64,000 nucleotides of DNA from Candidatus Heimdallarchaeota archaeon (GTDB taxonomy: Archaea > Asgardarchaeota > Heimdallarchaeia > JABLTI01). This document shows, one piece after another, positions 1-64,000 of this stretch. Both the position numbers and the translations under genes were made by a program. The DNA lies in NCBI GenBank assembly GCA_018238155.1, contig JABCTZ010000007.1:124001-188000 (forward strand), given 5' to 3'. Below the pieces are notes generated by a model. The model was not told the DNA's origin. It saw nothing but the letters and a program-made list of their open reading frames with translations, and did no database searches. Position 1 is the first letter of the stretch; each line of letters begins with the position of its first letter.

Positions 1-1
1 T

Positions 2-559
2 GCCAACGTCAATGTTCAGTTGTATGTAGATGTAAAAGATGATTATATCGTTGAGACAGTTGCAGATGATATTCGTGGGAAAGTTTTTGGGCGGAGAATT
101 GAAGACATAGATGAAAGAGTGACTATTTCGACAGGTAGTCTCAGAGCAGCAGTCATATATGGCTCTCTAAATTCCAATTTTATTGCATCTATTTTCATTC
201 TTATCTTTGCTATGTCGTTAATGATGGTAATACATAGTTTGGAGCGTTCAAACGAAGTAGGAATTTTGAAAGCTATTGGTATATCTCCAAAGCAACTCTT
301 CTCGTTTTTCTTCGTAGAATCACTCACTGTTATAATTGTAGGTGCAATAGTTGGAACATTCCTGGGGATGATTACTTCATATATGTTTATGTCAATAATA
401 ACAATCAATAGATTCATCCCACCCTGGGGGATGGTTTTTTCACCATGGAAGATTATTGGAACAATATTAGTTATGTTATTTGCATCCATGCTTAGCTCAG
501 CAATTCCAGGAGTTCTCTTTTCAAGACGGAAAGAAGCGCAAATTATGCGAGAGCTATGA
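2..559 (+). CDS. FtsX-like ABC transporter permease, C-terminal part (5' end outside window)
   Basis: The reading frame is open from the first bases of the window, so only the C-terminal part is present. A soluble stretch is followed by a membrane segment (FILIFAMSLMMVI) and then the sequence RSNEVGILKAIGISPKQLF, which is the typical cytoplasmic coupling region of FtsX/MacB/LolC-type permeases. Two more membrane segments follow, and the protein ends in a short basic tail (SRRKEAQIMREL). Family knowledge: such permeases work with an ABC ATPase in lipoprotein, peptide or lipid export, or in cell-envelope signalling. The ATPase partner would lie upstream and is not visible, so the substrate cannot be stated. 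The family assignment is firm; the specific role is unknown. Confidence 0.85.
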   Translation, partial: ANVNVQLYVDVKDDYIVETVADDIRGKVFGRRIEDIDERVTISTGSLRAAVIYGSLNSNFIASIFILIFAMSLMMVIHSLERSNEVGILKAIGISPKQLFSFFFVESLTVIIVGAIVGTFLGMITSYMFMSIITINRFIPPWGMVFSPWKIIGTILVMLFASMLSSAIPGVLFSRRKEAQIMREL

Positions 560-798
560 AACAAATTTTTTTGTTTATAATAATGTAAAAGAGAAAGGAT
601 AATTGCTACAAACAAAATAGAAGTTACAAAGAAAAACGAATGAAAACTCATAAATGAACAAAAAATTTTAAAACTGAACAAAAGAGACTAAAATATAGTG
701 AAGTTATTCTTTTAATAACCTCTACAAAACATTATTAAAAGGAAAATGAAACAGCAATTAATATAAGAAAAATTTAACTGTTAATTAGGTGTAAACAA

Positions 799-2202
799 AT
801 GGCAGATGATAAACCGCATTTGAATCTAGTCGTCATTGGTCATGTTGATCATGGTAAAAGTACAATGACTGGACATGCTCTCTACAAAGCAGGAGCAGTC
901 GACGAAAGGTTGATCCAGAAGTATGCAGAAGAATCAGAGGCAATCGGAAAGCCTTCATGGAAATACGCTTGGGTCTTGCAAAAGCTCCAGGAAGAACGCG
1001 AAAGAGGTTTAACTATTGATGTTTCTTTCTTCAAGTTTGAAACTAAAAATAGCGTTTTTACAATTATAGATGCCCCTGGTCACAGGGACTTTGTAAAGAA
1101 CATGATTACTGGTGCCTCTCAAGCTAACGCTGCAATTCTCGTCGTTTCTGTTGAAAAGAACGACCTTGAGTCTGGTCTTGCTGAAGAGCGAGTTGAGAAA
1201 ACACCAAAGGGTGATCGAAGAATCCCTGGTGGTCAAACAATTGAGCATTTAACACTTGCAATTACTCTTGGCATTACCCAAATAGTTGTTGCAGTAAATA
1301 AAATGGATCTGGTAAAGTTTGAAGAAAAAGCTTACCTTGGTGTTGTTGAAAGAATAACCGCATTACTTCAAGGTTTTGTTAAAAGTGGTCTTGTTTCAAA
1401 AGAACGTGTTGATTCCATAAAATTCGTTCCAACAAGTGGAATGACTGGAGATGGTTTAGTTGGCAAAAGCGATAAAATGACTTGGTATAAAGGTTTAGCT
1501 TTAATGGATGCAATTAATGAATTCAAAGCACCAGAAAAACCAACTAGTAAACCACTCAGAATGCCTGTTCAAGATGTGTATGCAATCAAAGGTGTAGGTA
1601 CTGTCCCAGTAGGGAAAATCGAATCTGGTATATTAAAACCAGGCGATGAAGTTGTTTTCCCAATTTCAAATCAAAGTGCAAAAGTTCAATCCATTGAAAT
1701 GCATCACGAACAACTTACACAAGCAGTTCCTGGTGATAATGTAGGCTTTAACATAAAAGGTGTTGCTCGAAATGAAATCCTCAAAGGCGATGTCATTGGT
1801 CACGCTAAAGATGCTCCAAAGATCGTTGAGACCTTTGTTGCCCGTACCTTCGTTTTGAAGAACCTCTCCAAACCTGGAGCTTCACAACCAACTGGTATGG
1901 CTAAAGGCTATGCACCAATCATTCATCTTGGTCAAGCTGCACAAGCATGCCAAATTGTTGATTGGAAGGTTTTAAAGAAATCACCACAACGTAAATCCTT
2001 AGTTGCAACTGGTGAATATGATCCAAAAATTTACCTTATACAAGGTGATTTTGCTGAGATTACATTCCAACCATTTGCACCATTCATATGCGAAAAATTC
2101 GCTGACTTCCCCGCATTGGGACGTTTTGCCGCACGTGATATGGGACAAACCGTTGCTGTAGGAATTGTTACAGACGTAAAAGCAAAAAAGATAAAAGAAT
2201 AG
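799..2202 (+). CDS. tuf: Translation elongation factor EF-1 alpha (aEF1A)
   Basis: This GTPase delivers aminoacyl-tRNA to the ribosomal A site. The G1 loop GHVDHGKST is at residues 14-22, G3 DAPGHRDF at 91-98 and G4 NKMD at 167-170. The EF-1A insertion before helix 3 (about 121-145) is present, as are the two beta-barrel domains. The C-terminal signature ALGRFAARDMGQTVAVG confirms the class. At 467 residues it is longer than most archaeal EF-1A (about 430) and close to the eukaryotic length. Domain III is unusual: the stretch around residues 355-425 (GYAPIIHLGQAAQACQIVDW) departs from the common form. The ATG is preceded by a purine-rich TAGGTG. The gene stands alone rather than in a ribosomal protein operon, and a hairpin terminator overlaps its stop codon. 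Confidence 0.96.
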   Translation: MADDKPHLNLVVIGHVDHGKSTMTGHALYKAGAVDERLIQKYAEESEAIGKPSWKYAWVLQKLQEERERGLTIDVSFFKFETKNSVFTIIDAPGHRDFVKNMITGASQANAAILVVSVEKNDLESGLAEERVEKTPKGDRRIPGGQTIEHLTLAITLGITQIVVAVNKMDLVKFEEKAYLGVVERITALLQGFVKSGLVSKERVDSIKFVPTSGMTGDGLVGKSDKMTWYKGLALMDAINEFKAPEKPTSKPLRMPVQDVYAIKGVGTVPVGKIESGILKPGDEVVFPISNQSAKVQSIEMHHEQLTQAVPGDNVGFNIKGVARNEILKGDVIGHAKDAPKIVETFVARTFVLKNLSKPGASQPTGMAKGYAPIIHLGQAAQACQIVDWKVLKKSPQRKSLVATGEYDPKIYLIQGDFAEITFQPFAPFICEKFADFPALGRFAARDMGQTVAVGIVTDVKAKKIKE

Positions 2203-2230
2203 AAATCTAAATTCTATTCTCTTTTTCTTA
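2196..2230 (+). terminator. Stem-loop terminator of the EF-1A gene
   Basis: A perfect 9-bp inverted repeat (AGAATAGAA at 2196-2204, TTCTATTCT at 2212-2220) with a 7-base loop overlaps the stop codon of the EF-1A gene. It is followed by a T-rich run. This is read directly from the sequence; the function is inferred. Confidence 0.6.
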
Positions 2231-2311
2231 TTTTTATTACTTCTTATATTCATCTGGAAAAGATTTTTTAATTCAATGCCTCTGAAGATTAATTAAAAAC
2301 ATAAATATAAC

Positions 2312-2337
2312 TTGGATACCAATATATTGTTATCTAA
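2312..2337. promoter_or_regulatory. Palindromic operator upstream of the PadR gene
   Basis: The core 2315-2334 reads GATACCAATATATTGTTATC, a near-perfect 20-bp palindrome with only one mismatched pair, and TT/AA flanks continue the symmetry. A TATA-like element (ATAAATATAA, 2301-2310) lies just upstream. The palindrome would therefore cover the expected transcription start near 2330. PadR proteins are dimeric and often repress their own genes, so an autoregulatory operator is the natural reading. This is inference from position. Confidence 0.55.
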
Positions 2338-2361
2338 CTATAACTTTGGAGTTGTGATTTT

Positions 2362-3033
2362 TTGCCTGGAAAAAGTGAGAGTAGTCATCGCAGTAATAGA
2401 AATTCTGTACCTGAAATAGGACATGAGTTAATATCAGGTTTAACACAATTATTGGTTCTTCTAATCCTTAAAAAAGGCCCTCAGCATGGGTATGAGCTTG
2501 CAAGTATGCTTGAACCAGTTTATGGTCGAAGACTTTCTCCTGGTACTATTTATCCACTTCTCCAAAGGATGAAAACAAAAGAGTATATTCAAAGTAAATC
2601 TACAGTAGTATCTGGTCGTAAAAGGAAAACTTATGTTGTTACTCGTTTAGGTCGAATTGCGATGGATAATGCTCAAGATAGTTTGCATTGCATTATTAAT
2701 AACAAAGCTCCTAATCTAGATACAGATGCCCCTGGAGAAGAGTTGCTGAAAAGTCTAGCTCAATTTAGAATTTTACTAATACTTAAGCTATCTCCTTTAC
2801 ATGGATATGAATTGGTTGAAAAACTAGCTAATTATTTTGGACAGAAAATTGCACTCGGCACCATTTATCCTTCACTTCATCGCTTAGTTGATAAGGGATA
2901 TATCATGGGTAAATCACACTGGGAAGGCGATCGAGAACGAAAAGTCTATGAATTGACAGAAACAGGTAAAAATGCAACCAAAATCGCTCTTGTTGAAGTT
3001 ACACGAATTGTTGATGATACAATATTTAATTAA
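2362..3033 (+). CDS. PadR-family transcriptional regulator with two tandem PadR domains
   Basis: Two copies of the PadR winged-helix domain occur in one chain. Copy 1 is at about residues 28-105 (LVLLILKKGPQHGYELASML, then LSPGTIYPLLQRMK). Copy 2 is at about 135-215 (ILLILKLSPLHGYELVEKLA, then ALGTIYPSLHRLVDKGYI). PadR proteins normally have one such domain and dimerise through a C-terminal helix. Here the duplication could build the dimer within one polypeptide, which is inference. The start is TTG at 2362, the first usable start in frame after the promoter. The palindrome at 2312-2337 just upstream suggests autoregulation. The target genes are unknown. Confidence 0.88.
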   Translation: MPGKSESSHRSNRNSVPEIGHELISGLTQLLVLLILKKGPQHGYELASMLEPVYGRRLSPGTIYPLLQRMKTKEYIQSKSTVVSGRKRKTYVVTRLGRIAMDNAQDSLHCIINNKAPNLDTDAPGEELLKSLAQFRILLILKLSPLHGYELVEKLANYFGQKIALGTIYPSLHRLVDKGYIMGKSHWEGDRERKVYELTETGKNATKIALVEVTRIVDDTIFN

Positions 3034-3172
3034 TATTTATGTTCTTTTAATCCACCTCGACCTAAATCGATAATTCTTCGTTAATGAAAAATGCTTTAAA
3101 TCAAGAAAAATAAAAGAAATAGTATCAATCCAGAACATTGAACTTTAATTGCTATTACTATTGGTGTAAATA

Positions 3173-3622
3173 ATGCGTGAAAATCACTTCATTTGGTTCA
3201 TAACTAGCAGCGTATTAGGTGTACTTTTTATTATTTGGGCTTCAATTGCACCAAGCCTTCCTCTTGTTCCTGGCGATATTTGGATGTTAATTCCGGGTAT
3301 AATATTAGTCGTAATCGGTTTATTAGGTATCTTTGATAGTATGGTTTCTGATAGAGTGTTTTTGAAATATCTCTCTAAAATGGAAAACGAGCGAATTAGT
3401 TTGACCAATCTTTCAATAGATCTAAATATTGAAATTTCTGATTTGCGTGAACTTTTACTAACTCTACGTAGTCAAGGTAAATTAAAGGTTTTTTTTGACG
3501 AAAAAACCGGTGAAATAGTTTCTTCAAAGCTATATCAAGGAATAATCTGTTCTTTCTGTGGTGAACCTCAATCTGCAGAACAATTTTGTTCTTTCTGCGG
3601 TACAGAAAAACTTGAAGAATAA
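3173..3622 (+). CDS. Small membrane protein with cytoplasmic winged-helix-like region and C-terminal zinc ribbon
   Basis: The 149-residue protein starts with two membrane segments (about residues 8-27 and 37-55). A helical region at about 75-115 resembles a small winged helix (LTNLSIDLNIEISDLRELL). The C-terminus is a zinc ribbon with the pattern CxxC-x8-CxxC (CSFCGE... CSFCGT). No specific family is recognised. The combination suggests a membrane-attached regulator or assembly factor, but the function is unknown. The start is ATG at 3173, preceded by the weak purine-poor sequence GGTGTAAATA. Neighbours give no clear functional hint. Confidence 0.7.
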   Translation: MRENHFIWFITSSVLGVLFIIWASIAPSLPLVPGDIWMLIPGIILVVIGLLGIFDSMVSDRVFLKYLSKMENERISLTNLSIDLNIEISDLRELLLTLRSQGKLKVFFDEKTGEIVSSKLYQGIICSFCGEPQSAEQFCSFCGTEKLEE

Positions 3623-3663
3623 ATCATTGTAAATAGTAAATTGAAAAAACTGAGCTGGAAAAA

Positions 3664-4632
3664 ATGGGTAAAAAGTTCAAAGGAATCGGTTGTCCCTGTG
3701 TTACCCCGTTCAATCAAGATGAAAGTTTAGATTTAATTGGATTAAGAGAGTTAATTGACTTTTTAATTAATTCTGAAATTAATGCAATAATCCCTACAGG
3801 TAGTAGTGGGGAACATTATTCTTTAAGTGATGAAGAATATCATCAAGTAATTGATACGGTACTAGATCAAGTAAATGGTGCTGTGCCAGTCTATATCGGT
3901 CTTCCCTCTGAATCTAAAATAAGGTTACTAGAAATTGCTAAATATGCTACAGATGCAGGTGCAGATGGGTTTGTAGTTTACCCCCCAAAAATCCCTACGC
4001 TTTCAGCTCAAGAATTGATTTCCCATTATGAATCAATAAGTAAGAATATTACTAATTTCACCTTATTTGTGAATAATCCTGATGGGTGTGGTATAGATTT
4101 ACCCGTTGAATCTATTAGAAGGATTTCTAAATTCGCTCATACAGTTGGAATGGTTGAGCTTAGCAGTGATTTCAAGAAAATCTCTCAAATAAGCTCAGAA
4201 GTAAGTGATGATTTTCGAGTATATACTGGTAGAGGTTTGCTGTTTCCTCAAGCTCTAAAAGAAGGTGGAGTTGAGGGCGCTATTATTCCAAGTGCAAATG
4301 TCGTTCCAAATTTACACGTTGAATTATATGAAGCTTTCAATGTTGAGATGAAAGAACGTTTTGAAGAAATACAAACCAAACTTCTCCCTCTTGAAATTGG
4401 TTTAAAGCTTGGATCATTTCCTTCTGCAATAAAAGCTAGTTTGAACCTTCTTGGGGTCAATGTTGGCAATCCACGTAAACCCCTTTTTCCACTTTCTGAT
4501 AGTGATTTAGAGAAATTACGAAATATTTTAGTTGCATCAGGTTGTCTAAGACCTCCAGCTAAAGAAGAGGAAGAATCTCCAAAAAAGAATAAGGAAACCG
4601 TTTCAACCAATAAAAAGAAGAATGGTAAGTAA
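3664..4632 (+). CDS. DapA/NanA-family (dihydrodipicolinate synthase-like) protein lacking the Schiff-base lysine
   Basis: The (beta/alpha)8 aldolase fold of the DapA/NanA family is clear: GCPCVTPF near the N-terminus, the substrate-carboxylate loop TGSSGEHYSL (about 45-54), and ANVVPNLH late in the barrel. The catalytic lysine in the family motif GIKxxxGD is replaced: the corresponding stretch is VGMVELSSDF (161-170), with Val164 at the lysine position. The TPYY motif that carries the catalytic tyrosine reads VVYPPK (about 104-109), so that residue also appears lost. A basic, lysine-rich tail of about 25 residues follows. Either it uses different chemistry or it is a non-enzymatic binding protein. 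It should not be annotated as DapA. Confidence 0.8.
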   Translation: MGKKFKGIGCPCVTPFNQDESLDLIGLRELIDFLINSEINAIIPTGSSGEHYSLSDEEYHQVIDTVLDQVNGAVPVYIGLPSESKIRLLEIAKYATDAGADGFVVYPPKIPTLSAQELISHYESISKNITNFTLFVNNPDGCGIDLPVESIRRISKFAHTVGMVELSSDFKKISQISSEVSDDFRVYTGRGLLFPQALKEGGVEGAIIPSANVVPNLHVELYEAFNVEMKERFEEIQTKLLPLEIGLKLGSFPSAIKASLNLLGVNVGNPRKPLFPLSDSDLEKLRNILVASGCLRPPAKEEEESPKKNKETVSTNKKKNGK

Positions 4633-4671
4633 ATAGTATTTATTACAGAATATTGTATTGAGTGTTCTATT

Positions 4672-5949
4672 ATGTCTTTCGAACTTATTTATTCCATCAT
4701 AATTCCCATAGTAACTCTTGCTGCTTTGCTTTATGCAGGAATTGAGGATATTCTCCATAGAGAGATTCGAAGAGAAATTGTCTGGATTATTATGGTTATC
4801 GTTGGATTAGTAATGGATACTTTATATGTCATTAATGCAGAAGATCAAAATAAGGCTCTGCTTCTGATCTTAATTACTGTTGTTTTAGGATTTTTAATTG
4901 GGTTTGTTTTGTTTTATCTTGGTGTATGGGGTGGTGCTGATACCAAAGCACTATGGGCGCTCTCAATACTTACTCCTATTAATCCTCTTACTAGTAATTT
5001 AATAAACATTAATTTGCCCGATTTATTGATAATAAATATCATTGACTCAATGGTATTTTCTTTATTGTTGAATGCTGGACTTGTAGCTATTTTTTATCCA
5101 ATAATTCTGATGGTAGTAAATACTATTTCAGCATCAAAGGAATCACTCTTTGAAGAAGTAAGGGGAACTACATCCCAAAAAATCAGATGTTTCTTCTTCG
5201 GATATAAAAAGAATATAAGCAAAATTAATGAGAAAAAAATACATTTTGATTTTCTAGAAGAATTCAGTGATAGAGAATTTGAAGGTAAATTTGAAGGTGG
5301 TTTTGAAGGTCGATTAGATGGTAAATTCATTGGTATTTTTGATGGTGAGTTAATAGGTGAATTTACTGGAAAAGCAACTGGGGTGATTCAATTGTCTGAT
5401 ACAATAGATTTCGAACAACTATCTTTTGATAATGCTATTGCCAAAGCTAAACAGTTTACAAAAGAATTTGAACTCAGAAAAGATGATGATGAAACAGTAC
5501 CTGCTCTCTTAACGAAATATCGCAGGACGTTTGAAGGAACAGAAGACGCCGTTTTAGATTCTAAGGAATATATAATCAATATTGATGGTAGACATACTCA
5601 TCCAATTAAAGGATGCTTCATTGGTACACTTGAAGGAATTTTCGAAGGCAAGTTATCTGGTAAAATGTTTGGTAAATTAGTAGGCGATTTTGAAGGTCAA
5701 TCATCAAAAGGAAAAATAATTGGCAATACTACCAAGAACTCTCAAAATTGGCAACTAAATATACGAATGGGTTTAGATGAAGATGAAGTTATGGAACAAA
5801 GACAATTGAGAACTCTTTGGCAACTAAGAAAACAAAACAAGAAATCAGTCTGGGTAACCCCTGGAATACCTTTTGTTTCTTTAATGTTTTTAGGCTATAT
5901 TCAGTATTTGTTGTATGGCAATATTGCTCTACTTTTATTCAATTTATAA
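4672..5949 (+). CDS. A24-family prepilin/preflagellin peptidase with a large inserted tetrapeptide-repeat domain
   Basis: The two catalytic aspartates of the membrane A24 peptidase family (PilD/FlaK/PibD) are visible: Asp26 in AGIEDILHREI and Asp90 in GGADTKAL. Four to five membrane segments fill residues 1-160, and a last one is at about 393-425, beginning with the family-typical PGIPFV. Between them lies a soluble insertion of about 230 residues. It contains two blocks with strict period-4 glycine spacing: about residues 203-236 (GKFEGGFEGRLDGKF and on) and about 318-345 (GCFIGTLEGIFEGKLSG and on). Family members are usually 200-350 residues, so this protein is large. It probably processes class III signal peptides of archaellum or pilus subunits. 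The role of the insert is unknown. Confidence 0.85.
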   Translation: MSFELIYSIIIPIVTLAALLYAGIEDILHREIRREIVWIIMVIVGLVMDTLYVINAEDQNKALLLILITVVLGFLIGFVLFYLGVWGGADTKALWALSILTPINPLTSNLININLPDLLIINIIDSMVFSLLLNAGLVAIFYPIILMVVNTISASKESLFEEVRGTTSQKIRCFFFGYKKNISKINEKKIHFDFLEEFSDREFEGKFEGGFEGRLDGKFIGIFDGELIGEFTGKATGVIQLSDTIDFEQLSFDNAIAKAKQFTKEFELRKDDDETVPALLTKYRRTFEGTEDAVLDSKEYIINIDGRHTHPIKGCFIGTLEGIFEGKLSGKMFGKLVGDFEGQSSKGKIIGNTTKNSQNWQLNIRMGLDEDEVMEQRQLRTLWQLRKQNKKSVWVTPGIPFVSLMFLGYIQYLLYGNIALLLFNL

Positions 5950-6037
5950 CCAAATTAAACAAGAAACACTATTTTATTTATAAAAATGAGCGAAGAATTT
6001 TTTATTAAGAAGAAAAAATGACACAAGGTAAGGACAA

Positions 6038-7420
6038 ATGAATGATTATGTTATCGTAGGTGCTGGTCCCTCTGGGATCTTTTGTGCACTAGAACTTCTT
6101 AAACAAGGTGTAACTAAAATTACCCTTATTGATCGAGGCAAGGAAGTCTACAAAAGGAAATGCCCTCGACGAGAACGAAATATTGAATGCGTAGCCTGTT
6201 CTATTTGTGACATTACAAGTGGTTTTGGTGGAGCAGGAGCTTGGTCCGATGGTAAGATTACAAAAGATATCACTGGTACCGTTGGAGGTTGGATGACTGA
6301 TTTTCTCACTCATGAAGAACTAGCAAAATATACTGAATATGTTGATGAAGTTGTTCTTTCCTATAGCAATGGTGGTGATCGATATTTCTCTCCTGACCCT
6401 GAATTTGTTGATCAAAAGAAAAGCATTTGCAGAGCGGAAAACATGAAATTGATTACTTATCCTATTCGACATTTGGGAACTGATAATGCTTCTGCAATCA
6501 TGGATAATATTTACCTGTTTTTGAAAGATAAAATTAACATTATTCTAAAATCAACTGTTGATAAAATTCTTATTGAAAAAGGTAAAGCTATTGGTGTTTC
6601 AACAACAAAAGGAGAAACTTTCAAAGCGAATAAAGTAGTTATGGCAGTTGGTCGTGGTGGAACTAATTGGCTTAAAGCAGAATGTGATAGATTAAAAATT
6701 AAATACTCTAATAATGCCGTTGATATTGGTGTTCGTGTTGAAACCTTGAATGAATATTGTGCTGAGTTCACAGATAATTTATATGAATTTAAAATTGAAT
6801 ATGCAACGAAAACCTATGAGGATTCTGTTCGAACTTTCTGTGTTTGCCCTGGTGGATATGTTACAACTGAACGTTATGAGGAAACAACCTGTGTGAACGG
6901 TGAAAGTAGAACTAATGTAAAGAGTCCGAATACTAATTTTGCTATTCTCGTAACCTGCAATTTTACTGAGCCATTTAATCAACCCATTCAATATGCAAAA
7001 CATGTTGCATACCTTTCGAACATGCTCTCAGGTGGGAATTCCGTTTTAGTACAACGATTTGAAGATTTGAAGAATGGTCGACGTTCAACACCTGCTAGAT
7101 TAGCTCGTTCAGTGATCAAACCAACGTTGGAAAGTGCAATAGCAGGAGATATTACCTTTGCAATGCCAAGTAGAGTAATGAGTAATTTAAGAGATTTCTT
7201 GACTCATTTGAATGTTATAATGCCTGGAATTGATGGTCCAAATACTCTATTATATGCTCCTGAGATTAAGCTATATAGTATTCGAATTGATCTCACCAAA
7301 AATTTAGAATCCAAGGACATTAAAAATCTATACTTTTGTGGTGACGGCGCAGGAATTACTCGAGGTGTTATGCAAAGTGCTATTTCTGGAATTGTTGTTG
7401 CCAAAGCTGATAAAAAATGA
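6038..7420 (+). CDS. FAD-dependent dehydrogenase (COG2509-like)
   Basis: The N-terminal Rossmann dinucleotide-binding motif is VGAGPSG (about 7-13). A cysteine-rich segment follows (CPRRERNIECVACSIC, about 42-57), then GFGGAGAWSDGK (about 62-73). The C-terminal FAD-contact region reads YFCGDGAGITRGVMQSAISG. This order is characteristic of the uncharacterised FAD-dependent dehydrogenase group related to COG2509, and 460 residues is the normal size. The cysteines could serve redox chemistry or metal binding. The substrate is unknown. The ATG start follows AAGGACAA. The nearby divergent genes do not define a pathway. Confidence 0.82.
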   Translation: MNDYVIVGAGPSGIFCALELLKQGVTKITLIDRGKEVYKRKCPRRERNIECVACSICDITSGFGGAGAWSDGKITKDITGTVGGWMTDFLTHEELAKYTEYVDEVVLSYSNGGDRYFSPDPEFVDQKKSICRAENMKLITYPIRHLGTDNASAIMDNIYLFLKDKINIILKSTVDKILIEKGKAIGVSTTKGETFKANKVVMAVGRGGTNWLKAECDRLKIKYSNNAVDIGVRVETLNEYCAEFTDNLYEFKIEYATKTYEDSVRTFCVCPGGYVTTERYEETTCVNGESRTNVKSPNTNFAILVTCNFTEPFNQPIQYAKHVAYLSNMLSGGNSVLVQRFEDLKNGRRSTPARLARSVIKPTLESAIAGDITFAMPSRVMSNLRDFLTHLNVIMPGIDGPNTLLYAPEIKLYSIRIDLTKNLESKDIKNLYFCGDGAGITRGVMQSAISGIVVAKADKK

Positions 7421-7444
7421 TCAATACTGAACTTTGTTTATTTG

Positions 7445-8305
7445 CTAGTATTTTCTTTTCTTTTTACTAGCATTTACTTCTTTTCTTAGCGTATTTAGTT
7501 TCTTTTCTAGTTCTCTTCTATTTTCTCGGAGATTTCTTAATGTACCAATTAAAACCCCCTCGAGAGTAAATACTTCAGCATTTTCAAAATCAATTGCATC
7601 TCTCATTAGTACTATCGTTCTAAAATACTCGCTATCTATAGAATATCCTTCGATATATCTGTTAAATGGGGGAATAATAATATGAATTCTATCCGGTTTT
7701 CCTTCTAAAATATTCAACCATTTTGCTTTTACCCAAACCTTTTGAGTTATTTTAGAGCCTATTTCATCACGAAAGGTATACGCAGGATGAGCATGAGCAG
7801 AAATAGTTATGTCAGCAGTCCATACATCTAATGCAGGTGATGCATGCCCATGCCAAAGACCGATTGATTTATTTGTTTCTTTTTGCGTTAATCGAAATCC
7901 TTCAGCTTGAATAAGATTGATTTCTTCGGGAATGACTTCTTCAATTTTTCCATCATGATTTCCTTTTACTATTATTACATTTGTTTTTTTCACTAATCGT
8001 TTAAGAAACTTCCAAATTCTTCCTGCAATTGGGTGTGGTGTTCCATAAATAGCGTCTTTAAAATCACCTAGAAATATTAACGTGTCCGGTTTTTTTTCAT
8101 CAAGTAACCGAATGATATCATCTTCTGGTCGTTTTGATTCTGGAAGAATGATTCCTTTTTTGTTTCTTCCATAAACATAACCAATGTGTAAATCAGAAAC
8201 AATTAATGTTTTATTCATTTCCTTTTCATTAAACATTATTGCAGGTATCCCTGGAATAATTATTGAATTAGATTGCCCTTTCTTCTCATTGATGGACTTG
8301 GTCAT
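7445..8305 (-). CDS. Calcineurin-like metallophosphoesterase (ICC-like)
   Basis: All metal-binding motifs of the calcineurin-like fold are present in order: DLHIGY (about 37-42), GDFKD (about 80-84), GNHDG (about 115-119), HGHA (about 152-155) and SAHAHPAY (about 169-176). The overall layout matches the archaeal COG1407 group of predicted phosphoesterases, whose substrate is not established. The C-terminus is a basic, coiled-coil-prone tail (NLRENRRELEKKLN). The gene is the last of a minus-strand run (Rag-like GTPase, longin-like protein, phosphoesterase) with short gaps, so co-expression is plausible, but a functional link is not shown. Confidence 0.88.
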   Translation of the reverse strand: MTKSINEKKGQSNSIIIPGIPAIMFNEKEMNKTLIVSDLHIGYVYGRNKKGIILPESKRPEDDIIRLLDEKKPDTLIFLGDFKDAIYGTPHPIAGRIWKFLKRLVKKTNVIIVKGNHDGKIEEVIPEEINLIQAEGFRLTQKETNKSIGLWHGHASPALDVWTADITISAHAHPAYTFRDEIGSKITQKVWVKAKWLNILEGKPDRIHIIIPPFNRYIEGYSIDSEYFRTIVLMRDAIDFENAEVFTLEGVLIGTLRNLRENRRELEKKLNTLRKEVNASKKKRKY

Positions 8306-8354
8306 TCTTTCGGAGAATCCTCCTTATTAGTTTATCTAGTAATTATTGAGATTC

Positions 8355-9416
8355 TTAAAAGATTGCAACAAGTTTCACAAATAGAAAATCGATTAATAAC
8401 TCTAAACTTTCACGTGTAATTCCTGTTACAAAGAAAAATTCTGTTAGTTTTTTTCCATCTAATTCTTTTCCAATTATGCATTCTATCCATTCTCCATGTG
8501 TTTCTTTGAAAATAGCAATTTGGTTTGCAATTTCTTCGCTCTTAAATTCGGATATGGTATATGATTCCATTGCAACTAGATATTGCGAGAAAGGCATGTA
8601 ATAGCGAATATCCACATCCTCAAGTAGCAATCTATCTAAAAATTCCAAACAAGATATTATTCTATTCTCTTTATTTGAGAAATCAATTACAACATCTAAA
8701 ATTCTTGATAATATATCTAATCCAATTTGCAAGTTATCTGGAATTCTTCTTTGGACTATAACTTCAATTCGCGTTTTTTCTGTAGAAATACTTATTTCCT
8801 TATGAGAAAAATCTTCTTTTGACTCAAAAAATGCTTCTTTGCTTGCAATAGAAAGGCTATAGTTTGATTGTTTCAAAGAAATGATTACTTTTTGAAACAC
8901 ATTAAATTTTTCACTAACTAGTAAACGTGATGTTTCTTGTTTCGGAATAATTTCACTTTGAGTCTTAATCTTTGGTTTCCTTTCTTGTAGTGAAACAATT
9001 TCATTGTTACTTAATTTGCTTGGAAGTATGAAATTAGCGATTGAAGTTAATAACCCATTTAACATCTTAAAATATGGTCTATTATTACTTCTTTTTTTAC
9101 TTGTAGAAATAAGCACATCTAATATTTTCTCTGCCTCAATCAAATCTATAGCTGGTTGAGCTATTAATCCTAATCCAAACTGTCTTTTCTTTCTGGGGAA
9201 ATTTGGATCATCTAAAGAAATAGCTTTTGCGAATGCAGTTTTATTTCCAACTTTTCGAACAGAGAACTCATTTGCTCTTATTATCCACATTAGTAAATTT
9301 TCATTACTTGTAACATTTGGAATTTGAAAATTCTTTGGATTTTTATTTCGTATAACCGGTCCTTTTAGCGAATCAAATTCAACAAGAATTATGCCCAACT
9401 TTGTACTTTTTATCAT
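8355..9416 (-). CDS. Unrecognised protein with longin-like N-terminus, next to a Rag-like GTPase
   Basis: The 353-residue protein begins with KLGIILVEFDSLKGPVI. Such a strand-turn-strand opening (hydrophobic strand, 'GP' turn, second strand) is typical of longin-type domains such as those in NPRL2 and related GTPase regulators. The middle part contains a low-conservation linker (about 125-170) and then alternating strands and helices. No enzymatic motif is visible. It lies 48 bp downstream of the Rag-like GTPase on the same strand, so it may be a partner or regulator. The longin call is a pattern-based hypothesis. The protein could instead be another Asgard-specific roadblock/longin-like scaffold. 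Confidence 0.45.
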   Translation of the reverse strand: MIKSTKLGIILVEFDSLKGPVIRNKNPKNFQIPNVTSNENLLMWIIRANEFSVRKVGNKTAFAKAISLDDPNFPRKKRQFGLGLIAQPAIDLIEAEKILDVLISTSKKRSNNRPYFKMLNGLLTSIANFILPSKLSNNEIVSLQERKPKIKTQSEIIPKQETSRLLVSEKFNVFQKVIISLKQSNYSLSIASKEAFFESKEDFSHKEISISTEKTRIEVIVQRRIPDNLQIGLDILSRILDVVIDFSNKENRIISCLEFLDRLLLEDVDIRYYMPFSQYLVAMESYTISEFKSEEIANQIAIFKETHGEWIECIIGKELDGKKLTEFFFVTGITRESLELLIDFLFVKLVAIF

Positions 9417-9464
9417 AAACTACACCCAAATCTAATTTAATGTTTTTTTTATTTGCTCTTTTCA

Positions 9465-10424
9465 TTAAATCTTATAGTCATTATAAGCATCTCTCAAATG
9501 TTCTAACCCTGTGCGATTTATGATTCTCGACATTCCCATTTGTGTTTTTGGAAATCCAATTAAAAGTGCTAAATAATCATCTTTTGAACAATTAATTCTA
9601 GATACAATACTATAATTTGACTCGTCCTCATCCTCAAGTACAATAATCTTTATTCCTCCAACTTCCAAATCTGTTTGGAAGTCTTCAATAGCAGAGAAAA
9701 TTTTCGCTACATAAGCAGCAAAAACGGTGGAATTTTCTACTCCTGTAAATGATTCACCAATGAGTAATCCATTTGGGTCTGTTATAAGAACGATTTTTGC
9801 ATTTGTTTGCTTTCGAACCCATTCAGCTAATTTATCAAAACTGATTCTATTTATGCCAACATGTTTAGCAATAACTTTAACAAATGGCTCATGAATTGTT
9901 TCAGGATTATGAAGTGTAGTCTCAAATATCTTGAATTGATAAATAACACTTGGGAAAAGATGTTCTAAAGGGTCAAGAATTTGTTTTTTGATGGTTAACC
10001 CATTTTCCGCTTCTTCTAGGTCTTGTTTATGAGCTAAAAGTAGAAAGTTTTTACATTCAGGGGAAAGCTGCATTAAATCTTCAATTGATCTTTGTAGTTC
10101 TTCTCTAGCTTCATTTATTCTTTCAATCTCAGATGAATCCACAACAAAAATAAATGTGCTAACATTTTCAAAGTACTCGTTTTTCATCGTCCCATGAAAT
10201 TCTCTTAATCGTAAATCTTCTTGTCCTGGTGGAATGAAAAAAATATATTTCTTTTTTAAGAATATTTTTTCTGAAATCTCGAGATCTTTACTAGGTGTTC
10301 TTCTTTGAGCAGCTTCAATTGGGATATATTTCATTATATCTTGAACTGAACTTTTCCCTGCATTATCTAATCCCGCAATTAGAACTTTCTCAATTACCAT
10401 CTCCAATTCTTGCTCTGTTTGCAT
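9465..10424 (-). CDS. Rag/Gtr-like small GTPase fused to a C-terminal roadblock/LC7-like domain
   Basis: The GTPase domain (about residues 9-190) has a P-loop GLDNAGKSS (18-26), a switch II region PPGQEDLR (65-72) and G4 HKQD (132-135). The His-Lys-x-Asp form of G4, with preceding FENVSTFIFVVDSS and SPECKNFLLL, resembles RagA/Gtr1 more than Arf or Ras. The usual Asp of DxxG is absent before PPGQ. The C-terminal part (about 195-319) reads like a roadblock/LC7 fold (AKIVLITDPNGLLIGES). GTPase plus C-terminal roadblock is the architecture of eukaryotic Rag GTPases, which signal amino-acid status to TORC1. Function in archaea is unknown. Asgard genomes are known to encode Rag-like GTPases. Confidence 0.75.
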   Translation of the reverse strand: MQTEQELEMVIEKVLIAGLDNAGKSSVQDIMKYIPIEAAQRRTPSKDLEISEKIFLKKKYIFFIPPGQEDLRLREFHGTMKNEYFENVSTFIFVVDSSEIERINEAREELQRSIEDLMQLSPECKNFLLLAHKQDLEEAENGLTIKKQILDPLEHLFPSVIYQFKIFETTLHNPETIHEPFVKVIAKHVGINRISFDKLAEWVRKQTNAKIVLITDPNGLLIGESFTGVENSTVFAAYVAKIFSAIEDFQTDLEVGGIKIIVLEDEDESNYSIVSRINCSKDDYLALLIGFPKTQMGMSRIINRTGLEHLRDAYNDYKI

Positions 10425-10938
10425 AAGGAATCAATCTCATTTACTTTGGATTTTTCTTTTACCATTAAATCATGAATAATTGATTTTTTGTTAATGTTAA
10501 AGAATACTATAATTTAATTCAGATTAAAGCATTAAAAAACCACGAATTTATTTTTCATATAATAGAAAAATTTTTGTAGGAGTTAATATACTCGAATATT
10601 GCTAAATTATAAATCATATACAGAAAGCAATCATTTCAACATGAATCAAAAAAACAGGAATATTATCTTTGAACTTAATAAAAACACTTTTTTGTAAAGG
10701 ATGTATTACGGTTAGACTATTTAACGTTAAAACCATGTTGCATTATCAATAATGATAACTTATTGACAAAAAGTAGATAAAAGAATTGACAAAATGGCGT
10801 TTCTTGCATAAGATTTAAAAGATAAAAGTTTCCGCATTGATTTCATTGCTCTTCCAGCTAAAAAGTAGCACACTTCATGATTATATTTTTGACATGAAAA
10901 GATAGCCTTAGAAGACCGTATCAGCGAGGATAAACTGA
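10425..10938. other. Long intergenic region between the Rag-like GTPase and rpoB promoters
   Basis: These 514 bases contain no convincing coding sequence, and no rpoH (subunit H), which often precedes rpoB in archaea. A TATA-like stretch (GATTTAAAAGATA, about 10810-10822) lies about 120 bases before rpoB and implies a leader of about 100 bases. Upstream is a small inverted repeat (TTATCA/TGATAA, 10743-10758). Two copies of ATTGACAAAA at 10762-10771 and 10785-10794 are spaced 23 bases apart, about two helical turns. The region probably holds the divergent promoters for the GTPase run and the polymerase operon. Confidence 0.5.
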
Positions 10939-13900
10939 ATGTCTGAGACCGAAAAAATAACAATTGAGGATAGATGGGTTCTTATTGAATCAATGGTTAA
11001 GGAACTTGGCCTTGTACGACAGCATCTGGATAGTTATAATGAATTTATTCAAAATGGGATGCAAAATGTTGTAAAAGAAATTGGTAGTATTAAGCCTGAA
11101 ATTCCTAATTATTATGTAAAGATCAATAAAATCGATATGGATCCTCCCAATATACGAGAAGCTGATGGATCATTAAATAATATTTTTCCAAGTGAAGCTC
11201 GAATAAGAAATCTAACATACACAGCACCATTATATCTCGATATGACTCCAATTCGAGTTGATGAAGCTGGTAACGAAATTCCAAGAGAAACTTCTAGAGT
11301 ATTTGTTGGTCGTATGCCAATTATGCTCAAATCTAAAGTTTGCCCTCTTAGTAGAATGACGAAAGAGGAGTTAATAAAAGCCGGTGAAGATCCTAATGAT
11401 CCTGGTGGATATTTTGTCATTAATGGCAGTGAAAGGGTTCTAGTAACTCAAGAAGATTTAGCTCCAAATCGTATTTTGATTGAGAAGAAAACTGGTAGCG
11501 TAACAAGTATGGCTAAAGTGTTCAGCACAGCTCAAGGTGTGCGCGCACCTGTCACTATGGAACGCTCTCGAGATGGTAGTTTAAACGTTAGTTTTCCATC
11601 CGTTCCTAGAAAAATTCCTTTTGTTGTACTTATGAAAGCTTTAGGCTTATCTTCCGATAAAGCAATTGTAGAAGCAGTTTCAGATAAAACTGATGTTCGG
11701 AAAGAATTAATTCCATCATTGGATGAAGCCTCAGAGGTTAGTGATGAAGATAGAGCTCTTGATTTTATTGGCAAACGAGTTGCTGTAGGTCAAACAATTG
11801 ATTATCGAATTAAAAGAGCTCGTGAAATATTAAATCGATATTTACTCAGACATATTGGGACGAAAGAAGAACATAGATTTGGTAAAGCATTCTTTCTCGG
11901 TCAAATGGCACAACGTTTACTCGAGCTTGAATTAGATAAGCGTGAGGAAGATGATAAAGATCATTATTCAAATAAAAGGCTTAAACTCTCTGGAGAATCA
12001 CTTATTTCTCTATTCAGAGTAGCTTTTATGAGCTTATGCCGAGATATTAAATATCAACTCGAAAGAACAGCTGTACGTGGTAGAACACCTAACATTAGAA
12101 CTGCTGTAAGAGCTGATGTTATTACTGAAAGATTAAGACATGCCCTAGCAACTGGTAATTGGGTAGGTGGAAAAGCTGGAGTTAGTCAATTACTTAATAG
12201 AACTAATTACCTCTCAACTCTGAGTCATTTGAGAAGAGTTGTAAGTCCATTAAGTCGAAACCAACCTCATTTTGAAGCAAGAGATTTGCATCCAACTCAC
12301 TTCGGTAAGATATGTCCAAGTGAAACACCTGAAGGACCAAATTGTGGTTTAGTAAAGAATCTTGCATTAGATGCTTACATCAGTGTTGGGACAAATGAAA
12401 AAAACATTGAAGATTTCCTTTATACTCTTGGTTTAAATAAACTACAAAACTTACAATCAACTGATTCAACAAAAATATTTCTTAATGGTCGCTTACTAGG
12501 CTCACATCCAGATCCTAAGGGATTTGTTAATGATGTCCGAAAAGCGCGGAGAAAAAATTTGATTAGTTCTGAAGTTAATATCAACTTTTATGATGATATT
12601 CAAGAAGTTCAAGTTAACAGTGATCATGGTAGAGTAAGAAGACCAATTATTGTTATTGACAAAGGAAAGATTAAACTTGATAAAAAACATGTTGAAAAGA
12701 TCACTTCAGGTGCTTGGAGTTGGCATGATTTAATTCAAAGAGGAATTCTAGAATACATTGATGCAGAAGAAGAAGAGAGTGCCTATATTGCTATGCAAAT
12801 AGAGGATTTAGAAAAAGATACTGGTCATACACATTTAGAGATTGCTCCAAGTTCAATTTTAGGTATTTGTGCTTCACTTATTCCTTTTGCTGAGCATAAT
12901 CAATCTCCAAGAAACACTTACGAGTCTGCAATGGCTAAACAAGCATTAGGTATGTATGCTGCAAATTATCGAATAAGAGTTGACACTCGATCTCACATTC
13001 TCTTTTATTCCCAGAAACCACTTGTTAAAACTCATGGAATGGACATTATCAATTTTGATAAACGTCCCGCAGGGCAAAACGTGGTAATAGCTTTATTGAG
13101 CTATGAAGGCTATAATATGGAAGATGCAATCATTTTCAATAAACAATCAATTGAACGTGGATTAGCTAGATCAGCTTTCTTCAGACGATATGAAGCAGAA
13201 GAACGACGATATCCCGCAGGTCAAGAAGATAAATTTGAGCGTATGAGTAAAGAAGTCAGAGGCTTTAGACCACCTGAAGCATATGTTCATTTAAGTTCTG
13301 ATGGTATTGTTGAACCAGAAAGTCAACTTAAAGGCGATCAAGTACTTATTGGTAGAACTTCTCCACCAAGATTTCTTGAAGAATATAGTGAATTTGAAGT
13401 ACGTGCTCCAATTAGACATGAAACCAGTATTAGTATGCGTCATAGTGAAGAAGGGTTTGTCGATACTGTTATCTTAACCGAAACAAGCGATGGTAATCGT
13501 TTAGTTAAAGTTAAGATGAGAGATATGCGCATTCCTGAATTGGGTGATAAGTTTGCTTCACGACATGGACAAAAAGGCGTAATTGGTTTAATCGCACCCC
13601 CCGAAGACTTACCATTTACTTCTGAAGGGATCGTTCCTGATATTATTGTTAATTGCCATGCTATACCTTCAAGAATGACCATTGGTCAAATTCTTGAGAC
13701 TATGGCTGCAGTGTACGGAACAAAAATAGGCACAGTGGTTGATGCAACACCTTTTGAAGGAATTCCTTCCGATTATTTAGTTCAAGAAATGAAAAAATTA
13801 GGCTTGAACTATTATGGAAAACAAGCAATGTATAATGGCATTACAGGTAGAAAATATGATGTTGATATTTTCATGGGTATTGCTTATTATCAAAAACTTC

Positions 13901-14280
13901 ACCATTTAGTAAAGGATAAAACTCATGCTCGTGCAAGAGGTCCTGTCCAAATTCTCACAAGGCAACCAACAGAGGGTCGTGCAAGAGAAGGTGGTTTGCG
14001 ATTTGGTGAAATGGAACGTGATTGTTTAGTAGGACATGGAGCAGCTTTGCTCCTGAAAGAGCGTTTACTTGAAGAATCAGATAAAACGAACATCAACGTT
14101 TGTGGTAACTGTGGAGTAATCGCGACTTATGATAGAAACAGAGACAAATACCTTTGTCCAATATGCAAAGGTGAGTCTGAAGTATCAAATGTAGTGATGA
14201 GCTATGCATTCAAATTGCTTTTACAAGAACTAACATCTCTTGGAATGGCTCCAAAATTAATATTAAAGGATATGGCTTAG
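10939..14280 (+). CDS. rpoB: DNA-directed RNA polymerase subunit B (fused B''+B')
   Basis: The 1113-residue protein is the archaeal beta-equivalent in a single chain. Recognisable blocks are GGYFVINGSERVLVTQEDLA in the N-terminal lobe, CPSETPEGPNCGLVKNLAL, GDKFASRHGQKGVIG near the catalytic centre, and EGRAREGGLRFGEMERDCL close to the C-terminus. A C-terminal zinc ribbon has the pattern CxxC-x14-CxxC (CGNCG ... CPIC). Some archaea (many methanogens and halophiles) split this gene; here it is intact. It is the first gene of an operon with rpoA1 (13-bp gap) and rpoA2. The start ATG gives the expected N-terminus. Confidence 0.98.
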   Translation: MSETEKITIEDRWVLIESMVKELGLVRQHLDSYNEFIQNGMQNVVKEIGSIKPEIPNYYVKINKIDMDPPNIREADGSLNNIFPSEARIRNLTYTAPLYLDMTPIRVDEAGNEIPRETSRVFVGRMPIMLKSKVCPLSRMTKEELIKAGEDPNDPGGYFVINGSERVLVTQEDLAPNRILIEKKTGSVTSMAKVFSTAQGVRAPVTMERSRDGSLNVSFPSVPRKIPFVVLMKALGLSSDKAIVEAVSDKTDVRKELIPSLDEASEVSDEDRALDFIGKRVAVGQTIDYRIKRAREILNRYLLRHIGTKEEHRFGKAFFLGQMAQRLLELELDKREEDDKDHYSNKRLKLSGESLISLFRVAFMSLCRDIKYQLERTAVRGRTPNIRTAVRADVITERLRHALATGNWVGGKAGVSQLLNRTNYLSTLSHLRRVVSPLSRNQPHFEARDLHPTHFGKICPSETPEGPNCGLVKNLALDAYISVGTNEKNIEDFLYTLGLNKLQNLQSTDSTKIFLNGRLLGSHPDPKGFVNDVRKARRKNLISSEVNINFYDDIQEVQVNSDHGRVRRPIIVIDKGKIKLDKKHVEKITSGAWSWHDLIQRGILEYIDAEEEESAYIAMQIEDLEKDTGHTHLEIAPSSILGICASLIPFAEHNQSPRNTYESAMAKQALGMYAANYRIRVDTRSHILFYSQKPLVKTHGMDIINFDKRPAGQNVVIALLSYEGYNMEDAIIFNKQSIERGLARSAFFRRYEAEERRYPAGQEDKFERMSKEVRGFRPPEAYVHLSSDGIVEPESQLKGDQVLIGRTSPPRFLEEYSEFEVRAPIRHETSISMRHSEEGFVDTVILTETSDGNRLVKVKMRDMRIPELGDKFASRHGQKGVIGLIAPPEDLPFTSEGIVPDIIVNCHAIPSRMTIGQILETMAAVYGTKIGTVVDATPFEGIPSDYLVQEMKKLGLNYYGKQAMYNGITGRKYDVDIFMGIAYYQKLHHLVKDKTHARARGPVQILTRQPTEGRAREGGLRFGEMERDCLVGHGAALLLKERLLEESDKTNINVCGNCGVIATYDRNRDKYLCPICKGESEVSNVVMSYAFKLLLQELTSLGMAPKLILKDMA

Positions 14281-14293
14281 GAGGAAAAAAAGG

Positions 14294-18233
<3,940 letters not shown>

Positions 18234-18243
18234 ATAACAATTC

Positions 18244-18275
18244 AACATTAGGGAATAATTTAAATTCCCTATGTT
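18244..18275 (+). terminator. Stem-loop between rpoA2 and rpl30e
   Basis: A 12-bp stem with a single bulged T forms between 18244-18256 (AACATTAGGGAAT) and 18264-18275 (ATTCCCTATGTT). There is no T-run after it, so it may be a processing or attenuation element rather than a full terminator. Confidence 0.45.
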
Positions 18276-18328
18276 AAAACAACAAAAAGTTACTTTGAGA
18301 TAACTAACAAATGTTGGAGTAAAGTAAA

Positions 18329-18634
18329 ATGTCATTCGATTTGAATAGAGAAATACAAATTATCGCTAGAACCGGTAAAAAAGATTATGGTATAAAACGA
18401 ACACTCAAAGCTTCAAAGCTTGGTAGGTCAAAATTGGTCATCCTTGCAAAAAATTGCATGGCTACCGAGAGATCACATATAGAATATTACTGCTCTTTAG
18501 CTTCTATACCAATTGTTGAATACAATGGAAATGGATATGAGCTTGGTGCTCTTTGTGGTAGAGAACATGTTGTATCTTCAATTTCTGTGTATGATACTGG
18601 TGACAGTAAAATATTGAAAGCGTTGAAGAAGTAA
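18329..18634 (+). CDS. rpl30e: Large-subunit ribosomal protein L30e
   Basis: The 101-residue protein has the L7Ae/L30e RNA-binding fold. Visible marks are an N-terminal helix and a glycine-lysine turn (RTGKKDYGIKRTLKASKLG), then LVILAKNCMATERSHIEYYC, and ALCGREHVVSSISVYDTGD near the C-terminus. The size and the location between rpoA2 and nusA are standard for archaea. In related systems L30e binds kink-turn RNA in the large subunit. Confidence 0.94.
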   Translation: MSFDLNREIQIIARTGKKDYGIKRTLKASKLGRSKLVILAKNCMATERSHIEYYCSLASIPIVEYNGNGYELGALCGREHVVSSISVYDTGDSKILKALKK

Positions 18635-18705
18635 CACTAGAAAATTTCTAATAATGTAGGTCGTGTAGTGAACTGTCTTCTGGCATAAAAATTAACCTTG
18701 ATGAA

Positions 18706-19113
18706 ATGAAAACTATGGATATATTCTCCAGTATAACACGAATCAGCCCCAAAGACTGTATAATAGACAAAAGACTCGATCGAATTATTTTTCTGGTGAA
18801 ACAAGGATACGTTGGTAATGCAATTGGTCGCAATGGAATATACATCAAAAAACTCAAAACTGTTTTAGGAAAAGAAATAGAGATTGTTGAGGATGATGAA
18901 CAACCCGAGAGATTCATTCAGAATGCTCTGGTTCCTGCTTCAATTGAAAAAGTTGCTGTTGTTAAAAGAAAAGATAAACCAACATTAGCTTTTGTTACAA
19001 TAAAACGTGATCAAAGAGGTTTAGCTATTGGTAAAGAAGGACGTAATATTGAGCGTGCAAGATTACTAGCTAAACGGCATTTTGACATAGAAAACGTTAT
19101 CTTAAGCGATTAG
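18706..19113 (+). CDS. nusA: Archaeal NusA-like transcription factor (two KH domains)
   Basis: The protein has two KH-type RNA-binding motifs: VGNAIGRNGIYIKKLK (about 40-55) and LAIGKEGRNIERARLLAKR (about 105-123). At about 135 residues it matches archaeal NusA, which lacks the bacterial S1 domain. The first ATG is at 18706, but codons before it read GIKINLDE, which resembles the usual archaeal NusA N-terminus (IKLT-E). The frame is open upstream to a stop near 18655 but without ATG, GTG or TTG. The true start may therefore be non-canonical (for example CTG at 18673 or ATA at 18685). Confidence 0.93.
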   Translation: MKTMDIFSSITRISPKDCIIDKRLDRIIFLVKQGYVGNAIGRNGIYIKKLKTVLGKEIEIVEDDEQPERFIQNALVPASIEKVAVVKRKDKPTLAFVTIKRDQRGLAIGKEGRNIERARLLAKRHFDIENVILSD

Positions 19114-19157
19114 CGTTTTCCTTATATTATTTTTAAATCAAACCATTATTGAGTTTA

Positions 19158-19370
19158 GGAACCCGAATACTTTCGGTTAACTCCATTGTTGGTTCTTTTA
19201 TAATCTAATCCTTATAGTCTTATACATAAGAAGAACACATAACTTTTGGATTGATACCTCGGCAATATCATCTCCTCGGCAAGAGACTTAAAATTTAGTG
19301 ATCTTCTTATGTGCACCTCGCACATACTTTGCTACTATGAAAAGGGGCTTTTTTCCCGCGCCCCTCATTC
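19158..19370 (+). ncRNA. Candidate structured non-coding RNA or long leader
   Basis: The 313 bases between nusA and the next gene have no coding capacity but dense inverted repeats. A hairpin at 19160-19178 has a 7-bp stem with one bulge. An 11-bp perfect stem pairs 19224-19234 (ACATAAGAAGA) with 19302-19312. A second hairpin, ATGTGC/GCACAT (19309-19325), uses four of the same bases, so the two structures exclude each other. A GC-rich hairpin GGGGC/GCCCC (19344-19364) closes the region. The enclosed loop carries CCTCGGCAA twice. A TATA-like TTTTTAAATC (about 19130) sits about 25-30 bases before the first hairpin. It could be an independent RNA or a switch-like leader. No known RNA family is recognised. 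Confidence 0.5.
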
Positions 19371-19427
19371 ATTTTAATTGTAGCTTTATATTGAAAGTTT
19401 ATCATAGAAAATTGAGGATGTCATTCA

Positions 19428-20831
19428 GTGAGCAAAGTTGATCGGAAAATTGTGCCCAGAGGTTATCAAAAATTAATTCTTGATTTAATAAAATTCCATT
19501 TAGACAAGGACAAAAGTGTTATCTTGGAATTAGATTGTGGTATGGGGAAAAGAGTAATCACTTACGAATTATTGACTTCATTATTTCCAGACAAGAAAAT
19601 ATTGTTAATTGTTCTTTCATCTTCATCACTTGTTGAGACAAAGGAATTTTTAGTCAATGAATATGGAGGAGTTGAAGGCTTTAATTGGATAGGTCCAGGC
19701 ATTGGTAATTCATATGCTCAAAAGATGTTGAAAGACTCTCGAGTAATATTATGTACTCCTCAAAAATTGGCAAATACCCTGCAGAAAGCTGCTGCAGGAA
19801 TTGCAGAAAGTTTTGATTTAGTTCTCATTAATGAAGTAGATAAATTAGTTCGAAGAGTCGGTTCCAGAAGGGTTCTTGTATATCCTTGGACGACACTTTT
19901 TGAAAAATTAAAAAATTCACTTGTTATTGGAATGAGTGGAACTCTGCGAGATTCACACTATATTCTCGATCAAGATCAAATAGAAATGCGTCAAGAGCTT
20001 GATACTCTGATGGAATATATTCCAAATACTGAATTAATTTACATGGATTATTTAGCTGGAACTGATGTTGGTGAATTTACTAAAGAAACCAGTGTAGAAG
20101 CGGTTCCAGTAATAGATTCCACAATAGCTGAAATATCATGTATTATTGGTGACCAATTAAGAGAAGCATATAAAGAAATCAGGTTAGAACTCGAGAGAGA
20201 AAATCCTTCTTATTTAAAGCAAGTTCAAGAAATAGGTCCACAGGCTTTATTACAAGCACCTGTTTCAGAAGAAATAAGAGGGAAGGCCCAATCATTGACT
20301 TTGATTCGAAAGTATCTGTTTGCAATGGTTCCACAACAGTTGAAAAAATTCCTTTGGAAAATACCTGATGTGAATGCCAATAACTTATCAGTAACTCCTC
20401 AGAAAATATTGAAAGTAGTTGAAATAGCTCAGTCTTCTAAAAAAACAGTTGTTATTTGTTCATATATAACCACAGCAAAAAAAGTTGTTAGTTTTCTAAC
20501 AAAAGTAAAGATAAAAGCTTTTTTACTTACAGGTCAAGTTTTTGATAAAAATGCTGTTTTGCAAGCATTTAGAAATTATGATGGGCGTGCTGTTTTAATA
20601 ATGTCTCCTGTTGGAGAACGTGATATTGATTTACCGGAAGCAGAGAAATTGATTATTTTTGATTGTGTTAGAACAACAAAAACAGTGTACCAACAGCTGA
20701 AAAGAATTCGTGGTGGACGTGGAATTTTTCTCTATTATGAAGATACATATGAAGCTAAAAAAGTTAATTCTGTAATAAACACAATACTCGAAAGATATCC
20801 ATGGAGCACAAAATTAATTGATGTTCAATAA
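19428..20831 (+). CDS. Superfamily 2 helicase-like protein with degenerate motifs
   Basis: The N-terminal RecA-like domain contains RGYQKLILDLI (Q-motif region), a Walker A variant DCGMGKR (36-42), a Walker B variant INEVDKL (134-140) in place of DExx, and SGTLRDS (170-176) for motif III. The second domain has VVICSYITTAKKVVSFL (motif IV-like), LIMSPVGERDIDLP (motif V-like) and QLKRIRGGRGIF (motif VI-like). The order fits Hef/Mph1- or XPB-type helicases. However, Thr of GKT is replaced by Arg, and the Walker B glutamate/aspartate pair is altered, so ATPase activity is uncertain. The start is GTG, with a GAGGA 8-10 bases before it. Confidence 0.7.
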   Translation: MSKVDRKIVPRGYQKLILDLIKFHLDKDKSVILELDCGMGKRVITYELLTSLFPDKKILLIVLSSSSLVETKEFLVNEYGGVEGFNWIGPGIGNSYAQKMLKDSRVILCTPQKLANTLQKAAAGIAESFDLVLINEVDKLVRRVGSRRVLVYPWTTLFEKLKNSLVIGMSGTLRDSHYILDQDQIEMRQELDTLMEYIPNTELIYMDYLAGTDVGEFTKETSVEAVPVIDSTIAEISCIIGDQLREAYKEIRLELERENPSYLKQVQEIGPQALLQAPVSEEIRGKAQSLTLIRKYLFAMVPQQLKKFLWKIPDVNANNLSVTPQKILKVVEIAQSSKKTVVICSYITTAKKVVSFLTKVKIKAFLLTGQVFDKNAVLQAFRNYDGRAVLIMSPVGERDIDLPEAEKLIIFDCVRTTKTVYQQLKRIRGGRGIFLYYEDTYEAKKVNSVINTILERYPWSTKLIDVQ

Positions 20832-20854
20832 CACCAAAAATAAAAAGAAAAATT

Positions 20855-20875
20855 AAATGAGTTGATCACTCATTT
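20855..20875. terminator. Bidirectional terminator hairpin between convergent genes
   Basis: A perfect 8-bp stem, AAATGAGT / ACTCATTT with loop TGATC, lies between the helicase-like gene and the convergent minus-strand gene. It is followed by T or A runs on both sides and overlaps the stop region of the minus-strand gene. Confidence 0.6.
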
Positions 20876-22134
20876 TTACTTGGTATTTGATTGGGAATAT
20901 CCTTCATTAATTCCAATTGTAATTGAAGAAGTTTTGCCCATGATTTAGCGTTTTGAACAGCACCAACATCAACAAATCCTTCAACTTGGTCAAAGATTTG
21001 GTTTAAAATGTCAAAGATTTTCAAAATTAATAATTCACTGGACTCAGTCGGTACAGCTAACAGTTTTTCTTTGGTTTTCTGTATATTCTCCTTTATTGCT
21101 TTAAGTTCAACACGCAATTGATCCTGTTCTTTAGGACTTACAGTAGTAAAAGCTATAGGACTTATAGAAATAGTCTGACGCATATCTTTAGAATCTGAAA
21201 AGCTTAATCGAGCAGAAAGATTCAATTTTTGTGTTTCTTCTAAAACATCTTGAGATTTAACAATACATCTCCAAGTTAACGCTGTCGCAGAATTTGGTTG
21301 TATTTCTTTGACTTTCAATTTACTAAATTCTCTTACAATTGTTACTTCTTTCTTTGGAACCATTTCCAATTCAACGTCGTAAGCAATATCTTCACCAGTA
21401 TTAGTGATTAAAACTTCTATGTCGAACCCATTATCAATGGTTACTTCTCCATCCAACTTTAATTCATAATTTAATACTGGATATTTTTGTGATGAATTGA
21501 TGAAGTTTTCTACACCAAGAACAGTTCGCTCAACATAGGCGGTAAACTCTGACAACCCACTATTAGTTAAAGCGGGAACAAGACTTGTATAAATCAACGT
21601 TTTTACATTATTCATCAGTCTTATGTCGAGCTGATTTTTTGCTAACATTAATTGTATTGGTAAATCGACTATTGCATTTGCCGCAGAATCGTGTCGTAAA
21701 GCATCAATGCGTGTTCGCACTTGCTCAACAACCTGTTGTGCCTGTTCATCTTGAGATACTAGTATGAACAAAATCGATGAAGTAGCATAACATACACCTG
21801 CACCAACGGGTTGTTTCCAGACAATGTATTCATCACCTGCAACAACTAGATCTTGTGCAGCAAGAGAAATAGCTTGAGCGGCTTCATTTTCAATGCCTAA
21901 TTTTGCAAAAATATCTGCTGCGTGCACTAAAGCTTTTGCGGAATTTTTATGGGTTTTACCATCACGCAATGCTTGGGACCATTCCAGAAAGAGCTTTGCA
22001 GCATCCATCCAAGCTTCTTTAGCTTTTTCTTGATCGTTTGTTCCTTCATAGTACGTGGCCACTTGTTCAGCCTTCGCTACTGCACTCGTATAATCTTTTT
22101 CATTAACAGCTGCTCGTAATTCTTCTCGTAGCAT
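20866..22134 (-). CDS. Helical-repeat (SNAP/TPR-like) plus Ig-like domain protein, unrecognised family
   Basis: The first about 210 residues form paired amphipathic helices rich in alanine (KDYTSAVAKAEQVATYYEG, AKALVHAADIFAKLGIENEA), like TPR or alpha-SNAP solenoids. Residues about 225-335 look like an immunoglobulin-type beta-sandwich (GFDIEVLITNTGEDIAYDVEL). A final helical region (about 340-422) could be a coiled coil. No catalytic motif, signal peptide or membrane segment is seen, so it is probably a cytoplasmic scaffold. Solenoid plus appendage-like Ig domains recall eukaryotic trafficking adaptors, but this is only an analogy. The gene stands alone on the minus strand. Confidence 0.55.
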   Translation of the reverse strand: MLREELRAAVNEKDYTSAVAKAEQVATYYEGTNDQEKAKEAWMDAAKLFLEWSQALRDGKTHKNSAKALVHAADIFAKLGIENEAAQAISLAAQDLVVAGDEYIVWKQPVGAGVCYATSSILFILVSQDEQAQQVVEQVRTRIDALRHDSAANAIVDLPIQLMLAKNQLDIRLMNNVKTLIYTSLVPALTNSGLSEFTAYVERTVLGVENFINSSQKYPVLNYELKLDGEVTIDNGFDIEVLITNTGEDIAYDVELEMVPKKEVTIVREFSKLKVKEIQPNSATALTWRCIVKSQDVLEETQKLNLSARLSFSDSKDMRQTISISPIAFTTVSPKEQDQLRVELKAIKENIQKTKEKLLAVPTESSELLILKIFDILNQIFDQVEGFVDVGAVQNAKSWAKLLQLQLELMKDIPNQIPSKNE

Positions 22135-22498
22135 TCTTTCATTCTCGCCGGACAGTATTGTTGCCTCCTCAAACGAAAATATGAATTAACCATCATTAAT
22201 TCGATTAATGATGAAAATTGTTCGCTTCTAGTATTTAATGAGAATATCCCTTTTTATGAATTATGTTAGCTAACTTCCATTTCATAAATCTATTTTTATC
22301 AAATTACATGTATATAATGGTCCTCTCACAAGAAAACAAAATTAAACAAGTAATCTGCAATAACAAAATCTACAAATCTGTTTATTGATAAAAAGTATTA
22401 TTTTCTATTCTCAAGTTGTTTATCTTTTTGTTTATTTTTCCTCCCCATTTGCTTTAAATAAAAGTATTGAGGAGAATAGCTTAACTATTAGATATATA
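22135..22498. other. Intergenic region with divergent promoters
   Basis: About 360 AT-rich bases lie between two divergent genes. A TATA-like sequence (CTTTAAATAAAAG, about 22452-22464) sits about 40 bases before the next plus-strand start. No repeats or RNA structures stand out. Confidence 0.4.
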
Positions 22499-22801
22499 GT
22501 GAATAAATTTTTGAAAATTACAGAAATTGTTACATACGTAAAGGAAGAGCTTAAAGAAAAATACAATCTTGACTTTCAAGTAGAAGAAAAATATGGAGAT
22601 GGAAAAACCTTTGGAATAGAAGTTGCTTTTCCAGTAAAATTATTAGAATTAATTAAATCAAAAAACAGTTATTTTATTACCGGTGATGATGTTTTTAATT
22701 TACTCTGTAAACATGGATTTACAAGTGAACTATATCTGATAAATACAACATCTGACTTTCTATACTTGATTTTTAGTAATGAAAAAAAAGGTAAAAAATG
22801 A
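22499..22801 (+). CDS. Small hypothetical protein
   Basis: The frame is open from 22385, but the upstream part looks non-coding. A TATA-like box near 22452-22464 implies transcription starting at about 22482, so GTG at 22499 is the best start and gives 101 residues. The sequence has a mixed alpha/beta character (KITEIVTYVKEELKEKYN, then FGIEVAFPVKLLELIKS) with no motif I recognise. It is soluble and has a lysine-rich C-terminus. It is convergent with the next minus-strand gene. Confidence 0.5.
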   Translation: MNKFLKITEIVTYVKEELKEKYNLDFQVEEKYGDGKTFGIEVAFPVKLLELIKSKNSYFITGDDVFNLLCKHGFTSELYLINTTSDFLYLIFSNEKKGKK

Positions 22802-22835
22802 GTAAAAGATGATTAAGAGGATTTCTGCTTACTAT

Positions 22836-23177
22836 TTACCGAAGATACGATGCTATTTCATTAGCAATTTCTTCACGTAATCTAGCAACATCACGAATTT
22901 CTAATTCTTCTGCTTGTTTTATTGTTTCCTTTAATTGAACAACACCACCAATAGTTGCTATAGAATCAAAAGATAGTTGAAACTCTACATCTAATCCCTT
23001 AATAATAACATTAACTTTAGTAGGTGGAAAAGTTATTTTTACATTTCTTATTACACCGATTTTACGAGCAGAAGAATCAATGACTTCCTTGCCAATTAAT
23101 TGACCTGGAATACTTAGTTCATATAGCTCTGCCATTATGCTAGCTGTTTCAGCTGTTTTATTATTCTTTTTAGGCAT
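22836..23177 (-). CDS. PRC-barrel-like small protein
   Basis: The middle of the protein reads IPGQLIGKEVIDSSARKIGV followed by short alternating strands. This is the typical look of a PRC-barrel domain ('G..V.d..G..iG.v'). A C-terminal helix (VARLREEIANEIASYLR) follows. The start at 23177 is preferred because a strong GGAGG lies 6 bases upstream of that ATG; a longer frame from 23213 lacks such support. PRC barrels occur in RimM and in many archaeal small proteins of unknown role. Confidence 0.65.
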   Translation of the reverse strand: MPKKNNKTAETASIMAELYELSIPGQLIGKEVIDSSARKIGVIRNVKITFPPTKVNVIIKGLDVEFQLSFDSIATIGGVVQLKETIKQAEELEIRDVARLREEIANEIASYLR

Positions 23178-23318
23178 TTTAATCCTCCATACGCAATTTT
23201 GATACTCGCTCAAATCATTTCTGCTTTCTCAATAAAAAGAGTTTTAGAACTAGTTAATAAAGTATTTTGTTATAGAGATGACACTTATTTAAAGAAAAAA
23301 GAGGAAAGTAAATGGAAG

Positions 23319-25259
23319 CTAAGATTGAAATTCTTGAGCTTTCATTTGTGAAAAGACTTTTTGATTTGTTAAATCAAAGAAGAGTTTGAATAATTTTGGA
23401 TTGGTAGTAACAAAAGCAATATTTTTCTCAGGGTGTATTTTTGGTGCATAAAGAATTTCTTCATTATCTTTAATTGCAATCCAATAGTCCATTCCTTTGT
23501 AATTCATTGTGTTAACATTTCCTCTTTTAACTAAAGAAGTCAGTAAGCTTACATCTTCTTCTTTAATTTTAGAAACAAGCTGATAGTTTGTTATCTGTGG
23601 TTGTTTCTCAATTTCATAGAGGAAATCCGTGAGTATTTCAGGTGTGATAATAGTAATTTCTTCTTTTGCGCGTAATAACATATCTTTCATAGCTCGAACT
23701 ATACACTCATTCCCGTAAATTAGACTAATTTCGAGATCTGCAAGAGGCATAACTTTCTCAGACATATTGACAATACCATCAAAGGTCTTTCCAGAATCAT
23801 CAAGGAGAAAAATAGTATTTCCAAGAGTATTATCTAATTTTGTTCCTGCTTCTTCCATGATTGTTGTCGTTGTATTAATTTTCTCTGAGTTTTCGTTGAT
23901 AACATTCTTAATTAAATTTTGAATGATGTCTTCTGTGTCTATTCTTGAAAGTGATATTATATCTTTGATCTCCAGCTTGCTTAGGTCAGTTTTTTCTTCA
24001 ATTTTTGCAAGTCTATCTGTAATCGAAGCACGAGCAATTTCATCTTGTTTATGTGCTTGTTTGGTTATATTTTCCTTAAATTGAGAAATGTCTTGAGTAA
24101 TGTCACCTTTCATTTTCTCAAGTTCTTTGAAGGGCTCAGTAATTTTTTGGTCAATAAATTTAGCTGACTCGTCTCTACTCTCTTCAAGATGAACAGTAAC
24201 TACTTCCAAAACATCAGGAACAGTAGATTCAACAGTAGTATTTACATATCGAATAAATTTGGTTACTTCTTCTGAATGCTCTTCTAGGAGAGTTCCTAAA
24301 GTAGTTTTAACTTCACTTTGTAGAAAATCAAATTGCCTAAATAATGGACCAAGTGAGTTGTTTATCATTTGAGAAGTATGGCTGCCAATATCGCCTTCCA
24401 TATCACGTGCGAGAATAACTACATTCTTGATTAGTTCACTGATAATTTGAGCAGCGTTTTCCCTAGCAGTGATGTCTTTCTCATCAAGATTAGCACTATA
24501 GCTAGATGTTGTTGTGAAATTTTGTTTAACTATATTATCACGAAGTTCAGTCAGAGAATCTTCAATATCCCTTTTTAATTTCTCAAGCCTTTCTGCAACA
24601 AGGATTTTATGGTGAATAGTTGATTTCTCTAATTTATCTCGAATCTCTCTGGAATCAATAACAAGCGAGTCTGCGTATTTGGAAATTGCACCAACAAAAT
24701 CATCCTTACTTGTTTCTAAATCTTTATCAAAAGCAGGTATTGTTTTTGCTATGCTATCTGAGGGCCATGCACTAAGGGTTACTCCCAAATGGTTCAATTG
24801 TTGAAAATTGTTATCAACCATTTGATTCAAACTGTGTTCCAAGCGGTCAAATTTCTTTGCTAACTCATCAGTCCGAGTATTTTTTTCCAGTTCACAAAAA
24901 TCGGCTAATTGAGGGACAACAGTTTTGATTTTAGTATTGAACTCATTTACTTGAACATGAAAATTATCCTTAATACTTATCAGTCCTAGTTTAACTTCAG
25001 AACTTAGCTGTGCATAATCTTTCAAGAAGGGTTCCATAGCAATGTAACGGGGGACTCTACCTGGAAGTTTTTTGATATAACTGATCTCCTCTAATTGCTT
25101 AATTTGAATATAAATTTCGGGAAGTTCCATTTTAATAGCTAAGTTGATTTCTCCAATAGTAGCATTACCAAGACCCAATACAGTAGAATAAACTAGAATC
25201 TCAGATTCGCTTAAACCACGAGCACGTAAGTAATCAGAACTAACTTCTTTCAGTGACAC
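23319..25259 (-). CDS. TrmB-family N-terminal winged helix with a very long helical/coiled-coil region and TrmB-like C-terminal domain
   Basis: Residues about 1-80 resemble a TrmB-type winged helix (ARGLSESEILVYSTVLGLG, then IYIQIKQLEEISYIKKLPGR). Residues about 85-500 are almost wholly helical and heptad-like, with many lysine, glutamate and aspartate residues. The C-terminal about 140 residues (AKEEITIITPEILTDFLYEI and on) match the PLD-like sensing domain that follows TrmB winged helices. Typical TrmB proteins have 250-350 residues; this one has 646. It may be a regulator whose two domains are separated by a rod, or a chromosome-associated protein. The ligand is unknown. It lies downstream of the surface protein gene on the same strand, separated by a terminator. 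Confidence 0.65.
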   Translation of the reverse strand: MSLKEVSSDYLRARGLSESEILVYSTVLGLGNATIGEINLAIKMELPEIYIQIKQLEEISYIKKLPGRVPRYIAMEPFLKDYAQLSSEVKLGLISIKDNFHVQVNEFNTKIKTVVPQLADFCELEKNTRTDELAKKFDRLEHSLNQMVDNNFQQLNHLGVTLSAWPSDSIAKTIPAFDKDLETSKDDFVGAISKYADSLVIDSREIRDKLEKSTIHHKILVAERLEKLKRDIEDSLTELRDNIVKQNFTTTSSYSANLDEKDITARENAAQIISELIKNVVILARDMEGDIGSHTSQMINNSLGPLFRQFDFLQSEVKTTLGTLLEEHSEEVTKFIRYVNTTVESTVPDVLEVVTVHLEESRDESAKFIDQKITEPFKELEKMKGDITQDISQFKENITKQAHKQDEIARASITDRLAKIEEKTDLSKLEIKDIISLSRIDTEDIIQNLIKNVINENSEKINTTTTIMEEAGTKLDNTLGNTIFLLDDSGKTFDGIVNMSEKVMPLADLEISLIYGNECIVRAMKDMLLRAKEEITIITPEILTDFLYEIEKQPQITNYQLVSKIKEEDVSLLTSLVKRGNVNTMNYKGMDYWIAIKDNEEILYAPKIHPEKNIAFVTTNPKLFKLFFDLTNQKVFSQMKAQEFQS

Positions 25260-25339
25260 TTTTTTTTCCTCAATAGGATTTAGGATAAGTATATCAAAAT
25301 CATTTCGGTAGGGGACAAGCGAAAATGAAGAACATTAAG

Positions 25340-25378
25340 ATAAAAAAAAGAGAGGTCAGAGAAAATCCGACCTCTACA
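25340..25378 (-). terminator. Rho-independent-like terminator of the surface protein gene
   Basis: On the minus strand, AGAGGTC and GACCTCT (25351-25357 / 25369-25375) form a perfect 7-bp stem with an 11-base loop. It is followed by a run of T residues (complement of the A-run at 25342-25348). It lies directly after the stop codon of the large minus-strand gene. Confidence 0.72.
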
Positions 25379-25405
25379 TCATTTGAGGGGAGATACTTAA
25401 GTAAT

Positions 25406-28400
25406 CTAATGTTTTTTTCCGTTTGCACGGAAATAGATAAGCACTGCTACACCTGTGATAGCGATAAGCCCTACACCTATATAGATGAAGTTGAGCCAAC
25501 CTAAATTATTATCTCCAAATGATTGTATCGAAAATGACAAACTATTGGAATAGGAACCCCAACTATTTGTAGATGAACTACTAAAGTCATTCATGGAAAG
25601 ATCTCTGATGATGTCACTAGATTCGCTCGTAGTATAGAGAACGCCAAGCATTGATTCTCCTGTTTCATTTGTTGGTGCAGTAGAATCGTCATTTATTCCA
25701 TTTCTAGATGTCATATTGTATTTACTATTGTAACGAATCTCTGCAGATGGGATGTAAATTTCTCCAGAATCTTTGACTAAGAGATTTACTTCAATTACCA
25801 TTGTTTCATTTACACCAAGTGTAATGCCAACCGCTTCGTTAGAATTATAAAATCTTGCAATTCTACCAACAGTCATACCAATTTGAGGATTAATCCAATC
25901 CTTGACGTAAGAGGAGACTTCAACACCTTCAACAGCAACACTATCTGTATCTGCAACGAATCCTAAGTTTCCAGGAATTCTCTGAATATAGATGATATTA
26001 GTTGGTTCATTACCAATATTGGTAATTGTTGTTCTAAGAGTTATTTCATCTCCAACTTTTGTGTTATTTGTTAGACCAATAAGTTCAGTAGTAACTTCAA
26101 CTTCTGGAGTCGGATATAATGGATCAGTTGAGCCATCTTTTCCAGGTGGTGGTAAAACAAATCCAAAATCCATGGAACTAATAACATATTTATGTCTCGT
26201 AGTGTTGAATATTGGGTGAGAATAAATTAGTGTTTCAATTTCTGCAATTGATTCATTTGACATTCCACGAGTAAGGAACTCTGGTAAAGGTTGATAAACA
26301 TCTCTTGGGTCTGTACCTGTTTCATTACTTGTATAGCCAAATACTGCAAACACTGGTTGTAATCCAAAATAACCTTGAGCTGTAAAGGTGAATTCAATTG
26401 AGACAGTTTCACCGGCTTTAACTAATGGAAAAGTTCCATATGAGTCTTGAACTAGATGAATCTCCTCTAATTCTAAGTCACTAGTAATAAGTGCTTGATA
26501 GAATCGATAATCTATATCAATTGCATCTGCATTGCCAATATTTTCTAGCTCTAAAGTGAAAGTTAGGTTATCACCAAATTGATAAACGTCTTTGTCTAAA
26601 CTGACTTTACCAACTAATACAGCTTCATCATCATAGAGTTGTATTACTAAACCATTTGTTAATCCCATGAATTCTGTACCATCTTCTTCATAATAGACGA
26701 AAGGTGATCCTACAACATCCTGAGGGAACAAATTGGTCCAAGTAACTTGGTCTTCAGGAATATGCAATGTTGAACCTCCCATTCTAAGCATTAGTGTGAA
26801 ATATTCCTCCCAATCTACTTGCTCTTGTATGAAAATAGTAGCATTAGTTGTTATTCCATCGTCATAATTGTAATAATTGAAAGTACCTGTTGGTATATCT
26901 CTTACAGCAAAGCTCTTGGTTACATTCTCTCCAGGCGCTAATTCGTCTATAATTGTTGTCAATGTGAAATGGTCTGGAACACCCGTGATATTTGTTACAT
27001 CAAAATCACCATTATCAAGCTGTAAGAACGTTTGATCTACATGAGCTAAATCAATTAAATCATCTATACCTTCATCAGGATGATATTCACCTGCTCCTAA
27101 CCAAGTGCCAGAAGTGCCATTAAAGAACCAGCCTTCAATTGTATAGATATCTGAACCTGTAATCATTGTATCAGAAATATATCCATCTGTTAAATTATAA
27201 TAAATGATTTTGTTTTCATCAAAGTTTAATTCTTGGTTTTCTACGGGAGCTGAATATCCTGTCAATTCCTCATATGCAAAATCTCCATAAGATAGAGTTA
27301 TATTATATGCTGTTTCAACAGCATCAACATTTTCCCAAGTGAAAACATACTCGATATCTTGAGAACCATTAATTGGTAAACTTGAGTTTAATGACAATTC
27401 GCCAATAACTTGTGGGTATGAACGCTTGTCGGATAAATTAAGATCATAAGATACAAAAATATCCTCATAATTAAAATCTATACCGAAATCAATGAATTTT
27501 ACAAGCCAGAAATATATCCCTCGGTTCTCGTTATATGGCTGATTTGTAATTGGATTAACATCTAACATATCAACAATATAGGGCAAGTTCAATCTGACTA
27601 AACTAGCCCAAGCATTAGATGCTCCAGTAATACTGGTTAAATCTGGCATGGTGTTAAGCAAGCTGAAATCCATAATCGTGCCATCTTTCTCTAATCCATC
27701 GGGATTGACCCAAGCACATTGAAGAACTGGAACTAAACCCAAATCAATGTGCATAGCATCCAAAAACTTGGCCTTTATTAATGTGATAGCCATGGCTTTA
27801 ACAGGAGCCTCATTTAAAACACTTGTAGTAATTCCTTCGCCAAATCCCTCATCTGATATATAACTTGCATAGACATCAGTAAATGAATCAAGATAACTTT
27901 CTGATATTATACTCTGATAAACAAGAGTAGATACTCCATCATATCCATTCCATTTACCATATATTAGTGTAAATGAGAGATTATAGCTTGTTTCTATCAT
28001 TGAAGCAATAGCATTCCCTTGAGTGAGGCATTCGCTTGTGGTCAAACCTTGGAAGGTTAATGATAATGTTGCTCCATCTCCAATATCCCAGAATCTTCTC
28101 TGAGAATATTCTCTCCAAGATATTTGATTTGCAACAATAAAATTCAAAGCTTCTAAATTGTCATATGATGTAACATCAAAAGGCAACTCTACAGTTCCTC
28201 CAAAAAATCCTACATGAGCACCAATAGCTGTATCCTTTAGTGGATGTATATCAATCTGTTCAAAATATCTGCTTCCTGTATATTCCGCTTCAGCTAATTG
28301 TACATTACTTTCATTTAATGAATTACCTTTAAGCTGTGCTGTCGAAATAGACATGGCAATAAATAGAAGTGTGATTACTATTACCATTGATCCTTTGATT

Positions 28401-28417
28401 ATTCTATTTTTTGTCAT
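25406..28417 (-). CDS. Large secreted/surface protein with C-terminal membrane anchor
   Basis: The N-terminus is a signal peptide: basic start, then MVIVITLLFIAMSISTAQ. The 1003-residue chain is rich in Ser, Thr, Asn, Tyr and acidic residues, as expected for an extracellular archaeal protein. Beta-sandwich repeats with the CARDB/DUF11-like phrase 'LTFTLELENIGNADAIDIDY' and 'LRTTITNIGNEPTNI' occur at about 635-680 and 790-850. A Ser/Asn-rich spacer and a single membrane segment (FIYIGVGLIAITGVAVLIYF) end the chain, followed by RANGKKH. It may be a cell-envelope or S-layer associated protein. The function is not known. Confidence 0.75.
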   Translation of the reverse strand: MTKNRIIKGSMVIVITLLFIAMSISTAQLKGNSLNESNVQLAEAEYTGSRYFEQIDIHPLKDTAIGAHVGFFGGTVELPFDVTSYDNLEALNFIVANQISWREYSQRRFWDIGDGATLSLTFQGLTTSECLTQGNAIASMIETSYNLSFTLIYGKWNGYDGVSTLVYQSIISESYLDSFTDVYASYISDEGFGEGITTSVLNEAPVKAMAITLIKAKFLDAMHIDLGLVPVLQCAWVNPDGLEKDGTIMDFSLLNTMPDLTSITGASNAWASLVRLNLPYIVDMLDVNPITNQPYNENRGIYFWLVKFIDFGIDFNYEDIFVSYDLNLSDKRSYPQVIGELSLNSSLPINGSQDIEYVFTWENVDAVETAYNITLSYGDFAYEELTGYSAPVENQELNFDENKIIYYNLTDGYISDTMITGSDIYTIEGWFFNGTSGTWLGAGEYHPDEGIDDLIDLAHVDQTFLQLDNGDFDVTNITGVPDHFTLTTIIDELAPGENVTKSFAVRDIPTGTFNYYNYDDGITTNATIFIQEQVDWEEYFTLMLRMGGSTLHIPEDQVTWTNLFPQDVVGSPFVYYEEDGTEFMGLTNGLVIQLYDDEAVLVGKVSLDKDVYQFGDNLTFTLELENIGNADAIDIDYRFYQALITSDLELEEIHLVQDSYGTFPLVKAGETVSIEFTFTAQGYFGLQPVFAVFGYTSNETGTDPRDVYQPLPEFLTRGMSNESIAEIETLIYSHPIFNTTRHKYVISSMDFGFVLPPPGKDGSTDPLYPTPEVEVTTELIGLTNNTKVGDEITLRTTITNIGNEPTNIIYIQRIPGNLGFVADTDSVAVEGVEVSSYVKDWINPQIGMTVGRIARFYNSNEAVGITLGVNETMVIEVNLLVKDSGEIYIPSAEIRYNSKYNMTSRNGINDDSTAPTNETGESMLGVLYTTSESSDIIRDLSMNDFSSSSTNSWGSYSNSLSFSIQSFGDNNLGWLNFIYIGVGLIAITGVAVLIYFRANGKKH

Positions 28418-28527
28418 TTTTAGTTTTCATCTCTCTTAAATTATTGCCTTCATCATGTTGTTCCTGAGAATCTCATGATTAAGGGCATTTTATTAGATGA
28501 ACATCTTACTATATAAGCATTCATTTA

Positions 28528-28563
28528 AAGAAAAGTTGAATTTGGAGTTCAAGAAAAGTTGAA
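28528..28563. repeat. Pair of 13-base direct repeats between divergent promoters
   Basis: AAGAAAAGTTGAA occurs at 28528-28540 and 28551-28563, offset by 23 bases. The site is upstream of a minus-strand TATA-like CTTATATAG (about 28508-28516) and of the plus-strand TATA-like TTTATAAC (about 28579-28586). It may bind a regulator of one or both divergent genes. Confidence 0.5.
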
Positions 28564-28661
28564 CTACGGAAAACGTGTTTTTTATAACAAAAACAAAATC
28601 TTAGATAGTATTAAAATTGTTATCAAATAAAAATGCTTTAGTTTGGTGTCTGTGATTAAAA

Positions 28662-30053
28662 ATGATGGATAAAACCCAGAAGATATTGGAAAAATTTAGT
28701 TTTAAGAAGGGGGATTTCGCAGATATTAGAATTGAGAAAGGGAAAGGAATTTCAATTGCTATACAAAACGGAAGACCAGAGCAAATTAGTTATGATCATG
28801 ATATTGGCGTGGGTGTTCGAGCATTAATTGATGGAGGGTGGGGTTTTGTTTCAATGGTTGGAACTAAGTCAGATGAAATTGAAGCAGCATTATATAAAGC
28901 AATTAAAATCGCTAAAGCAGTTGCAACAAAAACTAAAGAAAAAGGCATGATTACTGAGGATTATGTTGTAGAGGGCTCATATAAAGTAAAATACAAAAAT
29001 GATCCTAGAGATATTCCATTGGAACAAAAGTATGAAATCATAGAGGAATTTGAAAAAACAACAAGAACCTTCTCAGATAAAATTGTCTCTACTAATGCTT
29101 CAATAAAGAATTGGTTTCAGAAGGAAATCATTGTTAATTCTCTAGGCACAAAAGTTTACACAGAATATGGAAACTTGAACATATTATGTATGGCTACAGC
29201 ACGCCAAGGGGATACAATGCAAAATGTTTACCTCTCAAAAGGAACCACTTTTGGTTGGGATGAAATTGAGAAATTTAACACTACACAAAAAGGTGTTGAA
29301 TTAGCTGAACGCGCTGTCATGCTGCTTAATGCACAAAAACCACCAAGTGGAAAAATGGATATTGTAATGGATCCTTCTCTTGTAGGAGTATATGTTCACG
29401 AATCATTTGGGCATGCTGAAGAAGCAGATAGTATACTCGCTGATGATTCTATTCTCAAAGGAAAAATGGGTGAACAATTAGGTTCAGAGAAAATAGATAT
29501 CTATGATGATCCTACTATTCCTGGTTTACGTGGTAGTTACTGTTATGATTCTGAGGGAACAAAGACAAGTAAAAGGCAACTAGTAAAAGAGGGAATACAA
29601 ATCGGTTATCTTCATTCATTAGAAACTGCAGCAAAAATGGGTACTAAACCAAATGGTGCTGCAAGAGCAATGAACTTTAATCATCGTCCTGTTGTAAGAA
29701 TGGGAAACACCTACATCGATGCAGGTGACCATACATTAGAAGAATTACTTGAAACAATCAAAAATGGCGTTTATCTTGAGAATTCATATGGTGGATATGT
29801 TGATACCGCAAAAGGAGAATTCTATTTCTCTGCTCAAGGAGGTCATCTCATTGAGAATGGTGAGCTTGGTGCAGCGATACAAAATGTAAGTATGAGCGGT
29901 CTTTGTCTAGAGGTATTAGAACGCACCATTGCTCTTGGAAAGAATCTCGAATTTGCTTTTCCAGGTAGTTGTGGAAAGGCTTCTCAATGGGTTCCTGTTC
30001 ATGCTGGAGGTCCACCTTTAGCTGTTAAACAAATTGTTGTTGGAGGTCTCTAG
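28662..30053 (+). CDS. tldD: TldD-type metalloprotease subunit
   Basis: This is the TldD half of the TldD/TldE (PmbA) pair, a zinc protease that processes peptides such as microcins and other small substrates. The metal-binding helix HESFGHAEEAD at about residues 246-256 has the HExxxH pattern of TldD. The C-terminal part carries FPGSCGKASQWVPVHAGGPP, which fits a conserved family block. It has 463 residues, normal for archaeal TldD. It ends 3 bp before tldE, so the two are co-transcribed and probably form one complex. The peptide substrate here is unknown. Confidence 0.93.
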   Translation: MMDKTQKILEKFSFKKGDFADIRIEKGKGISIAIQNGRPEQISYDHDIGVGVRALIDGGWGFVSMVGTKSDEIEAALYKAIKIAKAVATKTKEKGMITEDYVVEGSYKVKYKNDPRDIPLEQKYEIIEEFEKTTRTFSDKIVSTNASIKNWFQKEIIVNSLGTKVYTEYGNLNILCMATARQGDTMQNVYLSKGTTFGWDEIEKFNTTQKGVELAERAVMLLNAQKPPSGKMDIVMDPSLVGVYVHESFGHAEEADSILADDSILKGKMGEQLGSEKIDIYDDPTIPGLRGSYCYDSEGTKTSKRQLVKEGIQIGYLHSLETAAKMGTKPNGAARAMNFNHRPVVRMGNTYIDAGDHTLEELLETIKNGVYLENSYGGYVDTAKGEFYFSAQGGHLIENGELGAAIQNVSMSGLCLEVLERTIALGKNLEFAFPGSCGKASQWVPVHAGGPPLAVKQIVVGGL

Positions 30054-30056
30054 TAA

Positions 30057-31388
30057 ATGAATGATTTATTTGAAAAAGGTATAAAATATGGCATTAAGAA
30101 GGGTGCAGATCAAGTTGAGATTTTTGTTCTTGAAGGAGCTTCAGATATCGTTCAATTAGAGAAGAATGCAATCTTTGCCTCTGAAAGTAAAACTATTACC
30201 GGATTTGGCGTTAGAGCTTACACAAAAAAGGGTTTGGGCATTGCTACCACATCATTGCTTGATAAAGATTCAATAAAAGATTCTGTGAGTAAGGCAGTGA
30301 AATTAAGCAAGCTATCACCACCAGATGATTTATTCTCATCATTACCAGGTCCCTTTACAAAATATCCAAATGTGAGAGGGTTAGAGGATAAGGCTATCAG
30401 TGAATTGCCCACAGAAAATTTAACAGAAATGGCTATTGAAGCAATAGATTCTGCAATAGAAAAAGATGATGTAATTGTTAGTGGGAATTTCAAGCGAGTT
30501 GGTGTAACTGAATCTATTTTCAATAGTTTAGGTATTGAGATTTCTCAAACACTGAGTTCCTTAACAGGAGTTATTTTTGCTAAAGCTGAAAGAAATGGTG
30601 ATATTGCGACATCTTGGGATTTTCAAAAAGTTCGAGTAAAAACTGATTTCAAACCAAAACAAATTGGAAAGATAGCTGCAAAAAATGCCATTTCTTTACT
30701 AGGCTCAAAGAAAATCACGAGCGATGAATTACCGGTAATTCTTGATCATAGAAGCACTTTGGATACCTTTTCTTCAATTGTTGCTGCGGGTTTAGATGCT
30801 TATGAAGTAATTCTTGGTACTGCTTACTTTAAAGATCGTTTAGGAGAAAAAATCACTTCAGAAGAAATAACGATTAAGGATAATCCGCTTTATGAAGGCG
30901 GAGTTGGTTCTGCAATTTTTGATGATGAGGGGGTACCTCATCAGGAATTAACCCTAATTGATAAAGGAGTTGCCAAAGCTTATTTCTCAAATTCCTATTG
31001 CGCAAATGTATTAGGGGTTGATAATACAGCAAACGCACAAAAAAGTAGCCTTGGTAGTAAACCACATCCGGATTTGACCCAAGTGCAAATTGAAGCAGGT
31101 AATTGGTCTCTTGAGGAAATGATTGCTGAAACTAAAAAAGGTATATATCTCAAAGATAGTGCGCTAGGACCATCAGCAGGTTCACCGAATATTTCTGTTT
31201 TAATTGATCAAGGATTTTTAATCGAAAATGGTGAAATCTCTTATCCTCTGAAAGAGACTATGGTTGGTACAACAATTTTTGAATTGTTCAAAAGTGTAGT
31301 GGGAGTATCAAAGAGTTTGATAAATGAATCTGGTTCAATTTCACCCGCAGTAAAAATTAGCAAAGCCTCTATTGCAGGGGGAAAATAA
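30057..31388 (+). CDS. tldE: TldE/PmbA-type metalloprotease partner subunit
   Basis: The protein shares the TldD/PmbA fold but lacks the HExxxH motif, as expected of TldE. Characteristic segments are DHRSTLDTFSSIVAAGLDAY and PNISVLIDQGFLIENGEISYPLK near the C-terminus. The start ATG is just after the tldD stop, with a purine stretch (GGAGGTC) upstream inside the tldD end. In the characterised bacterial and archaeal pairs, TldE shapes the active-site chamber of a heterodimer or heterooligomer. The gene order and spacing are consistent with this. Confidence 0.92.
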   Translation: MNDLFEKGIKYGIKKGADQVEIFVLEGASDIVQLEKNAIFASESKTITGFGVRAYTKKGLGIATTSLLDKDSIKDSVSKAVKLSKLSPPDDLFSSLPGPFTKYPNVRGLEDKAISELPTENLTEMAIEAIDSAIEKDDVIVSGNFKRVGVTESIFNSLGIEISQTLSSLTGVIFAKAERNGDIATSWDFQKVRVKTDFKPKQIGKIAAKNAISLLGSKKITSDELPVILDHRSTLDTFSSIVAAGLDAYEVILGTAYFKDRLGEKITSEEITIKDNPLYEGGVGSAIFDDEGVPHQELTLIDKGVAKAYFSNSYCANVLGVDNTANAQKSSLGSKPHPDLTQVQIEAGNWSLEEMIAETKKGIYLKDSALGPSAGSPNISVLIDQGFLIENGEISYPLKETMVGTTIFELFKSVVGVSKSLINESGSISPAVKISKASIAGGK

Positions 31389-31475
31389 TTTTTCTTTAGG
31401 AAAGTTTTTGTTATCAATAGATTATTTTTTCATAGTAATAGATAAAGATCAATAAAATTGACGAAGGTAAGACAT

Positions 31476-32165
31476 ATGGGCGATGATAGTGCTTTTAGAA
31501 TTCTGGGTCCAATAATGACTGGACCATCTAGTTCACATACCGCTGGTGCGGTAAGAATAGGTAGAACAGCGAGGTTGCTCTATGGTAAAGATCCAAAAGA
31601 AGTAACCGTTTATTTTCATGGTTCTTTTGCCGAAACTTGGAAAGGGCATGGTAGCGATAAAGCAGTAATTGGTGGATTGTTAGGTTTCAAAACATTTGAT
31701 GAACGAATTAAAATTGCTGATGAACTTGCAAAGAAAGCAAAAGTAGACATTAAATTCAAACGAATAAGACTAGGAGCAAATTACCATCCCAATAGTATTA
31801 AAATTGTTATTGAAGACCCAGAGCAACCAACTGAGATAATCGCTGAGTCTGTTGGTGGTGGAGATATTGTAATTAGAGAAATACTAGGTTTTCAAACTGA
31901 AATTACTGGAAATGAAGTTACATTAATTTTACGGCATAAAGATTTTGTTGGAACATTATCAAGAATAACTGGAATAATCTCTGAATTCAATCTTAATATC
32001 GTATCACTTAGCAGTAGAGATATTCCACGAGAAGATATAGCAATGACCACTATTGAAATTGAAGAAAAAGCACCTGCTGAATTGAAAGCAAAATTAGCTA
32101 AAATAAAAGGTATGGATTTAGTGCGCATACTACCAAGATTAACTGAAGGAGAAGAAATGTTTTGA
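31476..32165 (+). CDS. sdaAB: L-serine dehydratase, beta subunit with ACT domain
   Basis: The early motif GPIMTGPSSSHTAGAVRIGR is the hallmark of the beta domain of iron-sulfur L-serine dehydratases. The C-terminal about 75 residues are an ACT domain (GTLSRITGIISEFNLNIVSL) that may sense amino acids. The start is taken as ATG at 31476, since GAAGGT sits 8-12 bases before it. A longer frame begins at TTG 31458. The stop overlaps the start of the alpha subunit. Together the two subunits deaminate serine to pyruvate and ammonia. Confidence 0.94.
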   Translation: MGDDSAFRILGPIMTGPSSSHTAGAVRIGRTARLLYGKDPKEVTVYFHGSFAETWKGHGSDKAVIGGLLGFKTFDERIKIADELAKKAKVDIKFKRIRLGANYHPNSIKIVIEDPEQPTEIIAESVGGGDIVIREILGFQTEITGNEVTLILRHKDFVGTLSRITGIISEFNLNIVSLSSRDIPREDIAMTTIEIEEKAPAELKAKLAKIKGMDLVRILPRLTEGEEMF

Positions 32166-33067
32166 CAATTACAAGCGTTGAGCCATTTATTTTACGGGCA
32201 GAAAATGAAGGTAAATCATTAGGCGAAATAATGATTGAACATGAAATGGAGATACAAGAAGTAAGTCGAGAGGAAGTAATGTCTGCAATGGGCAAAATTT
32301 GGAAGGTTATGGTAAGTTCAATTACTAATGGTGTCAAAATTGAACAAAGATCTCCAAGTGGTATGAGCGGTGGTGATGCCACTAAATTACTAAAAAACCG
32401 AAAAAGTAAATCTATAACGGGTTCAACAATTGTCAAGGTAGTTGCTCGAGCAATTGGTGTTGGTGAATTTAATTCTTCAATGGGTACTATAGTTGCTTCT
32501 CCAACTGCTGGATCCTCTGGTGTTGTTCCTGCAGTTGTTTATACTGTCGCTGAGAAGCTTAAATCATCTGAAGAAACAATTATCAAAGGACTATTTGCTT
32601 CATCATTGATTGGACTTGTTTGTGATGCAGTTGCTTCAACAAGTGGTTCAGAGCACGGTTGTCAAGCTGAAATTGGTGTATCTGCTGCAATGGCTGCTGC
32701 TGCTGCAGTTGAAATAGCTGGTGGCACTAGTAAACAAGCTGTGAATGCTGCTGCAATAATGCTAAAAAATTCTTTGGGATTAGCTTGTGATCCAATTGCT
32801 GGTTTAGTGGAAGTACCTTGTATTAAGAGAAATGGTGTTATGGCTGCCAGTGCTCTTGTATCTGCAGATATGTCATTAGCAGGTATCGAAAGTGTTGTTC
32901 CATTTGATGATGTCGTAATAGCTATGGATGAAATAGGTCGAATGATGCCTTGTGAGATCAAAGAAACATCAGAAGGTGGCTTAGCTAATACTAAAACTGG
33001 TCGAGGTTACAAGAATTGGTTGAGAAGTAGTGGAGCTAACCAATTACAAGATGCTAGCGATGAATAG
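32162..33067 (+). CDS. sdaAA: L-serine dehydratase, iron-sulfur alpha subunit
   Basis: The alpha domain carries the cysteines that hold the [4Fe-4S] cluster: HGCQAEIG, LACDPIAG and VPCIKRN, all present. A glycine-rich segment SPTAGSSGVVPAVVYT sits in the N-terminal half. The start is TTG at 32162, which overlaps the beta-subunit stop by 4 bases (translational coupling). The 301-residue length is typical. The oxygen-sensitive cluster implies an anaerobic or microaerobic cytoplasm, which is consistent with the expected lifestyle, by inference. Confidence 0.94.
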   Translation: MTITSVEPFILRAENEGKSLGEIMIEHEMEIQEVSREEVMSAMGKIWKVMVSSITNGVKIEQRSPSGMSGGDATKLLKNRKSKSITGSTIVKVVARAIGVGEFNSSMGTIVASPTAGSSGVVPAVVYTVAEKLKSSEETIIKGLFASSLIGLVCDAVASTSGSEHGCQAEIGVSAAMAAAAAVEIAGGTSKQAVNAAAIMLKNSLGLACDPIAGLVEVPCIKRNGVMAASALVSADMSLAGIESVVPFDDVVIAMDEIGRMMPCEIKETSEGGLANTKTGRGYKNWLRSSGANQLQDASDE

Positions 33068-33086
33068 TCTAGCTCTTTCATTTCTT

Positions 33087-34343
33087 TTATTGCTTAAAGC
33101 ATTCGCTATTCAACTTTTGCAACAAATCGCATAGTTCGTAATATTTTTGTTTATGGATTTTGCTCAGTAATGTAGCAAAATAGTCTTGGACTTTGCTGTC
33201 GCCATATTCGATTTTCTTTAAGAATTGACTGATTTCGTGCAAAACTTGAATAAATTCTTGAGAGACTCCTCGAGTTTCCCGAGTAAATTTATCGATTTTC
33301 TTGCGAAGATCAATGATATTTGTTGACTCTTCTGTACTTGAACAACTATTCATTATTTCTAATAATTCTTTCATAGATCTATTTTCGGACATAACTTTAA
33401 GGTTAAACCCTTTCACTCCGGAATGGAGAAGATCTAAGTTTTTCATGGTTTCGTAATCTGTTAAGGTAAATGTTTCGAAATTTTTGATAGTTTGTTCTTT
33501 TAGTGAGGAACTTACTCTTATTGATTTCACTATCTCAGTTGCTCTCTCTTTAATAAATTGAAAATTTTTCTCTTGATTTTCAGGTTCTAAGTTCATTATC
33601 ATAAGAGCAATGTATTTCAAAATACAGTCATTAATTCTATTCTGCCAATAAAGGATGTCATTTGATGAACCTGATTCCCTTTGCTCAATTTCAACGAGTC
33701 TCAAACCAATTTCAAGTAATGCTTCGCTACAGATATAAACTAAATCAATCTCTTTTATCTTAATTGCTTGTGAAATACCTGCCCTTAATAAATTCCATAA
33801 AATTCTAATGAATGCTTTATCTTGATTTAATTTATCTACTACAATCTCAGGTGCAATTTTGCTCTTTAATTCTGGTTTATTCTCAGAAACTTGAAAAATA
33901 GATTTGACAATGAAATCTTGAGGTGTTTTTCCTGCAAGTTGCACGCCTCTAATGAAACCAATTACTTGCTGTGTTGGAAGCTTTTCTTCGAAATCTGCTT
34001 TATTTAGGAAATCAAATTCGAAGTGTTGTAGTGCTTTTTTTAATTCTTTTGTAACTAAATGTTCTATTATTATTTGAGAAGCTTTACTTACAATTTCTCT
34101 GAGTGTCTCAGAGGCACCTTTAGTAAAAATTAGAGCTGCAGGAATTATTTTTGCTGTTCTCTTTTTCAGCAACCTTCCAGAAACAATAATTTCAGTAACT
34201 TGTGAGGGATCAAAAGCAATCGAACTAGAATTTTGAAGCTCAAATCTAGCAAATCTGTCTGAATAGATTTTTTTGATTACTCCAATTTCTGCTCCACTTT
34301 CATTAAGAATAATTGTACCGCTTTCGATTTTCTCTTGATTCAT
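33087..34343 (-). CDS. Unrecognised helical protein with PRC-barrel-like N-terminus
   Basis: The first about 75 residues (GTIILNESGAEIGVIKKIYS, then FDPSQVTEIIVSGRLL) look like a PRC-barrel-type small beta domain. The remaining about 340 residues are predicted mainly helical, without recognisable motifs. The start at 34343 is favoured because GAGG lies about 8 bases upstream; a longer frame begins at 34358. A similar N-terminal style occurs in the small PRC-like protein at 22836-23177. It may be a cytoplasmic scaffold or regulator. The gene is convergent with sdaAA. Confidence 0.5.
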   Translation of the reverse strand: MNQEKIESGTIILNESGAEIGVIKKIYSDRFARFELQNSSSIAFDPSQVTEIIVSGRLLKKRTAKIIPAALIFTKGASETLREIVSKASQIIIEHLVTKELKKALQHFEFDFLNKADFEEKLPTQQVIGFIRGVQLAGKTPQDFIVKSIFQVSENKPELKSKIAPEIVVDKLNQDKAFIRILWNLLRAGISQAIKIKEIDLVYICSEALLEIGLRLVEIEQRESGSSNDILYWQNRINDCILKYIALMIMNLEPENQEKNFQFIKERATEIVKSIRVSSSLKEQTIKNFETFTLTDYETMKNLDLLHSGVKGFNLKVMSENRSMKELLEIMNSCSSTEESTNIIDLRKKIDKFTRETRGVSQEFIQVLHEISQFLKKIEYGDSKVQDYFATLLSKIHKQKYYELCDLLQKLNSECFKQ

Positions 34344-34506
34344 TGTAATTCCTCGCAATTTTGAGTATAATTTTGTGCTGGTATGAAAAAGGACTTCCAG
34401 TTTTAATGCTTCTTAATCCTTTCTTGCTTTAAACTAAAATCGGTCTCTATAGGATACCTAAAGAATCTTTCCTTAAATTCTATTGTATCATTCCAATTAT
34501 GTTCTT

Positions 34507-35265
34507 TTAATCTTTTATTGGAAGCCCAATACCAATCTCTACATTTTGTTCATGTTGGATTTTCAATCTCTTCAACTCAGTGATTTTAGTAATTGAGGAA
34601 TCTGTTGCTTTGTTAAGTATACGAATGTATTTCCTTTGATCTTCGGATAATTCTGCAGAAGATAGAAGTTCTAATGCGAGTGCTATTGATTGCACATCAT
34701 TTGCAAAATCGTGACGTATATGTTTAATTGTATCTTGAAGTTCATTAACTCTTTTTTGAAAATTCTCTTGAAGAATCATGTTTCCAATTGATGTACTTAC
34801 TAAAATACTAATATTTTCGAAAAAAAGCATTTCATCATGGCTGAATTTTTCCTTTTTTCGATAGCCGACTGTTATCAATCCAAGAATATTTTTTTTGAAG
34901 ATAACAGGTGCAATGGCTACAGATTTGAACTTAACGAACTCAGGCAATAATTTATTGTGTTTGGGTCTTTTGGTCCAATTTTGATAAATAAATAATTTCT
35001 GTTCTGAAAGGTTATCAATGATAATATCATAATCTTGTGTTTTTGTCTTTTCAATTTCTTTTTGAATATTGATTCCAAAATTAGCTCTCAATTGAAGCTT
35101 CTGTTCTAAATTGAAGATGTGAATAGTAACTGCATCATAAAATAGACAATCTTGAATTACTTTTATTGTTTCCTCCATCAACTTTTGAGAAGTATTACAA
35201 ACTTGCAATGTTTTAGCTATTTCATTTAAACATTGAATTAGTTTTTTTGAGTTAGATTGATCCAA
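34507..35265 (-). CDS. GAF-domain protein with HisKA-like helix but no kinase ATPase domain
   Basis: Residues about 10-165 are a GAF domain (AVTIHIFNLEQKLQLRANFG, VAIAPVIFKKNILGLITVGY). The next helices contain IKHIRHDFANDVQSIALALE, with a histidine placed as in histidine-kinase dimerisation (H-box) helices. The protein ends after another helix, without the HATPase domain expected of a kinase. It may be a truncated sensor, a dimerising GAF protein, or a partner supplied with phosphoryl groups by another kinase. No response regulator is adjacent. Confidence 0.7.
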   Translation of the reverse strand: MDQSNSKKLIQCLNEIAKTLQVCNTSQKLMEETIKVIQDCLFYDAVTIHIFNLEQKLQLRANFGINIQKEIEKTKTQDYDIIIDNLSEQKLFIYQNWTKRPKHNKLLPEFVKFKSVAIAPVIFKKNILGLITVGYRKKEKFSHDEMLFFENISILVSTSIGNMILQENFQKRVNELQDTIKHIRHDFANDVQSIALALELLSSAELSEDQRKYIRILNKATDSSITKITELKRLKIQHEQNVEIGIGLPIKD

Positions 35266-35351
35266 TTTAACACATCCGTAATTATTGATTGTTCAATTAT
35301 TCTTGAATCTTCTGTCAATATACCATACTATATGAACGTATCACTGCAATA

Positions 35352-36716
35352 TTAAGAATTTTCTTGCTGCTGAGAAGTATTAGCTCGAAGTGCATTGTAC
35401 TTTTCAATTTCTTTTGGTCTAACGAAAAAGAACATCAGTATTACACTGACTATATAGAAGCCCATTGCTGTGTATCCGCAATATATGTAATTTCCAGTAA
35501 AGTCAAATATTATTTTACCAAGGATGGCAGCAGCAGCAGCTTGGCTAATTTGACCAAAAGTATTGTTTATTGCTAATGCTGTTCCTTTTGAGGATGGAGT
35601 AACTTCTGTTATAAATGCATTATAGCTCCCCATCGAAATGGCGCCTACGAAATTTAGTATCAGAATATTTACAATAGCTAAATTTGATGTGAATGAAATC
35701 AATGGAAATATTCCAATCCAAATAGCGGTTAAACTTGTACCTACAATGATGATTAGTTTTTTACCAACTTTATCTGCAAGCCAACTGAAAAAAGTATTAC
35801 TAATGAGAGCTGCTATTCCTGCTCCCATAAAGATAAATCCAATTGTTGTAGTTTCTAATTGAAATTTCTTATAAAGCCAAGTTGATAATAAGGTAGTCAT
35901 AGCAAAAAGACCTCCTCTTTGAAAAAGAGTGATGAAAAAGGTTCCTAATGCATATTTATTTGAGAGGACTCGTTTCATTCGATTGAAATACGAGAGCTCA
36001 ATCTGATTTTCAAGTTGTTCATTTTTCATAGGTGAAGTTTCATTGCTATCAACATTGCATTCCTTTAGTTTAAATAAGTCAATAATTTTCTTTCCTTTAA
36101 TCCTTGGAATAATAAAGACTATCATTAAGAAGACAAGAAAACTAAAGATGCTCATTATTCTTACGCTCCATTGCCAATCAAGTAAATCAGCAACAAAGGT
36201 ATTAATTGGTACTGCAACAATACTTCCAATATAAAAGGAAGACATGATCAATCCTATAGCAGTAGTTCTTTTAGCTTTTGGAAAATAATCACCTGCATAA
36301 GCAATATTCGCCGGACCAAAACAAGCTGCTCCAATACCGGCAACTGCTTGAGCTGTAGCCATCATCCAGAATTCAGTAGCAAAGGTTGAAAACATTGTAG
36401 CTGTTGCGAAAATGAACATCCCTGTGTACATCATTAATTTATAACCAAATCTTTCAACAATAGGACCAATAAGAAGCGATACGATAGCTGCTGAGAGATT
36501 ATAGATTGCAAACATGATTGTAATAGTTCCTTCTGTCACCTCGAATGAGGTACTTAAATTTGGAACAAAAACTTGCAATATTGTAACAGTTGAACGCATA
36601 GTAAACATGACGAGAAAGAGTACAGCAAGAATAAGATTTACTTTCAAAAAACTCTTCCATGATTTATCATTTTTTTGTGGTTCCTTCACTAATTGAAGAG
36701 TTTCTTTGCTTTTCAT
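35352..36716 (-). CDS. Major facilitator superfamily transporter
   Basis: The 454-residue protein has about 12 hydrophobic membrane segments in two halves. The inter-segment loop GPIVERFGYKLMMYTG and the loop FSWLADKVGKKLIIIVG match the MFS signature between helices 2 and 3 of each half. A cytoplasmic central loop at about 205-240 separates the halves. The substrate cannot be told from the sequence. The gene is one of a minus-strand run with no metabolic neighbour to suggest a substrate. Confidence 0.9.
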   Translation of the reverse strand: MKSKETLQLVKEPQKNDKSWKSFLKVNLILAVLFLVMFTMRSTVTILQVFVPNLSTSFEVTEGTITIMFAIYNLSAAIVSLLIGPIVERFGYKLMMYTGMFIFATATMFSTFATEFWMMATAQAVAGIGAACFGPANIAYAGDYFPKAKRTTAIGLIMSSFYIGSIVAVPINTFVADLLDWQWSVRIMSIFSFLVFLMIVFIIPRIKGKKIIDLFKLKECNVDSNETSPMKNEQLENQIELSYFNRMKRVLSNKYALGTFFITLFQRGGLFAMTTLLSTWLYKKFQLETTTIGFIFMGAGIAALISNTFFSWLADKVGKKLIIIVGTSLTAIWIGIFPLISFTSNLAIVNILILNFVGAISMGSYNAFITEVTPSSKGTALAINNTFGQISQAAAAAILGKIIFDFTGNYIYCGYTAMGFYIVSVILMFFFVRPKEIEKYNALRANTSQQQENS

Positions 36717-36793
36717 GATTTCTTCCCCATTTTAGGAATTAAAAGCTGAATTAGTCAGCTAAAATAATTCGATTATTAATCTTCGATTGATTT

Positions 36794-37150
36794 TTACTTT
36801 GTAAGAAAGAGACCTTTGAATGGTGCCCATTTTATGTATGGATTTGCTAGTATCGCTAAGAAGATGAGCAGAGTAAATCTTGTAACTATAAAGATGTAAA
36901 AAAGTAAATCTTCTTTCCAGTAGAATGTATTCAACCCTACAAAGACTATAACAACAACAGCTAAAATTATTATTGAAATTGACCAAGCAACTTCTTTCTT
37001 CTTTCCTGGCTCAAGTTTGATCCATTGAACTATGGCAAAGATTGCTGTGCCTCCAAAAATAAATGGACAAAAAGCAAAAGACATTATATGTGTTTGATCT
37101 GTAATTGTTTGAGCAAGTAAAACTATAGATGATATTAAGAACTGTAACAT
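36794..37150 (-). CDS. Small multi-pass membrane protein
   Basis: The 118-residue protein has about four hydrophobic segments (near 3-18, 24-41, 54-72 and 80-102) with short polar loops. No family is recognised. The ATG start at 37150 follows a purine stretch on the minus strand. It lies upstream of the MFS transporter gene on the same strand with a 77-base gap. Confidence 0.55.
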   Translation of the reverse strand: MLQFLISSIVLLAQTITDQTHIMSFAFCPFIFGGTAIFAIVQWIKLEPGKKKEVAWSISIIILAVVVIVFVGLNTFYWKEDLLFYIFIVTRFTLLIFLAILANPYIKWAPFKGLFLTK

Positions 37151-37257
37151 GTTGTTCTCTCCATTTCTTTGAGTGATAAAGATATTTGGTGTTATTTAAC
37201 TTTCTGCAAATAGACTAAATAATAACAATGATTAAGGAAAAATCTGAGTGACTCTCT

Positions 37258-38181
37258 TTGAAAATAAATTACATCGAACAAAATTGTAAAAATGCTTTAC
37301 ATAAAATAAACAAATCAAATTTGCCTTTTAAATGGGGTATGAATCCATACCGTGGGTGTTTGCATTCTTGTATCTATTGTTATGCAAGATATACTCACAG
37401 CTATCTAGATTTGAATCCATCAAAAGATTTTGAAACAACAATTATAGTAAAAATGAACTCCCCACAAATATTGCGAAAGGAGCTTTCTAAACCTAAATGG
37501 AAAAAGGAATTCGTTAATTTAGGATCAATTTGTGACCCATATCAACCTGCAGAGAAAAAATACAAGCTAACCAGAGAAATACTAAAGATATTTAGACAAT
37601 ACCGCAGCCCACTAACAATTGCAACCAAATCAGATTTAATCACTCGAGATATTGATCTCTTAAGTGAAATGTCTCAAGAAATGTTTGTGAATATTGTACT
37701 ATCTATTTCTTCCCTCTCACAAAAAGCGGCTAAAAAATTGGAACCAAGAGCTCCCTCTACAGAAAGAAGATTACAAGCGATAAGTAAACTTCGAGCTGCT
37801 GAATTAAAAGTGGGAATTTTAATGATGCCTGTAGTTCCTTTCATTAATGATACAGATGAAGAAATAGAGTCACTTTTTGAAGCAATTGCAAATGCAGGAG
37901 CAAATTTTGTTATACCTGGAATCCTTTATCTTCAAGGTGCATCTAAAAGTCGGTTCTTTGATTTTATTAGAGAAGAGTTTCCAGAATTAGAAAATAAATA
38001 TAAGCAATTTTACTCAACGAGGTCTCCGCCGAAATTTTATCGTGATAAAAAATACCAACTCTTTAAAACAATGCTCAAAAAATACCAACTTGATGACTAC
38101 AATACATTACAACCCAAAAGTCAGAGTGAACAACTAACAATAGAACATTGGTTGAAAAAAGAAGGAAAAGGAGCAAAGTAA
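37258..38181 (+). CDS. Radical SAM protein (SplB-like, COG1533 type)
   Basis: The cluster motif GCLHSCIYCYARY (about residues 33-45) has the CxxxCxxC pattern that binds a [4Fe-4S] cluster and S-adenosylmethionine. NPYRGC before it and LGSICDPYQPAEKKYKLTR after it are typical of the SplB-related radical SAM proteins of bacteria and archaea. The 307-residue size fits. The substrate is not known. The start is TTG at 37258, and no earlier start gives the conserved N-terminus. Confidence 0.85.
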   Translation: MKINYIEQNCKNALHKINKSNLPFKWGMNPYRGCLHSCIYCYARYTHSYLDLNPSKDFETTIIVKMNSPQILRKELSKPKWKKEFVNLGSICDPYQPAEKKYKLTREILKIFRQYRSPLTIATKSDLITRDIDLLSEMSQEMFVNIVLSISSLSQKAAKKLEPRAPSTERRLQAISKLRAAELKVGILMMPVVPFINDTDEEIESLFEAIANAGANFVIPGILYLQGASKSRFFDFIREEFPELENKYKQFYSTRSPPKFYRDKKYQLFKTMLKKYQLDDYNTLQPKSQSEQLTIEHWLKKEGKGAK

Positions 38182-38199
38182 TTAAACCTTCTTTGAAGG

Positions 38200-39213
38200 T
38201 TAAAACTTATTACTACCTTTATTGCTGATTTCCAATCTTCTGTGAGCTTCCATTTTTTGGTGATGAATCATCTCTTCATATTCTTCAATTGAGTATTCTT
38301 CTTTTAGCTGCATGTAATCTTTGTCAATGATGTATTGGTAAACTCGCTGAAAATCATACTCAATGTTATATTCCTTTGCAAAATAATCACCTATCGTTTT
38401 CAAATCTTTCTGCATCACTTGAAGGTTTCTTTTCAAATTTGTTGGAAAACGCATTTCTCGCATACTCATATCGATTGCTTGTGGGAAGTCAATGAAAATA
38501 GGTAATCCATTGTGAAATAGGATATTATATTCAGATAAATCTCCATGGATGAGCTTTGCTTCATTATACATTTTCCACATTTGTTCAATGATTTCATCAA
38601 AGGTATCTTCAGGGTTCTCAAGAATTACATTTCGTAGTTGTGGAGCCGGTTTCCATTCTGTGCCAATGAAGCTCATAATTATTGTATTATTGATTTGTTT
38701 TGCAGGAGTTGGTACCCGTAATCCCGATCGAAATGCCTTTAGTAGCAGATAGTATTCCCTTGCAGCAAATGCTGTTGCTCTTAATTGGGGATTTCCTTTA
38801 GCTCGATTATGGCAAGTCAATTGATGCCGAAATGCTTTCACTATTAAAGGTGCTCCATTCAAATGAGCAATATAAATTGAAGCTTCCTTTCCAGCATTAA
38901 CCTCTGAAACCAAATCAGTAATTAATCCTGTTTTCTTTAGTTCATCACGTAATAGTTTGTAAGTAAACTCTTGAGTATGCATTTGCATAAATCCGGGATC
39001 AAATGTTTTTTTGTCAAAGCGTGTGATGCTTTCCTTTGGGTCTCTTTCAGCTACTCGAGTAACTCTTTCTATACCATCAATCTTTTTTATGATTGGTACT
39101 CGTTCAGCTTTCTCTAAATCCTCAACACAAAGCTGAGCATATAATACCGTTGATTTATTATTATCATTTATTGATTCTAGTTCGTTTTCTTCTTCTAGTT
39201 TTACTTTAGTCAA
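38200..39213 (-). CDS. rio1: RIO-type serine/threonine protein kinase (RIO1-like)
   Basis: The RIO kinase core is present: VNAGKEASIYIA in place of the glycine-rich loop, the ATP-anchoring lysine in LIVKAFR, the catalytic segment IHGDLSEYNILFH and the metal-binding IDFPQAID. The protein has 337 residues. RIO1 acts in 40S/30S subunit maturation in eukaryotes and archaea. The long, acidic N-terminal region (about 70 residues) is longer than usual. It is convergent with the radical SAM gene. Confidence 0.9.
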   Translation of the reverse strand: MTKVKLEEENELESINDNNKSTVLYAQLCVEDLEKAERVPIIKKIDGIERVTRVAERDPKESITRFDKKTFDPGFMQMHTQEFTYKLLRDELKKTGLITDLVSEVNAGKEASIYIAHLNGAPLIVKAFRHQLTCHNRAKGNPQLRATAFAAREYYLLLKAFRSGLRVPTPAKQINNTIIMSFIGTEWKPAPQLRNVILENPEDTFDEIIEQMWKMYNEAKLIHGDLSEYNILFHNGLPIFIDFPQAIDMSMREMRFPTNLKRNLQVMQKDLKTIGDYFAKEYNIEYDFQRVYQYIIDKDYMQLKEEYSIEEYEEMIHHQKMEAHRRLEISNKGSNKF

Positions 39214-39572
39214 TTTCGATTCCTCTTTTTTTTGTGGAAGTATGCTTTTGTTTTGATTGATTTTTTGAAAAAGGATGCACTAATTCCAACTCCTTCTTAC
39301 ATTTCCTAAGAATAAGCTGAAAAAAACTTGGAATCCTTTATCTAAGAAAAAATTTGACATTATCTTTGTCGGAACAAAGCATCACATTGATTGAAAAGAT
39401 AGAATCTAAATGATATTTTATTTAGAAAATCTCAGTCGAGATGCTTTGTGTTTCAAAAATAATTATCGAATTTCTAACAACAACCATGATAAACATAAAA
39501 GCACCTCCATTCAGGTAGATAAATCTTGAAGCAATTCCTTAAAAAATGTATTGGGCAATCAAAAAAAAACAA
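39214..39572. other. Intergenic region with a 10-bp inverted repeat
   Basis: The region contains no convincing gene. ACAAAGCATC (39374-39383) pairs with GATGCTTTGT (39440-39449), and inside it CTAAAT/ATTTAG (39406-39425) forms a small hairpin. This could fold into a compact RNA or be chance in AT-rich DNA. It also holds the promoter side of the minus-strand RIO gene. Confidence 0.35.
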
Positions 39573-41477
39573 TTAAAAAGAAGAAATTATTTTCTTCTTC
39601 TTAATTTTTAACAATATTGATAATATTATTGGGACAATAATAACTCCTCCTAATTCAATGTTTATCCCAGTAGTTTTGACAGTTGATGTTGTTTTTTGAT
39701 AATCATTGATATACTCCAATAGGTCAAGTACTTCGATACTCAATGTTGTAGAAGAGTTATAGTCCATTTGTTGATAATAGGAAGGAATTATTTCAAGTAA
39801 ACTCTCAATTTGTTCAAATGTTTCATTTATTACTTCTGGCATTTCTAAGCCTTCATATAATGTCAACGTTTGTTCAAGTTTTGATAGAGCACTCAAATAA
39901 TGACCATCTGAATGTGCTCTTCCTATAGCATCTTTGTAAAAAATGCTGAAACTTTGTTCATAAGCGAAATAGCTCATTACATCCGCAACAAAAGCGGAAC
40001 CCCATCCATATGTACTACTATGAGGGTGAGGTAATCCTAGAGAATGACCTAATTCGTGGATCATTACTGAAGACATTCCTCGTTTTGGTTCTGTAACTAT
40101 TCCATCTTGAAATATAGAGTTTTGAGTACCAAGCAAAATTTCCCAACCCATACCGCCTAAACCTGCAAAAGATATTCCATTCCACTTGAAATGAACATCA
40201 TTAGTTAAAAAGAAGTAGCATGGAAGTACTTTATCCGCAAGAGATAAATTAAAATGAACACTGAGTTCACTTTGCAAATAATTAAACAATCCACTCGAAA
40301 CTTCGACGTATTTGACACCTGTGGAATCAATTTCAATATTATTTTGAATATAATCAAATAAATTAGGGTAATCTGTCAATTCCACCCATTCAATATCTAT
40401 TAACCAATTAATCCAAGGAAAATCATTCTTGAGCTGATCTATAATTCTGTTTTGGGATATACACCAAGTAAGATCTTCAAATGCATATCCATTATTTGTG
40501 AGGTTATTAAACACCTTAACTTGCAAAGAAATAGATCTCCCAAGGGGAGGGTTGTTTACAGGTCCTGAGAAAACATTACCTAAGTAAGTATTAATCCAAT
40601 CAACAAGATATTCAGTTAATTTTTCCTTTCCCTCAACAGTTTCCATATCAAATGTTTGGGTAAGATTGTCTAAATCCGGATGATTGTAATAGGACTTGTA
40701 TCCTAAACCTAAACTTTGCCACGCAGTAGTAATATAATCAAAAAACCATGTTCTTGCTGAAAGATCCAAAAAACAAAATCGATAATTTCCACCCCAACCC
40801 ATTGCGGAACGCTTACTAAGGTTTCCATACCCGGAATACCACCAAGATATTGATTCATTTGTATCTGAACTTACTCCTTCAACATCATACCAATGTTCCA
40901 AACTATGGTCTTGTGAATCTAATTTAGAATAATTTAAAACGAACAAAGTATATCCGGGATCATTAACGGGTTCTGTATAGAGATTATTATAAAGATAATC
41001 CTCTACTAATCCGGCATCAATTGATAATCCATCTGCTGGTAAGAAAATGTCTGATCTTTCACCTGAAATTAAATCCTCTTCCAATAACGTAGTATTGACT
41101 TCATAACCAGTACCTGTTCCATTATTTCCTATGGAAACAAGATAACTTTCCAAATCATTTGTTACGTTTTCTTCTGCGTAACTAAACTCAAAATTGAAAT
41201 GGAAATTGGAATGAGGGTTGGAACTTACAAAAGAGAAATCATCTTTAAGTTCAGATCTGATTGCTGTTTCATTGATTAATTCTTCATTATAACCAATAAA
41301 TTCGATTTTCAATTTAAGGTTCTCATCTTTTGTCCAAGCATTTATTCTTTCGAAATCATTTTGATCATTTAGTATTGCTCGTCCAAAATAATTTGAGTCG
41401 TTAAAATTGCCAATCATAATAACTGAAATCACTAAAATTGCAGCAAGAAATATTTTAATACTTTTATTAATTTTCAA
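39573..41477 (-). CDS. Secreted, membrane-anchored metzincin-type zinc protease
   Basis: The N-terminus is a signal peptide (IKIFLAAILVISVIMIG). The active-site helix HELGHSLGLPH (about residues 474-484) has the full HExxHxxGxxH of metzincins, and VMSYF about 25 residues later supplies the Met-turn. A C-terminal hydrophobic segment (GGVIIVPIILSILL) with KKKK after it anchors the protein, so the protease domain is outside the cell. About 460 residues precede the catalytic domain. It could degrade extracellular protein or process surface proteins. The substrate is unknown. Confidence 0.82.
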   Translation of the reverse strand: MKINKSIKIFLAAILVISVIMIGNFNDSNYFGRAILNDQNDFERINAWTKDENLKLKIEFIGYNEELINETAIRSELKDDFSFVSSNPHSNFHFNFEFSYAEENVTNDLESYLVSIGNNGTGTGYEVNTTLLEEDLISGERSDIFLPADGLSIDAGLVEDYLYNNLYTEPVNDPGYTLFVLNYSKLDSQDHSLEHWYDVEGVSSDTNESISWWYSGYGNLSKRSAMGWGGNYRFCFLDLSARTWFFDYITTAWQSLGLGYKSYYNHPDLDNLTQTFDMETVEGKEKLTEYLVDWINTYLGNVFSGPVNNPPLGRSISLQVKVFNNLTNNGYAFEDLTWCISQNRIIDQLKNDFPWINWLIDIEWVELTDYPNLFDYIQNNIEIDSTGVKYVEVSSGLFNYLQSELSVHFNLSLADKVLPCYFFLTNDVHFKWNGISFAGLGGMGWEILLGTQNSIFQDGIVTEPKRGMSSVMIHELGHSLGLPHPHSSTYGWGSAFVADVMSYFAYEQSFSIFYKDAIGRAHSDGHYLSALSKLEQTLTLYEGLEMPEVINETFEQIESLLEIIPSYYQQMDYNSSTTLSIEVLDLLEYINDYQKTTSTVKTTGINIELGGVIIVPIILSILLKIKKKKIISSF

Positions 41478-41665
41478 AGATAATCCACACCAATTTTGTA
41501 TGAGACATAAAATAGTCTATCTACAGATATATTCGTATCTTATCTAATAAATAGGTGTTTGAATCTTATTTCTCTTTATATTTCCTTGAAAAAAATATGG
41601 TACAGTAAGAATCTTTAATTGTAAGTAATCCTTGGTTTTTAATTCCAGAATAAGAGAGATTTCAT

Positions 41666-42985
41666 TTGGAGATTAATAAAAATATGAAACAAGACATATC
41701 AAAAATACTTAATGATATTGATTATTTACAACTACAATTCACAAATATTGCCGGTCAATTGAAAGTTGTAGAAGTACCTAAGAAATTCGCTGAAAAATAC
41801 CTTAAGGAAGGGTTAGGTATAGATGGTTCATCAATCGGGTTCTTGTCTACTGAGAGTAGTGATATGCGTGTTATCCCTGACGTATCAACTTTGCATGTTA
41901 TACCTTGGAATAATCGTATTGCTCGAGTAATTTGTGATATTTATGATACAAATGGACAACCTATCCGAAGTGATCCAAGAAGCATTTTGAAAAGAGCAAT
42001 TAATATGGCAAAACTTGAATTTGGTTTTAATATGTTAGCTCGTCCTGAATTGGAATGGTATATAATGGATCAAGATGGGGAACCATGTGATATTGGTGGA
42101 TATATGGATGCACCTCCTTTAGATTCTGAAATTGAGTTGCGAAGGATGATGACTGACTTTATGATTGGTTTTGGTATACATCCTAAAATGCTTCATCACG
42201 AAGTTGGTCCCGGTCAAATGGAAATTGAATTTCCAATGATTGACCCTCTTACTGCAGGGGATATGATACAAACTGTCAAACAAATCGTTAAGATGGTTTC
42301 TTGGAATGCAGGATTAGTTGCCTGTTTCATGCCAAAACCATATACCACTGAAGCTGGAAATGGCTTACATGTTCATCACATGCTCCTCAAAGGAGAAGAT
42401 AATTACTTCAATTCTAAAGGAGGTAAACCTTCTGAAACGCTCAAATATTTTGTGGGTGGCTTGTTGAAACATGCACATGGCTTAACAGCGATTTTCAATC
42501 CTACAGTTAATTCATATAAGAGATTAGTTCCTAATCATGAAGCTCCAGTCTATGTAGCTTGGGGGCTTGCAAATAGAACTGCTCTTGTAAGAGTTCCTGG
42601 TTACGAAAAATCTGCTCGAATTGAATTTAGAGGAGCTGATACGTCAGCCAATATCTATCTTGTACTTGCATTATTACTCGTAGCTGGTTTAGATGGAGTA
42701 AAAAATAAGATTAATCCCATAGACGGGACACAATTAAACATAGATCAGCTGACGGATGAAAAACGAAGTGAAATGGGGATATCAAAAACACCGAGTACTT
42801 TGAAAGAAGCATTAGCTGCACTAAATGCTGATAAATATCTCTGTGATTTCTTAGGTCCTCAATTTATTGAAATATTTAATAAAACAAAGAATAAGGAATG
42901 GGGAGAATACGAAAAGAACGTTAAAAATCCCAAAACCGAAGAAGTTACAGAATGGGAATTCAATCAAATGTTTGAAAAAGTATAA
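41666..42985 (+). CDS. glnA: Glutamine synthetase
   Basis: The 439-residue protein is a type I glutamine synthetase. Visible marks are DGSSIGFL (beta-grasp region), EVGPGQMEIEF in the catalytic barrel, GNGLHVHHML, and NSYKRLVPNHEAPVYVAWG. It converts glutamate and ammonia to glutamine with ATP. It lacks the tyrosine adenylylation loop typical of the enterobacterial enzyme. The start is TTG at 41666 or, less conserved, ATG at 41684; both are in frame. A hairpin terminator follows. Confidence 0.95.
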   Translation: MEINKNMKQDISKILNDIDYLQLQFTNIAGQLKVVEVPKKFAEKYLKEGLGIDGSSIGFLSTESSDMRVIPDVSTLHVIPWNNRIARVICDIYDTNGQPIRSDPRSILKRAINMAKLEFGFNMLARPELEWYIMDQDGEPCDIGGYMDAPPLDSEIELRRMMTDFMIGFGIHPKMLHHEVGPGQMEIEFPMIDPLTAGDMIQTVKQIVKMVSWNAGLVACFMPKPYTTEAGNGLHVHHMLLKGEDNYFNSKGGKPSETLKYFVGGLLKHAHGLTAIFNPTVNSYKRLVPNHEAPVYVAWGLANRTALVRVPGYEKSARIEFRGADTSANIYLVLALLLVAGLDGVKNKINPIDGTQLNIDQLTDEKRSEMGISKTPSTLKEALAALNADKYLCDFLGPQFIEIFNKTKNKEWGEYEKNVKNPKTEEVTEWEFNQMFEKV

Positions 42986-43028
42986 ACAGATTCAAGCATT
43001 ATTACTAAATCGGAAAAGCATTCTATAC

Positions 43029-43066
43029 AAGGTGAATTCATTCACCTTACCTATTTCTTTTTTCAA
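43029..43066 (+). terminator. Terminator hairpin of glnA
   Basis: An 8-bp perfect stem AAGGTGAA (43029-43036) / TTCACCTT (43041-43048) has a 4-base loop. It is followed by a T-rich stretch. Confidence 0.65.
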
Positions 43067-43159
43067 TTAAACTAAGAAATTTGTTTGTTATTTCAATAGA
43101 TTGTTGATAGCAAAAATTATGAAGTATATAATTATTGTAATTGAAGTACCGAAAGTTAT

Positions 43160-43903
43160 GTGCTTGTGGAACAAATGCAAACAACTATGCTATATATGAA
43201 AGATAATTATCTCAAAACCTTTTCAGCAAAAGTTATTGCCGTAGGTGAAGATTATGTTGTTCTAAATCAAACAGCATTTTATCCATTAGGTGGTGGACAA
43301 GAAAGTGATTTAGGAACCCTAACATATAATGAAAATATTTTTTCCATTAAGAGTGTTAGAAGAGATCAAGGTCAAGTTAAACATTTTATAGTTGAAACAG
43401 AGAAATTACTCAAAGTTGGGAACTTGGTTGAATGTTCAATTGATTGGAAAAGACGATTTATTCATATGAGATATCATACAGCTATTCATGTATTAAGTAG
43501 GTATATGCAATTAGAGCATAATGCAGATGTTCTTGGAAATAATATTTCAACAAGAAGCGGTCGAGTAGATTTTGATATAGAAGATGCTCTGACAGAAGAG
43601 CAACTTAAAGATATAGAAGTTGGAGTAAATAAGATAATCGATCAAAATCTTCCTATTGAAATTAATTTTATTCCAAGAGACGAAGCAATTACATTTCTCA
43701 AAAAACATGGCTATCAAACCGATTATATCGATATGATTCCATCATCAGTAAAGATCTTCCGAATAATTTCAGTTGGTGACTATGATTTTGCTTCTTGTGC
43801 AGGCACTCATTTAGCTAATACATCTGAAATTGGTAAGATAAGAATTACAAAAAGGAGAAGCATGGGTAAAGGAAAAGAGCGAATCACTTTAGCATTAGAC
43901 TAA
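43160..43903 (+). CDS. alaX: AlaX-type alanyl-tRNA editing protein
   Basis: The protein has the AlaRS editing-domain fold: FYPLGGGQESDLG, the zinc motif HTAIHVLSRY (HxxxH) and CAGTHLANTSEIG (C-x3-H). These sites hydrolyse mischarged Ser-tRNA(Ala) or Gly-tRNA(Ala). At 247 residues it matches the AlaX-M/L class, without a catalytic synthetase core. The start is GTG at 43160; ATG 43175 is possible. It is a free-standing trans-editing factor. Confidence 0.93.
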   Translation: MLVEQMQTTMLYMKDNYLKTFSAKVIAVGEDYVVLNQTAFYPLGGGQESDLGTLTYNENIFSIKSVRRDQGQVKHFIVETEKLLKVGNLVECSIDWKRRFIHMRYHTAIHVLSRYMQLEHNADVLGNNISTRSGRVDFDIEDALTEEQLKDIEVGVNKIIDQNLPIEINFIPRDEAITFLKKHGYQTDYIDMIPSSVKIFRIISVGDYDFASCAGTHLANTSEIGKIRITKRRSMGKGKERITLALD

Positions 43904-43992
43904 AGTCAATAGTTTATTTCCAACAGAATTGGTCACAATTTTATCATTGTATCTACAAAGAAACGTAGGAAATAAAGCTATACTCAAGACTT

Positions 43993-44876
43993 TTATGTTC
44001 TGCTCTTTTCTATCTTACAAATACGAATGAAACTACAACCCCAACAAGAGCTTTTATCTAAAAAGAATTCATTATCAAGTATTTTTTCTAATGAATTCGC
44101 AAAAATTCTTTCAAATGCTATACTGTTTGCTTCTTTCAAATTGTAGACTTTTCTTATGCCCATTTCATAATAATAACAGCCAACCTCTAGCACATCAAAA
44201 TCATATTCTCCTTCTTCTTTATTCTCTAAGCGATATTCATTGAATAAACTTGCATAAAACAATAATAGAAGATGATCATTAGGTTCAGGAGTTGGTTTAT
44301 AATCTATAATCCTAAAACCATTCTTTTTTTCACATAATTCTATACAATCTATCCGCCCTCTTTTCTTTTCAGTAATTAACCGAACTTCATTGTCAACTGG
44401 ATACCAATAACAATCCTCCTTCCCCTTAAGATAGTCCTTCTGTTGTTCGGTCCAGTAAAGTAATTTTACATTGTCCTTGCATACTTCATCTGGCGGTATT
44501 GTTTGAGTGATTACATTTGCATATTTTCTATGAAATGTTTCAAGTTATGATAATCGATACCATCACCCTTCTTCCCTTGGTATCCTCGCATTTTGTAAGA
44601 AGACAATGACCTTCTACTACTCAAGAAATTTTCTTTGTTATATCCCACACAACTCACTTGCACGAATCCTCTATAGGCTTTTAAAATGGTTGGTGCTCTT
44701 CGTTCTCCTTTTACCAGTTTGCTGAGGGAAGTGAATAGTGGATACTTGTTTCCTTCTTGATTTCCAACAATTTTTATCCAATAATCACATTTCTTGATGA
44801 GTGGTTTAGAAGTAACCATTGGTGTTTCTAATCGTCCTAATAATGTTACTTTTTTCTTTAGTTCTGTTGTTGCCAT
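43993..44876 (-). pseudogene. Cas4/RecB-like PD-(D/E)xK nuclease gene broken by a frameshift
   Basis: The 5' part (ATG at 44876, GGTGAG upstream) runs in one frame and stops at about 44511. The adjacent frame then continues without a start codon to 43993. The 3' part carries the nuclease core: RGRIDCIEL, then FRIIDYKPTPE, then LLLFYASLFNE, and a C-terminal cysteine pattern CWGCSFIRIC, as in Cas4/RecB-like iron-sulfur nucleases. A single -1 base change near 44540 would join both into a protein of about 290 residues. The N-terminal about 110 residues are not recognised. It is divergent to the HD gene with a 57-bp gap. The cause may be real decay or an assembly error. Confidence 0.7.
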
Positions 44877-44933
44877 GCTTCTCTCACCTGTGTTAACTTC
44901 GTATTCAAGTTCACTATTCGTTCTTCTTCAATA

Positions 44934-45633
44934 ATGGAAATTCTTCCATCATCATTTTCTTGCCCTAGTTTTCTCTCAAAAGCAACCAAAGAAAAAGAAA
45001 TTCAAAATACGAAAAGGACTAGGTCCTAATTATCCAGAAGAACTGCAAAGACTACTCATTGCTCTAATGTTACACGATTTTATTCATACCAAAAAACATC
45101 CAAGTAAGATTTACCAACAAATAAACATTGAGGATAAAGAGATTAGAGAAGCTTGTAATAACCACCACAATGGAGAGGAAAGTATAAATGCTCTTTTACC
45201 GATTGTAAAACACTATGATAGACTTGCATCTTCTATCAGTCGGAAGAAGCGATTCAAAAGCACAAGTCGATATGATTGGGAAAATGGAGAAATAGATTTC
45301 AAACTTCTGAAACAAGAACTTGAGCAAGTTCAACACTCTCCTTATCAGTTATACAGTTACATCTATCAGTCAAAAAAATTAGGAAGAATAGTCGAGGCAA
45401 TGGATTATGGAAATAATAGTTTAAAGAAACACCTTTTATTGATGGTAAATTTAGCAATAAATGATTTTTATGACGAAAAATTAAAAATAAGTGATGACAC
45501 TATCTCATTATCGGCAAGTGACCAAGACGCACTCGTCACTGCTACGGATGCTGAGATGCATGCTTTTCTGACCATGAGCAATGCTAATTCTGAGAGGGCA
45601 ACCACCTCGAAGAAGAGAAGGCTCGGAACATAG
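44934..45633 (+). pseudogene. HD-domain protein (Cas10-like N-terminal region), 5' end disrupted
   Basis: The conserved part reads LIALMLHDFIHTKKHP, REACNNHHNGEE and VKHYDRLASSISRKKRF. That order (HD, HH, then D-R-x-A-S-x-x-x-R) resembles the HD region at the N-terminus of type III Cas10 proteins. The frame is open from 44955 but has no ATG/GTG/TTG before 45067, where translation would begin inside the HD helix. A separate ATG at 44934 opens another frame that stops near 45027. A frameshift between the two is the simplest explanation. The gene then ends at about 45633, far short of Cas10 size, so it is either truncated or an HD-only protein. No CRISPR array is visible. Confidence 0.55.
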
Positions 45634-45677
45634 GTAGAGAAAGTCAAATTAGAGAAAAATTTGAAGGTTACTAACAA

Positions 45678-46859
45678 ATGTCCAAATCTCTTCAAGTCAT
45701 TGATGAACAACCTATAATTAATTTAGCAAAACGACTAATAAAAAGTGAAAGTCCAAGTGGCAATGAGAAGAAACTAGCAACTTTAATGGCAATCGAGATG
45801 AAGAAGGCTGGTTTTAATAAAGTTCAATATGATGAGAACACAAATGATATTGTTGGTGTGATGTTGGGCTTAGGGAAAGGTAAATCCCTTGTTTTAGCTG
45901 GTTATATTGATACTGTCCCACCTGGTTCAATGCCTGAACCATTTCTTGCAAAAGAAATGGATGGTTCAAAGTTGGGTACAAAGGGAAAGGTGCTTTATGG
46001 TCGTGGTGCATGTGATATGAAAGCTGGACTTGCAGCTATGATTAGTACAGGAGCTGCATTGAAAAGATCAAGAGCACGATTGAAAGGAGATTTTACCATA
46101 GTTGGATTAGCCAATTCAAAAACAGGTAATTCTACCAGCATAAAAAAACTAATTCAGAAATTTGAACTCAATCCTGATTATCTTGTATCCTGTGCTCCAA
46201 CAAATTTAGATATAAATATTGCTCATCCTGGTCAAGCCACTTATAGTGTAATAACTAAAGGAAAAATGTCCAATATTGGCTATCCTTCAAATGGCGATAA
46301 TGCAATTCTTAAAATGAATAAGGTTATTGAATGTTTAATAAATGATTCAGTATTGCCTGAAGATAAGCGCTTTGGAAAAGCGAATATGATTCTAAGTTCT
46401 ATTTCTTCTCTTCCATTAGGTGAATCTCATTCAGTACCTTGTTTATGTCAGTCTTTATTAGTTAGACAGATTTTCAAAGGAGAAAATCCTGAGAAAATTA
46501 AGAGTGATTTTATGAACATCTTAAAGAAAAATAACTTCAAAGAAGATGAAATTAGAATTAGTATGACAAGATACTTTAAAGCTCTAGAAACCGCATCAGA
46601 TGTAGAAATCATATCGATTCTTCAAGATGCAAGAAACCTTGCATTAGGCAAGCCTGCAAAAATTGGTCAATGGACAAGTGGTGTTAACATTTCGGAAATG
46701 TTTGATATCGATAAACCATTAGTGGGTTTTGGTCCTGGAGATGAGAAATACGCTCATTCACCTTTTGAGCATGTACCTGTTGATCAAATTATCAAAGCAA
46801 CAAAAGTTTATTCAGTTTTAGCAGAAAAAATTTGTGTACAGATGAAGGATAAAAGTTAG
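45678..46859 (+). CDS. M20-family peptidase homologue (YgeY/ArgE-like) with degenerate zinc site
   Basis: The overall fold matches M20 di-zinc peptidases and deacylases: LVLAGYIDTVPPG, YGRGACDMKAGLAAM, APTNLDINIAHPG and YAHSPFEHVPVDQI. Several catalytic residues are replaced. The first zinc ligand of GHxD is Tyr76 instead of His. The usual DEE pair is not found (ANSKTGN at about 145-151). The GEPT glutamate is Ala173. The second half lacks the HG-P-H motif. It is probably catalytically dead, or uses another mechanism. It is 393 residues long, and a terminator hairpin follows. Confidence 0.78.
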   Translation: MSKSLQVIDEQPIINLAKRLIKSESPSGNEKKLATLMAIEMKKAGFNKVQYDENTNDIVGVMLGLGKGKSLVLAGYIDTVPPGSMPEPFLAKEMDGSKLGTKGKVLYGRGACDMKAGLAAMISTGAALKRSRARLKGDFTIVGLANSKTGNSTSIKKLIQKFELNPDYLVSCAPTNLDINIAHPGQATYSVITKGKMSNIGYPSNGDNAILKMNKVIECLINDSVLPEDKRFGKANMILSSISSLPLGESHSVPCLCQSLLVRQIFKGENPEKIKSDFMNILKKNNFKEDEIRISMTRYFKALETASDVEIISILQDARNLALGKPAKIGQWTSGVNISEMFDIDKPLVGFGPGDEKYAHSPFEHVPVDQIIKATKVYSVLAEKICVQMKDKS

Positions 46860-46864
46860 TGATG

Positions 46865-46900
46865 GGTATTGATTTTCATCAATACCAATTAATTTATTTT
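46865..46900 (+). terminator. Terminator hairpin after the M20-like gene
   Basis: A perfect 9-bp stem GGTATTGAT / ATCAATACC (46865-46873 / 46878-46886) with a 4-base loop lies just after the stop. It is followed by AT-rich bases with a T-run (TTTATTTTT). Confidence 0.65.
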
Positions 46901-46930
46901 TAGCAGGTACAAGGAAATCAACGAGCGACC

Positions 46931-47770
46931 ATGATAGATATTCACAAAGTAAGTTTTCAATATCTGAGTTCTTCAACAAATATCCTCGATAACATCTCAT
47001 TGAAGATAGAGAAAGGTGAATTTGTAGGTATCATTGGTCCTACCGGTTGTGGGAAAAGTACTCTTTGTTATATGTTAAATGGTCTAATACCTCATTCAAT
47101 TAAAGGTTATTTTTCAGGTACAGTATCAGTTTCAGGGAAAAAATTAGTTAATGAGTCTGTTGAAGAAATGAGTGCGATAGTTGGTTACATGCTGCAGGAA
47201 CCTAGCTTCCAAATAGCTACTCCAAATGTCACTTCTGAAATTGCTTTTGGAATGGAAAATCTTGGTATTTCAAGAGAAGAAATACTAAATCGATTAGACA
47301 GAGTATTAGAAACTTTGAGTATCAATTACATTAGAAATAGAGCTACTGCTGATTTAAGTGAGGGAGAAAAACAAAGAGTTATTTTGGCATCAATCTTAGC
47401 TATGAATCCTCAAATTTTAGTGTTAGACGAATGTTCTAGTATGCTAGATTTACCAAGTAAGTTAAATTTGGCAACTACATTGAAGCAACTCAATAAGAAT
47501 GAACAAAAAACGATTGTTATGATTGAACATGATTTGGATTATTTGCTTGAGTTGGCAGATCGAATAATTCTAATTAATAATGGTCAAATTATAGCTGATG
47601 GTCCTACGGCAAAGATTCTAACTGATATCGAATTACTTAGAGCTAATGATTTAGTTCCACCAACTGTTGTTAGTCTTTTTCAGGAAATTCAGAAAGAATC
47701 TAAGATCGCAGTAGAAATTCCTTCATCGCATTCTCAAGCAACAGAAATATTGAGGAGAATGCTAAAATGA
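46931..47770 (+). CDS. ecfA: Energy-coupling factor-type ABC transporter ATPase
   Basis: The Walker A motif GPTGCGKST is at residues 36-44, the signature LSEGEKQRV at about 143 and the Walker B region LVLDECSSMLD at about 165-175, followed by the switch histidine MIEHDLD. These marks and the neighbouring second ATPase identify an EcfA/CbiO-type subunit. Such ATPases power uptake of vitamins or metal ions with a membrane EcfT and an S component. Neither partner is visible in this window. The gene overlaps the next by 4 bases. Confidence 0.88.
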   Translation: MIDIHKVSFQYLSSSTNILDNISLKIEKGEFVGIIGPTGCGKSTLCYMLNGLIPHSIKGYFSGTVSVSGKKLVNESVEEMSAIVGYMLQEPSFQIATPNVTSEIAFGMENLGISREEILNRLDRVLETLSINYIRNRATADLSEGEKQRVILASILAMNPQILVLDECSSMLDLPSKLNLATTLKQLNKNEQKTIVMIEHDLDYLLELADRIILINNGQIIADGPTAKILTDIELLRANDLVPPTVVSLFQEIQKESKIAVEIPSSHSQATEILRRMLK

Positions 47771-48594
47771 CTTCTATTGAATTAAATGATGTTAGTTTTA
47801 GCCATATTGCCGGTAAGAAAGGAATTTTCTCTAATCTCTCTCTAAAATTACATCCTTCTGAACAAGTTGCTATTGTTGGTCGAAATGGTTCTGGTAAAAC
47901 GACTTTAGCTAAGCTTATTCTCGGAATGTTAAAACCTAGTACAGGTCAAATTAGTTTTGATGGGAAATTAATCGAGAAGAAATCAATCGCAGAAATAGCT
48001 GAAAAAGTGGGTTTTGTTTTTCAGAATCCTAATATCATGCTTTTTACTAATTCTGTGAAAAATGAGCTTTTACTAAGTCTACAGAGGTTCAACTTTTCAA
48101 AAAATGAAAAGAACGAGAAAATAAATTCAATGTTGGATTTCTTTGGTATGACGAAATATCGGAAAATACATCCTCGATTGCTAAGTCGAGGAGAAAAACA
48201 GAAGCTAGCTTTAGCGACAGTATTGATTCAAGAACCTGATGCCATCATTTTGGATGAACCATTTTCAGGTATTGATATGGCACAAAAAATCATCATACGA
48301 AAATACATTGGAAAATTAAAAGAACAAAAGAAGCTAGTTATTATCATTACACATGATCTCGATTCAGCTCTCGAAGAAAGTAATAGAATCATTGCTTTAT
48401 CCTCTGGAAAAATTGTTTTTGATGGAAAGAAAACTGATTTCTTTAAAGATTCAACAAATCTTCGTAAAGCAGAACTGATTGAAACTTGTATGCTTAACAT
48501 GCTTTACTCTTTACACGAAGACGGCTTACCTGAGACAATTTTAGAGAGAAAAGAAGTAATTAGTTATTTTAGTAAAAGAATCAATGATACTTAG
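47767..48594 (+). CDS. ecfA: Energy-coupling factor-type ABC transporter ATPase (second)
   Basis: The Walker A motif GRNGSGKTT is at 38-46, the Q-loop region VFQNPNIM at about 87-94, the signature LSRGEKQKLALA at about 140 and Walker B IILDEPFSGID at about 160. It overlaps the upstream ATPase by ATGA, so the two are translated together and likely form the heterodimeric motor of an ECF transporter. The 3' end overlaps the convergent MobB gene by 14 bases. Confidence 0.88.
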   Translation: MTSIELNDVSFSHIAGKKGIFSNLSLKLHPSEQVAIVGRNGSGKTTLAKLILGMLKPSTGQISFDGKLIEKKSIAEIAEKVGFVFQNPNIMLFTNSVKNELLLSLQRFNFSKNEKNEKINSMLDFFGMTKYRKIHPRLLSRGEKQKLALATVLIQEPDAIILDEPFSGIDMAQKIIIRKYIGKLKEQKKLVIIITHDLDSALEESNRIIALSSGKIVFDGKKTDFFKDSTNLRKAELIETCMLNMLYSLHEDGLPETILERKEVISYFSKRINDT

Positions 48595-49099
48595 CAATTA
48601 GTTCTGTAGCATCAATTGCATTCTTCTCTATTAAATCAACAAGTTCCTTTATGTTTGTTAACCCATTAACAACATTGATTCCTTTGAATTCCTTAATTTC
48701 CGAAGAAATAATTCCTGATATGACAAAAACAGTTTCTTCACATTTTTCATCCAAATCAGTTAGATTTTTCGCGCACAGAATTTTTGGCACTAATTTTTCC
48801 TCAGAAAATCCTTCTAATACAAGAAAGTCACTATTAAAATGCGGAAGAAGTTCTTTTACATTTAGTGCTTTTTTGTATATAATAGCTGTTTCATTATCAC
48901 CTCTTACCGCAGTAATTGATGCTCCAGCTTCACAATGCCTCCATGAATCCTTTCCTTCAGTATCAATGGTGAAATTTGCTATATGAACGTGTTTTACACT
49001 ATTAACATTATAGCCTCTCGTAACCAATTCTTTGATGATTTCAATTAACGTGGTAGTTTTTCCTGAATTGGTGTAACCAATAATAGTAAAGATCTTCAT
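48581..49099 (-). CDS. mobB: Molybdopterin-guanine dinucleotide biosynthesis protein MobB
   Basis: The P-loop GYTNSGKTT (about 8-16) and the next part NSVKHVHIANFTIDTEGKDS are typical of MobB. The metal-linked His in KHVH and WRHCEAGAS fit too. The 172-residue size is normal. MobB is a GTP-binding accessory in molybdenum cofactor maturation, so the window's owner likely uses a molybdenum or tungsten enzyme, though none is seen here. It converges with the ECF ATPase gene. Confidence 0.88.
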   Translation of the reverse strand: MKIFTIIGYTNSGKTTTLIEIIKELVTRGYNVNSVKHVHIANFTIDTEGKDSWRHCEAGASITAVRGDNETAIIYKKALNVKELLPHFNSDFLVLEGFSEEKLVPKILCAKNLTDLDEKCEETVFVISGIISSEIKEFKGINVVNGLTNIKELVDLIEKNAIDATELIAKYH

Positions 49100-49199
49100 G
49101 ATGCATTCGTAAATAATTGTCTACTTAAAATTTTAGATTAATATTTGCTATTAGGAAGATGATTCATATAGATTAACTTTTTGTCGGTTAATTTTATAA

Positions 49200-49268
49200 A
49201 CCTCAAGAACTATTTTATTTGTACAATCACAATTGAATTGTACCTATCTTCGATAATTCACTTGAGGT
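49200..49268 (+). promoter_or_regulatory. Nested inverted repeats upstream of the HEAT-repeat gene that include its ribosome-binding site
   Basis: ACCTCAAG (49200-49207) is complementary to CTTGAGGT (49261-49268), which holds the Shine-Dalgarno of the next gene. Inside, GTACAAT (49221-49227) pairs with ATTGTAC (49237-49243). A TATA-like TTTTATAAAC at about 49191-49200 would put the start of transcription near 49220, after the outer arm. The outer stem may then not be transcribed. Confidence 0.4.
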
Positions 49269-49276
49269 GGATTATT

Positions 49277-49678
49277 ATGACATATGATGAAAGACAAATT
49301 CAACAGCTACTAAAGAATTTGAAAGATAGGGATGGATGGATTCGTTCAAATGCCGCCTCCCGACTAGGAGAACTCCATGTAAAAGAAGCTGTAAAAGAAC
49401 TAACAAAGCTTCTGAAAGTAGATAGAGATTCACTAGTTCGTTCATCTGCTGCATCTGCTCTTGGTAATTTAGGTGTAGAAGCAAAGGAAGCAGTTGAAGT
49501 TTTAATTGAAACGATGAAAACTGATCAAATTGTAGGTGTCCGATTAGAAGCAGCTGTAGCTCTGGGAAATATCGGTAATAATGAAGCAATACCGGAATTA
49601 ACTCAACTAGCATTAGACGATGAGGATATCCGAGTTCGATCTTGGGCTGCAGATGCAATCCGAAAGATTAAGCAATAA
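49277..49678 (+). CDS. HEAT-repeat (PBS lyase-like) protein
   Basis: Tandem helical repeats with the phrase 'WIRSNAASRLGELHVKEAV', 'LVRSSAASALGNLGVEAKEA', 'VGVRLEAAVALGNIGNNEAI' and 'IRVRSWAADAIRKI' show four HEAT repeats of the bilin-lyase (PBS) type. The start ATG at 49277, preceded by GAGGTGG, gives 133 residues. A longer frame begins at 49181 but looks non-coding. Such proteins are usually small scaffolds. The partner is unknown. Confidence 0.85.
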   Translation: MTYDERQIQQLLKNLKDRDGWIRSNAASRLGELHVKEAVKELTKLLKVDRDSLVRSSAASALGNLGVEAKEAVEVLIETMKTDQIVGVRLEAAVALGNIGNNEAIPELTQLALDDEDIRVRSWAADAIRKIKQ

Positions 49679-49867
49679 TTTGGTTATGAATAAACATCCC
49701 CCTAAACTAGCAAATACAACAAATTGATTCTTCTGATACATTACATGGTTGTGTAATTAATTAAAGGTCAAAACAATTATTTTGTATAAAGGAAAAAATC
49801 CTTTTAAAGACTGAAAAGAAGTTTGAAATTATATACAAAAAATAACCTTTATTTGAGTTGAATTGTT

Positions 49868-51181
49868 ATGGTTGATCTTTCAAAGACCTTTATCAAAGAT
49901 GCTAAGAAATTGACTGATGGTACCAAAGTTGCGATTGGTGGATGGGCAGAACACCTTATCCATAAAGGAAAAATCTGTTTTCTAACAGTAAGAGATTCCA
50001 CAGGGCGCATTCAAGTTACTGGAATTAAAACAAAATTGCCAGAAGAACTTTGGGAAAAATTGCTTGCGCTAAAAAATGAGACTATTATTAGAATTGAAGG
50101 TCTTGTAAAGAAAAATGACAAAGCACCTGGTGGATTGGAAGTTATTCCAGAAAAGCTAGATATCCTCAATCCTGTGTTTGGACCAATACCTATTGATGTC
50201 ACTGGTAGAACACCAATGGATGAAGGAACAATATATGCACAAAGAGAATTAACTATACGTATGCCTCTCAACAAGGCACCTTTAGAAGTAAAAAGTTTTG
50301 TCGCACATGCAACAAGAGAATTTTTTATTAAACGAGGGTTTACAGAAATCTTTACTCCACTAATAGTTGCAACAGCAACAGAAGGTGGCGCATCACTCTT
50401 TCCAATAAAATACTTTGAAGAAGATGCTTATTTAGCTCAAAGTGGGCAATTTTACAAACAAGCTGCAATTACTGCCCATGAAAAAGTGTTTGGAATAATA
50501 CCTTCATTTAGAATGGAAAAATCGAGAACACGGAAACACGTTTCAGAATTCTGGCAAATAGAAGTTGAGGCTGCTTTTGAAGATCATATTAGTATCATGC
50601 AAGTATTAGATGATATGATGGTCTATGTGGTAAACCAAACAATTAAAACAGCAAAAGAACCATTAGCTGTGTTAGGGGTAAAACCTAAAAAATTGAAAGG
50701 CGGATTTCCAAGAATTAGTTTCAAAGATGCAAAAGAGCTGTGTACCAGTTTTGAACTTGAAGTTTCCGTTGATATGAATGATGACTTTACCACCCCTGAA
50801 GAAACAGCTTTGTCAAATCATTTCAAAACACCATTCTTTATTACGGAATGGCCAACTCATACTCGAGGTATTTATTATCGTGTAAATGATGATGACCCAA
50901 ATATTTCAAATAGTTTTGATTTAGTTGCTCCTGGAGGGTTTGCTGAACTTTGTACAGGTGGGCAACGTGTCCATGAATATGATAAAATGATTGAAGCGAT
51001 TAAAAAACAAGGCTTTGGAGTAGATTCATATAAATGGTACCTTAATTTATTCAAATATGGAATTCCTCCTCATGCAGGCTATGGAGTGGGAATTGAGCGG
51101 TTAACTTGGTGGATTTGTGGAAATCACAATGTAAAACAAGCAATTATGTTCCCAAGAAATGTAGATATTCTCAGACCATAG
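49868..51181 (+). CDS. asnS: Asparaginyl/aspartyl-tRNA synthetase (class IIb)
   Basis: An N-terminal OB-fold anticodon-binding domain (about residues 15-105) is followed by a class II catalytic domain. Motif 2 reads SFRMEKSRTRKHVSEFW, as in asparaginyl-tRNA synthetase. TATEGGASLFPIKYFEEDAY is shared with archaeal aspartyl- and asparaginyl-enzymes. The C-terminal half (SNSFDLVAPGG, LCTGGQRVHEYD, GIPPHAGYGVGIERL) is closer to the aspartyl family. I favour AsnRS but note the mixed character. The 437-residue length fits both. Confidence 0.75.
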   Translation: MVDLSKTFIKDAKKLTDGTKVAIGGWAEHLIHKGKICFLTVRDSTGRIQVTGIKTKLPEELWEKLLALKNETIIRIEGLVKKNDKAPGGLEVIPEKLDILNPVFGPIPIDVTGRTPMDEGTIYAQRELTIRMPLNKAPLEVKSFVAHATREFFIKRGFTEIFTPLIVATATEGGASLFPIKYFEEDAYLAQSGQFYKQAAITAHEKVFGIIPSFRMEKSRTRKHVSEFWQIEVEAAFEDHISIMQVLDDMMVYVVNQTIKTAKEPLAVLGVKPKKLKGGFPRISFKDAKELCTSFELEVSVDMNDDFTTPEETALSNHFKTPFFITEWPTHTRGIYYRVNDDDPNISNSFDLVAPGGFAELCTGGQRVHEYDKMIEAIKKQGFGVDSYKWYLNLFKYGIPPHAGYGVGIERLTWWICGNHNVKQAIMFPRNVDILRP

Positions 51182-51350
51182 AGAAAAAAAGTTTGTAGAA
51201 GAAAAATTTGCTTGAACGGCAAAGTATTAAAGAACCGTTTGAAATGAGAAAGTGGAATAACGAAGCATGAAATTCGAGCGAATTCAATATCAAAAAGTTT
51301 AAGAAATTAAATTTAGTATTTGAAGTCAAAACTCGCTCTTAATTCACTTA

Positions 51351-51477
51351 TTTAAAAACGTCTGAAATATGATAACGATCCCTAGGTGGACGGGATTGCC
51401 GGATGGATGTAGAGAAGGACGTAATGTCACGTTTGTCCTTTTAGGAATAATTAAGGTGGCTAGTAGGTTCATTAGAA
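51351..51477 (+). promoter_or_regulatory. Promoter and structured leader of the topoisomerase VI operon
   Basis: TATA-like TTTAAAAA lies at 51351-51358. About 25 bases later begins a stem GATCCC/GGGATT (51377-51382 / 51392-51397), and then AAGGAC/GTCCTT (51415-51420 / 51435-51440). The leader is GC-richer than its surroundings. It may be a structured 5' leader of about 100 bases or a separate short RNA. Confidence 0.45.
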
Positions 51478-54400
51478 ATGATAGCGCGTGAGAAAATAAT
51501 TGAAAGATCTGCTGCAGAATTCTTTGAAGCAAATAAGGCAATTGCAGGATTCGATAATCCTACCAGGTCTACTTATACAAGTATTAGAGAACTAGTTGAA
51601 AATGCATTAGATGCTGCAGAAAAAGGGGGAATTTTACCTGATGTCAATATTCTAATCGAATTGATGTCTACAGAGGAAATCGGCGAATTAATGGGTATTA
51701 AAGATTACCGACCACCAGATGAAGAATCAGGAATTGAATTCATTAGATTGTCTGTGCGAGATAATGGTATTGGTATTCGTCACGCAGACATTCCAAAATT
51801 ATTTGGAAGAGTACTTACCGGTTCAAATTACGGAGAACGACAATCACGTGGTCGATTTGGTTTAGGGGCAAAAATGGTTTTAATTTATTCTCAATCAACT
51901 ATTCGAGTTCCATTTGAAATTAAATCACGATTAGCTCTTTCTAAGAAAAAATCAGCCGAATTTACAAGTCATTACAAATTGTTTATTGATATTGTTAGAA
52001 ATGCTCCTGAAATCGTTGATTCAACAAAATATACCGGCAAATCAAAGAATCAATTAAAAGTACATGGTACTGAGGTTACTTGTTGTTTTGCAGGCACATG
52101 GAGAAGGTCGAAAAGATATATCTTTGAATATTTAGAAGAGATGGCTGTTATAACACCATATGCGTCATTCACTATTACTACTCCTGATAATCCCGATGAA
52201 CCTATCCTTCATAATAGAACCGTTGATGTAATTCCTGACCCACCAATAGAAGTACCATTACATCCAATCGGGACAGATATTAATCAAATAAAAAGTGAGA
52301 TTTCTAGAACAAGATGTAAAGACATGAAGAATTTTCTGAAAACCCATTTTCAGAGAATTGGTGATAAAACTGCTGCTCAGGTTCTAAAGGTATCTAAAAT
52401 TAAAGCAAGTAAAAATCCTCTGAATCTAGATGAAATGGAACTCCGAAGATTAATTCATGAAGGCTTTACAAAGGTTAAATTTTTCCCTCCTGATGGTAAA
52501 TGTTTGTCACCGTTAGGACATGAAAATTTAGCAGCAGGTTTAGAAGATGTATACCTACCTGAATTCAGCTGTTCAGAAGGCAGACCACCTTCAAGCTATA
52601 GTGGACATGCTTTTCAAGTTGAAGTAGCTATAGGCTATGGTGGGGAAAACCTTAGTGCGCCTTACAAATTAATGCGTTTTGCCAATAGAATTCCTTTACT
52701 TTTTGGTGAAGGAAATGATTTGATAAAGAAAACAATTGAAAGCATTAATTGGTCCAATTATAAGACCAATCTCAATAATGATCCAATAATATTTGCCGTG
52801 TCATTAGTTAGTACTAAAATACCTTTCCCAGAAACAAGCAAGGAATATATTGCTGAAGTAGATGAGATTAGAAGGGAACTTCGGTTATGTTTACAAAAAG
52901 CCGGAAGGAAGCTAATGAGTTTCCAAAGAGCTTTGAAGAAAAAAGAGCAAGCAGCGCGAAGATCGAAAATATTCGAAAAATACGCCCCAACCGTTTCTTC
53001 AATTGTAGGACAAATGCTTGGAAAAATGGATGAAGATGAATTTCCATTTATGTTCAGTTCAACACAATTTAGTAAATGTTTGAAACAAAGAGATGGTTCG
53101 ATTTTTCTACCAAAGAACCCCATCCCAGTTGAAGCTCTACCTATAGATTCAATTGAGGGTGTCAATCTTGATAGATATGATATTCAGACACTACAAGATC
53201 TCATTTTAATCGATGATGAGCAAATGCAAGAATTAATTTCTCTCGGATTATCTGAAGAAGCATTAGATCAAGCAGAACAAATACTACGGGCAATTCTTGA
53301 GCTGCCTGAACTAGCAAAAGATGAATTAGTAGAATCTGTAAGTGCTAAAGCCCTGGATGAATTTGCTCGAGAGAGAGGAATAATTGATGGTATGAATCTT
53401 TATGAAGGAATGGATTCAGTATCAATCCTTCCAGGTGTTGGTCCCGCGACTCAGAAATCACTTCGAGCTCGTGGTGTTAAAACAATTAAAGATTTCTTCT
53501 TAATGGAAAATGAAGAACTTACCAAAAGTAGTTTGAATATTGCTATAATCGCTGAACTTAAATCTAAATGCAATGTTGATGTTTTACCAAATATTGATCA
53601 AAGAACGGTAGAGGAATTGCATAACAAAAAAGTTTACAGTGTACTTGAATTTCTAGAAGCAGATGATGAAGAGCTAAGCCAATTGTCTGGTTTATCAGAA
53701 GAACGTGTGACTGCGTTATTTGAATTAATCAAAACATTACTTGATTTAGATATTACATCTCTTAGAGAAGAAAGTACCAAAATAGAAATTGACGAATCAA
53801 TAGATGATGAGGAACTTGTCACTCAACCCACTAAGGTCAAAATACCCACTCCACCTCCTGGCTTCCTAGAAGCAGATGCTGAAGTTGATGAATTGGGAGG
53901 TGTAGGAAAAACAATGGCTGCGAGATTATCAGCTAAAGGTATTGAAACAGTAGCCAAATTCTATATGGTTACTAATAGTCGCTTACTTAAGATTAAAGGT
54001 CTTGGAGCAAAAACAATAGCCGACAATCGTGGGAATACGGATGTAATAGTATTACCAAGAATAAATTTTGAGGGTAAAAGTGATCTGAATCTAATGGGTA
54101 TATTTACTGTGCAACAATTTTTCGACGCCGATGATGATAGTTTAACAAATGCAAGAGGATTACGATCATTAACGATTACAAAGTTAAAATTAGACATTGA
54201 AGAAAAACTGCTGATGACGCCTGGCTCAAAAATAGTTCCTTTGAGGAAAAAGAAAAAACCTGTGAAGAAACCAACGAAAACAGCACCAACTAAAGAAAAA
54301 ATCACTCCTGTTAAACCATCTAAAGCCAAAAAAGCAGCAAAGACTGTTGTAAAGAAGGATACTTCTATAGCTGAGTTTCTAGGCACAAAGAAACCTAAAG

Positions 54401-54822
54401 TAGATGATGAGGAAACCACTAAAGTTGTAAGAGGACCACCAAAAGGGATGCTAGAACCTACACTTAGAATTAGTAAAATCCCAGGTATGGGCAAAACAAC
54501 AGAAGAACGATTAGCAAAGGTGGGCGTAAAATCAGTAGGGGATGTTTACAAGAAAAGCATCGCTCGATTAGGTTCAGTAAAAGGAGTAAAAGAAGAAGAT
54601 ATTATCGAAATGCGAAAAATGCTCTCGGTTGCAGTATTGCCTCATGTCTCACAAATGGTGCAAGAAGAACTGAACAAAGCAGGAATTTACACTGTGAAAC
54701 AATTCCAAAGTGCAAAAATAGCTAAAACATCAGCTGTCAAAGGTTTGGGAGTAAAAACAGTGAAAAATATTAGAAAGCAAATAAACAGAGCACTAAAAAC
54801 ATCAGCAGAATTAGAAGGGTAG
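51478..54822 (+). CDS. top6B: Type IIB DNA topoisomerase VI, subunit B, with long C-terminal helix-hairpin-helix extension
   Basis: The GHKL ATPase motifs are clear: ELVENALDAA (about 38-47), DNGIGIRH (95-102) and GRFGLGAKM (125-133). Family core sequences run to about residue 545. Typical subunit B has 530-660 residues; here it is 1114. The extra about 570 residues contain roughly six or seven repeats with helix-hairpin-helix character (SILPGVGPATQKSLRARGVK, ELGGVGKTMAARLSAKGIE, KIPGMGKTTEERLAKVGVK), joined by a lysine-rich linker (about 920-990). Such units bind DNA without sequence preference. Subunit A follows 62 bases downstream. The tail's role is unknown. Confidence 0.92.
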   Translation: MIAREKIIERSAAEFFEANKAIAGFDNPTRSTYTSIRELVENALDAAEKGGILPDVNILIELMSTEEIGELMGIKDYRPPDEESGIEFIRLSVRDNGIGIRHADIPKLFGRVLTGSNYGERQSRGRFGLGAKMVLIYSQSTIRVPFEIKSRLALSKKKSAEFTSHYKLFIDIVRNAPEIVDSTKYTGKSKNQLKVHGTEVTCCFAGTWRRSKRYIFEYLEEMAVITPYASFTITTPDNPDEPILHNRTVDVIPDPPIEVPLHPIGTDINQIKSEISRTRCKDMKNFLKTHFQRIGDKTAAQVLKVSKIKASKNPLNLDEMELRRLIHEGFTKVKFFPPDGKCLSPLGHENLAAGLEDVYLPEFSCSEGRPPSSYSGHAFQVEVAIGYGGENLSAPYKLMRFANRIPLLFGEGNDLIKKTIESINWSNYKTNLNNDPIIFAVSLVSTKIPFPETSKEYIAEVDEIRRELRLCLQKAGRKLMSFQRALKKKEQAARRSKIFEKYAPTVSSIVGQMLGKMDEDEFPFMFSSTQFSKCLKQRDGSIFLPKNPIPVEALPIDSIEGVNLDRYDIQTLQDLILIDDEQMQELISLGLSEEALDQAEQILRAILELPELAKDELVESVSAKALDEFARERGIIDGMNLYEGMDSVSILPGVGPATQKSLRARGVKTIKDFFLMENEELTKSSLNIAIIAELKSKCNVDVLPNIDQRTVEELHNKKVYSVLEFLEADDEELSQLSGLSEERVTALFELIKTLLDLDITSLREESTKIEIDESIDDEELVTQPTKVKIPTPPPGFLEADAEVDELGGVGKTMAARLSAKGIETVAKFYMVTNSRLLKIKGLGAKTIADNRGNTDVIVLPRINFEGKSDLNLMGIFTVQQFFDADDDSLTNARGLRSLTITKLKLDIEEKLLMTPGSKIVPLRKKKKPVKKPTKTAPTKEKITPVKPSKAKKAAKTVVKKDTSIAEFLGTKKPKVDDEETTKVVRGPPKGMLEPTLRISKIPGMGKTTEERLAKVGVKSVGDVYKKSIARLGSVKGVKEEDIIEMRKMLSVAVLPHVSQMVQEELNKAGIYTVKQFQSAKIAKTSAVKGLGVKTVKNIRKQINRALKTSAELEG

Positions 54823-54884
54823 AAGTACTATGCTTAAATCAAAAAGTTAAGATTATTACATTATAAAAAATCGGAGGACAAAAA

Positions 54885-56096
54885 ATGTCCAGTAAAAGTG
54901 GAAAAACAAAAAAATACCCAAGGGAAGTCTCAAGAGATAAACTCAAAAGTGTAATAGAAGTACGTGAGGAGCTAAAAAAGACCTCTCGAATGAAGATAGA
55001 AGACTTACCTGATGGCATTCATGAGATTACAGACATAGATAGAGAAGAAGGAATGAGAAGAATAGAAGAAATATTCAGAAAAGTTTTCGTTGAAACAATA
55101 CAATCAGGACAACCAATATTGAAAGTTCCTTCGAGAAGTGCAAGTAATGTAATTTATGATGAAGCATCAGATTTACTCTTGTTAGGTCAAAATTATATGG
55201 ATAGAAAATGGGATGATATTGGTACCATCAAGAAATTCACAGCACAATTAAGAGTTCTACAAATTATACACGAATTATTAGAAATGAATGTTCATGGTAG
55301 CAAGAGAGAAGTGTTTTACACAGATGTAGCACTCTTCGAAGACCAAAATAGAGGGAGTGACCCTCTTATTGAAGATAGTGCAGTAACACTAGGAACATAT
55401 AGAAAAAATATTCACGTAACGGCAAATGACAGAGGATTGGTTGTTGGAAGAGTCAGTTATCTTGATAACGGTGATCTAATAGATTGTACAAAACAAGGGT
55501 CAGCTGGAAAAAATGTCAATCCAATGCAAGACCATATCACAGATCTAGAATCAGATGCAGAATTCATTCTGGTGGTAGAGAAACAAGCAGCATTCTTGAG
55601 GTTAGCTGAAGATAAATTCTATGAAAAATACCCATGCGTTATTTTAACCGGAAGCGGGCAACCAAATGTTGCAACAAGAATATTCTTACGAAAAATGAAT
55701 CAAGACCTGCAATTACCTGTGTTGGCAGTAATGGATTCAGATCCATATGGTTTGGATATTCTCAGAGTCTACGGTTTAGGTAGTAAAGCTCTATCTTACG
55801 AATCTTATGAGCTTGCCACTCCTGATATTAAATGGTTAGGTGTCCGCCCTTCAGATTTGAACAAATATAATCTCCCCAAAAACACTCGCTTACCTATGAG
55901 CAAGATGGACATTTCTCGAGCCAAGATTATGATGGAAGAGAAATTCGTTAAAATTCGTCCTGAATGGGTTAAAGAGCTTAGACTTATGATTGAAACAAAA
56001 GAAAAAGCAGAAATTCAAGCTCTAGCAAGTAGAGGTATTAAGTTCTTTACTGAAGAATACTTGCCAACTAAAATTGAAACTGGTGATTGGGTCTAA
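54885..56096 (+). CDS. top6A: DNA topoisomerase VI, subunit A (Spo11-like)
   Basis: The catalytic tyrosine is in KREVFYTDVALF (about residues 143-154). The Toprim metal site is MDSDPYGLDI, with two aspartates (about 285-295), after LTGSGQPNVATRIFLRKM. The 403-residue length is typical. Subunit A cleaves DNA while subunit B provides ATPase gating. It follows subunit B with TCGGAGG as a strong ribosome-binding site before ATG, so the genes form an operon. Confidence 0.95.
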   Translation: MSSKSGKTKKYPREVSRDKLKSVIEVREELKKTSRMKIEDLPDGIHEITDIDREEGMRRIEEIFRKVFVETIQSGQPILKVPSRSASNVIYDEASDLLLLGQNYMDRKWDDIGTIKKFTAQLRVLQIIHELLEMNVHGSKREVFYTDVALFEDQNRGSDPLIEDSAVTLGTYRKNIHVTANDRGLVVGRVSYLDNGDLIDCTKQGSAGKNVNPMQDHITDLESDAEFILVVEKQAAFLRLAEDKFYEKYPCVILTGSGQPNVATRIFLRKMNQDLQLPVLAVMDSDPYGLDILRVYGLGSKALSYESYELATPDIKWLGVRPSDLNKYNLPKNTRLPMSKMDISRAKIMMEEKFVKIRPEWVKELRLMIETKEKAEIQALASRGIKFFTEEYLPTKIETGDWV

Positions 56097-56223
56097 TCTC
56101 AATTCTCCTTCTTTCTAATCTTTGATTGAAAGGTATCTATGAAGATGCTTTTTATTGAAATTCCTTTGCAATCAAAAGTTTTTTGAGCTAGCAATTTTGC
56201 TGAGTACTAAGTAAGTGAATCCT

Positions 56224-56682
56224 ATGGTAGATATTGAAAGAGAATTTGTAATGGTTAAACCTGATGGAGTTAAACGTCGTCTTGTAGGTGAAACAATCTC
56301 ACGCTTAGAAAAAGTTGGTCTAAGAATTGTTGCAATGAAGATGTTGCGTTTAACAAAAACTATGGCTGAAAAGCACTATGCAGTGCACAAAGACAAACCA
56401 TTCTATGAAGGGTTAGTAAAATTCATTTCTAGTGGTCCCGTTGTTGCAATGGTAGTAGAAGGGAAGGATGCTGTTACCCGTGTTAGGAAACTCGTTGGTG
56501 CAACAAAGCCAGGTGAAGCAGAAGTTGGTACCATTCGTGGAGATTTTGGTATGGAAATTGGTCGAAATGTTATCCATGCGGGTGATTCTCCGGAAAATGC
56601 TAAAATAGAGTATTCTATCTATTTTAAAGAGTCTGAGATTATTAAGAATGTTTTACCTGATGAAACATGGATATATGAGTGA
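56224..56682 (+). CDS. ndk: Nucleoside diphosphate kinase
   Basis: [18 protein letters not shown] is the family start. The phosphate-accepting histidine is in [13 protein letters not shown] (about residue 118). It transfers phosphate between nucleoside tri- and diphosphates. The start is ATG at 56224; an earlier in-frame GTG at 56215 gives a poor N-terminus. The gene sits just upstream of aIF5B with a 29-base gap, a common archaeal pairing. Confidence 0.95.
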
Positions 56683-56711
56683 ATCGATGAATTTTCAGAG
56701 GTGAATTGAAT

Positions 56712-58571
56712 ATGTCACAAGAAAAGAAAAAACCAGCCAGTAAACCTAAAAAGAAAGCTGAAATCCAAATAGATGAAACCAAACGTTTGAAAGCACCCAT
56801 CTGTGTTATCTTAGGACATATTGATCATGGTAAAACATCCATTTTAGATGCAGTTCGTGGTACTGCTGTTCAAGCAAGAGAAGCAGGCGGTATTACCCAA
56901 CAAATTGGTGCATCCTATTTTCCTATTGAAACTATTCAAGAGATTTGCGGAAATATGATGAAGCAAGATACTATCAAGCTTAAAATTCCTGGTATTTTAA
57001 TTGTTGACACTCCAGGTCATGCTGCTTTTCTTAATCTCCGTACAAGAGGCACTTCGGTGGCTGATATTGCTATTGTTGTCATAGAAGTAAGAACGGGTTT
57101 TCAGCCACAAACATTCGAATCTATGCGTTTACTCAAGCAAAGAAAAATCCCTTTTTTGGTTGCTGCTAATAAAACTGATCGTGTTGCCGGGTGGAAAATT
57201 CACGAAGGAGAATCTTTCCATAATACGCTTAAGAAACAAACAGTAGATACTCAAAAAGCGCTAGATGTTCATTTGTATGAGATTATGGGTGAATTATCTA
57301 AACTGGGCTATCCTTCTGATAGATATGATCGAATTCGTAATTATACCGAAAACGTTGCTATTATTCCTACTAGTGCTAAAACCCATGAAGGTATTCAAGA
57401 CCTTTTCTTAGTTCTTTCTGGTTTGGCTCAACAATTTTTGTTGGACAAGCTTGTTTATAGCGAGGGTCCTGGAGAAGGGACCATTCTTGAAGTAACAGAA
57501 GAAGCGGGTATGGGTACAACAATCAATGTTATCGTTCATTCCGGAACGTTCTCAAAAACAGATCACATAGTTTTTGGTGGAAAAGATAAAGCCTATGATG
57601 CTAAAATTAGATCACTATTGGAACCTAAAGAATTAGATGAGATTCGTGATCCTAAAGAGAAATTCAATGCAATTGATATGGTTCATGCTGCTGCTGGAAT
57701 AAAAATAACTGGTTCGGGTATGAATGATGCAGCTGCTGGTGCGCCTGTAATGGTTGCTAATACTCCTGCTGAGATAAAGGCTGCTAAGAAGCTCATTGAA
57801 GATGAAATGAAAGTAATCAAAATTGAAACTGACAAAGAAGGTATAATCATAAAAGCCGATACATTGGGAGCATTAGAAGCTCTCGTTAAAGAATTTACTG
57901 ACCGAAGGATTCCTATCAAGCTAGCAGATATTGGTGATGTTAACAAAGGAAATGTCTCAGTAGCAATTGTCGTTAAAGAAAACGCTCCCGCCTCGGCAGC
58001 TATTGTAGCATTTAATGTTGCTATTCTAGCTGATGCCCAGGAAGAACTTGAAGTCAACAATATAGCTCTCTTTGAGAGTGATATTATCTATACTCTTCTA
58101 GATGAGTATGAGCATTGGAGAGTTGATGTAGAAACTAAACTGAAAGCAGATAGTTTGAAAGATTTGGTGCTTCCTGGAAAAATAAAGATTATACCTGGTA
58201 ACGTGTTCCGCGCTAAAAGACCTGCTGTAGTTGGTGTTGAAGTTCTTGCAGGTAAAATAACCCCTCGAGTAGGTTTGATTAGAGGTACAGACGGACGGAA
58301 ATGTGGTTATATTCAACAAATTCAAGAAAGTGGCGTATCTCTCAAAGAAGCTGGTAAAGGAAAACAAGTTGCTATATCAATCAGAGGACCTACTGTTGGA
58401 AGACAGATAACTGAAGATATGGAACTTCATGTTGACTTACCAGAAAGTGTTGTTCGACGTATTAAAGAGAAATTTTTTGAAGATCTTACTGTAGATCAGA
58501 GAGAAGCTTTGGATGATCTAATAGCCTTGAAACGCAGTTTAAGTGAGGATAACAAATTCTGGGGCTATTGA
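56712..58571 (+). CDS. infB: Translation initiation factor aIF5B (IF-2 homologue)
   Basis: The G1 loop is GHIDHGKTS (about 35-43), then DTPGHAAF for G3 and NKTDRV for G4. Switch I carries GGITQQIGA. Domains II-IV follow, with the archaeal C-terminal helix region (RRIKEKFFEDLTVDQREALD). The 618-residue length (from ATG 56712; a TTG at 56706 is also in frame) is normal. It promotes subunit joining and Met-tRNAi placement. Confidence 0.96.
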   Translation: MSQEKKKPASKPKKKAEIQIDETKRLKAPICVILGHIDHGKTSILDAVRGTAVQAREAGGITQQIGASYFPIETIQEICGNMMKQDTIKLKIPGILIVDTPGHAAFLNLRTRGTSVADIAIVVIEVRTGFQPQTFESMRLLKQRKIPFLVAANKTDRVAGWKIHEGESFHNTLKKQTVDTQKALDVHLYEIMGELSKLGYPSDRYDRIRNYTENVAIIPTSAKTHEGIQDLFLVLSGLAQQFLLDKLVYSEGPGEGTILEVTEEAGMGTTINVIVHSGTFSKTDHIVFGGKDKAYDAKIRSLLEPKELDEIRDPKEKFNAIDMVHAAAGIKITGSGMNDAAAGAPVMVANTPAEIKAAKKLIEDEMKVIKIETDKEGIIIKADTLGALEALVKEFTDRRIPIKLADIGDVNKGNVSVAIVVKENAPASAAIVAFNVAILADAQEELEVNNIALFESDIIYTLLDEYEHWRVDVETKLKADSLKDLVLPGKIKIIPGNVFRAKRPAVVGVEVLAGKITPRVGLIRGTDGRKCGYIQQIQESGVSLKEAGKGKQVAISIRGPTVGRQITEDMELHVDLPESVVRRIKEKFFEDLTVDQREALDDLIALKRSLSEDNKFWGY

Positions 58572-58759
58572 TTAACCATTAATTTAGTGGCACTCATCTT
58601 TAATGTGGTTTATCTTGACGATTAAACTTAATAGAGAAGAATAACTTCATTACTCATAACACCAACATCACGACAGCTAAACTTGGAAAAAAAATCTGAT
58701 AGACCACTAAATCACTAATATTAACTATAACCTGATAGGATAATGAAGGTCACTTGGTA

Positions 58760-61042
58760 ATGATACAATTCGTATGGATACTCATTAAAGATACACCCAT
58801 TACAGGTATGAAATTCATAAAAATATCCGATCAAGAAGAAAGAGATCGCTTAGAGAAATTTTATGGCTGGCTTAGTGGACCTTCAAGTGAATACACTGAA
58901 AAAGTTCAAAATATAATCTTACAAGACACTAAATATTATTATCATTCTAATAACTCGGTTCTATTTGTTATTGGAGCGGATTTGGATGAAACAAGCATTC
59001 CATCCGTATTTCTTCCTGAATTAAAAGAAAGGTTCTTTGGTGTTTTTCCACATGATGTTACTGCTACTTTTAACGGAAAAGACACATCACAGTTTAGAAG
59101 CTTTGATCCTGTGCTAGTTGAATTATCAATAGCTTTTGAACAGAGAAAAATTGAAGCTTTTGGCAATCGAAAAGAGCTTGATGCTTTTGAGGTTTTGAAT
59201 TTACCAAATGAATTGCAAATGGTCACACTTGTACTGGTAAAAATGCAAGTTGTTACTCCTGATATGATTTCTCAAGTGACAGGAATTTCATCCACAGAAG
59301 TCGAAAGACAGCTACGCGAAGTCTATCAAAGAGGGTATCTATATATAACGACAATTTCTAATAAATCATATTTCTCGATTAAACCATTTGATTCCGAAGA
59401 CTCGCACAAAATTAAAAATCAAAAAACACCCACAGAAAAACTCATAGGAGCTTCATCTGACACAGTCGTTCTGTCTGATCATTTACAAGATATCTCTCAA
59501 TCGTCATTGGATATTGAGAAAACATTCCCTCCAGATAAGGGAGGAACACCTAGATTTAGTTTAGATGATGCAAAAGTTAGTGAAGAAACAACCCCAAAAT
59601 TTGACACAAAAGAATCTGCTATGATGCCTCCGCCCAGCTTGGATAAGAGTTCAAGCTCAGGACTTTATGCTTTATCTCAAGGTGAGATGAAAGTTCCTTC
59701 ATTAACTAATGATATAAAACCAAAACCGAAAGATTCAGTAGAACCTGCCAAAGATAAGAAAGAATCTAAAGGTGTTAAACTTAAAATTGATCCTATCGCC
59801 CAAGAAATCGATCGTAATCATAAATTGACAATCGTCATCCCAAAGAATGGTTCTCTTCCTTCAAATTCTCTTCGAAGAGAAAAAGGATATTCTTCTGGTA
59901 AAGTTAGAATTCCTAATGAAAAGAATAAAGATCCTTTCCTATTAAATTCAATGATTAAAAAAGATCTTGAAAATATTTTCGAAGCATTACTAATGGGAAA
60001 ACTAATAGTAATTTCTGGTGATACACCAGAAGTGATTACTACAGGTCTAGTGGATAAAGTTTTTGAAACTTTGACTCTCCTTGCGCCATATAGGTCTCTT
60101 CGCTGTATGAAAAGTGAGATCTTTGTTCATCCAAAGGATGCAGATATTGTTTATCTTCCTAAACATTTGCTTAAATATTATTCATGGGCTACAATTATAG
60201 ATTTAGATCAGAAAAAAGTTACAAGTGGTTCTTCTTCCGAGTTCTCCAGAAACTTAGTCAAGAAAATACGTAAAATAACTGACCCAAAGGAACTAGTAAA
60301 GGAAGTTACTAACATCTCTTCAGTTTTACTGAAAGTTGGTCGAGATATAAATACTCTGAAAATAGAAGGAAGACCTCCTGATTTATATCTGAATGAGGTA
60401 AAGAAAACTTTTGGCGTTGCAACATTAGAAGCAGGTTTAGCTTTAAGTGAGAAACTGATTCGTTTACACAAAGATTGTGCTTACATCGCCGGATTCTATA
60501 TCCGAAAAGGTCTAGATGTCATTGTTCGTGCAATAGTTGTTGGGTACCCAGTTGTTGTTATTGGTGATGATCCATTGGATGTATTGCATGTTATTGAAGC
60601 CTTGTCAATATTTGCACCGAATAAAGCAGTTAATGCACAAGTATGGACAACGAATTTTGCTGGTATAAATCTGAAAGAATTTGATTTTATGGGTGCACAA
60701 GAAGGGACTGATAAACTCTTTAGAGATGCAGTGAAAGTTAATCTGCGCTCAATGAGCGCATATGGTGGTCCCCGTTCGGAATTTCTACATGAACTATTAC
60801 GTAAAATGTGGCGAAGAAGATCAAAAGAGAGACCGAAATTTATTCGTGAGAACATTTCCCTTATGTTCAATGATGTCGAAAAAATCGTTAAAGCTTTCAA
60901 TTCTTTAGGAAATAGAGAACCTACAAAGCAAGAAATTAGAGAATTATTTAACAAGTATGAACAACATTTTCATGTACTGGTAATTGACATACTAAAAAAT
61001 GAGCAGAAGGACATTGTTGCTAAAATCAAACAAGCATTCTGA
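58760..61042 (+). CDS. Longin-like N-terminus, winged helix and two DENN-like segments; unrecognised Asgard-type protein
   Basis: Residues about 1-115 have the strand/helix order of a longin domain (FVWILIKDTPITGMKFIKI ... SVLFVIGADLDE). Residues about 150-205 look like a winged helix (TPDMISQVTGISSTEVERQL). A Ser/Lys-rich disordered linker (about 220-390) follows. The C-terminal part contains IFEALLMGKLIVISGD, then ALxxLAP-like and IIDLDQKKV (about 410-490), and a second such unit VIVRAIVVGYPVVVIGDDP (about 590-650). This layout resembles the central DENN pattern (LLxxRxVIxxS, then VDLDxxxV). DENN modules regulate small GTPases in eukaryotes. This is a hypothesis and needs structure comparison. 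Confidence 0.5.
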   Translation: MIQFVWILIKDTPITGMKFIKISDQEERDRLEKFYGWLSGPSSEYTEKVQNIILQDTKYYYHSNNSVLFVIGADLDETSIPSVFLPELKERFFGVFPHDVTATFNGKDTSQFRSFDPVLVELSIAFEQRKIEAFGNRKELDAFEVLNLPNELQMVTLVLVKMQVVTPDMISQVTGISSTEVERQLREVYQRGYLYITTISNKSYFSIKPFDSEDSHKIKNQKTPTEKLIGASSDTVVLSDHLQDISQSSLDIEKTFPPDKGGTPRFSLDDAKVSEETTPKFDTKESAMMPPPSLDKSSSSGLYALSQGEMKVPSLTNDIKPKPKDSVEPAKDKKESKGVKLKIDPIAQEIDRNHKLTIVIPKNGSLPSNSLRREKGYSSGKVRIPNEKNKDPFLLNSMIKKDLENIFEALLMGKLIVISGDTPEVITTGLVDKVFETLTLLAPYRSLRCMKSEIFVHPKDADIVYLPKHLLKYYSWATIIDLDQKKVTSGSSSEFSRNLVKKIRKITDPKELVKEVTNISSVLLKVGRDINTLKIEGRPPDLYLNEVKKTFGVATLEAGLALSEKLIRLHKDCAYIAGFYIRKGLDVIVRAIVVGYPVVVIGDDPLDVLHVIEALSIFAPNKAVNAQVWTTNFAGINLKEFDFMGAQEGTDKLFRDAVKVNLRSMSAYGGPRSEFLHELLRKMWRRRSKERPKFIRENISLMFNDVEKIVKAFNSLGNREPTKQEIRELFNKYEQHFHVLVIDILKNEQKDIVAKIKQAF

Positions 61043-61152
61043 AATGAACTTTTACTCGAGTATTCTTTACATACAATCAATATAGGAATAAAATTCAAAA
61101 AGGCTAAAGGCTTTCTAAAAGTATATCTATGTGATGTTAATTAGCAAAGGAT

Positions 61153-61389
61153 GTGCAAAAAATGAGAAAAGGTCCTTTAATCGCAGCAGGAGTCGAAGGA
61201 ATAACTGGTTTGATAATGATCATTGTTGGTGCTATTTTCTACAATGAAATAGATTTACTTCTCTGGCCCGAATGGATAATGTGGATTGGAATCGTTATTC
61301 TTGGGTTCGGTATGATTATATTAGTCGTTGCTTTTATCAAAAAACCTAGTGAAGTCGAAGAAAAAGTACAAACAGCAGAAACAACTTAA
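61153..61389 (+). CDS. Small two-pass membrane protein
   Basis: The 78-residue protein has two hydrophobic segments (about 7-28 and 37-62) with a short exposed loop and an acidic tail (SEVEEKVQTAETT). No family is recognised. The start ATG is preceded by AAAGGATG. It may be an accessory subunit of a membrane system, but there is no evidence for its role. Confidence 0.6.
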   Translation: MQKMRKGPLIAAGVEGITGLIMIIVGAIFYNEIDLLLWPEWIMWIGIVILGFGMIILVVAFIKKPSEVEEKVQTAETT

Positions 61390-61461
61390 TTTCTCCATTG
61401 TTTTTTTCTTTTTACAAATCAATACTAGCTCATGGAAGAATATTTTTTAAGTATAAAAGCT

Positions 61462-61473
61462 TAGGTTAACCTA
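61462..61473. promoter_or_regulatory. 12-bp perfect palindrome just downstream of a TATA box
   Basis: TAGGTTAACCTA at 61462-61473 is perfectly symmetric. A TATA-like GTATAAAAG (61451-61459) is directly upstream. The palindrome lies between TATA and the likely start of transcription for the LVIVD gene, a classic repressor position. Confidence 0.5.
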
Positions 61474-61529
61474 GCATTTTTTAGTCTTGATATGGAATAG
61501 AAAATTAAGCATAAAAGGATGAAACTGCC

Positions 61530-63554
61530 TTGATTACAAAAATATTTCGAAGTCGAAAAAATAGTCTATTAGCATTGATCTTTATTTTTATTTTTTTGTT
61601 GCCATTTTTTGTTAATGATCAGATGATTTTTCTGAATGCAATATCAAATTATGATAATGAACTTGAAATTGATGCTAAGAAAAAAGCACCAATAGATTCA
61701 ACAAATGTAACAGAGTTGAGCTATTGGGATGACAACTACGGAGATATCTTTGAAGTTGTTGTAACTGGGAGCTATGCATATTTAACACTTGGAGATAATG
61801 GATTATTAATTGTTGATGTTTCTGATGTAACAGCACCTAGTGTTGTTGCTGAATGGGATACTTATGCATGTAGATACATTTACATTGAGTCTGATGTAAT
61901 TTATGCAACAAATTTATCATCAGTTTACATACTTGATGCATCTGATTTCAGTAACATGAATGTTATTAGCAACTGGACAGTATCTAATACTATTAGAGAT
62001 ATTCTTGTAGATGGTAGCTTTGTACATCTTACAACAGATGCACAATATGCAATATACAACATCACAGATTTAGCAACCCCAACTCAAACCGACAGTTTTA
62101 TTCAAGCTGGTTTGACAACTCTCCAACTAGATGGTGATATTTTATATGTTGAAGATTCAAATCGTGTGCGAATACTAAATGTATCTGATGTTACTTCTAT
62201 AGTTCAACTGGATGATGTTTACTTTTCAGGTTTAGACAATTTCTACTATTCAAATGATTTCTTGTACATAACTGATTCAGTTGGTATTTACATCTATAAT
62301 ACAACTTTACCCGATACTCCTATTTTGGTGAGCTTATTTGCCCTCAATTTCACAGGTGGAGATGCTGATCTTTTACTCAAAGGAAATTACCTTCTTGTAA
62401 ATAATGTTGTTACCATTGAAATGTTTGATATTTCAAATAAAAATGCTCCACTTTACTATACAACTTATAAGGACATATTCACTTCCTCTGATTTCCAAAT
62501 AGTAGGAGATAACATTTATCTTTGGGATGATCTATCAATGGAAATTCTCGATTCTTCTGATTTAACAGCAATATCTGTAATTTGGTTGGATCAATTCAAT
62601 GGTTATGCTAAGGATGTTTTCTTAGATGGAGATTTTGCATTTATTGCAGATGGATCAAATCTTCAAATAATGGACATTACTGATTTTAATAATCCTGTAG
62701 AAGTTGGCCAATTCTTTGATGAAAATGGTGCCTTTACTGATGTTTATGTAAATAATGGTTTTGCATATCTCCTAGAGGATGGATTAGGTCTTCGAATAGT
62801 TGATATATCTGATCCTGCAAATCCTATTGAAAGGGGCAATCTTACATTGCCTGGAGATTTTCAAAGACTCTGTGCAAATGATGAATACGTTTTCGTTGCA
62901 AACGGTGTTGCTGGACTTAGTATAATCGATGTATATTATCCTGGGTATCCACAACTATCTTTACTATATGATGAAGTAGGCAGTGTTTATGATGTTGCTT
63001 TGATGGGGAATAATCTGTTTCTAGCAACTGGTTCTTATTTACAAATTGTAGATATAAGCAACCCATATGAACCTGAGGCAATAGCTAATTATACACGAGC
63101 TACTTCCTTCTACACTTCTCTAGTCGTTTCTGAAAACTATATTTACGCAGTATCATTTTTTGAAGGATTTGATATTATTGATATAGCCACTGATATTACC
63201 ATTCCTGCAAAAGTTGGTCAGTACTTTACTAATCAATTTCCTATGGATATCTGTGTTGAAGGTGACTATATCTATCTTTTAGATGGTCTTTTTGGTCATA
63301 GTCTATTTGATGCCTTTAACATTGCTCATCCTAAGTTGATTGCTAGTTTTGATACTTTTGCTGGTATTACTGAAGGTTTTGCTGTCAGAAATGGATACAT
63401 CTTTGTTACTACAGGTTTAAATGGAACACATATTCTAACTACTAATCCATTACTTACTCTTAAATCACCATTCTTAGGACCACTGGCATTTTTTGCCGGA
63501 CTGACTATTTTCTCAGTGATTGTTATCTTTATTCGCAAGAAGAAGAGAAACTAA
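61530..63554 (+). CDS. Secreted LVIVD-repeat beta-propeller protein with C-terminal membrane anchor
   Basis: The N-terminus is a signal/anchor segment (LALIFIFIFLLPFFVND). Twelve or more repeats with phrases such as GLLIVDVSDVTAPSVVAEWD and GLRIVDISDPANPIERGNL are LVIVD-type beta-propeller units. A C-terminal membrane segment (FFAGLTIFSVIVIFI) is followed by RKKKRN, so the propeller lies outside the cell. Such proteins are common surface proteins of unknown binding role. The start is TTG at 61530. A tandem paralogue begins at 63811. Confidence 0.85.
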   Translation: MITKIFRSRKNSLLALIFIFIFLLPFFVNDQMIFLNAISNYDNELEIDAKKKAPIDSTNVTELSYWDDNYGDIFEVVVTGSYAYLTLGDNGLLIVDVSDVTAPSVVAEWDTYACRYIYIESDVIYATNLSSVYILDASDFSNMNVISNWTVSNTIRDILVDGSFVHLTTDAQYAIYNITDLATPTQTDSFIQAGLTTLQLDGDILYVEDSNRVRILNVSDVTSIVQLDDVYFSGLDNFYYSNDFLYITDSVGIYIYNTTLPDTPILVSLFALNFTGGDADLLLKGNYLLVNNVVTIEMFDISNKNAPLYYTTYKDIFTSSDFQIVGDNIYLWDDLSMEILDSSDLTAISVIWLDQFNGYAKDVFLDGDFAFIADGSNLQIMDITDFNNPVEVGQFFDENGAFTDVYVNNGFAYLLEDGLGLRIVDISDPANPIERGNLTLPGDFQRLCANDEYVFVANGVAGLSIIDVYYPGYPQLSLLYDEVGSVYDVALMGNNLFLATGSYLQIVDISNPYEPEAIANYTRATSFYTSLVVSENYIYAVSFFEGFDIIDIATDITIPAKVGQYFTNQFPMDICVEGDYIYLLDGLFGHSLFDAFNIAHPKLIASFDTFAGITEGFAVRNGYIFVTTGLNGTHILTTNPLLTLKSPFLGPLAFFAGLTIFSVIVIFIRKKKRN

Positions 63555-63570
63555 CTAATATAAATTTAAC

Positions 63571-63600
63571 AGAGAAAGATATTCTTCTTTCTCTTCCATT
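63571..63600 (+). terminator. Terminator hairpin after the LVIVD gene
   Basis: A perfect 9-bp stem AGAGAAAGA (63571-63579) / TCTTTCTCT (63586-63594) with a 6-base loop is followed by a pyrimidine-rich tail. Confidence 0.55.
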
Positions 63601-63810
63601 CTTTTTTCTCAAAAAGTTCAGGTCATTCAAGATCTCCTTCTAGAAGAATCCTTGCTTCTTTTTTACTCTTGAGAAGAGCTATAATCTGGTTTGATTTACT
63701 TTAAAAAATTAGAAATATTAATTGAGTAATAATCTTTTTTAAGCTAGAGAATGTTTGAGATAATATCGTTTTCTTATTCTAGAATTTGAGTAGAGAGTTA
63801 TATTAAAAAG

Positions 63811-64000
63811 GTGAAAAAAATTACGAATTCAAAAATATTTTCTAGCCGAAAAAAAAGCTTTGTAGTATTAATCTTTATTGTTATTTTTCTGTTGCCATTT
63901 TTTATTAATGATCAAATGACTTTTCTGAGTGCAACTTCAAATACCAATTATGATTTTGAAATAAATGCTAAGAAAAAATCACCAATAGATTCAGCTAATG
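63811..64000 (+). CDS. Tandem paralogue of the LVIVD surface protein, N-terminal part (cut by window end)
   Basis: From GTG at 63811 the frame reads a basic start, then VVLIFIVIFLLPFFINDQMT, and later AKKKSPIDSAN. This aligns closely with the start of the upstream LVIVD protein (LIFIFIFLLPFFVNDQMI, AKKKAPIDSTN), including the same conserved junction after the membrane segment. It is thus a recent tandem duplicate. Only about 63 residues are present; the rest lies outside the window. The pair suggests expansion of surface propeller proteins in this region. Confidence 0.85.
   Translation, partial: MKKITNSKIFSSRKKSFVVLIFIVIFLLPFFINDQMTFLSATSNTNYDFEINAKKKSPIDSAN

Follow-up and report, generated by a model that had tools for sequence, protein, structure and literature searches.

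The question raised by this locus is whether two adjacent archaeal genes encode a Rag-like GTPase and a longin-domain protein dedicated to its control. Small GTPases are abundant in Asgard genomes. In our own cells, the Rag GTPases convey the nutrient signal and are turned off by NPRL2 of GATOR1, and the known eukaryotic longin GTPase-activating proteins (GAPs) of this type work as heterodimers. The analysed window, a stretch of 64,000 nucleotides, comes from the 4.08-Mb genome of a Heimdallarchaeon, an Asgard archaeon. The pair that it contains most likely consists of a Rag-like GTPase and a longin-domain protein that regulates it, probably as a GAP. Published work already describes Rag-like GTPases of Asgard archaea that are fused to roadblock or longin domains, as well as a Rag-Rag operon in MK-D1 (PMC10933270), and crystal structures of LokiRags exist (8yl2, 8zla). 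In the mainly open-access literature, we found no report of a conserved GTPase-longin pair, of the archaeal longin Arg or of a cognate GAP for Asgard small GTPases.

Both genes are located on the minus strand, as are the motifs and domains within them given below. The GTPase gene (window positions 9465-10424, 319 aa; ORF, Pfam, Foldseek and tree) is followed after a gap of 48 bp by the gene of the longin-domain protein (8355-9416, 353 aa; ORF, AF2 model, Foldseek and profile match to NPRL2), the candidate regulator. The positions and the gene order agree with an earlier note on this DNA. A divergent gene, named rpoB from its sequence, lies upstream of the GTPase gene. In the genomes of the genus, the pair is followed by a metallophosphoesterase gene (7445-8305 in the window, on the same strand as the pair), which was not seen at the Njord-type pairs. 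Elsewhere in the window, positions 4672-5949 encode a membrane protein resembling a prepilin peptidase, which has a glycine-rich repeated insert (FEGKFEGGFEGRLDGKF...).

In the AF2 model (pLDDT 74, pTM 0.52), the longin protein is composed of a longin domain (residues 7-127; 9036-9398), a second α/β domain (residues 162-241; 8694-8933) and a helical C-terminal region (residues 250-352; 8361-8669), the last being well conserved in the genus. The longin domain has the topology β1β2-α1-β3β4β5-α2-α3 and carries the family signature EFD...GP......P (residues 13-27; 9336-9380). F14, G19, P20 and P27 of this motif are invariant in 12 sequences, and the motif forms the most conserved columns across 43 Asgard longin domains. 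The first 12 PDB rows of the Foldseek search contain only longin chains of GATOR1, SEA, FLCN-FNIP2, DENND10 and Lst4. The best matches are those of GATOR1/SEA (NPRL2 type), followed by FLCN-FNIP, DENND10 and Lst4, in line with the regulators that the earlier note had named for comparison and with its remark that this gene starts like a longin. The GATOR1, SEAC and FLCN-FNIP2 chains match with E-values of 4e-5 to 1e-2 and a probability of mostly 0.92-1; the rmsd is 3.0-3.7 Å over 105-112 columns in the cleanest matches, and several of the others are long alignments with a high rmsd.

As a single query, the longin protein found nothing in Pfam or the PDB, so its relatives have to be sought with profiles. 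A profile of 11 diverse Asgard longin domains matches NPRL2 at E=0.0021, the sole match with E<1 among 177,635 PDB sequences, and a profile of the window longin family alone reaches NPRL2 at E=0.59. Among the sub-threshold Pfam matches are Afi1 and C9orf72-like, both members of the DENN/longin class, and Pfam detected no DENN domain in the protein. For the C-terminal region, the profile search found no credible PDB relative, and the matches to TRPV2 and IF3 (E 0.07-0.25) were taken as chance. The A1 profile gave weak C-terminal matches in other Asgard genomes (560-aa ORFs).

A single residue of the longin domain, Arg75 (9192-9194), stands out as a candidate arginine finger. In the HMMER alignment to 6ces_N, the Arg of 'PNFPRKKRQF' (Arg75) is placed opposite the Arg of 'KYSRNALLF'. 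The latter is NPRL2 Arg78, which is catalytic in GATOR1 (PMC9646525, PMC7464330), and the residue numbers of the aligned segment are consistent with this. The AF2 model locates Arg75 in the β4-β5 hairpin, between strands 59-70 and 73-86, and it is in that hairpin that longin GAPs keep their finger (PMC12803157). The longin arginine fingers described so are NPRL2 Arg78, FLCN Arg164, SMCR8 Arg147 and Avl9 R116 (PMC7464330, PMC8213707, PMC12803157). Of the 43 distinct Asgard longin domains, 37 (86%) have an Arg at the site of Arg75 or one residue earlier, mostly within RGG, RGK or RKK. This Arg ranks with the best-conserved residues of the Asgard family, and four weaker relatives outside the 43 (L162, L163, L166 and L167) have it as well. 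Conservation at the exact column was considered and dropped, since the hairpin varies in length (the Arg is two columns off in L030) and the paired longin L034 of genome G163 has no Arg there. Judged by its presence and alignment, Arg75 may be the catalytic residue.

On balance, we lean towards a two-gene module in which the Rag-like GTPase is served by a dedicated longin-domain regulator acting as a GAP via Arg75. The GTPase could dimerise by means of its likely roadblock domain, and the longin domain would physically bind the GTP form of the GTPase, with Arg75 inserted from the β4-β5 hairpin beside the γ-phosphate. The longin protein would then act as a GAP rather than as an exchange factor (GEF), by analogy with the pairs NPRL2-RagA, FLCN-RagC and SMCR8-ARF1. 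Longin GAP action has been proposed for NPRL2 on RagA and for FLCN on RagC, and structurally shown for SMCR8 on ARF1. A scaffold or exchange factor, comparable to MglB, the TRAPP longins or Ragulator and with a structural role for Arg75, seems rather unlikely. Roadblock/longin platforms do have GEF or scaffold roles in MglA-MglB, TRAPP and Ragulator (PMC10933270, PMC3521125), and the paired longin L034 without the Arg would suit such a role, but the closest folds are GAP-type longins, not TRAPP or MglB, and the strong conservation of the hairpin Arg across the Asgard family also argues for a GAP.

The GTPase contains the G1 P-loop GLDNAGKS (residues 18-25; 10350-10373), with G18, G23 and K24 invariant in 12 paired GTPases, and the G4 motif HKQD (residues 132-135; 10020-10031), which is of the Rag-type HKxD form, as had been noticed before. 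The G3 motif is PPGQ (residues 65-68; 10221-10232), in which the usual Asp is absent and the catalytic-type Gln68 is present; P66, G67 and Q68 are invariant in the 12. The G3 Asp is missing from all 12 paired GTPases, whereas G3 is of the DxGGQ type in nearly all sampled Rags and Arfs. Because its G3 departs from DxGGQ, we call the protein Rag-like rather than Rag, and since the Asp is missing, catalysis may not proceed as in Rag. The earlier note was silent on this Asp and on the equal Pfam scores for Arf and Rag given below.

A roadblock-type domain likely occupies the C-terminal region of the GTPase (residues ~191-318; 9471-9854), in keeping with what had been proposed from the sequence. 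Pfam gives a match to Robl_LC7 of 18.5 bits (E=0.0017), below the cut-off of 23, and the secondary structure is predicted, at low confidence, in the roadblock order α-β-β-α-β-β-(β)-α. The AF2 model has a pLDDT of 62 overall, with a good G domain and a poor last third. Moreover, Foldseek matches the full length of the model to Rag/Gtr chains, including RagA, LokiRagM, LokiRagO and Gtr2. Rag/Gtr chains take the first 14 places among its PDB matches, mostly with alignments of ~320 columns, before any Arf appears.

Whether the GTPase belongs to the Rag or the Arf side is less clear-cut. The Pfam scores are 57.0 bits for Arf and 56.8 bits for Gtr1_RagA (cut-off 22; profile 1-206 of 232). Between G3 and the following core Asp the spacing, which reflects switch II, is 27; the reference values are 26 for RagA and Gtr1 and 21 for Arf1 and Arl3, and the comparison is limited to these and to cleanly read cases. 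A profile of the 12 paired GTPases finds LokiRagO (8yl2) best, with E=1.7e-23 and an alignment reaching the start of the roadblock domain, followed by Arl3, Arl2 and then RagA (1.1e-18 over 10-277). The trees sampled Rag and Arf, with MglA not among the rows, as the one MglA-like sequence available gave too short an alignment. In the tree of 69 rows, the Arf side is split from a side formed by Rags and paired GTPases (support 98/91; 99/86 in a second analysis). The paired GTPases form one clade (95/92), sister to the sampled Rags (84/74) and thus beside rather than within them. The AU test does not reject placing them with Arf (p=0.46, at a difference of 1.03 log units). Closer relatives of Rag are encoded elsewhere in the same genome, on contig C8 (Gtr1 E=8e-23).

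Architecture and best tree placement therefore favour, without proving, a Rag-like GTPase at or near the Arf-Rag junction. The earlier assignment to Rag rather than Arf stands as far as the best tree and the Rag-first fold matches go, while a grouping with Arf is not rejected by the AU test. MglA, too, has a G3 without the usual Asp. Its Walker B Asp is found elsewhere, as Asp-58 on strand β2 (PMC11016934). An Arf- or MglA-type GTPase that gained its roadblock domain independently, paired with a longin nearer to C9orf72-SMCR8/Avl9 (Arf GAP) than to GATOR1, would account for this resemblance, and also for the near-identical Pfam scores, the AU result and the Arf-side GTPases of the longin-GTPase-longin fusions described below. 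We judge this origin unlikely, as the HKxD motif, the Rag-like switch II spacing, the full-length fold matches and the best tree all speak against it. It is compatible with the GAP mechanism, and both may hold together.

The pairing itself is conserved. Both genes are carried by 9/9 genomes of the genus and are adjacent wherever the contig lets adjacency show, the longin gene being split by contig ends in G058 and G060. Across the nine genomes, protein identity is 59-91% for the GTPase and 39-80% for the longin protein, so the pair of ORFs is not a product of chance. The gene order around the pair, including the phosphoesterase and a flavoprotein, is likewise kept across the genus, and adjacency there is therefore not independent evidence. 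The pair recurs, with other flanking genes, in four distant Njordarchaeia-type genomes (G169, G171, G172 and G163), three of which have named records (Njordarchaeota B6_G17, Njordarchaeota B13_G17 and JZ-1.bin_83). In all four, the longin gene comes after a GTPase gene that belongs to the clade of the paired GTPases and overlaps it by a few bases, and the longin adjoining the GTPase is the one detectable longin of this type. The co-occurrence in other Asgard genomes that the earlier note had raised thus extends well beyond the genus. The wider gene order kept inside the genus could suggest two mere neighbours of unrelated function, sharing one transcription unit beside rpoB and the phosphoesterase, but this is highly improbable given that the pair with overlapping ORFs persists in the four distant genomes where the other neighbours differ, and that in other lineages a single chain contains both types of domain.

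In the genome of the window, we found no strong second longin gene, only weak relatives on contigs C6, C7 and C8. Longin adjacency as a general property of Asgard Rags was considered and rejected: among ~30 top Rag loci, only three show it, namely a fusion at L111, a membrane longin at L120 and a weak case at L121. The pairing thus belongs to this GTPase subfamily and a few others.

More widely, the longin-domain profile has matches in 174/228 Asgard genomes, with up to 13 per genome. Longin-GTPase-longin fusions occur at L057/L087 (G108), L089, L092, L094, L146 and L148, and their GTPases are on the Arf side where placed in the tree. Both longins in these chains usually retain the hairpin Arg, and L057 has a PAS-like region after them. 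In many Asgard genomes, PAS-containing proteins and proteins of ~300 aa have at their C-terminus a longin domain that bears both the GP and the Arg motif (L018/L082, L090-L102). At L120/L165 (G004 contig C15), the neighbour of a 308-aa Rag-like GTPase is a membrane-anchored longin, with many predicted transmembrane segments after the longin domain. In the genome of the window, two convergent Rag-like GTPases of 407 and 581 aa are encoded at G000 contig C8:10424-14889 (L001, L003, L164 and L169). Upstream of the second is encoded a large protein that combines a transmembrane helix with a longin-like domain at its C-terminus ('VILSLFDQAKGP', 'NARGG'), the latter weakly supported by profiles; G009 (L121) has a comparable layout, also with weak support from profiles. 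In addition, paralogous 166-aa proteins (L006 910-1407 and L007 2087-2584, on contigs C41 and C10 of the genome of the window) are encoded just upstream of Arf-like GTPases and are possibly another type of dedicated GTPase partner.

Compared with known systems, the archaeal longin protein resembles NPRL2 of GATOR1 (Npr2 of yeast SEACIT) in its N-terminal longin with the EF/GP/P motif, in the hairpin Arg aligned to Arg78, in its genetic link to a Rag-like GTPase and in having NPRL2 as top Foldseek and sole PDB profile match at E<1. In contrast to NPRL2, its C-terminal half has no detectable sequence relative, and a shallow search found no DEPDC5 or NPRL3 partner here. FLCN-FNIP2 and C9orf72-SMCR8 share a longin with an Arg in the equivalent loop, catalytic there, and a small GTPase of the Rag/Arf side, which is their substrate; unlike the archaeal protein, they are large longin-DENN heterodimers. 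The GTPase shares its HKxD motif, long switch II and, in all likelihood, its C-terminal roadblock with Rag/Gtr proteins, including LokiRagO (8yl2) and LokiRagM (8zla), and differs in the Asp-less G3 and in its own clade. MglA-MglB likewise pairs a GTPase with a roadblock/longin-fold regulator in one operon, whereas the archaeal GTPase likely has a roadblock domain of its own and is partnered by a true longin of NPRL2 type. The existing asCOG category 'NPRL2-like longin domain', assigned in Ca. Lokiarchaeum ossiferum, is probably the same family; there it is an annotation class, for which we found neither a GTPase pairing nor an arginine finger described (PMC9834061).

Taken together, the fold, the NPRL2-only profile match, the Arg, the kept pair, the single clade of paired GTPases and the fusions elsewhere count for a GAP pair. 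The Arg missing from L034 and shifted in L030, the want of a second strong longin, the Asp-less G3 of the GTPase, the longin pTM and the GTPase pLDDT count against it. It is possible, although we hold this only tentatively, that the Rag-type longin GAP with an arginine finger, the off-switch of mTORC1 nutrient signalling, was already an Asgard operon pair before eukaryotes, and that the expanded Asgard longins are largely such GAPs. If true, the off-switch of the Rag nutrient pathway may predate eukaryotes. The pair and its predicted catalytic residue offer a concrete, cheap and direct test of whether longin-domain GAPs do so, and bear on the origin of Rag-GATOR1/FLCN nutrient signalling and of the DENN-type regulators of membrane traffic.

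Follow-up and report, generated by a model that had tools for sequence, protein, structure and literature searches.

An archaeal longin–winged helix protein with tandem predicted DENN units and relatives resembling folliculin

Longin-DENN regulators and an archaeal counterpart

Eukaryotic GAP complexes pair a longin-DENN protein that bears an arginine finger with one that lacks it, as seen in SMCR8-C9orf72; in FLCN-FNIP the finger resides in FLCN. FLCN is linked to Birt-Hogg-Dube syndrome and C9orf72 to ALS/FTD. FLCN Arg164 provides the catalytic arginine in the RagC/D GAP (PMC7464330), SMCR8 Arg147 has been observed in the ARF1 active site (PMC8213707), and in DENN GAPs of the Avl9 kind the finger is located between longin strands β4 and β5 (PMC12803157). 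A survey published in 2012 described DENN and dDENN as known only together, within the DENN module, treated small-GTPase GAPs and GEFs as mostly unique to eukaryotes, and proposed that fusions of the NPRL type (longin-wHTH) and of the DENN type arose in parallel (PMC3521125). An account of Asgard archaea covers Rab- and Rag-type GTPases, roadblock and longin proteins and TRAPPC3, and mentions neither DENN domains nor a longin-DENN family with an arginine finger (PMC10933270). Our literature search, which did not extend to the Asgard structure preprint by Kostlbacher (10.1101/2024.07.03.601958; cited in PMC12395588), found no report of DENN or folliculin from archaea.

Here we describe a 760-residue protein encoded in a 64-kb stretch of DNA from a Heimdall archaeon (the window), which sits on a contig of 195 kb (C39) in an assembly of 4.08 Mb. 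Like FLCN of the FLCN-FNIP2 RagC/D GAP complex, the protein has a longin followed by DENN, and among its relatives are proteins that score above the Pfam Folliculin cut-off and have retained the Arg164 finger. Unlike FLCN, the protein itself has no finger; a winged helix-turn-helix (wHTH) follows its longin, its linker is long and its DENN units number two. Longin and DENN are also combined in the Arf GAP complex SMCR8-C9orf72, and the DENN domain of SMCR8 is the top PDB match of the archaeal DENN profile, in register at the cDENN start although weak (E 0.041). SMCR8 bears the finger, whereas the archaeal protein would be a fingerless subunit like C9orf72; each of these eukaryotic chains has one DENN and the archaeal chain two.

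NPRL2 and NPRL3 (Npr2/Npr3) of GATOR1 share the succession of longin and winged helix, but they have three tandem wHTH domains, with DENN absent or much reduced (PMC3521125), rather than one wHTH and two DENN units. The order longin (uDENN), cDENN, dDENN recurs in Rab GEFs of the DENND1 type (PF02141), from which the archaeal protein differs by its tandem DENN and its wHTH insertion; nothing exceeds the PF02141 cut-off in 58 Heimdall-class genomes, the window's own genome (G000) included. Described Asgard longin, roadblock and Rag-like proteins (PMC10933270; PDB 8yqg) have in common with it the longin fold and a GTPase context. Both fusion types of the 2012 survey, longin-wHTH and DENN, are joined in this one chain. 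The apparent novelty lies in the archaeal domain of life and in the tandem arrangement; the modules themselves are known.

Gene and domain layout of the 760-residue protein

The open reading frame runs from 58754 to 61042 on the forward strand and encodes 762 residues when counted from TTG 58754. The true start is most likely ATG 58760, because the orthologs all start with MIQFVW and because a Shine-Dalgarno-like GAAGGT (58745-58750, +), identified by reading the sequence, lies 9 bases upstream. The gene (58760-61042, +) then yields the 760 residues that a sequence-only reading of this DNA had reported; residue numbers given here follow the 762-residue frame. It is a real gene, with orthologs in eight other genomes of the genus, conserved synteny and a dN/dS of 0.16 against the closest ortholog. 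The orthologs share 57-87% identity; two are fragments, and in one (G051) a TAG is reported within the matched region. By region, dN/dS is 0.04 for the winged helix, ~0.09 for both DENN copies and 0.34 for the linker.

The conserved upstream flank comprises topoVI-A, NDK and aIF5B, the last always upstream where the orthologous loci are visible, and a gene for a 78-residue membrane protein is the conserved downstream neighbour. These neighbours are housekeeping genes, and there is no small GTPase among them. Two further genes of the window deserve mention. The topoisomerase VI B subunit (51478-54822, +; 1114 residues) has a long series of helix-hairpin-helix repeats in its C-terminal part. At 61530-63554 (+), a gene kept downstream in two orthologous loci encodes a 674-residue protein, probably anchored in the membrane, with abundant LVIVD-like repeats (VDISD..).

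An AF2 model built from a 26-sequence alignment is of moderate quality (mean pLDDT 64, pTM 0.35) and comes from a predictor that has seen FLCN. It places in order a longin, one winged helix, a disordered linker of ~175 residues and two tandem units, each composed of a cDENN and helical dDENN. The predicted longin (residues 3-131; 58760-59146, +) contains the elements E4-11, E14-20, H26-40, E52-56, E59-66, E69-75, H82-97 and H112-130. VIA-align matches residues 1-131 to VAMP7 (4afi_A; Z 14.8, rmsd 2.1 over 118 residues), Sec22b (Z 14.6) and adaptor sigma chains, bearing out an earlier suggestion of a longin-like N-terminus. A Foldseek search returned the same families, longins and folliculin, at probability 1.00 but with E values no better than 1e-3 to 5e-3.

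Two parts of the chain had escaped the sequence-only reading. The first is the predicted winged helix (residues 144-210; 59183-59383, +), which shows an HHHH-EE pattern in the model, weak TrmB and DnaD_N matches and a weak profile match to the archaeal AspA wHTH (E 0.034). The second is the linker (residues 213-390; 59390-59923, +), where pLDDT is mostly below 40 and mean ortholog identity is 49%, rising to 77% in its last part (residues 340-390). The most conserved parts of the protein are the winged helix, the cDENN of copy 2 and the dDENN of copy 1 (82% mean ortholog identity).

The cDENN of copy 1 is assigned to residues 391-510 (59924-60283, +) and its dDENN-like helices to residues 511-570 (60284-60463, +; helices 511-538, 543-553 and 555-570). 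Copy 2 follows directly, with a predicted cDENN at residues 571-689 (60464-60820, +) and dDENN-like helices at residues 690-762 (60821-61039, +; helices 690-717, 725-733, 739-747 and 752-761). A DENN profile made from other genes only, leaving out the protein and its orthologs, recovers copy 1 at residues 395-560 (E 1.4e-31) and copy 2 at residues 583-754 (E 2.4e-23); at E <10 it recovers nothing from 500 shuffles or from the other open reading frames of the window. Judged by these profile matches, the tandem DENN segments proposed by the sequence-only reading are real and not a product of chance. The motif series on which that reading relied is clear in copy 1 (ALLMGKLIVISGD ... LLAP ... IIDLD), but in copy 2 (AIVVGYPVVVIGDD ... 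ALSIFAP) the 'VDLD' element is degenerate (VKVNL).

Only 34 of 174 aligned residues are identical between the two copies, and the duplication is therefore old or the units derive from different subfamilies. A profile of one subfamily (L028-L030) favours copy 2 (E 5e-12) over copy 1 (1.4e-3), so the copies have distinct affinities.

Could a generic small alpha/beta domain have come to resemble DENN by chance? The protein stays under every Pfam cut-off and has no PDB match by sequence, and the cDENN topology is a minimal, P-loop-like alpha/beta one (PMC3521125). Residues 391-573, however, match the C-terminal DENN of folliculin (3v42_B, FLCN 346-558; Z 13.0, rmsd 3.4 Å, 171 of 199 residues) and not a P-loop fold when the structure search proposed earlier is run. 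The helical dDENN of copy 1 also falls inside this 171-residue match, and a check of the sequence for Walker A (GxxxxGK[ST]) finds it absent from both copies. Moreover, many members of the family have longin and DENN in FLCN order, and Folliculin_C ranks the DENN family first in 58 genomes (see below). Chance likeness is thus highly improbable, and the protein is almost certainly homologous to the longin-DENN superfamily.

Folliculin-like relatives in Asgard archaea

In the window's genome the DENN profile gives 10 matches; of 227 Asgard genomes, 94 have at least one at E<=0.001. Members of the family include longin-DENN proteins of 320-390 residues, a longin-wHTH-DENN paralog of 435-461 residues, shorter chains that are free of longin and longer ones of 500-590 residues. 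Several (L004, L078, L081 and L091-L095) pass the Pfam Folliculin (PF11704) cut-off, L091-L095 with E values of 9e-8 to 8e-7. The PF11704 cut-off is exceeded in 38 of the 227 genomes, including all nine of the genus; at E<=1e-4 the profile has no match in 14 control genomes.

Folliculin_C (PF16692) leads to the same DENN family. Among the 58 Heimdall-class genomes it finds 26 places at E<=0.1, and the best 14 are all in the DENN family, as assigned by comparing them by eye with the list of places. One place (G008:C278) exceeds the cut-off (27.7 versus 27 bits), while none of the 14 control genomes is matched. In one subfamily, all eight members choose Folliculin_C out of Pfam. A profile of alignment A6 has folliculin as its sole PDB match, a weak one (E 0.41). 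In the PDB, the A9 subfamily profile gave nothing but weak matches to a hemolysin D coiled coil, which we judged to be chance.

The clearest structural likeness is found in L004, a 387-residue paralog from the window's genome (G000:C6; AF2 pLDDT 82, pTM 0.80). Its best Foldseek match is FLCN (E 6.6e-9, both domains), followed by C9orf72/SMCR8, DENND10, DENND1B and DENND1A. VIA aligns it with FLCN at Z 16.7 over 304 residues and both domains; the rmsd is large, presumably because the orientation of the domains differs. The DENN part alone scores Z 11.3 with FLCN (rmsd 3.3, 170 residues) and 11.2 with DENND1A.

Since the 760-residue protein is under every Pfam cut-off, its own link to FLCN runs through these relatives and through structure. 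The earlier proposal that the layout is that of FLCN, SMCR8 and C9orf72 is supported in this way, and its Pfam part holds for relatives, both from the same genome and from others of the class, but not for the protein itself. The resemblance is to FLCN and SMCR8 and not to DENN of the DENND type (PF02141). We rejected the idea that it is a folliculin ortholog, given its missing finger, the absence of a Pfam match over the cut-off and its different architecture.

The arginine finger divides the family. A phmmer alignment sets FLCN R164 (SLARGFQR) opposite R82 of L091 (ATARGGKR), which is invariant in alignment A6. The motif xRG occurs in the longins of L091-L095, L112, L113, L119, L123 and the L004 group; all six members of that group have xRGGQR, and the L004 model puts R105 between strands 90-100 and 108-118. 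The 760-residue protein has HSNNSV at the site, with no Arg in its predicted longin β4-β5 loop (N67-S68; 58952-58957, +), the position of an FLCN-type finger. Its orthologs and the 461-residue longin-wHTH-DENN paralog also lack the Arg. The window's genome holds both finger-bearing (L004, L093) and fingerless (the 760-residue protein and C15) longin-DENN proteins.

Two other kinds of longin protein were noted. A Heimdall family of ~430-440 residues (L115-L118, L120-L122, L124-L126, L128 and L129; for example L116:705-2018, +) has a folliculin-type longin with an xRGKNR motif; most members pass the Pfam cut-off, and the A3 profile finds no DENN in them. L131:1-1128 (+) encodes an apparently extracellular part, a membrane span and a terminal longin with a KARGGF motif.

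Longin-DENN proteins were previously known from eukaryotes only, and there is a general argument that proto-eukaryotes and Heimdallarchaeia exchanged genes (PMC12395588), so that transfer of eukaryotic genes into these archaea, or contamination of the assemblies, had to be weighed. We regard it as very unlikely. The family is present in 94 Asgard genomes, including single-contig assemblies, recent transfer would give far fewer subfamilies than are seen, and the gene studied here is intron-free and sits amid archaeal genes with conserved synteny. Ancient transfer, in either direction, may have taken place.

The occurrence of the family in a Heimdall archaeon implies that the longin-DENN control module, until now recorded in eukaryotes alone, is probably older than they are. 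Such a family, finger-bearing in part, would shift the origin of this system of GTPase control to before eukaryotes. A larger proposition is that Asgard archaea had the whole GAP principle, with pairs of finger-bearing and fingerless longin-DENN proteins switching off Rag- or Arf-like GTPases; we advance it tentatively and would not count on its being right. If it is, the DENN module and arginine-finger chemistry both predate eukaryotes, and the longin-wHTH-DENN layout lies near the common source of the NPRL (longin-wHTH) and FLCN (longin-DENN) branches of the mTORC1 pathway.

Small GTPases and the proposed role of the protein

A Rag-type GTPase (Gtr1_RagA/Arf with a roadblock C-terminus; 9465-10424, −) is indeed encoded in the window, as first noticed from the sequence, and represents a candidate client class. 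It lies 48 kb away and is not linked to the gene, and we rejected it as an operon partner. The genome as a whole has 25 small-GTPase candidates scored with PF04670.

A closer association is seen for a paralog. The closest one, with the layout longin-wHTH-DENN, heads a codirectional cluster that continues with two coiled-coil proteins of ~250 residues, an Arf-family GTPase (PF00025, 170 bits; P-loop GLDSAGKT), TsaD and Sua5. The GTPase is present in the cluster in seven of eight genomes of the genus, and in the eighth the contig ends before it; because all eight belong to one genus, this conservation may be partly plain synteny. SMCR8-C9orf72 likewise acts on Arf.

The module at the N-terminus of the 760-residue protein also exists by itself, as standalone Asgard longin-wHTH proteins of ~210 residues (L132-L146; for example L135:3651-5126 and L144:3763-5177). 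Their genes adjoin a gene for 250-290 residues in ~13 of 15 loci, and the four neighbours that were scanned are MinD/ParA-type ATPases.

GTPase regulation, longin pairing and a scaffold role, together with the client and the direction of action (GAP or GEF), are what we infer for the 760-residue protein. Longins serve as GTPase platforms in most well-studied complexes, and the protein probably acts on small GTPases. Because the finger of a GAP is missing, catalysis by this protein alone is unlikely. Its best explanation, which we favour with some reserve, is that of an archaeal longin-DENN member that most likely has no catalytic role of its own and acts within a small-GTPase regulator as a scaffold or partner subunit. 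In analogy to FLCN-FNIP and C9orf72-SMCR8, its longin would bind a second longin, and the two together would cradle an Arf- or Rag-like GTPase. A shorter folliculin-like longin-DENN protein of the same cell would supply the arginine finger that GTP hydrolysis requires, and both DENN copies would add docking surfaces. This fingerless-partner mechanism is a possible one, to which we give somewhat less than an even chance.

Its main rival is a GEF role, in which the longin and a DENN unit would bind an Arf- or Rab-like GTPase and eject GDP, as in DENND1-Rab35. Since the mechanism is ejection of GDP, no arginine finger is needed, which fits the fingerless longin. The classical function of DENN modules is that of Rab GEFs (PMC3521125), the L004 model matches DENND1A and DENND1B as well, and the clustering of the longin-wHTH-DENN paralog with an Arf-family GTPase fits such a role. 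Sequence similarity nonetheless points to the FLCN/SMCR8 branch, with nothing over the PF02141 cut-off, and we consider a GEF unlikely.

DNA binding is frequent among wHTH domains, and the MinD/ParA-type ATPases beside the standalone longin-wHTH genes hint at a different kind of partner. On these grounds GTPase regulation might have been lost, with the longin and wHTH scaffolding such an ATPase, DNA or something else and the DENN copies serving as protein-binding modules. We think this rather improbable, for the neighbours of the closest paralog are an Arf GTPase and coiled-coil proteins, with no ParA gene among them, and the usual function of longins as GTPase platforms speaks against it too. 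The archaeal longin-DENN proteins offer compact single chains suited to tests of mechanism.

We also considered whether the coiled-coil neighbours of the paralog belong to the family of the ATPase found beside the standalone longin-wHTH genes, an idea rejected for want of a profile match. This coiled-coil pair (L096-L103; ~248 and 249 residues), flanked by the longin-wHTH-DENN paralog on one side and the Arf-like GTPase on the other, has possible HTH-like ends. Finally, L127:71-1147 (+) (G034:C161) encodes a Ras/Rab-like GTPase whose chain continues into a folliculin-type longin at the C-terminus, which bears the motif DARGG. The fusion ties finger-bearing longins to GTPases, in that the GTPase carries its own putative arginine-finger domain.
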